From Phanerodontia chrysosporium (Eukaryota > Basidiomycota > Agaricomycetes > Polyporales > Phanerochaetaceae): 64,000 nt of DNA. A model generated the notes under the pieces. It was not told where the DNA came from. It did not search any database and saw nothing but the letters and a program-made list of their open reading frames with translations. Each line of letters begins with the position of its first letter. The stretch's first letter is position 1. The stretch covers positions 1 to 64,000 of the forward strand of contig MJGA01000063.1 in NCBI GenBank assembly GCA_001910725.1. Direction: 5' to 3'. Of this stretch, positions 1-64,000 are shown piece after piece. The position numbers were made by a program, and so were the translations under genes.

Positions 1-1705
1 GTGTTAGACGCTAAAGTCGCGGACGAGAGAGTGGTTGGAGATGACGAGAAGAACTCGTCGTCACCCATGGTGAGCAGTGCCTGGTGTAGAGATCGACGAG
101 GAAGAGCAGCGGAGGCCAGTGGGCGGCATGCGCGGGATCTGCGTGCACCGTGAGTAAGGGCTGAGGAGCGAGCTATGGTGACGCACCTGTCAATGCAGTG
201 ACATTTTCCTGCATTTCCAAACGGATTGCGTCTGACATATCCACGGTACACCTCCCTCACAAGCCCTCCTCCGCTCCATGCTACAACAGCCCCAGCTATC
301 CGGTCTCGGCGGCTCGGCCAAATCGTCGACAGCGCCTGCAGCCACCCGACCAAGGCTTCCTTCGACGCGTTGCTCGTATGCTTGTATGTGGCAGATACAA
401 GTGAGTTCAGGTGACTCGGCGACGGAGCGTCTGCAGCCGCGTGCGAGTCTTGCTGTCGAGGGCTGGTAGTGGCCGCGAGACTGCGAATGTCGAGACGACC
501 TCTACGCGGGTCCGCGACTCGTCTTCGCTTGACTCGTCGTCATCTTCTGCCCAGCCATTGCTCTGAACCACATTACGCTCCGGAGGTTCGAGTGCATGGA
601 TTGGTAACGCCATCATAGTGTCCGTGGTCAGCCGAAGATACGCAACCATCGCGGACGCAGGCAACGCGCCATAGCGCGGAGGAACAAATGCAGCGAGGTT
701 GGCTAGAAGATTGACGCGTGCATCGTCGGTAGTAAGTTGGGCAAGTATGTGTGGGATGGCGTCGACTGTAAGGTGTTGCAGAGGGATGCGTGGTGCCAGG
801 AAGGTGAGAGAGTTGAGCGGGAGACGATTTGGAAGGAGAGGTATAGTCAGAAAACTTGCAAAGAAATGCACGAGTGAGAGAGAAAATTGGGATGACGCAG
901 GCTCTACGAGGGAGAAGGGCAGGATCGATAACGAAACCAGGGTCGACAGACTTGGTGCTGATTTCGACTGAACAGGCTACGAGACAGTTAGTCGCAGCTA
1001 CAGAGAATCTAGGGAAAACGTACGATGTTTTGTATCGCACGCGCCAGCAGGCTGTGATATCCGCTCTTTAGCAGGTGTGAAAGCAGCTCCAACTGCGCGC
1101 CTGAGACCTTGGAAGAAGACTGTGGGGTTAACAGGGTCTCGACCACTTTCAACTGCGATGCTGCAGATGGCGACCTAAGTACGAAGTCAGCAAAGCGGAG
1201 TGAATCGAAGTGCGCGCGCATACAGTGGGCTATCTGACACGGCCTGCAAGATGAGACCAGCGACCTTGCGCAAGGAAATCGTCCAGGATGGGTCAGACGC
1301 AGCCTCAATCAAGTGAGCTGCAGGCATCATTCGTTAGCAGAGTAATGGAGGACCAAGACACCTCTACTCACCTGCGTTATCCGCGAGCATCGCGTCTGCC
1401 CACCGCCCCAGCAGTGTCGTGTCCTTGCCCACGAGGACGAGACATCGAAGTCCAGTGATGTTCGTGACATTCTCCTCGAATGTCCGGCGAAGCTCGCTGC
1501 GAACGTGCTGGGCATGCTTGCGGCCGCGCCACCAGCTCTGGATACGCGTGGCGCTTTCTTGCCTCCTGCGCATATCGTTCCGCTGGATACGCCGTGCCTT
1601 CGCGTCTTGCAAGAGGGAGCTTTGGCTCGCAGTTGTGGTAAGTCCACCTAGATTTATTTCGCGCCGTCGTTTTCCGGGGCCATCGCCAAAGAGGGGGAAG
1701 TCCAT
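1..1705 (-). CDS. Hul5/UBE3C-type HECT E3 ubiquitin ligase, N-terminal part (runs off left edge)
   Basis: The N-terminus carries the UBE3C/Hul5 signature: REINLGG, then a basic helix and an IQ-like motif (ATRIQSWWRGRKHA). Exons by splice signals are 1705-1372, 1317-1224, 1174-1024, 976-187 and 138-1. A later segment, HFFASFLTIPLLPNRLPL, and a stretch ending MGDDEFF also fit the family. The catalytic HECT domain would lie beyond the left edge. Family members are proteasome-associated E3/E4 ligases that extend ubiquitin chains; that role is inferred from homology. Three 1-nt frame breaks are needed: one base missing near 423-426 and near 81-84, both expected in C runs of the coding strand, and one extra base in the T run at 204-207. 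They look like homopolymer sequencing errors, but real decay is possible. Confidence 0.8.
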
Positions 1706-2029
1706 CGTGAGTGCGTGGTTGAGTACACGGTGTATGTGTCGAACTGCAAAGTTGTCTCTAGGTTTGGTAGAAAGCAAGAGCGGCAGAGACAAAGATTAGA
1801 GTACCAAGGTGTGAGGAATGAGATGCAGAGGAACGAGCGGTGTCGAGGAGATGAGCGTCGCGGAAGACGTGCAGAACGACGTCGAGGCCGTTTGCGTCAG
1901 CTTACGCGGCGTAAGCGCGAATTTGTCAGCACTAATTATCGACGCGGCAAAGCCCGCGTGTCCTTTCCGGGATCCCCACCTCGACTCGCTACACCGTTCA
2001 CCATTTCCTTTTTTGCGCCATGCAATACC

Positions 2030-3080
2030 ACAACAACAGGCCTTTCTCACCATAACATAGTCTCAGCCTTGGAAGTCAACCCGCAATTCTTCTGGAAAAC
2101 TCATCCATCCAGCCTATGCGGACCTATCGCGACAGGGATACTTGCAGGAGCCGTCGATACGCAATCCGGCTGCTGTGCAGCAATGGACCACCTACCAAGA
2201 GTCGTGGCTGGGCGGGCGTGCCCTTACTTTCGGGCTTCGGCACCCGTTGAAGTGCTACAGCGGTTGCGTGGTGGCTCGATGGACGCCGATACGACTGCGA
2301 GAGTTGGTGGATAGGTCCGCAGTGCGTCTTGTCTCTGCTTCATCTCTGCCAGCATCCGTGATGCCTGCCTGCTGCGGCTCAGCTCCATCTGCTGCAGCTC
2401 GCCATGCGACTGATTTCTGGCCCTTTCCCTGTCGCCGTCACTGCTCTATGTTCTATCGTTATGACCCCAGCGTCTTTTGCGCCGGACCTCCTGTCTCGTC
2501 GCCTTCTCCGCAGTCCCTCAGACGCTAGATGGGTGCGTTCGTCATATCTGGTCCCTGACCGATTGGAGTACATGCAAGATGGTCAACTGCACTTGAAGCC
2601 GTGTGCACAGTCGTGAGTTCTGACTACCTCCGCTATATTCACGTCCGCTCTGACCTCCGTGTCACTCAGGGAATGGCGTCCAGACCGCCATATCGCTGTC
2701 GCCATGACATCTGTATTACGTGCTGCTGTCTCGTCGCTTGTAATTCGGGCAACCCTGTCATCCTGCTCGAAGTTGAAATGAAGATGCTACCCTCAAAAAT
2801 ATTAAGGTCTGCTCTCGCTGGGCTTCGCATCGATATTTGCAAGAACGCCTTGCACGATCAGCTCCCGCGACCGGGAGCACCATGCCCATCTTCTGGCTGC
2901 GCGTGGTGATGCTCCAGAGAATCTGTCACCTGTATGGTTTACATTTGACACAGGATCTGGCACATCAACCCATCACCGCTATTTCCTCACCCGCGATTGC
3001 CGGTGAATGCTCAACACGTTGATCTAGTCATAGCTCTCGAAGCAGCTGACCTGGAAGGTTCCTTCTGGCGTGAACCATGA
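2030..3080 (+). other. Coding-like stretch with broken reading frame, unidentified
   Basis: Several plus-strand segments read like real protein but lie in different frames. Examples are KLIHPAYADLSRQGYLQEP near 2090-2200, ARWVRSSYLVPDRLEYMQDG near 2525-2585, DAPENLSPVWFTFDTGSGTS near 2910-2975 and NAQHVDLVIALEAADLEGSF near 3005-3065. Each open segment is short and no splice pair joins them cleanly. Either a gene of roughly 350-400 codons is frameshifted here, as the neighbouring HECT gene is, or this is a decayed copy. I do not recognise the family. Confidence 0.3.
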
Positions 3081-3413
3081 ATTCTTCGGTGTGCGGACTT
3101 CCCGCGGCCTATTCTTGACCTCTTTGCTGGACGCCGCCGCTCACTGCAGTCAATGCTCGCAGCGGTTGTCGCCATGCTTTGGGTGTCTCAGGGGGGACAG
3201 ACATCTCGAGGCACCCGCGATTGCGACCACAAGCTGCGGCGCCGACGCTGCAAGAGACGTCCGGGGTCTAGAACTCCGGAACCTTCCGCGCGCACGATCG
3301 CTCCCGTTCTGGGGGCCACGCACCAAATGAGGTAACCGCGCTCCGTTTGGCGACGTCACTGCCACTCCCCGTGCACTCGTGCAGGCGCCGAGGGGTGATC
3401 GCGGGCGAACACA

Positions 3414-3420
3414 TATAAAA
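3414..3420 (+). promoter_or_regulatory. TATA box of the first CFEM gene
   Basis: TATAAAA lies 86-92 bp upstream of the ATG at 3506, in a pyrimidine-rich leader. It is the only good TATA in the upstream 300 bp. Confidence 0.6.
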
Positions 3421-3505
3421 TGGTCTGGGGTCAGCCGTTTGTTCGTCCCGCTTCCTCTCGACGGCCGTTCATTTCGCCAGCTCGTCTCTACGTCTCCCAG
3501 ACACC

Positions 3506-4239
3506 ATGTTCAACATGAAGTCCCTCGCTATCCTCGCCGCCGTCGCGGTCGCAGCTCATGCCCAGCAGTCGTCGTCTATCCCCACCCCCGACAGCTGCAT
3601 CACCAACTGCATCACCCAGGCTGCCTCGGCCAACGGTTGCACGAACATGTAAGTCTGCACCTTTTCCTGTGCATTCAGCCTACTCATGGCCGTCTCCCTC
3701 AGCTCCGACTTGAGCTGCCTGTGCACGAACACTGCGTTCCAGCAGGCTGCTGCCTCGTGCCTGCAGAGCAACTGTTCCGCGCAGGACGTTACTGCGGCTC
3801 TCGCGCTTCAGCAGCAGGAGTGCGCTGCCGTCAGTGGTACGTGTCATGCGTTTTCGTCGCGCGGAGTGGGTCAGCTGACACAGTTCCACCAGCATCATCT
3901 GGCGCTAGCGGCGCGACTTCCTCGACGCCTTCTGCCACGTCCACGCCGGCGTCCGTATCTTCTGCCGCGTCCTCCGTCGCGTCCTCGCTCTCGAGCGCGG
4001 CCTCCTCCGCCGGCTCGTCGCTCTCCTCCGCAGCTTCCAGCGCGTCGAGCAGCCTCTCCGGCGCCCTCTCATCGGCGACCAACCCCTCCAGCAGCGGCTC
4101 GGGTTCTTCCACGTCCGACACCGGCGCCCCGTCCAATACCGGAAACGCTGCCGGTGCGGTCGCCGTCGACTGGAACACGGTTGCTGGTATGGGCGCTGCC
4201 CTCGTTGGCGTCGTCGCTGGTGCTGGCCTCGTCCTCTAG
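3506..4239 (+). CDS. CFEM-domain, GPI-anchored cell-surface protein 1
   Basis: Exons 3506-3648, 3703-3836 and 3893-4239 join to a 207-aa protein. Residues 1-19 form a signal peptide (MFNMKSLAILAAVAVAAHA). Residues about 27-93 form a CFEM domain with all eight cysteines: CITNC, NGC, LSCLC, SC, NC, EC. An Asp sits three residues before the fourth Cys (SDLSCLC), the position that ligates haem iron in characterised CFEM proteins. A long Ser/Ala/Thr-rich stalk follows, ending in a hydrophobic tail typical of GPI-anchor addition. CFEM proteins sit on the plasma membrane or wall and act in haem/iron uptake, adhesion or signalling; which of these applies here cannot be told. Both introns have canonical GTAAGT and GTACGT donors. 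A second CFEM gene follows on the same strand. Confidence 0.88.
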
Positions 4240-5774
4240 ATTGTGTAGAGTTTGCACTTTGCAGGGATGGACTTCTGTTTGGACTTCTATTATGGATATT
4301 ACGCATACATGTTCCCTTCGCGAAAAGTAGCCTTACTGCCGCTAGCTGCCGCCTCCCCGAGGATCATGGCAAGGTATCCTGCCATGTATTCTACCCATTC
4401 AATGTTGTAATTCTTCCCGACTGCTCGCGTGATTTCGCAAGAGTACCCTTCTGAACTTCGGAGGTCTAGATGGGATACGGCTCAGGGTACGTGAATAGCG
4501 GTGGCTCGCCGTGCTGCGTGTCGTGCGACGACACTGACGTAGAGATCCTCAAAGCACAATGATCAAACGTTGTTTGCGGTCCTTGCTCGCCGTCTAGCCG
4601 ACTGCATGATTCTGACTTGTGCCTGTGATATTTTACACTACGGATATTGTACACTGTACCGCAACATTTGGTAGTTTGCTAGCCTGGAATTGCGCATCGA
4701 CGCGAACGCGTCCCGGTGCACGCTCTGTGGAGCCACGGGATCGCGTGCAGCGTGAAGTGTTTCACCGCCGTCGTCGCTTGGGTGCGCAGCCGACAGGCAC
4801 TCGACAGCGAGCCACTCACATGTTGACCACAGACCACGTCCTGCCTCACGCTTTGAGAAAGGTCCCGTGTTGCCTCTAGACTCCTGCGGGGCAGCGGTGC
4901 CCGCCCTGCCAACGACGGGCTCGCTCGCCGCGACATCGTCGGCCGTACGCTGCCGCCCTGCGCCGGGCCGTCCTTCGGGTGAGGGCCCTCGCTTCGCTTT
5001 GGCCGTGCTGCACCTGGGGCACGACGAGCGCGAAGCGGGTGCCATGTCCACATGCAGCACCCCGCCGCTAACACACGCATCCCCGACGAGCATTGCGCAA
5101 GCGGACGCACCACATGCATGCCGCGGTCAACTGACTTAGCAGCCCCCGTCTCCTAATTTCGCGCACGCCGCCTTCTACGCTGCATGGCCAGGCCCAATTC
5201 GGTCCGCCTCCCGCGACTCCGTCTCGGATGTGGTGCACTGCCCGCTCGGGACGGGCGGCGGATGAGGTGCGGAGAGGAGCCTGCGAGAGCAGTCGACGCC
5301 AAGGCGACGCTGTGCACATGGCAAGATGGTCTGTTGTCGACGCCGCTGTTGGGAGGGATGCAACGCGCGGGGATGCCTCGCCGTCGGTGGGCGAAGGGGC
5401 AGCGCAGGGTCACGGGACGTATATAGCGAGGACGCTCGCACGGTTTGCCTGTTTCGCAGCTACGACCTTTTTCTCGCGATCCTCGACGTGCACTCGCTCG
5501 CCCTCGTTCGGCCCCTTCTGCCTGAGCTAGCCCCGACGCCGCTTCTGGAACCAGACGAGGTCACGCAGCCATCAGCAGGCCCTCGACGAGCGCACGCCGC
5601 TGTTTTTAGCTCTTGCCTCCACACTCGTTTTCTCCCCCCGTCCTCTCACAGCGAGGCCCACTGTCCTTTCCCTTTGTCTTCCCCTACTCCTCAACTCGAC
5701 TTTCCAGCTTTTGATTCCCAGCCGAGTCCGAGAACAAACCCCCTCCGGAACCTTAAAGTCAAACCCGAGACAAG
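4240..5774 (+). other. Intergenic: 3' end of CFEM1, promoter and long leader of CFEM2
   Basis: No convincing gene. A TATA-like GTATATAG at 5419-5426 followed by a C/T-rich stretch to 5774 suggests a 5' leader of roughly 300 nt for the next gene. Open frames on both strands here have skewed composition and no recognisable domain. Confidence 0.5.
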
Positions 5775-7200
5775 ATGTTCAACAAGTGCGCCCTCTTTGC
5801 CGCCCTCGGCGCCGCGATGCTCGCCGCCGCCAGTCCCATTGACACCAGCGCCGTGCCGACGTGCGTGAACGCTTGCGCTTCGAGTGCTGGTGCGAGCTCA
5901 GGCTGCTCTGGCTTGTGAGTTGCTTCTCTGCTGCTCTGACACTGATTCTCCGCCTGGGAAGATGGGGGCTGATTGTCGACTTGCAGAGACATCAACTGCA
6001 TTTGCGCCAGCACGGCGTTCCACGATGCGTTTGCGAGCTGCCTCGAGTCTTCATGCGACGCGAGCGATGCTGCTGCAGGCTCTGCGTTCTTCAACGATGC
6101 TTGCTCTGCCAGTTGTGAGTAATCCTATTCCCGATTTTGTTTCTTCATCGAAGAAGCCGTGAGATCTATACGGGCGGTCTTGATTGACCGGTACCGGCGG
6201 TCAAACGACCTGAACGCACGCATATATGCAGCGGTTTCATACCTGCTATATGCGTGTCATGGTTACGTTGTTCACGCAGCGTCCACCGGTGTCTGTTCGC
6301 TGTCCTGTGCGTCAGAAGTCGTCGTATCACTGCAGCATCTTGTCACCATCATAGCCGGGTATAGCGGCGGCATACGCTGCCCGATATCGACAACAGCAGA
6401 GAGCGACCAGTCGCAGCTGGGGCGTAGCGGAGTACGGCAATGCCACACAAGCCCCAGTTCCTCGGCTACGAACATTCATCTACGCGTGTTGGGTCCCAGT
6501 TCTAATGAGTATCTCTTTCCAGCGTTCCCGTCTCAGGTCCGCGTCGCTCGCCAGGATCTGACAGACCTCTCTGCAGCGTCTAGCGTATCTAGCAGCCCAC
6601 CTGCAGCATCTTCTGCTACCACGGTCACGTCTGAGCTCCCGTCTTCACCTGGTATGTTCAGATGCGTTGGGTACGAACGTGTGCTGACCTCGCACTGCAG
6701 GTGGAGCGACCAGTGTAAGCGAGTCCACTACCTCGCCTCACCTCACGATCTCGTCCGGGACGACCATCATCATCTCAGCGACTCAGTCTTCTACGGTCAA
6801 CAGCTCCGCGCTTGGCGCCACGTCCAGCTCGGCCTCGGGCCCGCATTCGTCGAGCACAACGACCCCGCCGACGGTCATTAGCACCAACTCGGCCGGAAGC
6901 GTCGTGACCACGATTGTCACGCAGTCCACGAGCGCGGTGCTTCAGTCTTCGAGCAGCCTCTCCAGCAGCACGCCCCCGGCCCCCGTCTCAGGCAGCCACC
7001 CTCCGGGCGGAATCACTGTCCCACCGGCGTCCTTGGGCGCGCCGACCTCGACCCCGAACGACCTCCCGTCAATCACGGTCCCGGTGCCTTCGCTCCCCAG
7101 CAACAGCCCGACCAATACCGCGAACGCGGCGTCCCGTACGGGTACGCACGGACTCGTCGGCGCTGCCGCTGCTGGTCTCTTGGCTTTCCTCGCCTTCTAA
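5775..7200 (+). CDS. CFEM-domain, GPI-anchored cell-surface protein 2
   Basis: Exons 5775-5914, 5987-6114, 6523-6651 and 6701-7200 join in frame to 298 aa. The start MFNKCALFAALGAAMLAAA is a signal peptide that resembles CFEM1. The CFEM domain (about residues 28-89) keeps eight cysteines: TCVNAC, GC, NCIC, SC, SC, AC. It also keeps the haem-ligand-type Asp in LDINCIC. A Ser/Thr/Pro-rich stalk of about 190 residues follows, with a hydrophobic C-terminus ending AAAAGLLAFLAF that fits a GPI signal. It is longer than its neighbour because of the stalk. Intron 3, 6115-6522, is 408 nt, unusually long here; alternative acceptors inside it (after atatgcag or cactgcag) could give other isoforms. The tandem arrangement suggests an old local duplication. 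Confidence 0.82.
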
Positions 7201-8808
7201 ACAGCTTCACTACACCCCTTATTTATTGTCGATAAGAACAGTCTCGCCAGGTCCTTCCCAACCACTTGTTTTGCTGTTTGGTTCGTGGCGAGCGGCGGCG
7301 ACACGCCCTTACCTCTTGTTCCCGTTGGCTTCGGGCACTGTCGGGAATTGCGCCTATCGCCCTCTGTTGTTTTGGCTAGTGATCTGTTCGTTCCTCTTCC
7401 TGTTGTTGTAGCCTTTTACCCTTTGTCGTATCCCCTGCACACTCTCCCTCGGACACCGTTCCCTCGATCACGATATTCTTTGTGTGCAATATACCCTCTA
7501 TTGTGAGAGCATCAGCGTGGTGCGAATGCCACTTTACATGTGAAAGCCCGTATTGTCGAAGAGCTGGTATTGTAGGTGTGAATTCAGGTGTGAATTGCTT
7601 AAGATTGGGCCCGAAAGGGCAGGTCCACTGTTTTCGAAATTTGTTCCAAGATACTCTGCCGCCCATGCACCTGCACCCGCTTGTGTTGCATCTCGTTCAC
7701 GGAGATTGAGCGAGAAGGCCATGACAAGCGGTACATGGGCGTAGAACCTACTGCAGCGATCCAGCGCGGTACGCACGAGGAGTCGGGCATGGGCTCGGGC
7801 TCGAGCGCAGGTGCTCTCTGCGATGGCGTCGGCTGCGGGAGAGAGTGGGACGGACGTCATGTTTGCTTTCGCTTCCGCTGCTGAGCTTGACGTTGTTCCC
7901 GAGACTGCCGATTCGTGTGAGACCTTTCGTGGGGAGTCAAAGGGTCGTTGGAGATGAGGGCTTGAGCGACGCTGCGACAGGCCTTGTCCGCAGGAGACTG
8001 GCATGGCGCACAGCGAGGCAGAGAGGCAGCAGCGAACACGGATGGGGGCTGCAGGGACGTCGGGGATTGGCCGTGGGCGCGAGGTGGTTAGGAGAGAGTG
8101 GAGCCGTATTTGGATAGATGACTTGTGCTGACGAGCGTGCCGCGGCCGTCAATCAATTGCACATCTGGGAACGAGCATCCGGTCGTCGGCGACGTTGGCG
8201 ACGATGAACAGAGGGTTACGGCGGGTGTGCTTTGGCCTGTGCGAGGCGAGGGCGCTGGGTGCAAAGCGATGAGGGGTGGCGTGGGTGGCGCGGTGGGTGG
8301 CAGCGAGTCGCGACTCGCCTTCGAGTTCGAGGACTCGTCGCGGAATCAGTTCCGGGCGCTTGCAAACCTTCGAGCGACCCCGCCGCTGCCGCCGGGCTGC
8401 GAGGCGTGACGTTACCCACTATATCGCTAGCGTGACGATGGTCACGCTGCCTGCGCTCGCCGTCTGAGCAAGCGTCCCGTCCCTTGTTCTCCTCCATCCC
8501 CCCGCTCCGTCTTCCTCTTCACCGCGGGCACCGTCCCAGCCCCGTTCTCTGTCGCCCACGACCGCACCCTCACGACGTGCTGCTGCTCCGCCATCGGCGC
8601 ACAACGCCCCCGACGAGGACGACACCTTACGAACGCCCCCCTCCGGCTGTGCCCTCTCTTGTTCTGGCGACACCGCCGCCCCGCGTGCGTCCCGCGCGTC
8701 TTCCTGCGTCCCAAACCCTGTCTGTCTGTTTCGCTGCACCACTGGCGTGCACGCCATCTCGTCCGCCACTGCCTCTGGGGTCGGTCCTGACGCTAGGTTC
8801 CCGCCGCC
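7201..8808 (+). other. Intergenic: CFEM2 3' flank and G-alpha upstream region
   Basis: No gene I can support. The last 350 bp before 8809 is very C/T-rich, as is usual for leaders of highly expressed fungal genes. A 156-codon minus-strand frame at 7534-8004 has no domain, no splice support and biased composition, so I left it out. Confidence 0.45.
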
Positions 8809-10803
8809 ATGGGCAACTGTGTATCGACTGTAGACCGCGAAGCCGCGGCTCGCTCGCAGCAGATTGACAAGCAGATTGAGGAGGACTCACGCAAGTTCAA
8901 GAAGGAGTGCAAGATCTTGCTACTGGGTGAGTGTCCCCTCTATCTCGCACTGCAGGGAGGGAGGGAGAGCACAAAGAGGGACGGACCATACCGCTTGCGG
9001 CGATGCGTCTATGAAGTCACTGGCGTCGCTCCCTGTCTGTTTATGTGCCGGGACCACTGGTTCCAGCGGGACGGGGTGCGGACGTAGGTCACTGCATTGG
9101 CGACCGCGCTCGAGAGGTGGGCACACGGTCGCCTATGTGTTACTCTGCATGTCTCGGCTTCACGCCGTTCTCTCCGGTACATCATGAAAGTCTGTAGTTG
9201 TCGAAGGGGGTCGACCTCTCCTAGGCGTCCGCTGCATATACCCGCCACATCCGTTGCACACCGCGCCTTAGCGGTCTTTTCAAGTCTCTACGCCCACTGT
9301 GCCATCGCACACTCCGTTGCCAACCTCCCTGTCGCTCAGCGCACCCCGGCATGGGTCCCTTTGTTGGGACATCAAGCCTGGCGCACGGCAGCGGTTGCGT
9401 TACCTTATATCTGATGGAATGCGGGGGACCCGGCCAGCCCGCCCGCGTGGTGCGCGAGCGTCCCGACGGTCTGTCCTCTCCTCGAGTTCCCTGCCCTCCT
9501 GTATGACCGCTATGTGCGCGAGATGTCATACTCATCATTCTTGCAGGCTCCGGCGAGTCTGGAAAGTCGACAATCGTCAAGCAGATGAAGATTATTCATC
9601 AGAATGGCTACACACGTGAAGAACTCCTCACGTTTCGGCCAACGATCTACAAGAACTTGCTCGAATCGGCACATCACATCTTGCTTGCCATGCGCAAAAT
9701 CGGTGTGGACTGCGTGAACCCGCAGAATCGAGTATGTTACACCGTCTTGTTCGTTGCGCCGAACTGACGATTGGCTTAGGCAAACGCGGACCGCATCATG
9801 GACTACGAGGTCATGCCGTCACCAACATTCTATTTCTCCGAAGAGATGGCGCAGGCGATCTACGACCTCTGGAAGGACCCGATAATACCGACCATTATGG
9901 ATCATAGCAGCGAGTTTTATCTCATGGACAGCGCATCTTAGTAAGTTCATGAAATGACCTTGGGAGACTCGCCTGACAAGGTTCGCTGCGCCGCGCAGCT
10001 TCTTCACGGAAGCGCTCCGGATAGGTACACCTGATTACGTGCCGACCGAGACCGACGTGCTGCGATGTCGAGCGAAAAGCACAGGCATCACCGAGACACG
10101 CTTTAGCCTGGGCCCGCTCTCGTGCGTAAACAAGTTTAATTCACTTACATGCAGTCTCCCTTATGACTTGGTCCAGAATACACATGTTCGATGTGGGCGG
10201 TCAGCGGTCAGAACGAAAGAAGTGGATACATTGCTTCGAGAGTGTGACATCGATAATCTTCTGCACCGCGCTCTCCGAGTATGATCAAGTGCTCTTGGAA
10301 GCGAGGAATCAGGTGCGTTACAGACCCTTGGTCTCCATCGTGTAGTGCTCATGTCCCGCAGAACCGCATGGCCGAGTCGCTAGTGCTCTTCGACTCGGTG
10401 ATCAACTCCCGGTGGTTCCTGCGCACCTCGATCATCTTGTTCCTGAACAAGATCGACGTCTTCAAGAACAAGCTGCCAAAGGTCCGCCGCGAGCCAGCTT
10501 CTGATTAGCGCATATACTCACATCTATGCAGGTCCCGCTCGAGAGGTACTTCCCGGAATACACCGGCGGCGCCGACATCAACAAGGCGGCAAAGTATATT
10601 CTCTGGCGGTTCATGCAGGCGAACCGCGCGCGACTAAGCGTCTACCCTCAGTGAGTAGCCTCGCCGCCTGTTAACAGCCTCCCAGGGTGCTGACGGCTTG
10701 CAGCCTCACGCAAGCAACAGACACGAGCAATATTCGATTAGTCTTCGCGGCGGTGAAGGAGACTATACTACAAAACGCGCTGAAGGATTCGGGGATACTA
10801 TAG
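8809..10803 (+). CDS. Heterotrimeric G-protein alpha subunit (fungal Gpa3/GNA-3-like)
   Basis: Eight exons (8809-8926, 9547-9731, 9780-9940, 9999-10121, 10177-10312, 10362-10481, 10532-10650, 10704-10803) join to 353 aa. MGNCVS gives N-myristoylation at Gly2 and probable palmitoylation at Cys4. G1 is GSGESGKST, switch I is RCRAKSTG (Ser where most G-alphas have the first Thr), switch II is [13 protein letters not shown]4 is FLNKID and G5 is TQATDT. The C-terminus DSGIL has Ser at -4, so no pertussis-toxin Cys. The N-terminal stretch [18 protein letters not shown] points to fungal group III, linked in other fungi to cAMP, nutrient and pheromone signalling; the role here is inferred. Intron 1 is 620 nt, the others about 50-60. 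For exon 5 the acceptor ggtccag at 10171-10176 is used because the nearer atgcag breaks the frame. Confidence 0.93.
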
Positions 10804-12240
10804 CCAAGGCTCACAGTTTTGCTTGATTTAGGGGACTTTCAACGGGTACGTCACTTGCCGTGCGGCCGGGAACGATGGTACTCATCTTTGAAATCAGATT
10901 TTTCTCTTGTTTGTATGCTGCATCGTCCGCCATCTCACACATCTCGCATTGGTATCATACATCGACCTTGCTCTCGTCACGTTGTCCATTATCCCTCCAC
11001 TTCCTCGACGTATCTCAGCGGCTCGCGCCACCGCCCGCTCCCGCTATCTATCACCACGACATACCGGACCGACTACCCGACGAATAGGAGCGTCGTCGTG
11101 GTCACCGACGCACGATTCGGTCATCGCGTGTCACGCGCCGTGCATGTCCCCTACCGCGACGGCCCTCCGAGCGCACTCCGAGACCGCGCTGACGACATCC
11201 CATCCCATCTCCGCGGAGCACGGCGCCGGCGCCGGCCATCTCGTCCCCCGTCCTTGCCGTTCCATCTGCATAGCATTGCCGCCTTTCTCCATCGCTCGCT
11301 GGCGCCTGCACACGTTCTATATTATATCTGCTGCCTATGCCCCCCGGTCCTGGATGCTCACTTTCTTGCTCGCCTTCTGCTCCCTGTGTCGCCATCCTCC
11401 ACCTCCTTCGCGCGGCGCAGTGGTGCCGCTCCTTTGTCTGCTTCGTGCTGTCTGCCCACTTACCGTATACTCCGGCCTCATTCCTTTCTATCCCTCTCTA
11501 TTCCTTGCGTTGCCGTGTCTACCCATGCACCCTTCCCCATTTCTGTTTCCTCCATCCGTCTGTCTAGTATTCCGGACTAGTATCTGGGGTTGTAACTCTA
11601 CATTAGAATTTTAGCAATTGATTGTGTGGAAGGGTCATCTGAGTCAGTTACAGTTGGTTTGGGAAATGCAGTGTCTTGCATTCATTTCAGTCTCATACAA
11701 GAACTCGAAAGGCGCTCGTTGGGCGCGGGTCTTGCTCGGAGAGTGCAGGTAGGGTGCAGAGGCGAAAATACACAATAACTTGTGAAGCCTAAGTCCTAAT
11801 GTTGGGTATGCAGGCTTACACCTCAGGTGCTCTCTTAAAGACAATGGCAAGATAGCAAAGACAATATAGTATATTCTATGCTCCTGTAGAGCTTCCAAAA
11901 ATAAGAGTCATGTCAGGTACCCATAACTAGTAAGCCATGCCTGAATGGCAGCATATACCCATAGTCAGTGTAAGCAAGTAAGGCAAGGTAACAGACCCGG
12001 GGTTGCATACCATGATAATGACTTGGTTACAGCTGATGACAAAACTATGATCGCGCGTGCGTCGAGAATAAACAATTCGGACCTTGAACCGGCACCTCGG
12101 CATACCCAGGAAGGTAGGCAGGCGCTCTCAGGTGCCACCAAGCGTCCACGGGGAAGTCTGCGACTGTTCTCATCGCTCTCGACTCCTCTCCTTCGAGTAT
12201 ACTCTATTGTAGCAATCTTGCACCTGTAAAACTCTACAAT
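10804..12240 (+). other. Intergenic, 3' flank of the G-alpha gene
   Basis: A C/T-rich 3' flank runs to about 11600, then A/T-richer DNA to 12240. Overlapping open frames occur in several phases at 10819-11614, but composition is the same in each and no domain is seen. I see no gene. Confidence 0.45.
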
Positions 12241-12513
12241 ATGTCATCTCGTGGCTATGGAATCAATGCCTACCTTCTAGGAGTCGGTCCCGCTCCGCAG
12301 CCTTGTCCTATGAACATTGCTGTTGCTGCTGCAAACTATATGCTGGATCACCCCAACGCTCCTGTTCCATACGTGAACATAGCTGTATCTCAGCAGAGCC
12401 AGGATCCAGAGCTCGCCCAAGAGCAAAATGGGTCAAACATTGCGGGTGGAAGTGATGTTCTGCATGATAAGGACGGACAGGGTAAGATATTCGACATCTC
12501 CACAAGAAAATAG
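12241..12513 (+). CDS. Short hypothetical ORF, possibly a truncated first exon
   Basis: An open frame of 90 codons starts MSSRGYGINAYLL, with balanced composition. A GTAAGA donor at 12482 would end the coding part after codon 80. No acceptor with a sensible continuation follows, because a solo LTR begins at 12529. It may be the 5' remnant of a gene cut by that insertion. I do not recognise the protein. Confidence 0.3.
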   Translation: MSSRGYGINAYLLGVGPAPQPCPMNIAVAAANYMLDHPNAPVPYVNIAVSQQSQDPELAQEQNGSNIAGGSDVLHDKDGQGKIFDISTRK

Positions 12514-12528
12514 TTGAGTTGACATGGG

Positions 12529-13516
12529 TGTCGCGGAGCTAGGGTGTCAGATCTTGGGCGTTTACCGTCCTGATATGGTAGGGCGCATCAGCGCCACCAA
12601 GCCCCAGCGTTCCGCATATGGACACCTCTCTCGTAGCACTGTAGTACATGCGTCAGCACCTCGAATATATGGCCATTATGCTCACTAATATGCAGTAGAA
12701 TTATTCATCATCTTGTAAAGTCGATGACTGTGTATTCTGGTCCAGTAAACCCGCTTACATACAGTAGTCCTAGACATGTATATATACTGGCTCTGTAGCA
12801 CCAGAATAAATCAGTTCAGAGTACATTCTTCACATAGGGCTCAACGCTACACGAGGGAGGACGGATGGGGATGACGACGACGAGGTGCAGCGGAGCAAGT
12901 CACGCGGTGACGCACAACTTATACAGCTGTCCGTATTGACCAAGTTGTATTAGTGTTGTATGCTACAGTACAAACGACGGGCTTACCTGTCCGTATTGAC
13001 CAAGAGGTCGAGATGACGGACAGGAGCGAGGGGAGCTACCCTTATATACTACAGTACTCTAGGGCAGGCTGTACGATTACCTAAGCTGATGGGCAGTGCT
13101 TGGCATAGCCAGCGAGGCTGCGACGCGGGCTGCGCGGCGAGGCTGTGCGGGGCTATGTCACGAGGCTGTGTCAGCTGGCAGTGTCTCGAGGCTGCGTCGG
13201 GCCGAGGCTGTGTCATCAGGCTGATCAGCTCGGCGTGTCTCAGCGAGGGGAGTCATCAGGAATGACAGTGCCTCCTCGGCGATTCGGGGAACCGGTTGCA
13301 AGGCAGACCGGTGATCCGGGCAGTGTCTGAGCGCGCAGTGGGATGCGCTGGCGTCTAGGGGTGATGCGCCATCAGGGCGCTGGCGCTGAATGGCCAGGCG
13401 CTGAGTGTGGGCGGCTAGGACTCCAGACGGCGCGAGGGCTGCTCGCCCGTTGGATTAATCGAGGAAAATGGCCAAAAATCGGCGAAAAATAGGGCGACAC
13501 CGTCACATCCGTGACA
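12529..13516 (-). mobile_element. Solo Gypsy LTR carrying a nested LTR
   Basis: The ends TGTCGCGGAG and CCGTGACA match the 695-bp LTRs of the Gypsy elements at 30627 and 58301. With the nested element and one target duplication removed it is 693 bp. The flanking 5-mers (atggg left, gaatc right) do not match, so it lacks a target duplication and may derive from recombination between elements. Confidence 0.85.
12545..12834. mobile_element. Nested 290-bp solo LTR with perfect 5-bp target duplication
   Basis: It begins TGTCAG and ends TTCACA, the TG...CA form of an LTR. It is flanked by TAGGG at 12540-12544 and again at 12835-12839, and interrupts the Gypsy LTR 16 bp from its end. No second copy of this LTR family was found in the window, so orientation and superfamily are unknown. 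Confidence 0.8.
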
Positions 13517-13524
13517 GAATCAAG

Positions 13525-13893
13525 TGTTAAAATTATATAGACTTACTTGTAGTAGAGTAGATAATGAATACACTTATTCGCGCAGGTAAAGACGAGTGAA
13601 CGGACGAGGACGACGAGGGCGGTGTCCTCGAGACTGTATTTATACTCTAGCTACATACACGTCGGGGAAAGCTACAGAAAATGACGTATATTACCTAGAA
13701 TATTCGCTCGCTGTCTGGTACAGCGAGCTCACGTAAGGGTGGCGCGGTAGAACGTGTCTACCGAGCAGGAGGTGCGGGGTGACCTGCGCGCACGGCACAG
13801 AGTCCTCCGGGTCCGCGGTGTCAGGGGTCTGACAGGCGCGCGCCCGCCCGCCCGCGCATGTCGCGCGTCGGTCTTCACGCCCGCTCTTCAACA
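13525..13893 (-). repeat. Copia 3' LTR
   Basis: 369 bp, TGTTAAAATT to TCTTCAACA in plus-strand reading. Its partner is 18132-18500, with six transitions between them. Confidence 0.93.
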
Positions 13894-16800
13894 CTCCCCC
13901 TCAACGCCGACATGCCAAGCATCGCGCGGAAGTGTTCGAACTTCTGCCGTGCTAGTGGCTTGGTAAAAATGTCAGCGGGGTTATCCTCCCCAGGGCAGTG
14001 CGCGACGCTAATTTCCTTCGAGCTTATCTTATCTCGGAGGAAATGATAGCGGATGTCGATGTGCTTCGCGCGCCCCTGGGTACCGGTGTTCCGAGCAAGC
14101 GCCAGCGCCGACTGGTTGTCCATATAGAGTAGCGTCGGGTTCGGCTGCGCGAATCCGAGCTCCTCGAGCAGTATCCGGCACCAGAGTGCCTGAGAGGCAG
14201 CAGTGGAGCTGGCCATGTACTCGGCCTCCATGCTCGACAGCGCCACCAATTTCTGCTTGCGCGAAGCCCAGCAGACGGGGGCGCCGCCGAGCAGGAAGAC
14301 ATATCCGGATATAGACTTCTGGTCATCCGGATTGGCTCCCCAGTCGGCGTCTGAGTACCCGACTACTTCGATGGGTGTAGTCTGGGCTTCGGGGGCTTTG
14401 TAGATAATCCCCCATTTCGCTGTGCCCTTTAGATACCTCAATACACGTTTTAGCGCAGTCCAGTGTGCGGTGGAGGGTCACTCACAGAACTGGCTGAGTG
14501 TTTGCACCGCGTATGAGATATCTGGCTGAGTGCCCACAGCGGTGTACATGAGCGAGCCGACGGCTTCCCGATATGGAAAGTCGGGCGGCGGTGCGTCGGG
14601 AGTCTTTTGCAGCCGCGTGTTGGGGTCCATAGGCATGGACACAGGGTTGCTATCGGCCATATTGAACCGATCCAGGACTTTCCTGATGTAGGCGGCTTGC
14701 CTGAGCATCAGTGTCCTATGGTCGCGTTCGCGTATGACTTCATAGCCGAGAATTTGCCGGACCGGTCCGAGGTCGGTCATCTCGAACCTCGAACTGAGTT
14801 CCCCCTTGAGTTTGTCCATGATTTCTCTCGTTTTGGCAAACAGGGAGAAATCGTCGACATGGACAGCTAGAAAGGTCGGGGATCCCTCGTCGATCCGGAG
14901 GTATACGCAAGGATCTACGCTAGACGCCCGAAAACTGATTCCGCGCAGGAACTCATCCAAAAGGAGGTTCCACTCGTGTCCGGACTGCTTCAGGCCGTAC
15001 AGCGCAAGATTGAGCTTGCAGACGCGTCCAGAGCTGTCGTCGAAGCCTTCGGGCTGCCTCATGTAAATAGTGAGCTTTAATTTACTATTGAGGTATGCCC
15101 CAACGGCGTTCTCAATGTCCCACTCGAGATTGAGGATGACGGCAATAGCCGCGAGGATATGTAGCGACTCGGGCCGCATTACCGGTGCGTAGGTTTCATC
15201 GTAGTCGACGCCCGGTACCTGCGAGAACCCTTGCGCCACAAGCCTGGCCTTGTATTTGATGATCGCGCCCGAGAAATTGCGTTTAATGCGATAGACCCAC
15301 TTGCAGCCTATGGCCTTACGCCCGGCTGGTAGGTCCACCAAGTCCCAGCACCCCAGCTTGGTTAACTGGTCGTATTCGCGCTGCATGGCTTCTTGCCATC
15401 GCGCGGCGTCTGGGCGCTTGAGCGCATCACGATACGATCGGGGATCGTCATCGGCCAGATCAGCCCCGAGGTATGCGTACTCAACGACGTCATCGCTATC
15501 TGAGCTCGCATCAGGCTCAGCTGCGGCGTCTGCCGGTGCATCCTCCTCGGTGCTCTTGGACTGCCGCGGCCCTCGGGCCTGCGGGTTATGCATTCGCAAG
15601 TAATCTACGGGAGGTTTCGAACGCAAACGTGCGCTTGCCTCGCGTGTGGGAGGCCGCACACCGGTGGGTGCCTTTGGCTGAGCCGGCTTGCCATCAGGCA
15701 CTCCCCCTGAACCCTCAGCCGCCGACGATTTCTGGGCGCTCGGATCGCTCGGATCGACCGGGGCCTGAGCCGCTGCTCCTTGCCCTTCAGGAGCGCGACT
15801 GCTCGTGTCTGCACTCTCCCCCTCAGGCGCGCTTCTGGGGGAAGGTAGCAGGACCTCTTGCTCACGTTTCCGTGCAGCAAAAACGACGTTCCGGGACTTT
15901 ACAAATGTATTTTTACCTATGTCCCAACACCGAAACGCCTTGGAATCGGTCGCGAACCCTAAGAGAATGCACGGTCTCGATTTGGCATCGAGTTTCCCAG
16001 GGTTGCTGCTCTGGTCCAGAACCCAGCACTTCGACCTGAATTCGCGTAGCAGCGACAGGTCCGGCTTTTTGCCTGTAAGCGCCTGATATGGCGTCATCCC
16101 CTTGAGGGCGGCGTGCGGGAGGCGGTTTTTGATCAAACACGCGTAACTTACGGCTTCCGGCCAGAATTTCCGTGGCAGCTCTGCCGCGAGTAACATTGCG
16201 CGCGCGCTCTCACGGAGGGTACGGTTGAGGCGCTCAGCAACACCATTTTGGGCAGGTGAATAAGGTGCCGTTGTTTCTACCACTATGCCTTGGGATTTAC
16301 AGTACTGTAGAAATTCCTTGTTAATAAATTCAGTACCATTATCAATCCTCAAGCACATAATGGAGCTCCCAGTCCTGCTCATCCTCTGGATCAGCCCCCT
16401 GAACTCGGTCAGCGCCATCTTCGCGAGCCCTGATTTCTGCGCGCTGAAATAGACGCCCGAGAACCGAGACTTCAGGTCAGTCATTGACATGTAGTAGTAG
16501 AAACTGTGGACGGATCTCACCTGGGCAGGCCTCCAAGTGTCGCTAGCCACGATTTCCCCTACTTTGAGCTTGTCCGGGGTACGAGTAGCTTGTTCTGGGA
16601 ATGGCTGAACGTGTTGCTTTGCGCGCACGCAGGACTCGCACTGGAATTGATCGTCTGATGTCATGTCGACATCAACCCCTTCGGCTAAGCCGAGGCAGAG
16701 TCTCTTGATTGAGGCCACGTGGGCGTGTCCGAGAATCCGGTGCATCTCCTCCCAGGTACGCTTGCCCAGGACGGCTACGTTCGCCTGATCCGCCGGTTCC

Positions 16801-18059
16801 GCCGCTACGGACAACTGGTACAGCTGTCCCGGTCCCTCAAGCTTGCGTCCGACCATCAGAACTTTGCCGTCCGGGCCGTACACGGTCAGAGTGCCCTTCC
16901 CGCCTACGTACCGACAGTGTGCGTCATTGGCGCGCGTGAGGGACAATAAATTATGAGGCACGCCGGGGACGTGCGCTACATTGTGCAGCCAGATCTCACG
17001 AATGCGATTTCTGACCTTGCACTTGAGCTTCATGCTCCCACGCCCTGCGATGCAGGATACGCCCCCGAGCCCACTGATCGACGCGCCTCCTGCCGTCGGC
17101 TGATACTTGTGAAACAGCTCTCGGGCGTTCGCGACGTGGGTGGTCGCACCGCTGTCGGCATACCACAGCCGCGACTCATCCAACGCGCTTAGCGCTTTTT
17201 CGATATCGGGCTCGGGATCTGCCGAGTTCTGGCCCTCGGCGGCGATGAAGCCAAATTCGCCGTCCACAGCGTCATTGGCCTTCGGCTTGTCTGCCGCGCC
17301 TCCCCCTGACGCCCAACAGTCCTTTTTGAGGTGCCCCTGCTTGCCACAATTGTGGCAGCGAGGCCGAGCCTTCTTTTTGGACTTAGCAAGCAATGCACTG
17401 TCACCTTTCGCGCTCTCGCGTTCTTTCCGGCGCTTGTCCTCTTGGAGGATCCGCGCGATCACCTGGGTGCTCGTGAGATTATCTGTGGTGGCATCAATAG
17501 CCTGAATGAATTGATCCCACGAATCGGGCAATGAGATCAGCAACGCGAACGCAAATTCCCTATCGCTGATGCGAGCCGTGCCTGCGATCGTGTGGATCTC
17601 ATCCCGCAGTCTGCGCATCTGCCCTAGGTGCTCGGGGATGTCCCCCCCGTCGGGACAACGCGTCTGGTAGAATTTACGGTACGCTAAGATGGACGAGTAC
17701 ATGCCGCTGGGCTGAAACGTCTGCATCAGGGTGTCCCAGGCCTCCTTGGCGGTGGTAGCCGCGCTGATGTACACCAGTACGGCGTCCGACACGCGAAGGC
17801 GAATGTGGCTCAGCGCCTGAAGGCTACGGCGCTTGAATTCAGCCTTAGCCTTCTCGTGCTGAATCAGCGTCGCCTTGTCCGCATCTTCGGGTAACTGGGG
17901 CGGATCCGAAGTGATGGTATCCTCGAGCCCCAAGCTCGTGAGGATATCCATGATCTTCACCTTCCAGGGCGCAATATTCTCGCTTCCCTGGAGGGGTTCG
18001 ATCCGGACCGACGCTGAGATGGACGAGGAGTCGGAGTCGCTGTTCGCGCTGGCGGTCAT
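13875..18059 (-). CDS. Copia gag-pol polyprotein with one in-frame stop
   Basis: One frame of about 1394 codons is broken only by TGA at 14478-14480. In order it has a UBN2-type gag, a zinc knuckle (CHNCGKQGHLKKDC), an aspartic protease (WYADSGATTHVA) and an integrase with its HHCC part (HRILGHAHV to CESCVRAKQH). The D,D,E core follows (ASDTW, RIDNGTEF, PAQNGVAERLNR), then reverse transcriptase (KWVYRIKR; HVDD in place of the usual YVDD) and RNase H (YSDADWG, SSMEAEYMA). This is the standard Copia order, integrase before RT. The stop falls between RT and RNase H, in SQFCE*PSTAHW, where relatives continue in frame. Apart from that the frame is intact, so inactivation or a base error is recent. 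Confidence 0.93.
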
Positions 18060-18119
18060 GGGGTAGTCTAGGCCTGGGTGGTGAGGTCAGTGCAGAGCCA
18101 GAAGGCGAACCCACAGTCG

Positions 18120-18131
18120 GGGCTCATAACC
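18120..18131 (-). other. Copia primer-binding site, half-tRNA type
   Basis: Directly next to the 5' LTR the coding strand reads GGTTATGAGCCC. This is complementary to the anticodon arm of initiator tRNA-Met (GGGCUCAUAACC) rather than to a tRNA 3' end. Drosophila copia is known to prime from a cleaved initiator tRNA-Met half, so the same mechanism is inferred. Confidence 0.7.
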
Positions 18132-18500
18132 TGTTAAAATTATATAGACTTACTTGTAGTAGAGTAGATAGTGAATACACTTATTCGCGCAGGTAAAGAC
18201 GAGTGAACGGACGAGGACGACGAGGGCGGCGTCCTCGAGACTGTATTTATACTCTAGCTACATACACGTCGGGGAAAGCTACAGAAAATGACATATATTA
18301 CCTAGAATATTCGCTCGCTGTCTGGTACAGCGAGCTCACGTAAGGGTGGCGCGGTAGAACGTGTCTACCGAGCAGGAGGTGCGAGGTGACCTGCGCGCAC
18401 GGCGCAGAGTCCTCCGGGTCCGCGGTGTCAGGGGTCTGACAGGCGCGCGCCCGCCCGCCCGCGCATGTCGCGCGTCGGTCTTCATGCCCGCTCTTCAACA
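18132..18500 (-). repeat. Copia 5' LTR
   Basis: 369 bp, same ends as 13525-13893. It lies upstream of the polyprotein on the coding strand and would contain the element's promoter. Confidence 0.93.
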
Positions 18501-18505
18501 TCAAG

Positions 18506-20262
18506 TGATTTTGAGTTTTGCTTGACAATGGCTACCGCTCACCCCTAGCAGGATCCCTTTTCAAAGTGGTCGCCACTGGCGACTGGCTTTCGTGACAGTG
18601 TGTGAACCTATATCTAGGGGTAAACTGAGCACAGCATCGTGCCAGCTGCCACTGGCAACCGATGTTGACTGAGCACTTTATGATTCAACGGAACAAGATC
18701 ACACTATAGATGTCAGAACAGAGCAAGTCGCCAGTGGCAACCTACATGTTTCACACATGCACAAACCCAAGCATAGGGTTGCATTGAGCATGGTGTGCTG
18801 GTTGTCAATGGCGGCTGGAATTGTTGTTACTAGACTGTGCTTTCAATACGCTGAGATCAGGTCATCCACGCCAAGTGGGGCATCACTGGCAACAACCACA
18901 TGGGAGAGCGGTCTCATACACGGAGAAAACCTCCATGCCTTCCGTTGTTGAGAGAACGTGGGCTTGTCAGTCGCCACTGGCGACGAGAGATGCTCAAGCG
19001 AGCGAGTTAGTTAGTCAGTTACCTCTGGCAACCAGAATTAGCATGTAGCCAACTCTAGCATAGGGTTAGGTGGCTGTTGGCATTATGCTTGCCAGTGGCG
19101 ACCACTCGTCAAAACCACAAAATTAATCGTGTCCTCAGCAAAAGTCTATGTTGAAGCAGTTGCCACTGGCGGCTGGCTGTAGTGAATTCAACCCAAATAT
19201 AGGGGTTAGTAGACCGTGACGTGTTGGCTGCCACTGGCGACCAACACTCAAAATAACTTATAACAGGGTTACCCGATAGCGGCTTGCTGACTGTATACTT
19301 GTCAAACTTGCCCTTACAGCCTGCTTCTGAACTTGCTTCATTCTCAAATCTGTGGTGTTGTTTGGAAGCCGTGCCATGGGTAGCACGATTGACTTGACTT
19401 GGTCAGGCAGATCGCCAATGGCGACCGACAAGTTCCACACATGCACAAACCCAAGCTTAGGGTTATTACGTTGAGCACGATATGCTGGCTGCCAGTGGCG
19501 ACCCATGTTGTTGCTAGAGTGAGTGGTTAAGGTGAGTAGTTACAATACGAATCGATCACAAGTAGGAGTAGATTACCATGCAAATGTTACCCTGGGCCAT
19601 CTGGTGAGCTGCGTTGGGTGCCTGTCGGTCGCCAGTGGCGACCGGCTCGACTGAGCATTGCTCCGAGGTGCTAAATGTGGTCACCACTGGCAGTTGGACA
19701 CTTATCCAACAGAACTGCACAGGTCTATCACAGGTTTGGAATCAAAATCAATCAGTCCTTTACAATGGAAAATATATACACACATAACCATGAAGTCGAC
19801 AGCATGTCCAGGCAGGGGAGATAAAATCCAAGTCCACTTCGCACTCGAGTCTGCCCCCTGAAGTTGGAACATTGTGAAGATTTCTTCACCACTACTCACC
19901 AAGCTCATTATGCAAGAAGTTCACGTTTCTGCACTTCTAAGCTTAACTGCAGATATCAACTGATCCCTGTTCTTTGCATGCAAATATGTCAGTTTTAAAA
20001 AAAAAAACTAATTGAATTCTGCCTTTCTCTTCCGCATTCTCCACCCACATTCTCCACCTTTGAGGCTGCACGCATTTCATTGGTAGATAGAAAAGTGAAT
20101 GCTTATTGGATACTACTTGTAATATAACACAAAAACAACGTCCACGACCTGCCGGGCAAAGGTGACCTGCGAAAAACCAACCAGCTGACATATACGAGGG
20201 AGGGAGGGGAGGAATATGCGGACGGATGTCAGTGGAGGCGACGCTGCAGGTGACAAGCCTCT
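18506..20262. other. Non-coding stretch left of helicase A
   Basis: It holds the palindrome array above, then about 560 bp of A/T-richer DNA (19700-20262) that would be the 3' flank of the minus-strand helicase gene. No gene seen. Confidence 0.5.
18566..19697. repeat. Degenerate array built on the GTGGTCGCC palindrome
   Basis: At least 13 copies or decayed copies of the island palindrome occur here, at about 18566, 18645, 18725, 18800, 18969, 19016, 19088, 19158, 19224, 19408, 19487, 19624 and 19677. Longer units repeat too: ACACATGCACAAACCCAAGC followed by an AGGGTT motif occurs near 18754 and again near 19436, each followed by a palindrome. No coding frame is evident. It starts 66 bp outside the Copia insertion. 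Confidence 0.75.
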
Positions 20263-23200
20263 TTAGCAAGTCGGGTTTCCCCGTTTGCGGGTTCTGGCGG
20301 AGATCGGCTCGGCGGAGTCACGCGACGACGAAGCGAACGGCTGGGAAGGTGTCTTTTTGGTCCTGGGCTTCGCCTGTTCTGCTTTCTTGGGATCGCGGCG
20401 AGGCTTCTTGGCCGGCGGACGCGCTGGACTTGGGCTCCGCTGGGAGGGAGGCAGTGAACTCAACGGAGAGTAGTCACGAATAGAACTCGTGACACGTCGG
20501 CGCGGAGCTAGTTGGACCGATGAGTACGCTGGTCACGTAGATCGCGTAACAACTCACAGGCCATGTTCGAGAACTGCTGCTGGAGCTCATCCATGTTCAC
20601 ATCAGGGTCAACCGGAGGAGGAGTCGAGGGTTCGTTCTCATCCTCATCCATGCGATCCCCTTGACGTGGCTCCTGCTCGTCATCCCCGTCCTCGTCGTTG
20701 TTGCTGTAACTCGGCTGACGTGGCTCATCCTCATTGTCGCTGGGATCAAGCTGGTCTTGCTCGTCACCCTGATTGTCGGAGGGTATGGTACCGGCAGAGA
20801 TTGAGTTCGACGGCTCCGTGGGGTCGATATCCATGTCTTCAGGCTCCAGAGGCGGTGCGACAGTGGAGTTGCGCCCGGACTTCTGCTTCCGCCTTGGGGG
20901 AACGACTCGCCATTCTCCACCCTCCTCCGATTCAGGACCAGGCGACGGAGCTGGATCGTTGTCCACGTTCGGCTCGGTCTCAGTCTCCTGAGCCTTGCCC
21001 TTGCCCTTGCCTTTACCTTTGCTCTTGCCCTTGCCCTTGCCTTTGCCCTTGCCCTTGCCTGAGCTCGTTGCCTCGCTGTCACGTCGAGCGGTATCGGGAA
21101 CCTCGTCGTTGTCGTTGTCGTGGTCATTGTCCGAAGTTGAGCCATGGTCGAAGTCGATCTCGTTCTCCCGGTGACCCGCTTGGGCGTTGAGGGATTTCGC
21201 TGTTCAAAGCATTCGTTAGGATATGTTACAAGTGTGTGAATTCCACCAATAGGCTTACCGACGACTGGCGTAATGACCGGCTTGAACAACATCTCTTGCA
21301 TGCGAGCCTTACCGAACGCGATGTTGGCGATGGACCGTTCGCCGACGTCAAGTGCAAGGGGCCGGTAGAGGATGACCTGCTTCGCCTGAGGCGGACGCCA
21401 GACACGACCAGTCAGCTGCCGATCTTCTTGAGCGGACCACATAGGGGACTGAGATGCGGAGAAGTAAGCGATGAGGATGCTACACGCAAAAGCAGAGGCA
21501 CATACCTTGAGGATGACGATGTTTGCGCAGTCAATGTTCAGCCCAGACTGACCGACACCCGAGACGACGAGGACGAGAGGTTCCTTGGACTCGCGGAATT
21601 CCTTGAGCACTCGAGCTCGCTTGGTCGGGGAAACCTTGCCAGAGATGAAGAGCGACTTGATGCCCTCCAAGTTGAAGACCTGAATGTGTCACAGGGCATA
21701 GTCAGTGCGTGTATCGGTCAGTGGCAAGCTAATCAACTCACCCTTTTGACCATCTCGTGGTGCGACGTGAACGACTCGTAGAGGATGACCTTGTCGACAG
21801 CGTGGATTTTGTCAAGCCAAAACTGAAGTTCCGTGGACGGGGAGAACTCCGCGCCTGATGCCTTCGCGTTATGGTACTCTTCGTACTCCTGAGCTAGCTG
21901 GGGATCGTCCGGTGGTGGATGAGAGTACGGTTCACCAGGTACGAGGTCGTTGGTCCAAGCCTGCCACTCTGGATCATCCTCGTCAATGTCGACGAACCGA
22001 TCACCTCCAGGACATTTGTTCACCAGGGGCGGGAGACCGGGCTTGGAGAAGTGGTACTTCAGGATCTTGATCACAGCCTGGAGTTTCGTAGCCGGTTGTT
22101 CCCTCCACTCCTCCAGCGACGCCGGACCTCTCCACAGCTTGTCCTGCAGGAACTTGACGTGATCGAGGACAGTACGTGACAGCAAGTAGAATCGCTGAAA
22201 ACAGCAGTCAGCGCAATTATCGGAGCAGAGCTTGTGGAAGCAGGGCGGTCACCGGAGGTGACCACCATTGAGCCTCGTACTCACATTTGACGGAAATCCC
22301 GGAGGCACGTCGGGTTCGTAGTCGTCGTTGTGCATCATCGTGTCCAGAGCCTTAGCTTCGTGATCTTGAAGCTTGAGATAGATGTCGACGGAGATGGGCT
22401 CCGGTGCATGCCAGACCGAGCGACCCTCGTGGTCCTTGCTGTAGACCGTACGCCGCAACGCTCTCCCTGCGAACCATTTCTGGACTATGGCACAAAGCTC
22501 CTTGGAGACCTCCACGAGCTTTTGGCTGTTCTCCATATCTTCTCCGCGCAACGCTCGAGCCCGATGGAAGTCCATAGAGTCCGCCTTCGCCTTGTCTTCA
22601 CTCTTGGCCTTGCGGAGGCGCATCCCCCAGTCCTTCTTGATGTCTTCCGTGACGTGGAAACCTTGCTTGTTGAGCTTGGCGAGGGTGAGTGCGTTCTGAA
22701 TCCATGCTGAGTACTACAAGTCCACAGAGTCTGGAGGAGGCTTACCAGGTAATTCGTGACGATCGGTGTTGCAGATGCCGTGATAGTGAGCTCCGAACGC
22801 TCGACGAAATAGACGAGGGCTTGCAGCCGTGGACCGAAATTCCGCACCTCGTGGACCTCGTCGATGACAATGACGCTGGGCTTGATCTGGTGGTACAGAG
22901 TCGTCTTCGCGCGCTGCGACATGCTGAGTTCGCCTTTCCCGTTGAGCCCAACGTCAGCATCAGCCCAGACCGCCTGGCGCGTGAATTGTCAGTGACAGAG
23001 TTGCTATCAATAGTGCTCAACACACCGTCCGTGTCGTGAGGATAATCCGGCGGTAAGCCGGCATGCGACTGGCGGAGTAAACACGCGTCCAGAAGGCCTT
23101 CCGATTGTTCATGTCGAATTTACCGGTGTAGGTGAAGAGGTCGGCCGTTCCGGGCTTCAGCCAGCGATTGAGCTCTTCCTTCCATTGACTCAGAAGTGAA

Positions 23201-25023
23201 GGCGGGACGACGATAAGAGCTGGACGATTGGGGTCCAGGAGGTGGTCCTTGTCGACGTTGGCTGCGAAGTGGTGAGGACGGGTAATGCGAGGTGGTCGCC
23301 AGTGGCGACCGCTGCTCGAGGGGGGCTCTGCACCACCAAGTTGGTGGGGTAACAAACTCATCCACCCCGATGCGTGCTTTGTCTGCGAGTGGTCGCCAGT
23401 GGCGACCACTGTGCGGCAGGACTCTGCACTGCGAAGTTGGTGGAGTAGCAACTCCGCACCCACTCCGCCAAACGCTCCCCCCCCCCGTGCATGGCCGCCA
23501 ATGGCGACTGTTGGAGTGATTGCATCCACTCACCAAATTTTCCGGGATACCGATGATTCACTTTCATGTTCTCCAACGCCGCAATCCGGTATGCGAGAAG
23601 GGCTATCACCTGAAGGGTCTTTCCGACGCCAACCTCATCGAGAAGCAGCATCGCATCGTGCTTGAAAAGTTGTTCAGCGAGGTGGTAGAGCCCAACGATC
23701 TGGTGGTACTTCAGGGCTGCAGGACTCTTACGGTCCTCTGGCCAGTCCTTCGAGTTCGTCTCGCTGAACTCGCCATAGGGATCGATGTGGTCGACGAGGG
23801 TCGGAAGTTTGCGAGACGGAAAACCAAGGTTCGCCCACATCTCCGAAGGGACCATGCTGCTCGTAACCTGTTCCGAAGTAATATCCCATGCGACGTCGAC
23901 GTTGGCCGCGTTACCCAATATGTTCTCCTGCGGGGGCTCATACTCGATCCCCTCGAGGGCGGAGGCAATGGCGATCTCGATGGATGTCTTCAGCTCGTTG
24001 TCCGTGAGCTGAAAGAGTTGCACGGCGAGGTCTTTGTTGAGTTCTAATACGCTTTAGCCTTGGAAGACAATTTTACAATCCGAGCTCTCAACGTACTAAC
24101 GCCTTCCTCCGTCTCCAGAGCAGACCGCAGTTCTTCGAGGTACTCTTTCAGCTCCCTCCCGATGACGATGTTCTCCTGACTCGGGACAATGTCATAAAAT
24201 TGAACGATATCTGGAGCGTGCTTGCTGATGGTGCGGATTTCCTTGTGTAGCATTGCCGGAGTTAAAGTCCGGGCCTCCTTCTCGAGCTCTAAACGCGCAA
24301 CCAGAATCAGAATAGCATAGACCTGTTTGAATGCCAGAGAACGTACTGTGCCTTGCCTCCTCGACGACCTTCTCGAGCTTCTTGATCCTGGTAACTCTCC
24401 GCTTCATCGCCGATTTCTCCTTGCTGAGGACAACAACGTAGAGGTTCGTGAGCCAATTGAGAATGTCACCACTGCCGCGGAACGGATCGAGGTCGGGATC
24501 GAGCAGCCTGCTGCATAACTCCGTGCCATGCCGGTGAACCATCTGGGCGGGCTTGCTCGCCTGGAGAGTTAATAGCACCCACAGCACGAATAAGCACCAG
24601 TCACACAATGCCTAAGTTTTCAATGCTTACCGCAAAAGCGACATCCATGGATTCCCTGCGCCTCATGCACCCCTCCATGTTCATCTCGAGCTCGTGGAAG
24701 ACCTCTGACGCCGTTTGGGTTACCTGCCATTGCGGACGCTCGCTGATTCCCTTATACCATGCCTTGATAAAACCGCTGGCTTCCTTCGCGTCTGCGCCAC
24801 CCTGCGACCCGAGGCAGTAAGCTTCGCGCTTTTTTCCAGACACCTTTGAAACGCCTGCAATGAAGCGTTTTACGAGCTTCCGCTGTGCTGGAGTGAGGGG
24901 CAAAACATCGGGCGAAGGATTGTCGTCCCAAAGTGGGCATTCGACACCTGTGATTGTTTTCCAAATTGGCATCTCCCAGATTTCAGGGTGGGAGATGAGA
25001 ATCGTGCGCCAGGTGGCGCCCAT
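20263..25023 (-). CDS. SNF2-like helicase/translocase A, intact
   Basis: Twelve exons (25023-24631, 24560-24347, 24288-24097, 24043-23534, 23261-23026, 22973-22746, 22695-22285, 22194-21742, 21679-21506, 21448-21259, 21199-20558, 20507-20263) join in frame to 1295 aa. The N-terminal 260 residues are helical and match no family I know. Superfamily 2 motifs follow: Walker A in LLLDEVGVGKT (about residue 405), Ia in LIVVPPSLLSQWKEEL, II DEVH (about 553), III TITASATPI, V SGVGQSGLNIDCAN and VI QEDRQLTGRVWR. The DEVGVGKT form and a long insert between the lobes set it apart from Snf2, Rad54 or Mot1. The tail is acidic with a Gly-Lys run and a basic end (PAKKPRRDPKK) that looks like a nuclear signal. 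A nuclear DNA-translocase role is inferred. A TATA-like CATATAAG lies about 85 bp upstream. A damaged tandem paralogue lies upstream. Confidence 0.85.
20993..21062 (-). repeat. Gly-Lys-coding minisatellite in helicase A
   Basis: Six-base units (CCTTGC, CCTTTA, CCTTTG in plus-strand reading) encode a run of GK pairs with one SK. It falls in the acidic C-terminal tail. Confidence 0.85.
23291..23510. repeat. Three GTGGTCGCC palindromes inside helicase A intron 4
   Basis: Copies lie at about 23291-23310, 23388-23410 and 23490-23510, spaced 97-102 bp. The middle one has 11-bp perfect arms round one central base. They fill most of the 272-nt intron between Walker A and motif Ia, which is far longer than the gene's other introns. 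Confidence 0.88.
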
Positions 25024-26050
25024 CGCAGTCTATGTCAATGTCGTCAGTTGAAGAGGAGTGTTTTCGAGGGCAAAGGGCGTATCCAACTGATCAGAGCATG
25101 AGGGTCTTATATGGAGCACAGAGCTGTTTACATTGTCGCAGCGGCAAATGGAAACCCGTATCTGATCACCATCAGATAGCATGGAAGAGCGGAGATCATC
25201 CAAACAGATGTGCAGAGCCAGACGATCAGGGGTTTCCAAACGCCGATCGTCTGCCCCACCCGACTAAAACGCTTGACACCCGAGCAGTGCGCCCAAGTGC
25301 TCGCCAGTGGCAACCATGGCGCATAGGAATCCTGGACGTAGTCGGAGTTTGTTTTGCTGCAACGCAGAGAGTGCGGTGCGAGGGTTACAGCAGCTGCGCA
25401 ATTAGGCGCCCACAGCGTTGGGTGAGCCAATGGGATCGCAGCTCAGGACGTGGCCAATGAGGTCGAGCAAAAATCATCCAACACCTATCTGGCACTCTCC
25501 CCCCAGGCACCAGTTCTTAATAGTGAATCAGAATCCCACTAGAAACTCGGTGAATCTGGGCATTAAGTGGGTGACTTCCCATAAGCAACTTAGGGAGTAC
25601 TGGACGCTTCAGACAACTTTCCCGAGTTTGCATAAGAAAAGCATGACACAATTGACACGAACCCCACTTCCCAGATGGTAACTCCACTGTTTCCAACCTG
25701 CTTTCCGTCTAAAATCTGGAGAAGGGTAAGTACCCTCTTGTTGACCAAGAAAGGTAAGTGAAGGATACGGGCCTTACTCTTATGGCAACTCCGAGTCAAC
25801 ATCCTGATCGCAGTTCTCCAATGACAGGTTCGGCACATTCGTGTTTAAACGTCACCGCAGTTGGGCTTATCGGTTGGATGCGCGAGCTAGGTGGCTCCGT
25901 TGTCACACCCACACAGCCACGCCTCTACTCTAGACACGTAGCTGTCTCCAAATCCTTATGCGAAGTCACCCATTACAGGTCATGACTACTACTACTACAG
26001 GAGGCAAAAATCAGGCATTACAGAACAAGAACTGCGGTAACGACAGATCT
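25024..26050. other. Intergenic between helicases A and B
   Basis: It contains helicase A's promoter (TATA-like element near 25105-25115) and one decayed palindrome at 25296-25316. A 100-codon minus-strand frame at 25128-25430 has no recognisable feature. No gene supported. Confidence 0.45.
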
Positions 26051-28124
26051 TCAAAGCTTCGGTAGCTTATCGAACGCCAGAGGTGGAGCCCTGACGACCC
26101 TCTGTGTGCGCGTTCCGCTCGCCTTGCCCAAGACTGCACTTGCCTTCCGGGGATGCTTCGATGTGGAGGGCTCATCGCTGTCCTCCTCGATGTCCTCGAT
26201 GACAGCCTTACCTTTTCCCTTGTCAGCCTTCATCTTGCGATTGCCTTTGATGGATGTCTCTGCATGCTCCTTGGAAGGCTCGATGCGCATTTTCTTCTTC
26301 AGACGCAGAGGCGGAGATGACTCATGTGCAGGTGGAAGCCTTGAAGTCATGACATCATCGAAATCTTCTGGTGCTGAAGGTCATGTTCAGTATCTGCATG
26401 TGCTAAGATAGACAGCATCCCACTTACACATTGGCAGCTCTGGTTGCAGGGCGATCTTGGGTGCGGGCTGAACAAAGTCCAGGTCTGTTGAAGTTGGAGA
26501 CGGAAGAGACGGCGGACTCGATGCCCGCACCGGAGTTCGGGGCGGATCTGGTAACGACCACTCGCTTGTGAGCTCTGGCTGCACGGGCTCTTCATCACTT
26601 TCCTCTTCCTCTTCCATGCGCATAGCCAAACTACGAATCCGACCTGGCGAAGTGTCCACCACAGACTGAGGAGGAGAGCAGCACTGAGCTCGAACACTTT
26701 GGGCAGTTTTTTCGAAGGTAGAGCGAGACTCACATCAGTTGCCAGTGGACTGGAGACGGACGTTGGCTCTGGCATAGCGGCAGTAAAGTCCGACACGACA
26801 GATATCGCATCATCTAAATTCTCCGCCCGTTTCCGTTTGCCCAGGTCAACGGGTGGTGAACTGTCTTCAATCTCAGAGGGGGCAGGAGTAGGCTGAGGAA
26901 CGCTTGGCTTTGCCTTCTTGCGAGGTTTCGGCTTCGCCTTCGGTGGTGCAGCAGGTTCCTTCAGCGTAGCCTGCTTGACATTCACCCTACCCTTGCCCTT
27001 GGTCTCCTCCTCACTTTGAACATCTGCCTCTTCGTCGATACCTTCGTCTTCCTCAGCCTCGCGAGCGGCCACAAGAGTTTGCTCTATTCCCCCCAATGAT
27101 ATGAGCAATTCACTCCATTAGCAGATAAGGTGAGTTGCACTCACGGACAAGCGTTGTCATGGCGGGCTTAAAGAACATCTCTTGCATTCCTTCCTTGCTG
27201 AATGCGATGTTTGCCAGGGACCGTTCGCCAACGTCGAGAGCAAGAGTGCGGTAGACTATCACTTGCTTGACTTGTGGGCGCCTTCACACGCGGCCGATAA
27301 ACTGACTGTCCTCTTGTGCTGACCACATTGGAGACTGAGTGAAAAACAAAGTTGTTCGATTAGTCTCAACCGCATGCCATAAATATCTGCCTCACCTTCA
27401 GAATGACAATATTCGCGCAGTCAATGTTGAGCCCCGACTGGGCGACGCCAGAGACGACGAGCACCAGTGGCTCTTTCGACTCGCGGAACTCCTTCAAAAT
27501 ATTCGCTCGCTTCTTCGGTGCAACCTTACCAGAGATAAAGAGGTATTTGATGCCCTCTAGGTCAAACACCTAAGAAACGCTGGTTAGACAAGGTGGATAA
27601 CCTTATATGAGCGGTCACTAGCTTACCTTCTTCACAATTGGGTGGTGCGAGGTGAAGGGTTCGTACAAGACCGCCTTATCGACCGTGCGGGCCTGGTCAA
27701 GCCAAAAACGCAATTCCGGGGAGACCGGAATATCAGCTTTTGAGGCTCCAGAGGACGTATGCTTCAGATACTTGTCGTACTCGTCAACGATGCCTCGTGG
27801 ATCGTAAGGTGGAGGTTGCTCATATGGCTCTCCAGCAACTAGGTCGTTAGTCCATGCTCTCCACTCATCGTCCTCTGGGTCGCAGTTCACCAGACGGTAT
27901 CCATCAGGGCACTTGTTCACTAGAGGTGGAAGTTGGGATTTCCGGAAGTGATGCTTGAGAATCTTTACGACTGCTTGCAACTTGGTAGACGGCATGTCAT
28001 TCCACTCATGCAGCGTTCTTGGGCCCTCCCAATGTCGGTTCTTTAGGAACTTTACATGGTCGAGCGCCTTGCGACAGAGCAGGTAAAAGCGCTAAAAGTA
28101 AGAGTCTGTGAGATGGCACCCGAA

Positions 28125-28144
28125 TGACCGCCACTGGCGACCAC
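28125..28144. repeat. GTGGTCGCC-family palindrome in helicase B intron
   Basis: TGACCGCCACTGGCGACCAC, one arm with a base change. It lies in the intron equivalent to A's intron at 22284-22195. Confidence 0.7.
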
Positions 28145-29267
28145 TTTGCGGCGCTTTGCGGGTAACGCCCCTCCCGCTCCCGCGGTCACCAAAAACAGCC
28201 ACTGTGCACACAGACACAAATGATGGAAACAAGAGCACGCACATTGGTGACAGAGTCCCGGGGGTTATCAACATCGACGTCCTCATCCGTCATCATTGTG
28301 GACAGGGCCTCCGACTCGTGTTCGTGGAGCTTGAGGTACAGGTCAACGGAGATTGGCTCCGGTGCACCCCAAACAGGGCGACCTTCATTGTCTTTGCTGT
28401 AGATCGTCCTTCGCAGGGCCCTCCCCACAAACCATTGCTGCATCGTTCCGCATAGTTCCTGCAATACGACACGAAGATGAGATGCATCCTCTGCAAACTC
28501 ACCACGCTGAGCCTTTGCACGGTCGAATTCCGCATCTGCGCTGCCGCTATCCTTGTCTTGCCTCTTCGCCTTACGAAGGCGCGCTGCCCAGGAATTCTTC
28601 AACGAGTCCGTGACATGGTGACCCTGCTTTGTAAGCTTCGCGAGGGTCAATGCGTTCTGAAAGACAGTTGGTAGTAAGCAAAGTTTTGTAATAGCAGAGC
28701 CGTCTTACTAGGTAGTTGGTAACGATGGGCATCGCGGAAGCAGTAATGGTGAGCTTCGATTTCTCCACAAAATGGACCAGAGCATCGAGGCGCGGTCCAA
28801 AGTTCCGCACTTCGTGCACCTCGTCGATAACAAACACGCCAGGGGTGATCTGATACAAGGTGTTCTTCACTTTGGCACTTGATGAGATAGTGCCGATGCC
28901 GGTAATCGCGACTTCAGCGTCGGACCATAGCGCCTAGCAAGAATGATCATCTGGGGGCAAAGGCCGGAATGCAGTTGCACGCACCGTGCGCGTAGTCAGA
29001 ATCACTTTTCTGTACGGCTCCATCTTGCTCGCTTGCCAGATCGAGTTCCAGAACGCACCCCGATTCTCCGTCTCGTACTTGCCGCTGTAGACGAAAATGT
29101 CTGCGCTCCCTGGTTGTAGCCAGCGGACAAGCTCTTCCCGCCATTGGTTGAGTAGAGAAGGCGGCACCACGATAATCGTGGGCCGTGACTCGTCCAACTC
29201 CGTGTGGGCTTCCTCTGTAAGGGTCGTTAGCCGTTTGTCATTGCTGGTTGGCTCTGCGGAGTTGTGG

Positions 29268-29285
29268 TTGCTGGTGGCGACCACG
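29268..29285. repeat. Decayed palindrome in the helicase B intron matching A's intron 4
   Basis: The right half (TGGTGGCGACCACG) is kept and the left half is degraded. The intron falls between Walker A and motif Ia, the same place as the three copies in helicase A. Confidence 0.6.
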
Positions 29286-30626
29286 ACATGCGGCAACAAA
29301 GACTAGAGTGGGAGATGTAACTCACTGAACATTCCCGGGTAAGTCTTCTGCAGTTTCTTATGTTCAATCGCCCAAATGCGATATGCAATAAGACTGATAA
29401 TCTGCAGTGTTTTCCCGACACCGACCTCGTCGAGAAGCAACATTGCATCCTTCTTGAACATTTGTTCTGAAAGTCGGTAGAGGCCAACGACTTGGTGGTA
29501 CTTGAGCGTCGCAGGGACTTTTCGGTCCTCTGGCCAGTCAGCTTTGTTCGCCTCGCTGAACTCCCCGTACGGATCAAGATGCTTCACCAGCGTCGGAAGT
29601 CCATCACTCGGAATTCCGAGGTCCTTGAACATATCACCTGGCGACATCTGATTCAACTCCGACACCGCCGCCAGATCCCAGACCAATTCGCCGTTGTTCT
29701 GGTCAGCATCGAAGACACGAGTAGGCTGAGAGTCCTCATCCATGCCATCAAGCGCTGAAGCAATGTCGCCATCGATCGCGGACTTCAAGGCCAGGTCCGT
29801 CAGCTGAAATATCTGAAGACCAAGGTCTTTGTTGATCTCTGTATAGAAACTCAGTCAGGAAATCCCCTAGAATTCATGTTGCGTACTTGTGCCGTTTTCT
29901 GTGTGGAGTGCTGACTGTATCTTTCAAAGATACTCTGTCAACTCCGAGTTCTTGCGGATGTTTTCTTCAAGTGCCACAAGCCCGCAGAGTTGTAGGAGTT
30001 TTGGCGCGTGCTTGGTGATCGTGCGAATCTCCTGAATGGCTCCCGCACTCATCCCCTTTGTGAGAGTATCCAATTCTGTGATATACAGTGAGAAACTTAT
30101 GCACTGATAGCATGATGGAAGTCCGCACTATGCCTCGCGGTCTCGACTTTCTGTTCAAGACTACGCATCCTGTCCAAACTCCGCTTCATGGCCGACTTGT
30201 CCTTGCTGATTATGACTGAGTACAGTGTGCTGACCCAAACTCGGAGATGCTCGGCCTCTTCGTGGAACATGAGGCTGATGTCAGGATCAAGAAGGTGGGC
30301 AACAATGTGGGCACTGTGGGTCTTTGCGATAAAGTCCGCAGAAATTCTCTGGTGCTTTGGTCAGACAAGGTAAACACTCAAGTATTAAAGTACGTACGCT
30401 TGTATTCGTGTCCATGGTGTTCAGTTTGCGCATCAAGTTTGGGTAGTCGATTCCAAGCTCCTCGAAGAGAGCGTTTGCTCTGTCCGTGACTTGCCACTCG
30501 ACGCGACATCGGACAAGTTTGAACCATACTTCGATGAGACGTACAGCCTCCTTGTCCTGAGCTGTGCACGCTGCATGACTGCCTTGACAAAATCTTTCGC
30601 GGGCCTTGCCTTTGTAGCTGGATAAC

Positions 30627-31321
30627 TGTCGCGGAGCTGGGGCTCAACGCTACACGAGGGAGGACGGATGGGGACGACGACGACTGGGCGCAGCGGAGCG
30701 AATCACGCGGCAACGAACTAACTTGTGCAGCTGTCCGTATTGACCAAGATATCATTAGCAGACTATTCTACTATACAAGCGAGGGCTTACCTGTCCGTAT
30801 TGACCAAGAGGTCGAGATGACGGACAGGAGCGAGAGGTGCTACCTATATATACTACAGGAGTTCAGGGCAGGCTGTACGATTACCTAAGCTGATGGGCAG
30901 TGCTCAGCATAGCCAGCGAGGCTGCGACGCGGGCTGCGCGGCGGGGCTGTGCTGGGGCTATGTCACGAGGCTGTGTCAGCTGGCAGTGTCTCGAGGCTGC
31001 GTCGGGCCGAGGCTGTATCATCAGGCTGATCAGCTCGGCGTGTCTCGGCGAGGGGAGTCATCAGGGATGACAATGCCTCCTCGGCGATCCGGGAAGCCGG
31101 TTGCAAGGCAGACCGGTGATCCGGGCAGTGTCTGAGCGCGCAGCGGGATGCGCTGGCGTCTAGGGGTGATGCGCCATCAGGGCGCTGGCGCTGAATGGCC
31201 AGGCGCTGAGTGTGGGCGGCTAGGACTCCAGACGGCGCGAGGGCTGCTCGCCCGTTGGATTAATCGAGGAAAATGGCCAAAAATCGGCGAAAAATAGGGC
31301 GACACCGTCACATCCGTGACA
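30627..31321 (-). repeat. Gypsy copy 1, 3' LTR
   Basis: 695 bp, TGTCGCGGAG to CCGTGACA in plus-strand reading. A G-rich polypurine tract on the coding strand (plus 31322-31340) abuts it. Confidence 0.95.
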
Positions 31322-31359
31322 TTACCCCCCTCCTAAAACCGAGCGTCCTCGCGAGGCTG

Positions 31360-34300
31360 TCAGATGTGGCGCCCCTCCTCCCAGTCGAGATCGGCCTTAG
31401 CGCGATCGGAGGCAGGAAGGAGAGAGACGTCGACTTCGGTGACGAACGGGCGAAAAGAGGCGGCAAGGGCTTCGAAGGCGGTGGCAGCGAGCTTGCGGGG
31501 CGCTTCCGGATTTTCGCGATGAAATTTGTTGACCAGGGCCTTGGCGTGCTTGAGGTTGTCTGCCTTTTCCCACGTGTCGCCGGCTTGGCCGTAGCCTTTC
31601 CAGCGGACCTTGTATTGGAGTTGGCGGCGGTATATGCGGCTGTCGAGGACCTTCTCGACGACGTATTCTTCTTCGCCGGCAACCTTGACAGGTTTGGGAG
31701 GCAGGGGCTTCTCGACGCCCTGATCGTGCCACGGGCTGAGGCGGTTGACATGGAGAACCGGGTGGATTTTCAGCCAGCTCGGGAGCTCGAGCCGATAATC
31801 CAGATCGCCGATCTTTTCCAGAACCTTAAACGGACCCAGGTGGCGGGGGCCGAGCTTGGGCGAAGGCTGATCGATGCTGAGGTCCTTCGTGCTGAGCCAA
31901 ACCTGGTCGCCAACCTTGAAGGAGTGGGCGCGTTTCTTCGCGGCCTCGTACTCTTCTTTCATGCGAGCCTTGGTAAGGCGCAGGGCAGCTTCGGCCTCTT
32001 TGCGGACGTGAGCCATGCGGTCTAAGCGCTCATCGAGGGCGGGGACCTTGGTGTGTTTGCCGGCCGGGATCGTGAAGTCCGGTGTATAGCCGTAGACAAT
32101 CTCGAAAGGTGTGCGCTCGGTGGCACTAGACACGTGCGAATTCAGGGTAAACTCAGCCATCGGGAGCCAATCGACCCAGTCGTCTTGGCGCTGGGAGACG
32201 AAGAGACGCAGGAATTTCTCGACTTCCTGGTTCTTGCGCTCGACCTTGCCATTGCCTTCGGGGTGGTACGCCGTGGTGAGACCAGTAGCGATGCCGAGGC
32301 GCTTATACAGCGCTCGCATGTACTGTGCAGCAAACTGGGGTCCGCGATCAGAGAAGATCTTGCGCGGGAGGCCGTGGAGGCGGAAGATGTCCGTATAGTG
32401 GACGTCGCCCATGCCGGCGGCGGTGATCGTCGAGTCGACCGGGACAAGGTGGCACTGATCCGAATAGTGATCCACGTAGACCGCAATCGAGTCCTTCTTG
32501 GTCTTGGCGTCACGCGGGAGCTGTGTGATGAGATCCATGCCGACGTGTTCCCAGGGCCCTGAAGGGACATCGTGGGGCTGTAGAGTGGCTTTCGGGTGTG
32601 GGGCAGACTTGTACCGTTGACATTGATCACAGCCGAGCACGTAGCGGCTAACATCGGCAGAGATGCGCGGCCACCAATAGTACCGAGAGACCAATTCGAG
32701 GGTGGTGTGCTTCCCAGGGTGTCCGGCGGTCGGCGCGTCGTGGCAAGACTTGATGACGTCGTTTCGCAGCGCGGCACTGTTTGGCACGTAGACTTTCCCA
32801 TGGTAGTACAGAAGGCCGTTGTCTTCTTCCCATTCGAGAACGCCGTTGCGCAGCTTGCGGGGCCCCTTGGTCCGGAGAGTCTGCAGGGCGTCTGCGACTT
32901 CCTTTTCCTTTTCGGAGCAGTCGCGAATGCGCTTCTCGAGGGGGAGGGGTTTGCGAAAGCCACCGTGGCGGCTATCTTAAACAGCTCCGGCTTCAGTACT
33001 ATCTGGGAGCGATTGTCTTCTTCGTCGGAGACATGCAGCGAGGAGGGTCGGGAGAGCGGGTCGGCGAGGAGATGCGTTTTGCCGGGGCGGTGGATGATGC
33101 GGAAGTCGTACTCGGCGAGGTAGGAGGCCCACCGGGCTTGTCGCCGCGTGAGATTCTGCGCAGTCTTCCAGTACTGGAGATTCTGATGATCAGTCCAGAT
33201 CTCAAAAGGCTCCGGGAGACCTTCGAGGAACTGGCGCCAGTCCTTGAGAGCTTCGATGATTGCAAGCATCTCACGGTCCCAGATCTCGTAGTTCCGCTCG
33301 GCGGGGCTCATGGTTTGCGAGCGATACGCGATTGGATGCCAGAGACCATCTTCAGGGTTGCGTTGGGCTATGACTCCTCCGGTGGCGTAGCCAGAAGCAT
33401 CGGTCTCGACGCGAGTTGGCCGATCAATGCTCCACATGGCGAGCACGGGCTGAGTCGTGAAAGCGCGCTTGAGCGTCTCGAAGGCTTCTGCCTGTGCGGG
33501 ACCCCAATTAAACGGAGTATCTTTCTTCGTCAGATCGTGCAGCGGACGGCAGATCTTTGAGAAATCTTTGATGAAACGACGATAGAAGTTGGCGAACCCG
33601 ACGAAGCCTCGTACGTCTTTGAGGTTCTTCGGGGTCGGCCACTCGGCTACTGCCTTAACCTTGCCAGGGTCCATGCCGACTTGTCCTTCGCTGATGAGGA
33701 GCCCAAGATACTCGATCTCTGAGCGCTCGAACTCGCACTTCTCGGGCCGAAGGTACAGATCGTATTTGGCGAGGCGTGCCAGTACCTCGTGAACTATCTT
33801 CCGATGCGAAGCGAGATCGTTCGACCAGATGAGAATGTCGTCGAGGTAGACTGCGACCTTGCTTTCGGCAATGAGGTCGGCGAAGATGTGGTTCATGAGG
33901 GCCTGGAACGTGGCGGGGCTGTTGCACAAACCGAAGTACATGACTCTGGGCTCGAAGAGACCGCGGTTGGTGACGAAGGCGGCTTTCCACTCGTCACCTT
34001 CCTTAATCCGGACGTTGTTGTAGCCCCAACGGACGTCGAACTTGGTGAAGATCTTAGCGCCCTGGAGCTTCCCGATGATGTCGGAGGCGAGCGGGAGGGG
34101 GTACCGATTCTTCACGGTGATGTCGTTGAGCTTGCGGTAGTCCTGAATGAACCGGAGCTTGCCGTCCTTTTTCTTGATGAAGAAGACAGGGGAAGCGATC
34201 GGAGATTTGCTGGGGACGATATAGCCCTTAGCGAGTGCGTCGTCGATGAACCGCTGTAGTTCTTCATTCTCGATCGGGGACATGGGATAAACCTTCGATT

Positions 34301-35117
34301 TAATCGAGGCCGGGGCGTCCGGAACGAGATCTATCGCGTGATCCCAGGGCTGATGCTTCGGGAGGCGGTGTGATTCTTCTTCGGAGAACACTTTCTTGTG
34401 TCGGTGGTACTCCTTGGGAACCAGCTCCTCAAACGTCTTGGCGTACTTCTCGCGATTGGCTTCGACAGCGATCGCTTGCGAGTAAGTGTAACCGGCGAGG
34501 ATCCAGACTTCGTCTTTGGCGTCCTCAACAATGCCTGCTCGAAGCCATTCACGGCGCTCGGAGCGGTTGGCGTCAATCTGGTGGATACCGAAAACCGGGG
34601 TGTCCTCAGCTCCGCCGCGGAGCTGAAACTGGACGTCTCCCGTTTCCCAGTTGATGTTCGGATTCCATTTCTTGAGCCACGGAAGTCCGAGGATGACGTC
34701 CTCCGGACCGATGTTCGTGACAAGAAACTCCTCCTTAAACGTATAAGAACCCACAGTGAGCTGGAGTCTGGCACGGCGTGTGATAGATCCTGCTTCATTC
34801 TTGGTTCCGTCGATGTTGTACAGTGTGATTTCCTTCTTGAGTGGTACCGTGAGGATCTTGTGTTGTTTACAGAAATCCTCGTGGATGAACAGCGAAGTCG
34901 CACCGGAGTCAATCATTGCAGGCGTGCGAATAGTTTTATTGAGTCCGGTGAGCTTTACAGGTACACGATAATGATTCGAAAAAGGATCTAGCACTGATAT
35001 TGTACATGAACGGATGGTATCTGATAAGTCCTGTGGTTCTAGTGATGGCGCCGGAGTTGAATCCGGGCTTGACGAAATGGGGACCGACGATGCGGCGTCA
35101 CTCCGGCCCCTTAAGCA
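31360..35117 (-). CDS. Gypsy copy 1 pol (protease, RT, RNase H, integrase, chromodomain), frameshifted
   Basis: Pol is entered from gag by a -1 shift at GGGTTTT (plus 35117-35123). Protease has AMIDSGATSLF. RT has the catalytic YLDD in VAVYLDDILIWS. RNase H has VETDASGYATGG. Integrase has HHCC (HDAPTAGHPGKH to CDQCQRY) and the D,D,E core (GMDLITQLP, FSDRGPQF, YHPEGNGKVERKN). A chromodomain (EEEYVVEKVLDSR to KVRWKGYG and TWEKADNL) ends it, placing the element among chromoviruses, which often target modified chromatin. One base is missing from a C run at 32940-32944 (five instead of six in copy 2), between RNase H and integrase. Otherwise the frame is intact to 31360. Confidence 0.93.
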
Positions 35118-36360
35118 AAACCCCCGAGCTGCTTTTGTATCAGAGCCAGCTGATCACGGAGGGCGGCGATCGCGGCAGCTTGGTCGTCAGACGAGCTGCC
35201 AGAAGACGAGGAGGCCGGAGACGAGGAGTCCTGTGACGAGGTATCCGAAGACGAGGCGCGGACGGCGGCGGTAGCGGGGGCGGTTCTCGGCTTGCCCTCG
35301 AGGCGAGCGCGACAGACGCGGGACCAGTGACCCTTCTTGCCGCAATGGTTGCAAACCGAGTCGCGGTGAACGGGGTCCGTGGACTTGTGGGACTTCGAGC
35401 CGCAGACCTTGCAGCGATCCTTCATGACAGCGTCGAACTGGCGCTTGAGATCCGTGCCGGTGAGACCCTTAAACAGCTCGTCGATGTTCGCGGCGTCGAT
35501 GTCCATCGCGTTCGGGTCGCGGAAGGCGCGCGCCGACGAGCTAGCCGGAGACGAGGACGTCTTGCCCTGCTGTGCCAGGAGGTCTTGCGAGAGCTTGTCC
35601 TTCGACCGGTCGACGGCGAAACCCGCGTTCTTGAGCTCGTCGTACGTCTCGGGGCCTTTGCCGGTAGCGGGGTTGACCATATACGAGATCCGCTCGAGGT
35701 AGTCTTTATTAAACTTCGTCCGTAGCCGGGCTGCCAGGTCTTCCGGGGTGAGCTTCGTACGACCGGCGAGGGCTTGGAACTCCGCGAAGAACTCCGCGAA
35801 CTGACGATTGCCTTGCGTGCACGCCTGTAGCTTGCTGAGGGCCTCGGCCTTCTCGTCGACGGGCTCGAACCGGTTCTTGAAAGCCTCCCAGAACTGGGTG
35901 CGGGAACCTCCGAACAACTGAGTGCCGTCTGCCGCTTGCTCGATGTACTGCCGTGCCCATTCGGCGGCTTCGTCCTGCATGAAGGAGAGGGCGCCAACGA
36001 TCCACTTCTGGCCGTCTACCAAGATCTTGCCGGTGTTTGCGTCCCGCTCGAGGTTACCGTTGACGTCGCGCTTGCCGAATTTCTCCGGCTGCCCGTCGGC
36101 GTAGATGCGATAGGCGGCACGGAAGAGACGGGCCGTGTCCGAACCTTTCCCTTTGAACGGCATGGGCTTCTCGACGAAGGGGAGCTCCTTGTTGGCATTG
36201 ACCGTCGCGTTGACCGTTGTCCGATTGGCGCCAATAGTCTGGGCCAGAGTGTTAACCGTGTTCGTGAGCTGCGTCATAGCCTGAGCCATCTGCAGGAGGG
36301 CAGCGGAGATGGGGTCGGGGGAGCCGGGCCGGGAGGCGCTCCACCAGGAGTGCTTGACAT
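35111..36360 (-). CDS. Gypsy copy 1 gag, with one frameshift
   Basis: It starts at ATG 36360 (MSSTPGG). A run of five Gs at 36317-36321 replaces six in copy 2 and breaks the frame; downstream the gag frame is open to 35111. The retrotransposon gag domain is followed by two cysteine motifs (CKVCGSKSH, then CNHCGKKGHWSRVC) and a Ser-rich tail. Capsid and nucleocapsid function is inferred from family. The AUG is the first one on the unspliced RNA apart from one inside the LTR intron. Confidence 0.88.
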
Positions 36361-36790
36361 GTTGGGGGGACGGGGAGTATTGGCTCCTGAGTGAGCGCGA
36401 GAGAGATCGAGGGGCGAAGGGACTGGTTCGTGATCGGAGAGGACGGAGCCGAGCGATGTCTCGGGAGACGAGTGGTGGCTGCTGTCCGGGGGACTGCGGT
36501 CGGGAGTATTCGGGGTGGTGGCGGAAGCGCGGGCAAATTCTAGCCGTTGCACGAAATGAGGTCGTTCGAACTGTGTTTCTCGGTCGCTAGGCGGAACCGG
36601 GAGTAGCGGAGGGGCAGTCTCTCGATAAGGGCAGGGCTGCTGACTGCACTCCCTGGCTTCCCGAGACCCGTTGTTTTCCTCGACGTGGAGGTCAGCGGGA
36701 AGAGTGACGCCGTTCTCTGTGGTTCGCCCGAAGAAGTGCGGACAATTCGAACAGTCGAAATCCAGAGCGACAGAAGATGTATTTTATAAA

Positions 36791-37541
36791 CTAGTCGAAA
36801 TAACCAGCCTCGTACACAATGTTCAGCTGCCCTACGATACGGCGGAAGTTTCGCCTTAAACCGATGAACGGAATGTCACCAATTTGAGCGAGACCGAGCT
36901 CGTATTGGTGCCACTCCTTAAACGTGGTGGTGGGGGCGAGGCGGCTGAGCTCGGCGCGGATTTGGCGAAGTCGTTCGAGCAGGAGATGGAAGTGGTGGGC
37001 GTGGTCACTGTTGACGATGTGGAGCAGGTCGACTTCCTCGACGACCTTGAGACGCTTGATGGTGGCGTCGAGCTTGGGCGTGAAGATGCCGACGAGGTCG
37101 GTAGGGGAGTACTTCGGGATATCGATGCCGATGGGCTTGCGGGCGATGGGCTCGTACGTCGGGGCGGCGCTGAGGCGCTCTGCCAAACTGAGCTTCGAGG
37201 AGGAGGCGGCTACGGTGGCCTGGGCTTCTTGCGCCTCTCGTTGGCGCTGCTCGCGGATGCGGTTGCCTACGCGTTGTTCGGCCTCACGAGCCTCGCGAAC
37301 GGCGGTCCAGTTGATGGAGGGGACGGAGGGTGGAGGCTGGGGGAGCGTGGACACGTACTTGACGACCGCCTTGACTTTGCGGTCCGTCCACTTGACGGGG
37401 TTACCGGCCTCGCGACGACGTTGGAGGCGGTCGAAAATGTGTTGGGGGATGTGGTCCTTGAGCCGGACGTCTTTCGGCACTGTGAGGTAAGGACCTTAGC
37501 AACGTGCACGGAGTGAGCAGGCTGCTCGACTACGACGTACT
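36791..37541 (-). CDS. Gypsy copy 1 ORF1, extra protein upstream of gag; start codon made by splicing
   Basis: The ORF has no AUG of its own. Removing the intron 37540-37480 (donor GTACGT, acceptor CTCACAG) joins A at 37541 to TG at 37479-37478 and creates AUG followed by PKDVR, giving 229 aa and stop TAG. The protein is charged and mostly helical, with WTDRKVKAVVKYVSTLP, a Gln/Arg/Glu-rich helix, KPIGIDIPKYSPTDLVGIF and a conserved C-terminal third (TTTFKEWHQYELGLAQIGDI). There is no zinc knuckle, protease or transmembrane segment, so it is not an obvious env. It aligns along its whole length with copy 2's ORF1, with one 12-residue indel. I do not recognise a family. It ends in the same frame that later leads into gag. 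Confidence 0.8.
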
Positions 37542-37634
37542 CGCTTTAAACGGAGGGGATAAACTTTTTTAAACGGGTTTTGGGGGAGCGGTAGGGAAGG
37601 AATTGCCTAGGGCACCCAAGAGATCTCGACCTAA

Positions 37635-38329
37635 TGTCGCGGAGCTGGGGCTCAACGCTACACGAGGGAGGACGGATGGGGACGACGACGACTGGGCGCA
37701 GCGGAGCGAATCACGCGGCAACGAACTAACTTGTGCAGCTGTCCGTATTGACCAAGATATCATTAGCAGACTATTCTACTATACAAGCGAGGGCTTACCT
37801 GTCCGTATTGACCAAGAGGTCGAGATGACGGACAGGAGCGAGAGGTGCTACCTATATATACTACAGGAGTTCAGGGCAGGCTGTACGATTACCTAAGCTG
37901 ATGGGCAGTGCTCAGCATAGCCAGCGAGGCTGCGACGCGGGCTGCGCGGCGGGGCTGTGCTGGGGCTATGTCACGAGGCTGTGTCAGCTGGCAGTGTCTC
38001 GAGGCTGCGTCGGGCCGAGGCTGTATCATCAGGCTGATCAGCTCGGCGTGTCTCGGCGAGGGGAGTCATCAGGGATGACAGTGCCTCCTCGGCGATCCGG
38101 GGAACCGGTTGCAAGGCAGACCGGTGATCCGGGCAGTGTCTGAGCGCGCAGCGGGATGCGCTGGCGTCTAGGGGTGATGCGCCATCAGGGCGCTGGCGCT
38201 GAATGGCCAGGCGCTGAGTGTGGGCGGCTAGGACTCCAGACGGCGCGAGGGCTGCTCGCCCGTTGGATTAATCGAGGAAAATGGCCAAAAATCGGCGAAA
38301 AATAGGGCGACACCGTCACATCCGTGACA
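37635..38329 (-). repeat. Gypsy copy 1, 5' LTR with promoter and leader intron
   Basis: 695 bp. A TATATATA run at about 37852-37860 is the likely core promoter on the minus strand. An intron (GTAAGC to GGACAG) occupies 37798-37739 and is bounded by direct copies of TTGGTCAATACGGACAG. Confidence 0.93.
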
Positions 38330-38507
38330 ATAACCGTGCGATGAAGTTCTGCATGCTTTTCCGTTCCTTCAAAGTTACCACTGGCATTAGGTCTGGTTGG
38401 GGATGGTCGTCCCAGATGGGACGCTGGATACCCGTGGCTGCCTGCCACTGCTCCATGGTCCAAACTAGAGGGGCGTACGTGAGCACCTTGCGCCAGCTTG
38501 CACCCAT
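38330..38507 (-). pseudogene. Helicase B, severed 5' end of exon 1
   Basis: Starting at MGASWRK it parallels the start of helicase A (MGATWRT) and runs into the Gypsy insertion. Across the element, with one ATAAC copy removed, the frame continues into 30621. ATG 38507 is preferred over 38576 because the latter overlaps the TATATATA element near 38575-38585, the likely promoter. The exon now sits 7.7 kb from the rest. Confidence 0.85.
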
Positions 38508-38875
38508 TTTGCTGAGGTACGCCGGGCTCTCTCGTGAAGGTGGGAAGGGAAGCACAACCGACAGGTCTGTGGTCATATATATAAGGGTACGATGCTCGCA
38601 CCACCATCATTGTTGATCTGCTTCATGGGATTTAGTCAAACGAAAAAAAAAATCCCTGATTTTGATGAGACATCTTGGTTACTCCTATATCCTACTGGTT
38701 CATCCGTGCAAATAAGATCACTAGGCCTTGCACGCCATTGGTGACCATTGAGGCGCAGGGACGTGCTGCGAGCATCTCATTAGTGCGGTGATGCGTGCCT
38801 CACCAGAGCACTGGGCACCGAGCCGGAGCATAGGACACATCGCTTAGCCAGCAGCCGCGGGCGCCGAGCGCTGCA

Positions 38876-38952
38876 GTGGTCGCCAGAGGCGACCACGCGG
38901 ACTGGGCCTGCATGGGTACGTCACTATCGTGACGGCTGCCCATGGCGACCAC
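38876..38952. repeat. Two GTGGTCGCC palindromes upstream of the SIM gene
   Basis: Copies at 38876-38896 (GTGGTCGCC, AGA, GGCGACCAC) and 38933-38952 (left arm decayed), 57 bp apart. They lie 150-230 bp upstream of the ATG at 39107. Confidence 0.85.
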
Positions 38953-39106
38953 CTCCGTGCCTCTGATGGTACTCAGTCCGGCAACTTGCAGTGACATCTG
39001 ATAACGTTGACGCAGTAGACAATGGAATGAACGTTGATCGCGCCATATTCAAATTGGAGGAACATATAAAGCATTGGGGATACCTGCCGGACTCTGTGAG
39101 CTCGTC

Positions 39107-40044
39107 ATGGCTTCGCAACCCACGGCCCCTGCTACATTCAAATCTCAGCTCAAGAACCTCCTGACGCGAGAGAGAATCAGATATGTTCATTATAACGTGC
39201 TCTTGAAGAGAATTGTACGATGCAGCTGCTTTTCTATGACCATTGCTGATCTGCGTTTGTAGCGCGATGTGATTGCGGCGCACAGCGAAGACCCGGATGC
39301 TCAGGAGGTCGCTAGGCTGATGAGCACAAGGAATGGGTCTCCTTCTGGCGAGTTGCTCGCTGCCTGTGACTGGGTGTACAAGTTGCAGTTCCAGGAAAAC
39401 TCGAACTCCCATGGGGAAGAGGACTCCGATGACGGACGTGGGAGTGACTCTGACACTCAGATGTCCACAGAGGAGCTCATCAGTCACGAGCCTTCCACGC
39501 ATGCTTCCTCCAACGACGACGAGGACGACGAGGATGACGAGGACGAAGAACACGAAGTCGTTGACCTGACGCTGTCTAGCGACGACAATGTCGACGAGGG
39601 TGGAGTGCAGCACTCCGACCGCACGGATCGCCTCGTCATAGACCTCACTCTGCTGGGTGACGATGAAGACCCCAGCGTCGCCGTCCGTCGCTCCGAGGAG
39701 CGTTACTTGGCCGATCGCGCCCGCAAGGTCATCTCGGAGTTGATCTCCGACGGGCCGTGGAGCAACGGTTGGATCGCTGCGCGGAGATTCATTGTATGCA
39801 GATGCTGCTTATTTCTCAGCAAGGTCCACACTAATCAACAATGTATCCGCAGTCGAACTGTATGCACAAACACGGAGAGCCTGCCACCTTTGTTGGGCTT
39901 CTGCACCTTGTGGAACGTCATGACCTCCCGGAGCTGGCGGACTGCATGGAGGCCATGGGATACCAGGCCTTTGCCGACAACGAGACCTTCGTTGCTGCCC
40001 TTCAGATTCTCACTGCTAACGACGATTGTGATATCGCAGCATAA
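39107..40044 (+). CDS. Acidic protein with two SUMO-interaction-like motifs
   Basis: Exons 39107-39214, 39263-39793 and 39853-40044 join to 276 aa. A TATA-like ATATAAA lies about 40 bp upstream. The middle has a 20-residue Asp/Glu tract, then VVDLTLSSDD and VIDLTLLGDDED. These are two hydrophobic cores followed by acidic residues, the classic form of SUMO-interacting motifs. The N-terminal 75 residues and C-terminal 100 residues are helical and match nothing I know; the C-terminus has a conserved-looking EPATFVGLLHLVERHDL. A nuclear SUMO-dependent role is inference from the motifs only. It is flanked on both sides by palindrome pairs. Confidence 0.78.
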
Positions 40045-40120
40045 ACTACCTTTGTATCGTCATGTACATCAAATGGCTTTTGTATTGGCTGCATTGTCAT
40101 GAATAAATCGCTGCTCGGCA

Positions 40121-40230
40121 ATGGTCGCCAAGGGCGACCACCACGACGCGTGTGCACGGTTCTGTGGGTGCTGGCTGGGCAGAGGCGCTGAAGTGGGCTG
40201 CCGTGCGGGTGGACGCCAGTGGCGACCACT
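40121..40230. repeat. Two GTGGTCGCC palindromes downstream of the SIM gene
   Basis: Copies at 40121-40142 and 40208-40230, 87 bp apart. The left one is complete (TGGTCGCC, AAG, GGCGACCA). Confidence 0.87.
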
Positions 40231-40762
40231 CTCGCGGTGCGGCCACTCATCGACTACCTTCATCACTCTACTGTTAATCCCCAGCCAATCAATGATATTT
40301 ATGGCAGATTCTGTTCCAATTTAATTTCATTGCCATCATGGCAATGTCACAAGGGCAGGGTAGACTGGAATACTGCCCATTCTGCTGCCAAGTTCCCCGA
40401 TTTTGCCATGTCCAGCTTTACGCCTGTTGAAACGCTCTCAAGCTTAGAACACAGCTGTTTATGTCACCGCTAGGCCCATAGAAATCAGTGCACACATGTT
40501 ATTTCTAGCAAAGTTCAGACTCCGCCCACTAGTGGAATCGTGCCATTAGGCTTTGCCTTTCCTGGTACGTAGTTTGTTTAGCGTAGGTCACCTCCGCGTC
40601 GCTTAGGGTCGCGATGCCATGTCATCAATGCGACCCTTGATGGGCTCCATCTGCCTTTCATATATCTTTCCACTACCCTTCGTCAACACTGCCCATCGCC
40701 TCCATTTTTTTATCGGAAAGCTGCGCTCCACTTGTCGCTCCTTGTTAATCACAACCCAAATC

Positions 40763-41359
40763 ATGACACACCCTGCCGATAGCCTCCCAGACATGACCAT
40801 CGACTGGTGGCCGTCTGTAAGCGAAGGTATCACCAGTGCCAATGCCAGAGAACATGCAGCTGTCCTTACACGCATCCGACACACTCCCGTCCAATGGCGC
40901 GAAAAGTCAGAAGATGTCAAGTTCCGTCGCGGAACTGGTTTCCGCCGTCTCCGCATCGCTCACTGCCCAGAGCAGCAAGAGAATCACTTCGCATCTCTTT
41001 GCGACCCCGATGACGGATTGCTCAAGGTCGGCGACTTCATCTCCCTCTGGCACGGTTCGGGGGATACCTACAACGAGAACTACTGCTTGGGTGTTGGCCA
41101 GATCATCCAAGTCCACGCGCTGTGGCGTCGTCATGTCACCTTCACCGTTTTCGCCAATGTGCTCGAGAAGACCATCGGGTTCTACCTCACCATTCGGCGC
41201 TGCTACGTTACACTCCTTCCAGATCTCGCGGCCTGCTACCAGGAAGAACACCACATGTACTGGGAGTACATCGAAAATCCATCTGGCCTTGGACCTCTGC
41301 CGCTCATACCACCACCTCCCCGTGTCCAACCTTCGGTAACGTTCACCGACAGTCATTGA
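40763..41359 (+). CDS. Hypothetical 198-aa protein
   Basis: A single exon starts at ATG 40763 (MTHPADSLPDMTIDWW), with TATATC about 100 bp upstream at 40660. An upstream in-frame ATG at 40619 is less likely because the TATA lies inside that extension. Residues about 85-150 (GDFISLWHGSGDTYNENYC, then HVTFTVFANVLEKTIGFYL) look like a compact beta domain, and a Pro-rich tail follows. No family recognised. Composition is normal and the frame is clean. Confidence 0.65.
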   Translation: MTHPADSLPDMTIDWWPSVSEGITSANAREHAAVLTRIRHTPVQWREKSEDVKFRRGTGFRRLRIAHCPEQQENHFASLCDPDDGLLKVGDFISLWHGSGDTYNENYCLGVGQIIQVHALWRRHVTFTVFANVLEKTIGFYLTIRRCYVTLLPDLAACYQEEHHMYWEYIENPSGLGPLPLIPPPPRVQPSVTFTDSH

Positions 41360-42143
41360 ATTCCCCGTTCACCTCCTACCCCAAATTCAAAGTTGCAACG
41401 CTGCACCCTTCTTGGTCACTTCTTCCCATTCTTTTCAACTCCTAAAACCATCCGTTGCCCAACCACATCCCCTCCCAAGTGACAGTTCCCTGTGCTCCCT
41501 GGTCAAAGTTGCATAAGGACGATGAACCATTCAACGAGCAGTCAGCGGGGAGGAGGGGAAGACAGACTTGGCTGAATATTTGCTCGGACGCATCGGACTT
41601 TACTTGACGCATCGGACTGTCGGACCTTTTAGCACCATTATTCCAGAAAGCTGTGGAAGCAGAAGATCGAACCCTCTCTGAGACTTCATATTTACTTGTT
41701 CGCGTTTTGAAGGCATGTCGTAAAACTAGAATACAATAATGTCTGCAAGCACGTATCCCAGCTCTGAGTGTCCATAGTTAGACCTGATAACCGAACTGTG
41801 TCCAGCTCCACGACGTAGCAGTTACTAAGCCAGTTCTACCATTACTGATACATCTCTGAACATTAATGAAATGGAACTCGGAATAGCCTCTCACACTCTT
41901 ATACATTCAAGATCGATGTCGGTTCACCTCTTGTACATGTATACCTACGAGCAACACTGCTCGTCGAGTCTGCGCGGGCCCAGACTCAACCACTAGACCT
42001 GCACTGTATTTGATTCTTGCACACTATTTCTGTCCACTTGAGCCTCTGCGAGAGCATGCGAAACGGGTGATGTATTGAAAAAACAAAAAATAACAAAAAC
42101 AAAAAAAACGATCATTGAAGGAAGGCGCGCGCCGCATCTCCGA
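41360..42143. other. Intergenic, convergent 3' flanks
   Basis: A/T-richer DNA between two convergent genes, with an A-rich run at 42080-42107. No gene or palindrome seen. Confidence 0.5.
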
Positions 42144-43056
42144 CTACTCCTTTCTCTGCCGCTTTTTCGCCCGCCTTTCCTCGCTACCCGCGGTGTTTTC
42201 GTTGGACCCAGTCGCCAGTGAACCCATGGCCTTCTTTCCTTTCGCGGGGTTCGGGTTGACTGCTGGCCTGTGGGCGTCGAAGTTCTCGAACGCATCTGCG
42301 AGTCGGTCAAACTTCTCCCTGATCGCGGTTTGCACATCGCGGAATTGACTGATCTCGCCGGCGATCAACTTGCCGAGGGCTCTGATCGTGTCGGTCATGC
42401 GCTCGATGGCCACTTCGAGAACGATGACACCAGTCTCGAGGCCTGCTTCGGTGTTGAGGTCCATGCTCGCTTGCGGAGCCTCCAACTGTGGCTCGTCATC
42501 GGAGTCGATGACGGAACTTGTCTTCGGCGGCATGGCAGCTTTGCCCTTCGCGTCTGCCGGCTTCGCAATCCGCGGGCGCATTCCGCTCACGGCAACCCCG
42601 TTCACGGTGCAGAGACGCTTGTGGAGAGCGCACTCCGTGCAGGTCTTTGCACGACCAGACCGCCACGAGCAGTCGATGCCGTGCCTCCGGCAGGTGTCGC
42701 ATGCCGTCGGCTTCGACGACTCCGCCTGCACGTCTGCCTTTGCTTTCGCTGCCTCCTCCGCCTTGGCCTTTGCCTCCTCCGCCTTGGCCTTTGCCTCCTC
42801 CGCCTTGACCTTTGCCTCCTCCGCCGCGATCTTCTGTGCAGCCAAGTCGCGCTTCCGCTCCTCGGCCAAGCGAAGCTCCTTCCGCTTCTGCTCCAGCTGT
42901 GCGCGGAGCTCTGCCAGCCTGCGCTGCTTCTCCGACAAATCGACGGCCGAAGCCTCCAAGCCGCGGACAGCTGGTGGAAGTAGGTTATTGGTGACCCTAT
43001 ATTGCGCATTTCAGACATTTCCCACCTATGGGCTTGAGTTCGTTTGAAGGCGACAT
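42144..43056 (-). CDS. Coiled-coil/Zn2Cys6-pattern protein Z1 (island five-gene family)
   Basis: Exon 1 43056-43026 (31 nt) and exon 2 42970-42144 join at phase 1 to 285 aa. It starts MSPSNELKPI, followed by about 90 residues of Ala/Glu/Lys coiled coil with a 7-residue AEEAKAK repeat. Residues about 108-138 give C-x2-C-x6-C-x9-C-x2-C-x6-C, the exact spacing of a fungal Zn2Cys6 DNA-binding cluster, but placed mid-protein. The C-terminal half has a helical region (IERMTDTIRALGKLI) and ends in a basic nuclear-type tail (RRAKKRQRKE). DNA binding is inferred from the cysteine spacing. It shares its promoter module and exon plan with Z2-Z5. Confidence 0.82.
42756..42826 (-). repeat. Coiled-coil-coding tandem repeat in Z1
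   Basis: Three near-identical units of about 21 bp (CTCCGCCTTGGCCTTTGCCTC type in plus reading, given here only as composition: Ala-Glu-Glu-Ala-Lys-x-Lys per unit). Confidence 0.75.
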
Positions 43057-43104
43057 GGTGGGGGCGAAGGAGGATACAGGCGCAAGTAACTGAGCAGGGA
43101 AATG

Positions 43105-43182
43105 TTAAATATTCCGACACTTGTACCCCTGGCACCTTATCCGAACCCCAGAAACCTCGAAAAAACTCCGCTGTTTTGGGGG
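43105..43182 (-). promoter_or_regulatory. Shared promoter module of Z1
   Basis: On the minus strand, 5' to 3': CCCCCAAAA, about 30 nt, TGGGGTTC, then GGTGCCAGGGGTAC, then GGAATATTTAA as TATA element. The TATA is 49 bp from the ATG. The same order and wording recur before Z2-Z5. Confidence 0.82.
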
Positions 43183-45074
43183 AGTCACCAGTTCCTTGGG
43201 GTGGACATGTCATTGAATCACCTCACCTACAGTCCTGTCATGGGACATAAAGGGATGCAGTGTGGCTGCTGTTGACGTGCCTGCATCGTTTCGCAAACGT
43301 TCAATCCACTGTCATGTATTAAACGTGCTTTTTATCACACAAGCACATTTTCCAAGAGGTTACATAACAACTGAAGGGCGAAGGGCTTAGAGTGGCATAC
43401 GAGAGCTCCGTAGATGCAATGTGCATATGTTGTGCAGCCAGCATGGTTACATGAGAGGTATACAACAGATGATGATTACTCATATTATTCATGTTACTCA
43501 TATTACTCATACATTACTCGTACATTTAACCAGGAATGATATGATACATTTAAAAGTAAGTACACCTGTTCTGACTGTTTCTTATTCCTGCTTCTTTGCC
43601 CCTCTCGCTTCCTTACATACTCTGCCCGCGACCCCTAATACTACTCCTCATGAACTCGTCATTGACCGATCCCAACCTGCTCTAGGCTTGGCATGCCTGT
43701 GACTACCTACACCTCAATCTGACGGCTCACGCGTGTGCCGCGCTCTGACGCACGCGACAATCACGATGTTGTAGTGATAGTTATATTGTATCGCATTGCC
43801 CTGAGTTTTGCGTTGGTCCGGACCCTCACTAGGCCTCACTTCTGACCCCACGAAGCGCAGCAAAGTGAACTCTTGTCAAATATCAATGAAGGCATGTGAA
43901 TGAAGCATTATGAGGTGGCAGATAAAAAGAGGTTCAAGGTATGCTTTTGTCCAAGATAGACATGAGCAAGAGAATACAGAACGACTAGATGAAAAGTCAG
44001 GGATAAACTCATGGCATGGGGCATTATATAAACTTGTTTCACGGTGTAGCTCCAGTATCGCACTCAAACTGCAGAAACACTATAGACCGTGTATATAACC
44101 AGTTTGTATCTGGTGAGATGCTACCCATCAAAAGGTAAGTACAAACCTTGGATATGTGACCAGAGGGCATCTGTGACTTTTATTCAGACTCAAAGTTGGC
44201 ACATGCATTTCATATATTGAATTCAACGTCTTTAGGTGCATCTGCAGTAATGAGAGCAGGTCAACGTATATTATATAGGGGCTTTGTGCTCCTGTGCACC
44301 GCATACCCCTTCAACTAATTGTTCTTTCATCAGGAAGAGCTAGCGATCAACATTCTCGCGGAGTCAGGCAGAGGTCACTACTGGACACAGTGAAACAAGA
44401 GACAGGATGGAGAACCGGAGTTCGGCAGTCAGATGGCAATTGGCTTCAGCCTTTCAGCTTTGACTGCACCCTTGGAGGGCTGCATTGCCTGTACTTCGGA
44501 GTCAGAGATACGGAGAAGCGGCGGGGTTTAAGCCCATACAGAAATAGTGTGAAGTGACAAAGCAAAGTCAAGAAGGTATAAGGGGGACCTAAGGGATATT
44601 CGAACTGAAGCTACAAGTGATAGCACGGGAGGTTATGTATTAACGAGTCCAAAGTTTGTGGAGATGGGCGGAGATGTACAGCATGTCATGCTATTAATCT
44701 GGGAATGCTCAGGAACAGAGGGGGTAAAGGCTTGTGAAATAATAAAGGCATGCGATGAACCAAGTCCTTAGCAACCGACGGAGTTCGTAAATCCGAATGT
44801 CCAGGATAACTGGAAAGTCGACAACTTCCTACAAACTCCGGATGCACTCCAGGAGCGGAGATGAGCTCGGAGTTTGGCACCATGACAACACTGTCCGGCT
44901 CTATCATGTGGAGAGACGCAAGCCATCAGTTGGGTTCAATTGCCCATTGTTCACACTGCCTATCAATCATCTGGCACTTGAGGCTTCATTCCAAAATACC
45001 AGGGTGCGCAGCAAACGTGTAGCATTGATGATGATATGAATACAAAAAAAACAAGAGGCAGAGAGCAGGCAGGC
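43183..45074. other. Long non-coding stretch between Z1 and Z2
   Basis: A/T-rich, with a degenerate ATTACTCAT microsatellite at 43473-43520. A plus-strand frame of 87 codons at 44294-44557 follows a TATATTATATAG sequence but has no recognisable content. No gene supported and no palindrome seen. Confidence 0.45.
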
Positions 45075-45904
45075 CTACGTCTCGGTCCTCGCCTTCTTCC
45101 TCGCCGGACCTGCGACCTTGTCATCGCTTTCGCCTTCCTCCCACTCCGCCAACTCCTGCTTGAACTGCTCGACCGCCTCGTCGTGCTCCTTTTGATCGCG
45201 AGGCCACTCCGAGTTTTCCACGTGGAGGGGCTGGATCTCGCGCGCGACCTTCGCAAGTGGAATTTCGTTGACTTCATGATCGGTCTCCGAGTCCTCGGAC
45301 TCGTAGGCCGAGTCTTCCAGGCCCTCGAACAAGGCGTCGGCGTTCTTGCCCATCTTGCGGGCGAAGACCTTGGTGATGTTCGTGGCGCTCTTCACCTGGT
45401 CTACGAAGTCGTTCCCGATGGAGGTGATGGTGCGAGTGAGGCGGTCGATTGCCTCGACGAACTCCTGGGAGGGTGTGTCCGCAGCGGAGACTGAGCCGCA
45501 TTCCTGCTCAGAGCGCGGAGGTTGGGGGGCGGGGCTGGCGGAAGCCTGAGTGGCTGGCTCGATCTCGAGGTCGTACTCCGACGGCGGAGCAGTGTGCATC
45601 GACATATCGCCTGCTGCACTCGCGCTCTCAGACTGAGCAGCGAGCAGGGGATCCACCGACCTCTCCGCAAGGAAACTTTCCTGCTGCTCCGCCCCTTTCA
45701 GCTGCAACTCCGCCTCTTCCCGCCTCAGCTCCTCCTCCAGCTCTTGCAACTCCCTCTGTTTCCTCATCAAGTCCTCAACTTCTTGGCGGGCGGCAGCGTA
45801 TTTCGCCTCCGCTTGCATGGCTTCTGTTGTATGTTAACTCCAGACTGTAGGACATGGAAACTCGTCCACTCACCCTGCTCGAGGGCGAGTTGTTCTTCGG
45901 TCAT
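45075..45904 (-). CDS. Coiled-coil protein Z2 (island five-gene family)
   Basis: Exon 1 45904-45874 (31 nt) and exon 2 45823-45075 join at phase 1 to 259 aa. It starts MTEEQLALEQ. Residues about 10-55 are a Glu/Leu/Arg coiled coil (RKQRELQELEEELRREEAEL). The middle is Ser/Pro-rich with one Cys, so the zinc cluster of Z1 and Z4 is missing. A second helical region begins FVEAIDRLTRTITSIGNDFV, parallel to those of Z1, Z3 and Z5. The end GPARKKARTET is a short basic tail. Function unknown; hetero-oligomerisation with the zinc-bearing members is a guess. Confidence 0.8.
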
Positions 45905-45956
45905 GGTGGTCGTAGAGAAGAAAGAGGGGATGCCAGACCAGCGCGAATCTGTTGAA

Positions 45957-46025
45957 CTAAATATTATCCAGGTAGCACCCCTGGCACCCCTCTGCGGTAT
46001 CAGAACCCCGGAAGATCACTTGGGG
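45957..46025 (-). promoter_or_regulatory. Shared promoter module of Z2
   Basis: Minus strand: CCCCAAG, about 8 nt, CCGGGGTTCTGA, then GGGGTGCCAGGGGTGC, then GATAATATTTAG. The TATA-like end is 53 bp from the ATG. Confidence 0.82.
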
Positions 46026-46318
46026 AAAAAACATGCATTGAGGGCAACTTAAATATTAAGCGAGCATTTTCATCAAGCGTGTTCACCGCATGACCTATCA
46101 CGATCACCAGCCATGCCTGAGCAGCCACAAGGCTGAATCGCTGTTTTGTCCTTCAAATGTTTTCAGTGTACACTCCGCAACTCCACTGCGACGTGCACCT
46201 CACATGTTAAGGCGAACTTAATTTGACGGCGAGTACTCAGGCAGGTCTGCAACGAAGCGAGGATTGTATAGCATGGACTAATTTTACAAAACAAAAAAAA
46301 CAACAAACGGCGGACCGC

Positions 46319-47023
46319 CTAGTCCTCCTCCCTAGCCCTCTTCCTCGACCCTTCGCCCAGGGAGTCGTCGGACTCGTGCAGCCGTTTGCGGGCCAGGTCG
46401 GCGCTCCAGTCTGGGTCGACCAAAGCGGTGTAGACGGCCTCCGCATGTCCGTCGATGTTTGCCAACATCTGCGTCATGGTGAGGTTGTATTCCTTCACCG
46501 CAGTGATCGCCTTCTTGCTGATCGCCTCGATGGCCTCCGTGAGCCGCTCGATGGACTTCGCCGCGTCGCTGAGCGCGGCCTCCTCAGGCGGCTGCTTGAC
46601 CTCCGCTGCGTTCGTCGTCTCTGAGATTGGGCCGGCGGAGATGTGCTCCGCCGTCGCCGAGGGCGCCAACGATGGAGCCTTCACCTCTCTCGGGGCCTGT
46701 GGGGCCTGTGAGGCCGGGCGCACTGATGGCGCCGCTGAGGCGGTCAGGGCATCTTGACCCTTCGCCTCCTGGTTAGCGGCTGGCCGTGCCGGCTGCACCT
46801 TCGCTGCTCCCGACAACTCCGCACTCTTCCGCTGTCCGGGGACACTCGCCCGCCCGCCCTTCTCCCTCTGCTTCGGCGTTGCCTTCACCGGCACAGATGC
46901 CCCTCGCCCGAGGGTCTCATCCGCGCGACGTGCTGGGGGAACGTCGATCAGCACGACGAGCTCATTGAACGAGGTGTGGCAAAACGTACCCTGGGAAGTG
47001 GTGTTCTTGCTGCTGGTCGACAT
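46319..47023 (-). CDS. Protein Z3 (island five-gene family)
   Basis: Exon 1 47023-46990 (34 nt) and exon 2 46932-46319 join at phase 1 to 215 aa. The 57-nt intron is also open in frame, so an unspliced form could be translated; the intron is favoured because all four paralogues have one here. The start is MSTSSKNTTSQ. There is no clear N-terminal coiled coil; instead an Ala/Pro/Ser-rich half is followed by the family's helical C-terminal domain (SIERLTEAIEAISKKAITAV) and a basic-acidic end (SRKRAREED). No cysteine cluster. Confidence 0.75.
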   Translation of the reverse strand: MSTSSKNTTSQGTFCHTSFNELVVLIDVPPARRADETLGRGASVPVKATPKQREKGGRASVPGQRKSAELSGAAKVQPARPAANQEAKGQDALTASAAPSVRPASQAPQAPREVKAPSLAPSATAEHISAGPISETTNAAEVKQPPEEAALSDAAKSIERLTEAIEAISKKAITAVKEYNLTMTQMLANIDGHAEAVYTALVDPDWSADLARKRLHESDDSLGEGSRKRAREED

Positions 47024-47060
47024 GGCGGTTCTGTCCAGCCCTCCAACCGGCCAAGCTTGG

Positions 47061-47138
47061 TCTAAATATTCCACGGAGTGTACCCCTGACACCCCCATAC
47101 TGCCCCTCGGAAACCCAAAATTTTACATTCTGTTGGGG
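47061..47138 (-). promoter_or_regulatory. Shared promoter module of Z3
   Basis: Minus strand: CCCCAACAG, about 30 nt holding a weak GGGTTTCCGAGGGG, then GGGTGTCAGGGGTAC, then GGAATATTTAGACC. The TATA is 38 bp from the ATG. Confidence 0.8.
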
Positions 47139-47472
47139 ACACGTAGAATGCTTTGGGGCATGTGCCTGGGCCTTGACTTGCCCTGTTGTTTTCTGCCGAG
47201 CCCAAAACGCGTTCAATCCTGCGTGGCATATGTAAGCAAAGAGCAAGGATTTCGGGGCTAATGTCCGTCGTACTCCGCTGTATTCTGCCAGTCATTGTAC
47301 CTCTTCGCCAACTCTACATTTCTACAGTCTCCTCGCATCGCGGAATTGCCTCACTCTGCAACATTACGAGGATGTATATACCAAGAACACGACGTGCCAG
47401 CTTGCTGATTTACAAACCAAGAAATATTATTAGGTGCTAAGATTTAATGAACCAATGTCCGTCGAAGTCCGC

Positions 47473-48447
47473 TCAATCTTGCTCCATGTCTCCGTGTTCC
47501 TCCTCGCTCGGCGTCGCGCCATGCAACCTGCTCGCCTGAACAAGTGCCTCTGCGACTCGGTTCAAGCTTGCAATCATGAGGAGCTGTTGCTGCTCTATGC
47601 GGCCGAGGTGCGTCGACAACTCCCTGCCGAGGACGCGAACGGCCTCGACGATGCGGTCCGATTCCAGGCCCGCGTCGGACTTCGCTTTCCGGGAGGTCTT
47701 CGGCAACTTTAACTCCGTGTACCCCACTGCGCCGCGTGTGCACCTCACATGAGCTGCTGCGCATGCCTTGCACGTCTTCTTCCGCCCGGTGCCTTGTCGC
47801 TCGCACTCGATGTCTTCGTCCACACAGCAGTCGCATGGGGCGCTCTTCTCCAGCTCCGCATCTAACCGCGCCAATCTCTCATCCGCTGCCAGCCTCGCGG
47901 CCTCCTCTGCCTCCACCTGCGCACGCCTCTTTGCCGCTGCCGCCTCCTTCTCCTGCTCCTTGGTCCTGCCCTTGCCAATGCCAGCACCCCACGTGGCCAT
48001 CGCGTTATCATACCGCTGCCCTCCGAAAGGCTGCGGCGGCGGAGGTGCCAGCCGGGTGGGCTGCGGCGGCGGAGGTGCCAGCCGGGTGGGCTGCGGCGGC
48101 GGAGGTGCCGGCCGGGTGGGCTGAGTCTCCGCCTCCTCCCGTTCTTTGCGCTTTCGCGCCCTCTCGGCCGCTTGAGCGCGGTTCCGCTCCAGCTGCGCAC
48201 GCTCCATCTCTTCCGCGCGCTGCTTTGCTTGGTGCTCCTCAGCCAGCCTCCTCGCCCGCGCCTCTGCCTGCTTTCTCCGGACCTCGTCTAAGTGACGCCT
48301 CGCCGCCTCCTCGTTCGCCTTGGCCGCGGCGATGCTTGCAGAAAGGTCTAGTTGCGCAATGGAATCAGCAAGGAGATGATTACAAAACTCCGTTAATGAT
48401 ATGTACTGACCGTCGTTTGCTTTCTGAGTTGGTCCGGGGGGAGACAT
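47473..48447 (-). CDS. Coiled-coil/Zn2Cys6-pattern protein Z4 (island five-gene family)
   Basis: Exon 1 48447-48411 (37 nt) and exon 2 48347-47473 join at phase 1 to 303 aa. The 63-nt intron is open in frame, so the unspliced reading is possible. It starts MSPPGPTQKAND. A Glu/Arg/Ala coiled coil (residues about 15-85) is followed by a Pro-rich region with three 10-residue PTRLAPPPPQ-type repeats. A second coiled coil follows, then C-x2-C-x6-C-x10-C-x2-C-x6-C, again Zn2Cys6 spacing. The C-terminal helix region (IVEAVRVLGRELSTHLGRIE) matches the family, but the tail is acidic rather than basic. DNA binding is inferred. Confidence 0.8.
   Translation of the reverse strand: MSPPGPTQKANDGQYISLTEFCNHLLADSIAQLDLSASIAAAKANEEAARRHLDEVRRKQAEARARRLAEEHQAKQRAEEMERAQLERNRAQAAERARKRKEREEAETQPTRPAPPPPQPTRLAPPPPQPTRLAPPPPQPFGGQRYDNAMATWGAGIGKGRTKEQEKEAAAAKRRAQVEAEEAARLAADERLARLDAELEKSAPCDCCVDEDIECERQGTGRKKTCKACAAAHVRCTRGAVGYTELKLPKTSRKAKSDAGLESDRIVEAVRVLGRELSTHLGRIEQQQLLMIASLNRVAEALVQASRLHGATPSEEEHGDMEQD
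48031..48120 (-). repeat. Three 30-bp tandem repeats in Z4
   Basis: Units 48031-48060, 48061-48090 and 48091-48120 are identical except for one A/G at the 20th base of the last. They encode the Pro-rich linker repeat. Confidence 0.93.
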
Positions 48448-48481
48448 GGTGCAGTGCCCTGGTGACCCGATCTCCAGCACA

Positions 48482-48550
48482 GTTAAATATATTGGGTAAC
48501 ACACCCCTGGCACCGCGCGCGACCCCAAAAAAAAGGAAAAAAATTGGGGC
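48482..48550 (-). promoter_or_regulatory. Shared promoter module of Z4
   Basis: Minus strand: GCCCCAA, a T-rich run of about 15 nt, TTGGGGTC, then GCGGTGCCAGGGGTGTG, then AATATATTTAACT. The TATA is 36 bp from the ATG. Confidence 0.82.
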
Positions 48551-48737
48551 ATTGCTCTTCCGTTGGGGCAGAGATCCCATCGAGAAATGTAGTGATACGT
48601 GGGGACTGACGCACGGTCTGGGCCAGGTGCAGTGGAGGTTTGATCTCCTATCAAATATCGTACAGTGGGTTAGTGTACGGCGGACAATGCACCAAATATC
48701 TGTCGTGCCAATTCTAACATCTGCCGTTCACACCGGG

Positions 48738-48887
48738 GTGGTCGCCATGGGCGACCACTCAGCGCAGGAGCCAATCTCTCAGGCAGGGCTCGCTCTCTTC
48801 TGCGTGGTCGCCCGTGGCGACCACTGCACAAGAGGTACATAACTTCTCTCGTGCCCCGCCCGCAGTGTGGTCGCCCCTGGCGACCAC
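48738..48887. repeat. Three evenly spaced GTGGTCGCC palindromes
   Basis: Perfect 9-bp arms at 48738-48758, 48804-48824 and 48867-48887, with centres ATG, CGT and CCT in plus reading. Start-to-start spacing is 66 and 63 bp. They lie between the Z4 promoter and the 3' end of gene C. Confidence 0.95.
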
Positions 48888-49006
48888 TCCGCGGATAGCA
48901 CCAAGCATCCACAGTGATAGAGATGTAAGGTCTATTTTGCCTCGTGCGGAAAGTGAACTCCACCAGTGAGTCTTATATCATTCATGGCAGTTTTCCGCTA
49001 ATTCCG

Positions 49007-52000
49007 TCACTCGCATAGCGTGAACTCCAATAGCGATCTTCCACTCCTCTCGTTCACCACAATCTTCACCGCCGTGCCCCCATAACCAGCTGGTAGGCGG
49101 ACGTACTGTCCTCGTTCACTTTGACCGGTACTCCAGATGCGATCGCTTGCTCCCATTGGAAGCCATACAAGTTTCCTGTATTTCGCCCGTAACTTGACAC
49201 GGATTGACTCCTGGTCTTGCATTCGTAGTCTCGGGAGCAAGGTAATCCATTTGATCCAGTAGTGGCACTTGGGCCAATGCTGCACTTTGTCCGGTCGTAG
49301 CTTCTCTTGCTGAGAATTGGGAAAGAACCGATCGAATGAGTCGTCCCAGGTCTGACACCGTGCTTTCTTGATGATCACATATTTGAACGGCAAGGCGAGG
49401 CTCTTGTAGAGCTCTTCTGTGACTGACTGCTGTGCTTCGGCACCGAGTGTGCAGTATGGACCGTCGTTTTTATGCGTCGGTGCCACAGCAATGAGGTCCC
49501 TTAAGAACAACTGCCAAATGATATTCACCTGCGTGTCCACCACTCCGTGTCCTGCCTCCGCGGCCTGCTCGACTTCCTGGATGTTTTGTTGGACGTCCTC
49601 GAAACCCGGAATTCGGAGGATGTGGACGCCGGAGCCGTCAAGTCCGAAAGGTATGTCGCGGACTGGTGAGTGGCGTATGTCTTTGACTCGCATCTTCCGC
49701 CTCGTTTGTCGTGGGACATGATTGTCACGTCGGTCGCGCTTGACATGCGCTTTCGCAAAATCGTGTTCGATCTCGGAAACCGTTGCCCTGTGGAAAATCA
49801 ACGCGTAGGTTTCCTCCGCGAGGCTTACCGTGGGGGGTAAACAAAACACGTTTCGCCGGAGTTCAACAGCACAGACAAAGTAGAGTCCTCTTGTCTGAAT
49901 AGCTGGTTCGGCTGCTTCATCGGCTAGTTCACCCTGCTCTTCGTCTTCTTCGTCCTCTTCTCTGTGTTCCACGTTCGAGTCCCGAAATGCAGCTGCTGGA
50001 ACAATCTCCAAGTCCCATCTCTGTTCTCCTGGCCGGAAGATGAGGGAATTCTTCATCCAAACGGCAACGGCGGCCATGCTAAGCACAGGTCGAACCGTGC
50101 AGAGTTCAGGCGTAGCTGCCTGGAGTGCTTGAAATATGTATAGCAAAGCTGCAAGTCTCCAGTATTTGAAAAGCCTGCGGTTTACATGATAAAAGGTGTC
50201 AACCTTAACTAAAGCAGTCCCAGTGGAATATGGGCTTACCACCAGTCATTGGCATCGAATGCCACAATAGCGTTGTTGATTAAATCGCGGTCAATGTCAC
50301 GTAGCTTCTCTGCTATGTCGCCTCCAGGTTCGATCCGCGTGCGGACTTCAAAGCGAGCTGCCCCTTCGTGCACAGGTGGAAATCCAGTAGGCTCCTCTCC
50401 AAATCCTGCGCAACTCCTGTACAGCTGCCCTAATGAGCTGACGTCCTTTATCAAGTTTCGAAGGCGGTTCGGTAACAGATCCTCTGCACGATGCCTGGAA
50501 AAGTGTCCGCGGTGAAGCTGGTAGGTGGCGGACTTGTCTGTGGTGTAAACGTTGACGTATTGTACCTGATCTCGCCGCCCGGGGGATGCGGTTTCTGCTC
50601 GGAACCCTGCCAGGTCGTAGAGCAAGGATGACACATCGCTGTGATAGTGGGTACTGCTCAGCAGCTTATTGATTGCTGCAGGCTCCGCATTGGGCATCGC
50701 GTACTGCAGGAGCTCCGCATGGCTGCTGGTCTTCCACTGTAAGACCAGTCCAGGTGCTTGGATCTCGAGTGCGACATCAATGTACTATTGATGTTGACTT
50801 TCGTGATCAAACATTTTGTCGACGTGAATCGTGTCGAACGCAGAGTCGAGGGCATGGTTGCAGGCGTCGGGATCGTTAGGATCGTGTTGAGTCGCACCCT
50901 TGATTCCTCGCCATTCGTGATAGAAGAAACTGTCCTGGAATCCGTCGACAAGCTCGAGGCGATTGCGAAGTGCTTCCGAAAAGTCCACCAGAACATGGGG
51001 TGGAAGGTCCAGCGAGCCAAAATGAAACCGTTGTGTTTGCGTATCGCGCATTTGAAGCATCGCAGTTTCGTAGTTCACAGGCCAATGGGATATAGATGCG
51101 GGAAGTGTGTCTTCGACCGCTGGACGCAGGCATTTGTTGTAGAACATCTCCATCTCCGCCTTTGTTAGCCCCGCCGATTGTCCTTCTCCGAATTTTCGGG
51201 GAAACATAAGCAGCGTTTTGTGTCGAAGGCCACTCTTCGCCAGGCAGATGTTAGGAATCTTGTGGAGCTCAATTGAACGGGAATGTTCCCAGTGCTATTG
51301 GAGTCAAGGACAATGTAGATCAGAAACGCTTCAACGAACAAAAATCCATCAACTTACAGGCAAGTGCACTCTGCGGGTGAGGTGGACTGAACGCTTGAGG
51401 CTGTCGTTGAAGTTGGCAACAGGATAAACAGCAAGATGTGTTCAGAAAGGTAGATTGGTCGTTAAACCGATAATGGAATCAAAGTCTCGAGTGAATGCGA
51501 TGTCATCGACGTCCTCGAGTGGTACGCAGTCCTTGAACACATCGATGTTAATACGCGCCTCTTGCGCTTCAGTTTTGACACGCCCTGCAAGCATGAGCTG
51601 CACGAAGCGGTGGACGCTAGGTCTTTGTTGCGTGATCAACAGCTCGCCTTGTTGCGTCAGCTCTTGAATTGACCAGCGCAGGTGTCACGGATGTGACGGT
51701 GCAGCCCTATTTTTCGCCGATTTTTGGCTATTTTCCTCGATTAATCCAACGGGCGAGCAGCCCTCGCGCCGTCTGGAGTCCTAGCCGCCCACGCTCAGCG
51801 CCTGGCCACTCAGCGCCAGCGCCCTGATGACGCATCACCCCCAGACGCCAGCGCATCCCGCTGCGCGCTCAGACACTGCCCGGATCACCGGTCTGCCTTG
51901 CAACCGGTTCCCCGGATCGCCGAGGAGGCACTGTCATCCCTGATGACTCCCCTCGCCGAGACACGCCGAGCTGATCAGCCTGATGACACAGCCTCGGCCC

Positions 52001-52413
52001 GACGCAGCCTCGAGACACTGCCAGCTGACACAGCCTCGTGACATAGCCCCTGCACAGCCTCGCCGCGCAGCCCGCGTCGCAGCCTCGCTGGCTATGCCAA
52101 GCACTGCCCATCAGCTTAGGTAATCGTACAGCCTGCCCTAGAGTACTGTAGTATATAAGGGTAGCTCCCCTCGCTCCTGTCCGTCATCTCGACCTCTTGG
52201 TCAATACGGACAGGTAAGCCCTCGCTTGTATAGTAGAATAGTCTGCTAATGTTAACTTGGTCAATACGGACAGTTGCACAAACCGTTCGTCGCCGCGTGA
52301 CCCGCTCCGCTGCGCCATCTCGTCGACCTCCCCATTCGTGCTCCCTCGTGTAGCGTTGAGCCTTCGCTCCGCGACAGCAGGGTAGGTAGTGGCTCGTGCG
52401 GGTATTGGGCCAT
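49007..52413 (-). pseudogene. Large unknown protein C, inactivated paralogue of gene D
   Basis: It follows the exon plan of gene D. Exon 1 is 52413-52377 plus 51682-51358 and is split by a solo LTR; exon 2 begins at 51294, and the last exon ends at 49007. Shared landmarks with D are IPNICLAKSGLRHKTLLMF, an intron after a Trp near 50231, CTLGAEAQQSVTEELYKSL, WPKCHYWIKWITLL and RKLVWLPMGASDRIW. There are three lesions: the LTR in exon 1, TGA at 51442-51444 (NLPF*THLAV), and TAG at 50785-50787 (SQHQ*YIDV). The TAG could be avoided only by a 42-nt intron with a weak GTCGAC donor. The TATA-like ATATATA at 52445-52452 lies about 35 bp before the ATG. No family recognised. Confidence 0.75.
51683..52376 (+). 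mobile_element. Solo Gypsy LTR inside gene C exon 1
   Basis: A 694-bp LTR matching those of copies 1 and 2, flanked by GCAGG at 51678-51682 and 52377-52381. It keeps the 60-nt LTR intron (52214-52273) between two TTGGTCAATACGGACAG copies. It lies opposite to gene C and has lost its internal part by LTR-LTR recombination. Confidence 0.95.
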
Positions 52414-52673
52414 CGCTGCTGCACTTGCAAGTTGTCGCCGTCGACATATATACTCATGGATCAGTTCACATCGATCGTCGAGCACACCTCAAACAACGGA
52501 CTCAGAGAGTCGTGATGTGATGAGATCGAGGCTGTGATCTCGCATATAACCTCCAATAGTGAGCATGCCCTGGATCCGAGGTCTCGCCATGGGATCGCCC
52601 ATGACGACCCGCGCCGGCGCATGGTGGGTAAGCAATGCTCCAGTGCCTCTCACCCCTTCCCCCACCACTCGTG

Positions 52674-52694
52674 TCGGCCGCCATTAGCGACCAC
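52674..52694. repeat. Single decayed GTGGTCGCC palindrome
   Basis: GTCGGCCGCC then ATTAGCGACCACA: right arm nearly complete, left arm with changes. It lies between genes C and D (52455-52767), where I see nothing else. Confidence 0.6.
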
Positions 52695-52767
52695 ATGCCA
52701 CTTACTCAGCACTGAGATAAGAATTGTTCTTGGCCAAATTCCCCTATGTACACAGTCACTTTGTCCT

Positions 52768-55513
52768 CTAGACGAGTTTGAACTTCCGTAGGTCATCTAA
52801 TGAACGAGTGAATCGCGGATTTGCAGCAACGATTGGAACGTTGGCGTCATCCAGCAACTCCTCGGGAAGGACCCTGGTGTTTCGTGGGACTGGGGACGTC
52901 CGCCACATCCCTGTCTTCGCCGCGCGAGGAAGCCACACCAAGCGGTCCAGCTCGCTCCAAACGCTCCTGCACAGCTGTATGCTGTGCTCCTCAGTTAGTG
53001 AGTTGAGGAGCTCAACCCAAGCCTGGTAATACGTGGCCTTCGGATAGCCAGAGGGCCTTCCCTTCCCGGCTTGTAACTTGTAGGGAAATAGGCTATCCTT
53101 TACGCTCGTCCAAGTGCTGCTGGTGGCGCGTTCAATCCTAGCAGATCGAAACGGCAAATCGAACTGGCGATACGTTTCTTCTTGAACGCTTTCAATCGTA
53201 TGTTCATCGAGGGTGCACCACGCCCCCCCTCCTTTCTGGTTCGGAGACTTCATCATGATGTCCACCAACGCCTGGTTGAAGATGCGGTTGACGACTGTGG
53301 TAATATCGCTGAGCAGCATCTCTTGAAGACGGTTTGGTTCATCGAAGCCCGGTCGGACGTCCTCGCCTGCGAAATCCGCAGATGCGTGAATGACTATGTT
53401 CCAACGCTCGAGATCGAAAGAGCGAGGTGGCGGACGAGGTCGCTTGTTCACGTACTCGTTCTCGAGAGTTTGGCCTCGTGGAAGTCGATGGGGGTCTGTC
53501 ACATATGCGAGGGTCGGAATAATGACGGAGTGGGTGGATGTCAGGCCGAATTGTCTGTTCAGCGCAGCTTCCGATGAGAGGTGGTAGAGCAGTAGCATGT
53601 CCGGCACGGAGATTTGGGACGATTCCATGTGAAGGCGGAAATATCCTGCACTGCCTGCAGTGACGTTGCGCACCACGTCCGCAACGCAGTAGAGTCCCCG
53701 CTCCTTCAGAAAAGGTTCGGCCTGATTGCTTAGATAGGCAAAGTCGGCGTCGAGCGCGTTCTCCGCGTTCTGCACGTACATGTACGCAGAACGCGTGAGC
53801 AGCTTGTGCATTTGCACCGAGGGAACTTCTGGAGCGATGCAGCTGTTGACAACATGGATGAGGATGGCACCTAACCCCAGGGTCACATGATGTGCCCTTG
53901 CTTGAGGCGGGGCATGAAGAAAGCTCCGCAGCACAATCCGAGCAGCACGAACTCGTGCGCGACAGAATGCCCTACATTGTTGTTCAGCGATCTCTCAAAT
54001 TACGTGGCGGAGTTTCACTTACCACCAGATCTTGGGAGTCGCGCTGCACAGGATCTTGTGCAGCTCTGGCATGACCGAAAGCATGTCCTTCATTTCATGG
54101 AAGGGCACCTGAACATGGATGAGGCATTCCGTTTCTCCTTCTCGGCCATGGGCAGGCTGCTGCCTAGACAGTCGTAGAAGTTGAGACTCCAAGGCTACTA
54201 ACCCCGAGTAAAGTGGACGACGGAGAGTGCGTGGGAATAGATGATTGGGTCTCCAGGCTCTCCAGCCAGGTGGTGCGCCCGCGGCGCCAGTAAGCGAGAA
54301 ATGTTTCGTCGACAGCTCTATGTGATGCACACGGAGATCGTTCGGAGGATTATCTCGATTCCGGGCAAGGTCCTTGGCGCGAATGCTCAATGAAGTGTGA
54401 TCTACCGCGAAGAGTGCTGCGGAGGATGCCTTCTGCTCCTTCTTGAGTACCTCCGCTTTCTGCTCATCACTGTACTCTGGAAGCAGAGTTGCCAGAATGT
54501 TGTTCAACGCGTTGTCGCTCCAGAGCGTAACCCTTTCTGGTTCATAGTAGGAAAGACCGACATGACCAACCCAAGTCTCAAGCTGCTCAGCTGGGAGCTT
54601 GTCCAGACGCTGGCCGATCCGCTCCCATTGTCTGTGACGCTCCTGATGGGATTCAGGGTTGTGAGGGTCCCCAGGAGCTCGGAGATTGAGGTCCAGTCGG
54701 TAAGCCTTCAAATCATCCCACACATGGAAGAGGAATGCACCGCGGAACTTTGGAGACGTGTTCAACTGTGTCATGAAGGTTTCAAGCCAAGCCGCCTGAT
54801 CGTGGGGGTCGAGATCGAAAGTGGCAACGTGGTTTCGCCGAAACTGGGAATAGGGTGCTCGCAACCATTCCTCATGAGTCGATGGATTGGGGAGGTAAAT
54901 TTGGACGGCGTCGGCAGCGGGGCGAATCGCGTTGAAATGAAGCTCGTATATGTCGGCGTTCATGACATCGGATGGGCAGGACGGATAGTAGAGGCCCGGC
55001 AGGAACAAAATAACATGTCCAGAACCAAGCTCAGCGGAGGAAGCCAGCCGGACGTAGGGAATAGACCACAGGGGGACGGTGCCTAGAGCGTTCTTATTAC
55101 AACGATTCCTTTGAACATTGGCACGCAAGATAGATAGCGCAGTTACATACTGGAGAAGGTCTCTCAAACCCATGCCATTTTGCGGACCCACCCTCGAATC
55201 TGCCTGGAAACAGCTGAATTTGGTATGTGACTGAAGACGGAAATCCCTCGTATAGCCCGGCGACTCCCATCAGAGTTCTCTCTACTTGGAGCCGAGCCGT
55301 GGGTGGGCCTGGGGGCGAGAGCATCACAATTTTGGTTTGTGCAGCGCCGTCCACGAGGTGAGGGTAGCGACCAGCAAGAACGAATTTGACGTAGGCAGCG
55401 TCTTCATCCTGGATGTCCTCTCGAGCCAACAGTTCGCGTGAAAAGTTGTCAAACTCTTGCAAGTCGCATGACATGCGGTCATGATGCCTGTGCAGTGCTG
55501 GCACAGGGTTCAT
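52768..55513 (-). CDS. Large unknown protein D, intact
   Basis: Exons 55513-55147, 55082-54023 and 53971-52768 join in frame to 876 aa. The start MNPVPALHRHHDRMSC is preferred to an ATG at 55567 because a TATAAAA element lies at 55571-55577. No signal peptide or membrane segment is seen. Regions shared with C include RELLAREDIQDEDAAYVKF, IPYVRLASSAELGSGHVIL, CTLDEHTIESVQEETYRQFD, YPKATYYQAWVELLNSL and RLVWLPRAAKTGMWR. The Trp/Tyr-rich C-terminal third is the best conserved. The family is unknown to me. One intact and one ruined copy side by side suggests an island-specific family with fast turnover, as with the helicases. Confidence 0.78.
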
Positions 55514-55569
55514 GGTGACAGTTGAACAGGCTGGATGTGGTGGGCGACGAGACCAGACTATCGACATAC

Positions 55570-55578
55570 CCTTTTATA
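55570..55578 (-). promoter_or_regulatory. TATA box of gene D
   Basis: GTTATAAAAGGG on the minus strand, about 60 bp before the ATG at 55513. The shared Z-gene module is absent here. Confidence 0.65.
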
Positions 55579-55721
55579 ACTTTGAGAGGATCATCGATGG
55601 CTCCTGATCGCAGACACGATGGATTCTGGTTGCCTAAATTTTTCAGTGTCTTTGATCACTTTTCTTAAACGATTGAAGCTGTGATCTGGATGTTAGCCAT
55701 CGGATCGTATGTTGCGGGGGA

Positions 55722-55867
55722 GTGGTCGCCATTGGCGGCCACGCGGCAGGCACTCAGAGGTGCAGTCTCTGCACCCGGGTGCATGTGGTCGCCATCGGCG
55801 ACCACGCCGCGCATGAAGCACATGACTAGTTGGCAGCCAGCCGCTCGTGGTCGCCAGTGGCGACCAC
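55722..55867. repeat. Three evenly spaced GTGGTCGCC palindromes
   Basis: Copies at 55722-55742 (one arm GGCGGCCAC), 55785-55805 and 55847-55867, with starts 63 and 62 bp apart. They sit between the gene D promoter and the 3' end of Z5. The spacing matches the trio at 48738-48887. Confidence 0.95.
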
Positions 55868-55974
55868 CTTTCCCAGCCTTTCGCCGGCAGCGAGTGGACA
55901 AGAGGACACGCGCATTCGTGGTGTGGCGCTGTTCGCCTTCACATGTATTAGCTGATCGACTAGCTGTAATAAGT

Positions 55975-56623
55975 CTACTCCATCCTTGCCCGCTTCTTTG
56001 GCCGTTCTTCATCTTCATCCTCTTCGACACCCTTTGCCTCCAGCTCCCTTCGGCGTTCTTTGAGAGCCGCTGCCATGTCCGCGGACAACTGGTTGTACCT
56101 TCGCAAGACCTTGTTCTGAGTATCCCGGAGTGCCCACATCTCTATGGAGAGCGTAGTGCCCAAGCCCCTGATCGCGAAACTGAGGCCCTCGATAGCAGCC
56201 TGCACGTTCTTGAAGTCGTGCGTGCTCCGACCCGGCTGCGGGTCAGCCTGGCTCTCCCAGGGGCACTTCGTTGCTGCTCCGCTCTTACTCTTCGGCTCTA
56301 CTGGCTCGGAGCTTTGGGCGTGCAATTCGCGCGCCGCACACTTCTTCGGGTCACAGGCATCACTTGCAACCTGCTTCTCCACCACCGCTTGTGCTCCCCC
56401 GTCCCCTTGCACTTCCTCCGCCTGCTTCGGATCTTCCGCGGTGGAACGTCTCCGCAGATCCGCAAGCTTTGCGCGGAGCACCTCTAGTTGCTGCCGCTGC
56501 TTCTCCGCATTCGCCTCAGCTGCCTGGAGAGCCTTAGACACTAGTGTATGTTTGAATTTAATCACTCTGGAGTTTCTGAGATGAATACTTACCCTCATTA
56601 GTTCCCTTCTCAATGGGCGACAT
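55975..56623 (-). CDS. Coiled-coil protein Z5 (island five-gene family)
   Basis: Exon 1 56623-56593 (31 nt) and exon 2 56540-55975 join at phase 1 to 198 aa. The acceptor CACTAG is used because the later CTAAG breaks the frame. It starts MSPIEKGTNE. A coiled coil (EANAEKQRQQLEVLRAKLAD) is followed by a short region with three cysteines (CDPKKC and a single Cys further on), which may be a decayed zinc cluster. The family helical domain is AAIEGLSFAIRGLGTTL, and the end ERPKKRARME is a basic nuclear-type tail. It lies 7 kb from Z4, with genes C and D between. Confidence 0.8.
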
Positions 56624-56659
56624 GGGGGATGGGTGAGTGCTCGCTCACTCACCGCCACT

Positions 56660-56726
56660 CTATAAATAGTCTCATGTATCGCTGGTGGCACGATCTGAAC
56701 CCCAACAGATTGTATTTCGCTGGGGT
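56660..56726 (-). promoter_or_regulatory. Shared promoter module of Z5
   Basis: Minus strand: CCCCAGC, about 14 nt, TTGGGGTTC, then TCGTGCCACCAGCG (diverged from GTGCCAGGGG), then ACTATTTATAG. The TATA is 37 bp from the ATG. It is the least conserved of the five. Confidence 0.72.
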
Positions 56727-57143
56727 CTTACAGTTGGGGGCAGAACTCCATGGCCCTTGCTAGGTGCTTTCACGGCGAGTTGCATGTATACCGAAGAGCA
56801 ATGGCGATTGCGGTACAATGGCTAAATACAATGGTGAGTATTCTTTGTGGAGAATTAATCTCCATTCAGTGCACAACTCCAACCCTGCAGTACCAATGTC
56901 CATTCGTGTTTGTGAGCACAGACTGTCGTTAAGCAACTGGTCTTACCATTATACTGGTTTTTTACTGGTATCTTAGGGCTTAGGTCACCCTCCAGGCTTT
57001 GACTTTTATTTTTGCGAAATAACGAGGGGTATCCCCGACACATTTCAACCTGTGTGAAATTATGGAACGTGGAAATCCATGAATCGGGATCAGTTATGTA
57101 TGCTGCAAGCATGAGATCAAACTTATAAAAAATGACTGAATCT

Positions 57144-57380
57144 CCGATGGCTGCTCGAGCAGCGATCGGAAACGGTCCAGTCATGGGAGGTAACACTGCG
57201 TAAAACCAGTGTTACCGTCCGATCACTGCTCGAACAGCGATCGGGTGGCGACAGCTGATGAGATTGGTAGGACCACCCGATTGCTGTTCGAGCAGCGATC
57301 GGGAAGCACCGACAATTGAAGGCAGCAAAGGGAGCGAGTATACCCATGAGCCCCGATCGCTGCTCGAGGAGCGATCGGAG
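57144..57380. repeat. Four copies of a second, 26-bp palindrome
   Basis: Copies at about 57144-57169, 57217-57244, 57276-57303 and 57351-57380 fit the arm CCGATCGCTGCTC meeting its complement at a central CTCGAG. Each copy has one to three changes. Spacing is 59-75 bp, like the GTGGTCGCC trios, but the sequence is unrelated. Confidence 0.92.
57189..57216. repeat. Perfect 10-bp inverted repeat with 8-nt loop
   Basis: GGTAACACTG, 8 nt, CAGTGTTACC. It lies between the first and second copies of the 26-bp palindrome. Confidence 0.9.
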
Positions 57381-57921
57381 TGAGGGCTTCATTGCACAGA
57401 AGGCACTTCGATCACACCCCATAGCAGGCAAAGTGACAACAACTTGTCATACGCAAGCCACAACAGTCTGCATATGATGACATGCTGGTTTTCAAGTTAC
57501 CAGTCCCTCAATCATGTAACCACAAACAGAGATCGTGAATAATGTCAGAAGTGTTTATGCCTCGAATAAATCGCCCTCGGTTCAGGGTAGATGTTGGGTT
57601 CAGAATGGGTTACAGGTTCAGAGGGTTCAAAGAGCAGTTGAAAAAGGCATTTGTGCCACGACCAATTTTACAGATGTTTGTGTCAGTCACATAGTAGAGA
57701 TCATACTATCTGGGATGTCAGAAATTGCATATGTCTGCCACAAACATATTTAAAAACAAAAACAAATGCAAAGGCGGGAATGTCCATTCCACCGCCATCA
57801 GCTGGTCAATCTATCTGCAAACAGGTGCATACAACATGTGATCAAATTCTTATCAGTAGCGATCTCGCGCAAGGGCAGTGCTGAGCGACTTGAAAGACCA
57901 CCACCACCATCCACCCTCGTA

Positions 57922-58300
57922 ATGTCCAGCACTACCGATTCGCGTGCCGTTCCCGAAGAGGTCGAGGATGGGAAGCATGCCTCATCTGGCGTAAGTAAGG
58001 TTTTCGCCCAGGTGAAGATGGTACTGATGAAGAGTTTGGCAGAACGGAGATGGGAGCCCGGTGCGCAACCGACAATACGTGTTTGAGGAGCATTGGAAGT
58101 TCGAGGGTTTGTCTGGGCCGTGGTACCGCGATCGAAATTGGGACAACTTCGAGGGAGATTTCGCAGAGTACGCACGGCAGAACGATGACGCTGAGGACGT
58201 CAAGAAGGCCAGGTTCGTGCGCATACTCCACAGCGCGCGGGCGATTGCTGGAATGATCCTGAGAATGAACCTGAATATCAACGACATGTCGCGGGGTGAC
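57922..58300 (+). pseudogene. Gene E, short unknown gene cut by Gypsy copy 2
   Basis: Exon 1 57922-57990 and exon 2 from 58043 are joined by a GTAAGT...GGCAG intron. The frame (MSSTTDSRAVPEEVEDG, later FEEHWKFEGLSGPWYRDRNW) runs open until the LTR at 58301. 109 codons remain. Protein composition is normal; no family recognised. The rest, if any, lies beyond the element and outside the window. Confidence 0.65.
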
Positions 58301-58995
58301 TGTCACGGATGTGACGGTGCTGCCCTATTTTTCGCCGATTTTTGGCTATTTTCCTCGATTAATCCAACGGGCGAGCAGCCCTCGCGCCGTCTGGAGTCCT
58401 AGCCGCCCACACTCAGCGCCTGGCCACTCAGCGCCAGCGCCCTGATGGCGCATCACCCCTAGACGCCAGCGCATCCCGCTGCGCGTTCAGACACCGCCCG
58501 GATCACCGGTCTGCCTTGCAACCGGTTCCCCGGATCGCCGAGGAGGCACTGTCATCCCTGATGACTCCCCTCGCCGAGACACGCCGAGCTGATCAGCCTG
58601 ATGACACAGCCTCGGCCCGACGCAGCCTCGAGACACTGCCAGCTGACACAGCCTCGTGACATAGCCCCCGCACAGCCTCGCCGCGCAGCCCGCGTCGCAG
58701 CCTCGCTGGCTATGCTAAGCACTGCCCATCAGCTTAGGTAATCGTACAGCCTGCCCTAGAGTACTGTAGTATATAAGGGTAGCTCCCCTCGCTCCTGTCC
58801 GTCATCTCGACCTTTTGGTCAATACGGACAGGTAAGCCCGTCGTTTGTACTGTAGCATACAACACTAATACAACTTGGTCAATACGGACAGCTGAGCAAG
58901 TTTGTTCGTCGCTGCGTGACTCGCTCCGCCGCGCCTCGTCGTCGACCTCCCCACTTGCCCTCCCTCGTGAAGCGTTGAGCCCTAGCTCCGCGACA
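58301..58995 (+). repeat. Gypsy copy 2, 5' LTR with promoter and LTR intron
   Basis: TATATAAG at about 58769-58776 is the core promoter. An intron occupies 58832-58891 (donor GTAAGC, branch CTAAT, acceptor GGACAG), bounded by 17-bp repeats at 58815-58831 and 58875-58891. Confidence 0.93.
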
Positions 58996-59088
58996 TTAGG
59001 TCGAGATCTCTTGGGTGCCCTAGGCAATTCCTTCCCTACCGCTCCCCCAAATACCGTTTAAAAAAGTTTATCCCCTCCGATTAAAGCG

Positions 59089-59874
59089 AGTACGTCGTAG
59101 TCGAGCAGCCCGCTCACTCCGTACACGTTGCTAAGGCTTGCTTTCGCAGTGCCAAAAGACGTTCGTCGAAGCGCGGCCTCTCCGCCCCCGAACGCACCCT
59201 TGCTTAAAGACCACATCCCCAAACGCATTTTCGACCGCCTCCAACGTCGTCGCGAGGCCGGCAACCCTGTCAAGTGGACTGACCGCAAAGTCAAGGCGGT
59301 CATCAAGTACGTCTCTACGCTCCCGACGCCTCCACCCTCCGTTCCCTCCATCAACTGGACCGCCGTCCGAGAAGCCCGCGAAGCCGAACAACGCGTAGGC
59401 AACCGCATCCGCGAGCAGCGCCAGCGCGAGGCGCAAGAAGCCCAGGCCGCCGTAGCCGCCTCCTCCTCTAAGCTCAGTTTGGCAGAGCGCCTCAGCGCCG
59501 CCCCGACGTACGAGCCCATCGCCCGCAAGCCCATCGGCATCGACATCCCGAAGTACTCCCCCACCGACCTCGTCGGCATCTTCACGCCCAAGCTCGACGC
59601 GACCATCAAGCGTCTCAAGGCCGTCGAAGAAGTCGACCTCTTCCACCTCGTCAGCAGCGACCGCGCGCACGGCGTCTGCCAGCTGCTCGAACGTCTTCGG
59701 CAGATTCGCAACGAGCTCGGCCGCCTCGCTCCTACCACTACGTTTAAGGAGTGGCATCAGTACGAGCTTGGACTAGCTCAGATTGGTGACATTCCGTTCA
59801 TCGGTTTAAGGCGCAATTTCCGCCGTATCGTAGGAGAGCTGGACATAGTGTACCGGGCCGGGTATTTCGATTAA
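59089..59874 (+). CDS. Gypsy copy 2 ORF1; start codon made by splicing
   Basis: The intron 59090-59149 (GTACGT to TTTCGCAG) splits the start codon: A at 59089 and TG at 59150-59151. The spliced frame reads MPKDVRR and runs 241 aa to TAA at 59872-59874. Upstream of the join the ORF1 frame has no AUG, and there is no internal AUG in any frame from 58741 to 60303. The AUG context is favourable (G at -3). The protein matches copy 1 throughout, including a basic N-terminal region (LQRRREAGNPVKW), a Gln/Arg/Glu helix and the C-terminal block. It is probably a regulatory or RNA/DNA-binding element protein, but nothing in it proves that. Confidence 0.82.
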
Positions 59875-60303
59875 GTTTACAAATACATTTCTGTCGCTCT
59901 GGATTTCGATTGCTCGAACTGCCTGCACTTCTTTGGGCGAACTACAGAGAACGGTGTCACTGCTCCCGCTGATCTCCACGTCGAAGAGAACAACGGGTCT
60001 CGAGAAGCCAGAGAGTGCAGCCAACAGCCCTGCCCCCATCGAGAGACTGCCCCTCCGTTACTCCCGGTTCCGCCTAGCGACCGAGAAACACAATTCGAGC
60101 GCCCCCGTTTCGCGCAACGGCTAGAATTTGCCCGCGCTTCCGCCACCACCCCGAATACTCCCGACCGCAGTCCCCTGGACAGCAGCCACCACTCGTCTCC
60201 CGAGACATCGCTCGGCTCCGTCCTCTCCGACCACGAACCCGCTCCCTCGCCGCTTAATCTCTCCCGCGCTCAATCAGGAGCCAACACTCCCCGTCCCCCC
60301 AAT
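59875..60303 (+). other. Open in-frame spacer between ORF1 stop and gag AUG
   Basis: After the single ORF1 stop the same frame stays open for 143 codons straight into gag, in a Pro/Ser/Thr-rich stretch with CSNCLHFFGRTTENGV near its start. Copy 1 keeps the reading through two compensating 1-nt indels. It could be an N-terminal gag extension made by stop readthrough, or simply AUG-free leader. Confidence 0.55.
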
Positions 60304-61554
60304 ATGTCAAGCACTCCCGGCGGAGCGCCTCCTGGCCCGGCTCCCCCCGACCCCATCTCCGCTGCTCTCCTGCAAATGGCCCAGGCGATGACGCAGCTCA
60401 CAAACACGGTTAACACTCTGGCCCAAACTATTGGCGCCAATCGGACAACGGTCAACGCAACGGTCAACGCCAACAAGGAGCTCCCCTTCGTCGAGAAGCC
60501 CGTCCCGTTCAAAGGGAAAGGTTCGGACACGGCCCGTCTCTTCCGCGCCGCCTACCGCATCTACGCCGATGGACAGCCGGAGAAATTCGGCAAGCGCGAT
60601 GTCAACGGCAACCTCCAGCGGGACCCCGAATCTGGCAAGATCTTGGTAGATGGCCAAAAGTGGATCGTCGGCGCTCTCTCCTTCATGCAGGATGAAGCGG
60701 CCGAATGGGCACGGCAGTACATCGAGCAAGCGGCAGACGGCACTCAGATATTCGACGGCTCTCGCGCTACGTTCTGGGAGGCCTTCAAGAACCGGTTCGA
60801 GCCCATGGACGAGAAGGCCGAGGCTCTCAGCAAGCTGCAAGCTTGTACGCAGGGGAACCGTCGGTTCGCGGAGTTTTTTGCGGAGTTCCAAGCTCTCGCC
60901 GGCCGCACGAAGCTCACCCCGGAAGACCTGGCAGCCCGGCTACGGACGAAGTTTAATAAGGACTACCTCGAGCGGATCTCGTACATGGTCAACCCCGCTA
61001 CCGGCAAAGGCCCCGAGACGTACGACGAGCTTAAGAACGCGGGTTTCGCCGTCGACCGGTCGAAGGACAAGCTCTCGCAAGACCTCCTGGCACAGCAAGG
61101 CAAGACGTCCTCGACTCCGGCTAGCTCGTCAGCGCGCGCCTTCCGCGACCCGAACGCGATGGACATCGACGCCGCGAACATTGACGAGCTGTTTAAGGGT
61201 CTCACTGGCACGGATCTCAAGCGCCAGTTCGACGCCGTCATGAGGGACCGCTGCAAGGTCTGCGGCTCGAAGTCCCACAAGTCCACGGACCCCGTTCACC
61301 GCGACTCGGTCTGCAACCACTGCGGCAAGAAGGGTCACTGGTCCCGTGTCTGTCGTGCTCGCCTCGAAGGCAAGCCGAGAACCGCCCCCGCTACCGCCGC
61401 CGTCCGCGCCTCGTCTTCGGATACCTCGTCGCAGGACTCCTCGTCTCCGGCCTCCTCGTCTTCTGGCAGCTCGTCTGACGACCAAGCTGCCGCGATCGCC
61501 GCCCTCCGTGATCAGCTGGCTCTGATACAAAAGCAGCTCGGGGGTTTTGCTTAA
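60304..61554 (+). CDS. Gypsy copy 2 gag, intact
   Basis: 416 aa from MSSTPGG. It has a retrotransposon gag domain (RLFRAAYRIYADGQPEKFG, FWEAFKNRFEP, KLQACTQGNRRFAEFF), a first cysteine motif (CKVCGSKSH), a CCHC knuckle (CNHCGKKGHWSRVC) and a Ser-rich tail. It forms the virus-like particle and binds genomic RNA, by family. Its AUG is the first on unspliced RNA. It ends at TAA 61552-61554, four nucleotides after a slippery GGGTTTT. Confidence 0.94.
   Translation: MSSTPGGAPPGPAPPDPISAALLQMAQAMTQLTNTVNTLAQTIGANRTTVNATVNANKELPFVEKPVPFKGKGSDTARLFRAAYRIYADGQPEKFGKRDVNGNLQRDPESGKILVDGQKWIVGALSFMQDEAAEWARQYIEQAADGTQIFDGSRATFWEAFKNRFEPMDEKAEALSKLQACTQGNRRFAEFFAEFQALAGRTKLTPEDLAARLRTKFNKDYLERISYMVNPATGKGPETYDELKNAGFAVDRSKDKLSQDLLAQQGKTSSTPASSSARAFRDPNAMDIDAANIDELFKGLTGTDLKRQFDAVMRDRCKVCGSKSHKSTDPVHRDSVCNHCGKKGHWSRVCRARLEGKPRTAPATAAVRASSSDTSSQDSSSPASSSSGSSSDDQAAAIAALRDQLALIQKQLGGFA
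61542..61548 (+). promoter_or_regulatory. Probable -1 ribosomal frameshift site between gag and pol
   Basis: GGGTTTT lies in the correct phase (G GGT TTT) just before GCT TAA. The pol frame is open from the slip point (TGC TTA AGG) onward. Copy 1 has the identical heptamer at 35117-35123. Confidence 0.72.
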
Positions 61555-64000
61555 GGGGCCGGAGTGACGCCGCATCGTCGGTCCCCGTTTCGTCAAGCCC
61601 GGATTCAACTCCGGCGCCTTCGCTAGAACCACAGGACATTTCTGACGTCATCCGCTCATGTAAAATATCCGTACTAGACCCTTTCTCCAACCACTACCGT
61701 GTACCAGTAAAGCTTACCGGAATCAATAAGACTATTCGCACGCCTGCAATGATTGATTCTGGAGCGACTTCACTGTTCATCCACGAGGATTTCTGTAAGC
61801 AGCACAAAATCCTCACGGTACCACTCAAGAAGGAGATCACACTGTACAACATCGACGGGACTAAGAATGAAGCAGGATCTATCACGCGCTGTGCCAGACT
61901 CCAGCTCACTGTGGGTTCATACACGTTTAAGGAAGAGTTTCTTGTCACGAACATCGGTCCGGAGGACGTCATCCTCGGACTTCCGTGGCTCAAGAAATGG
62001 AATCCGAACATCGACTGGGAAACGGGAGATGTCCAGTTTCAGCTCCGCGGCGGAGCTGGGGACACCCCGGTTTTCGGTATCCACCAGATTGACGCCAATC
62101 GCTCCGAACGCCGAGAATGGCTTCGAGCAGGCATTGTCGAGGACTCCAAGGACGAAGTCTGGATCCTCGCCGGCTACACTTACTCGCAAGCGATCGCTGT
62201 CGAAGCCAATCGCGAGAAGTACGCCAAGACGTTTGAAGAGCTGGTTCCCAAAGAGTACCACCGACACAAGAAGGTGTTCTCCGAAGAGGAATCACACCGC
62301 CTTCCGAAGCATCAGCCCTGGGATCACGCGATAGATCTCGTTCCGGACGCCCCGGCCTCGATCAAATCGAAGGTTTATCCCATGTCCCCGATCGAGAACG
62401 AAGAGCTACAACGATTCATCGACGACGCACTCGCCAAGGGCTATATCGTCCCCAGCAAGTCTCCGATCGCCTCCCCTGTCTTCTTCATCAAGAAAAAGGA
62501 CGGCAAGCTCCGGTTTATCCAAGACTATCGCAAACTCAACGACATCACCGTGAAGAATCGGTACCCCCTCCCGCTCGCCTCCGACATCATCGGGAAGCTC
62601 CAGGGCGCTAAGATCTTCACTAAGTTCGACGTCCGTTGGGGCTACAACAACGTCCGGATTAAGGAAGGTGATGAGTGGAAAGCCGCCTTCGTCACCAACC
62701 GCGGCCTCTTCGAGCCCAGAGTCATGTACTTCGGTTTGTGCAACAGCCCTGCTACGTTCCAGGCCCTCATGAACCACATCTTCGCCGACCTCATTGCTGA
62801 AAGCAAGGTCGCGGTCTACCTCGACGACATACTCATCTGGTCGAACGATCTCGCTTCGCATCGGAAGATTGTTCACGAGGTCCTGGCACGCCTCGCCAAG
62901 TACGATCTATACCTTCGGCCCGAAAAGTGCGAGTTCGAGCGCTCAGAGATCGAGTATCTTGGGCTCCTCATCAGCGAAGGACAAGTCGGCATGGACCCCG
63001 GCAAGGTTAAGGCTGTAGCCGAGTGGCCGACCCCGAAGAACCTCAAAGACGTACGAGGCTTTGTCGGGTTCGCCAACTTTTACCGCCGCTTCATCAAGGA
63101 CTTCTCAAAGATCTGCCGCCCGCTGCACGATCTGACGAAGAAGGATACTCCGTTTAATTGGGGTCCCGCACAGGCAGAAGCCTTCGAGACGCTCAAGCGC
63201 GCTTTCACGACTCAGCCCGTGCTCGCCATGTGGAGCATTGATCGGCCGACTCGCGTCGAGACCGATGCTTCTGGTTACGCCACCGGAGGAGTCATAGCCC
63301 AACGCAACCCTGAAGATGGTCTCTGGCATCCAATCGCGTATCGCTCGCAAACCATGAGCCCCGCCGAGCGGAACTACGAGATCTGGGACCGTGAGATGCT
63401 TGCAATCATCGAAGCTCTCAAGGACTGGCGCCAGTTCCTCGAAGGTCTTCCGGAGCCTTTTGAGATCTGGACCGATCACCAGAACCTCCAGTACTGGAAG
63501 ACTGCGCAGAATCTCACGCGGCGACAAGCCCGGTGGGCCTCCTACCTCGCCGAGTACGACTTCCGCATTATCCACCGCCCGGGCAAGACACACCTCCTCG
63601 CCGACCCGCTCTCCCGGCCCTCCTCGCTGCACGTCTCGGACGAAGAAGACAACCGCTCACAAGTGGTGCTGAAGCCGGAACTGTTTAAGATAGCCGCCAC
63701 GGCAGCTTTCGCAAACCCCTCCCCCCTCGAGAAGCGCATTCGCGACTGCTCCGAAAAGGAAAAGGAAGTCGCAGACGCTCTGCAGGTTCTCCGGACCAAG
63801 GGGCCCCGCAAGCTGCGCAACGGCGTTCTCGAATGGGAAGAAGACAACGGCCTTCTGTACTACCATGGGAAAGTCTACGTGCCGAGCAGTGCCGCGCTGC
63901 GCAACGACGTCATTAAGTCTTGCCATGACGCGCCGACCGCCGGACATCCTGGGAAGCACACCACCCTCGAGTTAGTCTCTCGGTACTATTGGTGGCCGCG
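61548..64000 (+). CDS. Gypsy copy 2 pol, 5' part, intact to window edge
   Basis: One open frame of about 817 codons. It begins with a Ser/Pro-rich link (SSPDSTPAPSLEPQD), then protease (AMIDSGATSLFIHEDF), RT with YLDD (VAVYLDDILIWSND), RNase H (VETDASGYATGG, DREMLAIIEALKDW) and the start of integrase (HDAPTAGHPGKHTTLELV). The six-C run at about 63720-63725 keeps the frame that copy 1 loses. No AUG begins the frame, so frameshifting from gag is needed. Confidence 0.92.

Follow-up and report, generated by a model that had tools for sequence, protein, structure and literature searches.

How do ribosomes reach gag in a retrotransposon that places a 241-codon open reading frame (ORF1) ahead of it, and why does the region between the transcript start and gag lack ATG? 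These questions are raised by a Ty3/Gypsy element found in two copies in a 64,000-nucleotide stretch of DNA from the fungus Phanerodontia chrysosporium (GCA_001910725.1, contig MJGA01000063.1, positions 1 to 64,000 of the forward strand), here called the window.

The element and its copies

Copy 2 lies on the forward strand, to which all coordinates below refer unless copy 1 is named. Its 5' LTR (58301 to 58995) runs from TGTCACGG to GCGACA, and its pol (61749 to 63998; protease, RT, RNase H, and integrase) reaches the window end with Pfam domains in the Ty3/Gypsy order RVP_2, RVT_1, RT_RNaseH, Integrase_H2C2. The LTR ends (TGTCACGG...CGACA, of the TG...CA type) were set from copy 1, whose LTRs match each other at 696 of 701 nt, and the LTR assignment rests on that pair, the 3' LTR of copy 2 falling outside the window. 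Copy 1 occupies 36358 to 38329 of the reverse strand, with an LTR at 38329-37635, ORF1 extending to about 36791, and the gag AUG at 36360-36358. A long upstream ORF without internal AUG is a trait of the Caulimoviridae type that the element shares; Caulimoviridae by definition have neither LTRs nor integrase, however, and the LTRs and Integrase_H2C2 domain found here place the element outside that family.

Within the LTR, U3 (58301 to 58803) precedes a transcript 5' end placed at 58804 by its complementarity to the primer-binding site: the putative site AGGTCGAGAT (58998 to 59007, 2 nt beyond the LTR) is the exact 10-nt complement of the presumed self-primer ATCTCGACCT (58804 to 58813), and the match is 11 nt in L057 (1229/1381). 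A TATA-like tatataagg (at about 58770) lies ~30 nt before this predicted start. The element is probably a self-primed, Tf1-like LTR retrotransposon.

A start codon probably assembled by splicing

The initial annotation held that excision of an intron would build the ORF1 start codon in copy 2 and that copy 1 carries a matching split, and both observations were borne out in the sequence. Removal of a 60-nt intron (59090 to 59149) joins A59089 to T59150 and G59151, completing an AUG and opening a frame of 241 codons (counting A59089), whose second exon (59150 to 59874) ends with TAA at 59872-59874; in copy 1, A37541 is split from TG at 37479-37478 by 61 nt. The intron has a GTACGT donor, a branch-like CTRA motif (59131-59134), and a CAG acceptor. 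In an alignment of 40 family copies, 39 retain A|GTACGT and all 40 retain CAG|TG, the CTRA motif varies only by its A/G exchange, and the length is 60 to 61 nt in nearly all copies, whereas the pyrimidine-rich tract in the 3' part of the intron varies in both length and sequence. Genome-wide, the pattern GCGAGTACGT-N38..52-CAGTGCCRAARGA gave 111 exact matches and its reversed control none. Conservation of the 5' site, branch, and AG across copies is what a spliceosomal intron should display, and on these signals the intron is very probably real.

Were there no splicing, ORF1 would have to begin at the GUG at 59149-59151, a rare non-AUG start comparable to the AUU of ORF I in rice tungro bacilliform virus, and the intron-like sequence would be incidental. 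This GTG is in frame, has G at -3, and is kept in 40/40 copies, and nine ORF1 homologues (49 to 83% identity), all starting MPKD, begin at the equivalent residue, as a GTG-accepting gene caller would have it (judged from the proteins only). A GUG start, however, needs no GTACGT, CTRA, pyrimidine-rich tract, or constraint on length, and we consider it improbable.

The ORF1 protein itself is under purifying constraint (dN/dS of 0.09 among 36 copies). No Pfam family scored above the cut-off, a sequence search of the PDB returned a single insignificant match (E = 0.063), and no relative was confirmed in viral contigs. The predicted structure is all-helical, with a mean pLDDT of 68 and a pTM of 0.45, values too weak for naming a function.

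Selection against AUG between the transcript start and gag

That copy 2 has no ATG from 58741 to 60303 proved correct, but the ~24 expected by chance (1563/64) was too high an estimate, as base composition predicts 14.9 and dinucleotide composition 7.3. The ATG-free tract spans 58712, within U3, to 60304; at 1,592 nt it is the longest on the forward strand of the window (runner-up, 864 nt), just as the 1,403-nt tract of copy 1 is the longest on the reverse strand (runner-up, 634 nt). It is flanked by 5 ATGs in the 503 nt of U3 upstream and 13 in the 1,251 nt of gag downstream. The initial annotation had not remarked that depletion starts at the predicted transcript start: copy 2 has no ATG from 58804 to the gag AUG at 60304.

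When ATGs were scored over 58893-60303 in the 40 aligned copies, 33 had none, and not one of the 40 had an ATG in the U5 exon or in the leader as far as 59089; since the copies are related, such counts are not independent. In four of the seven copies with an ATG (L037, L042, L045, and L046) the frame is broken in this region, as it also is in 8 of the 33 ATG-free copies, while L029, L036, and L044 carry an ATG in an intact frame. Family members bearing AUGs or lacking the split codon had been named in advance as evidence against the proposal, and the 40 copies served as that test, 33 having no ATG and 39 an intact donor. Seven loci (L050-L056) considered as more diverged copies were set aside because, by eye, they belong to this same family in decayed or homopolymer-compressed form.

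A sharper view comes from at-risk sites, defined as third codon positions where one base would create ATG and scored as variable if that base occurred in at least two copies. Across ORF1 and the Gag extension described below, none of 18 at-risk sites had the ATG-making base, compared with 38 of 74 controls (Fisher P = 2.2e-5; 39 copies); the forbidden T was seen twice in ORF1, each time in a single copy. In gag past its AUG, 7/9 at-risk sites have the ATG-making base, with 6/21 for gag controls (39 copies). The same avoidance extends to the protein, as ORF1 has no internal methionine and its nine homologues have none in 2,185 residues, ~36 being expected at the methionine rate of 12 gag homologues. 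Two other comparisons were less telling. Over 58893-60303, ACG-to-ATG and ACG-to-ACA changes occurred at 5 and 10 sites, respectively, without L046 (P = 0.30, not significant) and at 10 and 10 with it, and the shuffled-codon check suggested in the initial annotation is weak on copy 2 alone, with off-frame P of 0.064 for ORF1, 0.13 for the extension, and a similar 0.066 for the pol control.

The copy alignment, the at-risk sites, and the methionine-free homologues support selection against AUG in the leader and ORF1, and we regard it as almost certain that selection has removed AUG between the transcript start and gag. It is also likely that, as originally put forward, AUG was purged to let scanning ribosomes pass through to gag.

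Gag coding sequence upstream of the gag AUG

From its first AUG, gag has 416 codons (60304 to 61554; Retrotrans_gag PF03732, E = 4.4e-9), and this ATG is present in 40/40 copies. The claim that it is the first AUG without splicing stands as far as the absence of ATG goes, but Gag coding reaches 135 codons further upstream. These AUG-free codons in the gag frame (59899 to 60303) have a dN/dS of 0.155, compared with 2.29 and 1.63 in the remaining two frames, and they encode a CxxQPCPHR motif also found in P0016. They begin at a CTG (59899-59901) within GTCGC[T/A]CTGGAT in 40/40 copies, and a gag-frame stop lies 6 to 37 codons 5' of it in every copy. Because coding selection in the gag frame extends back to this invariant CTG, a longer Gag started at CUG is likely.

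Other routes into the extension were considered. Readthrough or frameshifting from ORF1 was rejected on the gag-frame stop 5' of the CTG and on the frame of ORF1 relative to the extension, which is 0, 1, or 2 depending on the copy. Splice fusion of ORF1 to the extension was rejected because no donor noticed on reading had a phase that fits the closest acceptor-like AG (about 59947), and an alternative A|TG acceptor because the sole AG|TG noticed, again by reading, has its TG (at 60016) out of frame. Termination-reinitiation after ORF1 would permit both the variable frame and the gap of ~25 nt between the ORF1 stop and the CTG. Neither reinitiation nor an internal ribosome entry site, however, requires the loss of AUG from all frames of ORF1 and the extension, and the limits of the purge are the predicted transcript start and the gag AUG, which makes either route to Gag very improbable.

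Splicing as a possible switch

A second putative intron lies in the U5 part of the LTR (58832 to 58891; CAG|GTAAGC...CGGACAG|C) between copies of the repeat CTTGGTCAATACGGACAG. ATGs are tolerated within this candidate intron (24/39 copies, scored over 58831-58892), and the extra ATG of copy 1 (37763-37761) does fall inside it, as first annotated. Exact patterns found 299 genomic sites with the U5 donor and 7 without the U5 intron. In an element at C2:164-171.7 kb, both LTRs (with no difference in the 630 nt compared) lack exactly the U5 intron and the 60-nt intron is kept; by its sequence this is the isoform that a switch model predicts for Gag, although intron-less LTRs can also come from deletion between the flanking repeats.

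The best overall explanation, to which we give modest preference, is a purged leader scanned by ribosomes, with splicing setting the ratio of ORF1 to Gag. Ribosomes would enter at the cap and scan downstream. If the 60-nt intron is retained and the U5 intron removed, they would traverse about 1.4 kb of RNA without an AUG; some would initiate at CUG 59899 and produce the long Gag, and the others would continue to AUG 60304, giving standard Gag and Gag-Pol. Where the 60-nt intron is removed, the newly formed AUG would divert ribosomes to ORF1, so that splicing would set the balance from a single promoter. The U5 intron would have to be spliced out of translated RNA, yet most RNA that is reverse-transcribed retains it, a contrast suggestive of distinct translated and packaged RNA pools.

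Splicing might instead be constitutive, the 60-nt intron always being removed and ribosomes leaking past the ORF1 AUG, in which case there would be no switch and the purge would still be needed in identical form. The start contexts would suit such leakage, with G at -3 for ORF1 (AAGCGAUGCC) and A at -3 for gag. Constitutive splicing would also tolerate ATGs inside the intron. At one CpG within it, the ATG-making C-to-T change occurs in 4 and the harmless G-to-A change in 3 of the 100 matches listed (by eye), so ATG is not clearly avoided within the 60-nt intron of this family, and purging there lends no support to intron retention on Gag mRNA.

Two observations speak against constitutive splicing. 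A genome search with one 21-nt pattern, allowing 2 mismatches, found no DNA copies without the 60-nt intron, compared with the 111 that have it, even though copies without the U5 intron do exist, which implies that the reverse-transcribed RNA is the RNA keeping the 60-nt intron. The lack of spliced DNA copies in that search is also a point against the switch model. (A 10-nt junction pattern was uninformative, with 74 matches versus 47 for its control, and another pattern tried for spliced DNA copies [81 sites] is left out of these results.) In addition, a second Gypsy family has a putative 448-nt intron, its donor predicted only, that contains no ATG, against an expectation of 3.3 (dinucleotide) to 7.5 (composition). 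On balance, we regard constitutive splicing as rather unlikely and an alternative switch as slightly better than an even prospect.

The second family repeats the layout at the sequence level: it has no ATG across 1,301 nt from the predicted transcript start to gag, and it carries a methionine-less ORF of 242 residues whose PK start coincides with a TAG|TGCC acceptor and which has A|GTGAGT upstream. This ORF is a remote homologue of ORF1, the proteins being only about 25% identical. Two further Gypsy families, one copy each (L058 and L059), lack the layout, their longest ATG-free tracts being 435 and 522 nt. Because it is common to two families with such divergent ORF1 proteins, the layout would be ancient. 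We tentatively suggest, as a possible though still doubtful generalization, that in some fungal Gypsy elements alternative splicing is an ancient translational switch, with intron-retaining RNA giving the CUG- and AUG-initiated Gags and spliced RNA giving ORF1, a methionine-free regulatory protein that may be an export or feedback factor like Rev or CERV (the latter discussed below).

Comparison with known systems

The initial annotation knew of no described element with this arrangement. We likewise found no LTR retrotransposon with leaky scanning through long AUG-free ORFs in the literature searched, but AUG-free scanning as such has a precedent: the cited passages describe leaky scanning through long AUG-free ORFs in rice tungro bacilliform virus and predict it for badnaviruses (PMC5902531). 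In the virus, the absence of AUG from a long coding region lets ribosomes scan through to the main polyprotein, and a non-AUG start, AUU for ORF I, lies upstream (PMC5902531); the fungal element would share both features. Leaky scanning at ORF II/III of the virus is what constitutive splicing of the fungal element would resemble. The virus differs in that its splicing serves the distal ORF IV and shunting is involved, whereas the fungal element is an LTR retrotransposon with integrase whose ORF1 AUG would exist only after splicing.

For the proposed extended Gag, the closest parallel is murine leukaemia virus glyco-Gag, in which, according to the passages cited, unspliced RNA carries an in-frame CUG 5' of the Gag AUG, and initiation there yields an N-terminally extended Gag (PMC4528783). 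The likeness is one of arrangement, an in-frame CTG (40/40 copies) that would serve as start at the head of a coding frame upstream of gag; the gammaretroviral protein has a hydrophobic stretch before the Gag AUG, whereas none was seen on reading the translation of 59899-60303.

Among retrotransposons, Cer1, a Gypsy/Ty3 element of C. elegans, is described as making the accessory protein CERV from spliced RNA and Gag and Pol from unspliced RNA (PMC10309623); the likeness is again by arrangement, and the cited passages, unlike our findings, mention no AUG purge. BARE, a barley Copia element, has a short intron that is removed facultatively, and it translates one RNA pool and replicates from another, as proposed here, but its splicing is described as yielding a Gag-only RNA rather than a start codon (PMC3735527). 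Tf1/Tj1-type elements of fission yeast have a primer-binding site complementary to their own mRNA 5' end, like the 10 to 11 nt at the predicted 5' end here, although the passages on them mention neither an ORF upstream of gag nor a start-making intron (PMC4600332).

Sequence comparison by itself thus reveals selection that reaches into a protein, leaving ~240 residues without internal methionine, to protect the translation of a downstream gene. The element offers natural tests of the distance over which fungal ribosomes can scan and of the way in which a retroelement with a single promoter apportions output between Gag and an accessory protein. If our reading is true, AUG-purged scanning, described for plant pararetroviruses, extends to LTR retrotransposons, where it is combined with a splice-only start codon and a CUG-extended Gag.

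An AUG-free leader in a Gypsy retrotransposon family

Copy 2, a Gypsy LTR retrotransposon running from 58301 on the + strand, has a gag that matches Retrotrans_gag (PF03732) and pol domains in the order protease, RT, RNase H, and integrase. The ends of its LTR (58301-58995, + strand) were taken from the two LTRs, 99% identical, of copy 1, a second family member on the − strand. The gag relatives with a named organism all come from Phanerochaete sordida, which points to a probable basidiomycete host; the three longer ones have 52 to 57% identity. pol lies in the −1 frame relative to gag and overlaps its end (61508-61554); the heptamer G GGT TTT at 61542, in the gag frame just 5' of the stop, is a candidate −1 frameshift site. 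We searched the 39.0-Mb assembly (145 contigs, of which C106 is the window), scored 40 of 373 candidate loci for the alignment set, omitted one truncated locus, and aligned 40 copies, 2 from the window and 38 from elsewhere in the same genome. By eye, the copies at L052, L053, and L054, on small contigs, appear homopolymer-compressed, perhaps from uncorrected long-read assembly, and those at L046, L050, and L055 carry numerous C-to-T and G-to-A changes, as after methylation or repeat-induced mutation.

We infer that the transcript of copy 2 starts at 58804, because positions 58804-58813 (ATCTCGACCT) are the exact 10-base complement of 58998-59007, two bases past the LTR, a TATA-like sequence lies ~30 nt upstream, and the layout resembles that of self-primed elements like Tf1 and Tj1, described as priming reverse transcription with the 5' end of their own mRNA (PMC4600332). 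The U3 upstream of this point holds 5 ATGs in 503 nt, and the 1,500 nt from it to gag hold none; 14.1 would be expected from base composition or 6.7 from dinucleotides, so the chance expectation of ~24 in the initial annotation was too high. Family-wide, the absence holds for most copies: 58893-60303 is ATG-free in 33 of 40, the U5 exon plus the leader as far as 59089 in all 40, ORF1 (the 241-codon frame upstream of gag) in 35, and 59875-60303 in 37. It fails in seven, four of which are frame-broken within 58893-60303 and three of which (L029, L036, and L044) are unbroken there; 8 of the 33 ATG-free copies are also broken.

The variation among copies indicates that this depletion between transcript start and gag is due to selection, not chance. 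In ORF1 and the gag-frame codons 59899..60303 (here called the extension), none of 18 synonymous third positions able to create an out-of-frame ATG carries the necessary base in at least two copies, versus 38 of 74 control sites (Fisher P = 2.2e-5; 39 copies); ORF1 has two single-copy cases. In gag 3' of its AUG, 7 of 9 ATG-prone sites carry the base (controls, 6 of 21). Likewise, nine homologues of ORF1 in other sequence sets (49 to 83% identity, 237 to 262 residues) contain no internal methionine in 2,185 residues, where the methionine frequency of 12 gag homologues predicts 36. Two other comparisons were not significant. Codon shuffles of copy 2 alone gave 0.064 for ORF1, short of significance and similar to the pol control (0.066), with 0.13 for the extension and 0.83 for gag; by site, ACG-to-ATG and ACG-to-ACA changes numbered 5 versus 10 without L046 and 10 versus 10 with it.

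Putative introns and the start of ORF1

The initial annotation had proposed that removal of a 60-nt intron (59090-59149, + strand) joins A59089 to T59150 and G59151 to make the ORF1 AUG, and the signals for this are conserved across the family. The donor is GTACGT in 39 of 40 copies, CTAA or CTGA stands at the branch position, and the acceptor is CAG, while the pyrimidine-rich tract varies in sequence and length; the pattern GCGAGTACGT-N38..52-CAGTGCCRAARGA has 111 genomic matches (reversed control, 0). It is possible that ORF1 instead has a non-AUG start at the in-frame GUG 59149; its homologues, compared as proteins, begin with MPKD, which does not decide between AUG and GUG. Searches of Pfam and PDB found no relative of ORF1, and its predicted structure is all-helical at low confidence. 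By analogy with CERV of Cer1, our guess is that it may be regulatory.

The putative U5 intron of the LTR (58832..58891) contains ATG in 24 of 39 copies, at several positions, and is presumably removed from the translated RNA, since these ATGs would, if retained, open frames of 2 to 77 codons that differ among copies. Exact patterns found 299 LTR sites with the U5-intron donor and 7 without the intron. One element (C2:164.1-171.7 kb) lacks exactly this intron in both LTRs, which are identical over the 630 nt compared, keeps the 60-nt intron, and has its first ATG 1,399 nt past the start. It would be the expected product of reverse-transcribing the proposed Gag mRNA, which we take as supportive only, because deletion between flanking repeats yields the same sequence. 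At L041, the U5 intron is missing from the 5' LTR too.

A probable extension of Gag

The AUG at 60304, where the initial annotation began gag, is present in all 40 copies, but the pattern of polymorphism across codon positions shows coding in the gag frame 5' of it as well, and Gag is probably longer. In 36 copies, dN/dS is 0.155 across 59899-60303 (0.231, 0.117, and 0.121 in three parts) versus 2.29 and 1.63 for the two alternative frames, with 0.09 for ORF1 and 0.076 for the start of gag. Frame-changing indels fall between the ORF1 stop and ~59892, so that the relative frame of ORF1 and gag takes all three states among copies, and every copy has a gag-frame stop 6 to 37 codons 5' of 59899. 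The CTG at 59899-59901, within GTCGC[T/A]CTGGAT, is invariant in 40 of 40 copies; this alone is no proof of a start, because the extension contains 11 leucine codons and 6 of them have an invariant third base. In five copies, no other near-cognate codon precedes CTG 59899 back to the upstream stop. A distant gag homologue (P0016, 37% identity) has a related extension, with no Met from its first residue to one near the position of the copy 2 gag AUG. The two share CxxQPCPHR (~60016-60042 in copy 2), possibly a small metal-binding motif. The simplest reading would be two Gags, one long and CUG-started and one standard and AUG-started; ribosomes seem to scan through the extension to 60304, because in copy 2 and the majority of copies none of its frames contains an AUG.

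A second Gypsy family

Three other Gypsy families were sampled, one copy each. In L057 (G000:C102), the predicted layout is the same as in the copy 2 family: an 11-nt self-primer at 1229, no ATG in the 1,301 nt up to the gag ATG at 2530 (18.9 or 9.4 expected), a full-consensus A|GTGAGT donor at 1321, and a Met-less 242-residue ORF that starts PKAAR right after TTACTAG|TG, with CTGAC 14 nt 5'. Aligned with the ORF1 profile by hhalign (probability 78%, E = 1.8e-5), this ORF is 24% identical across 124 columns. The L057 family is young; its leader has 40 full-length matches, which give no test of conservation because they are 99 to 100% identical. The layout was not found in the single copies of L058 and L059.

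A proposed splicing switch and known systems

In the mechanism we propose, RNA keeping the 60-nt intron would be scanned to CUG 59899 and AUG 60304, giving two Gags, and in RNA lacking it the AUG at 59089/59150 would capture ribosomes for ORF1. Alternatively, the intron might be spliced constitutively, with leaky scanning past the ORF1 AUG. Against the switch, ATG does occur within the intron: counted by eye, 4 of the 100 copies listed have one, about as many as show the harmless change at the same CpG (3 of 100). We prefer the switch on two grounds: a genome search with one 21-nt pattern (2 mismatches allowed) found no intron-less DNA copy versus 111 with the intron, and no ATG occurs in the 448-nt putative intron of L057.

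The initial annotation knew of no described element of this kind. For LTR retrotransposons that stands, insofar as the titles and abstract openings surveyed in open-access literature mention none with an AUG-purged ORF or splicing-made start codon. Such scanning is known elsewhere: rice tungro bacilliform virus is described as using an AUU start and leaky scanning across long ORFs that lack AUG, and badnaviruses are predicted to scan in this way (PMC5902531). Murine leukaemia viruses are reported to make a CUG-extended Gag (PMC4528783), Cer1 an accessory protein from spliced RNA (PMC10309623), and BARE distinct RNA pools (PMC3735527). We therefore rate the arrangement as known mechanisms in what would be a new place, not as a new kind.
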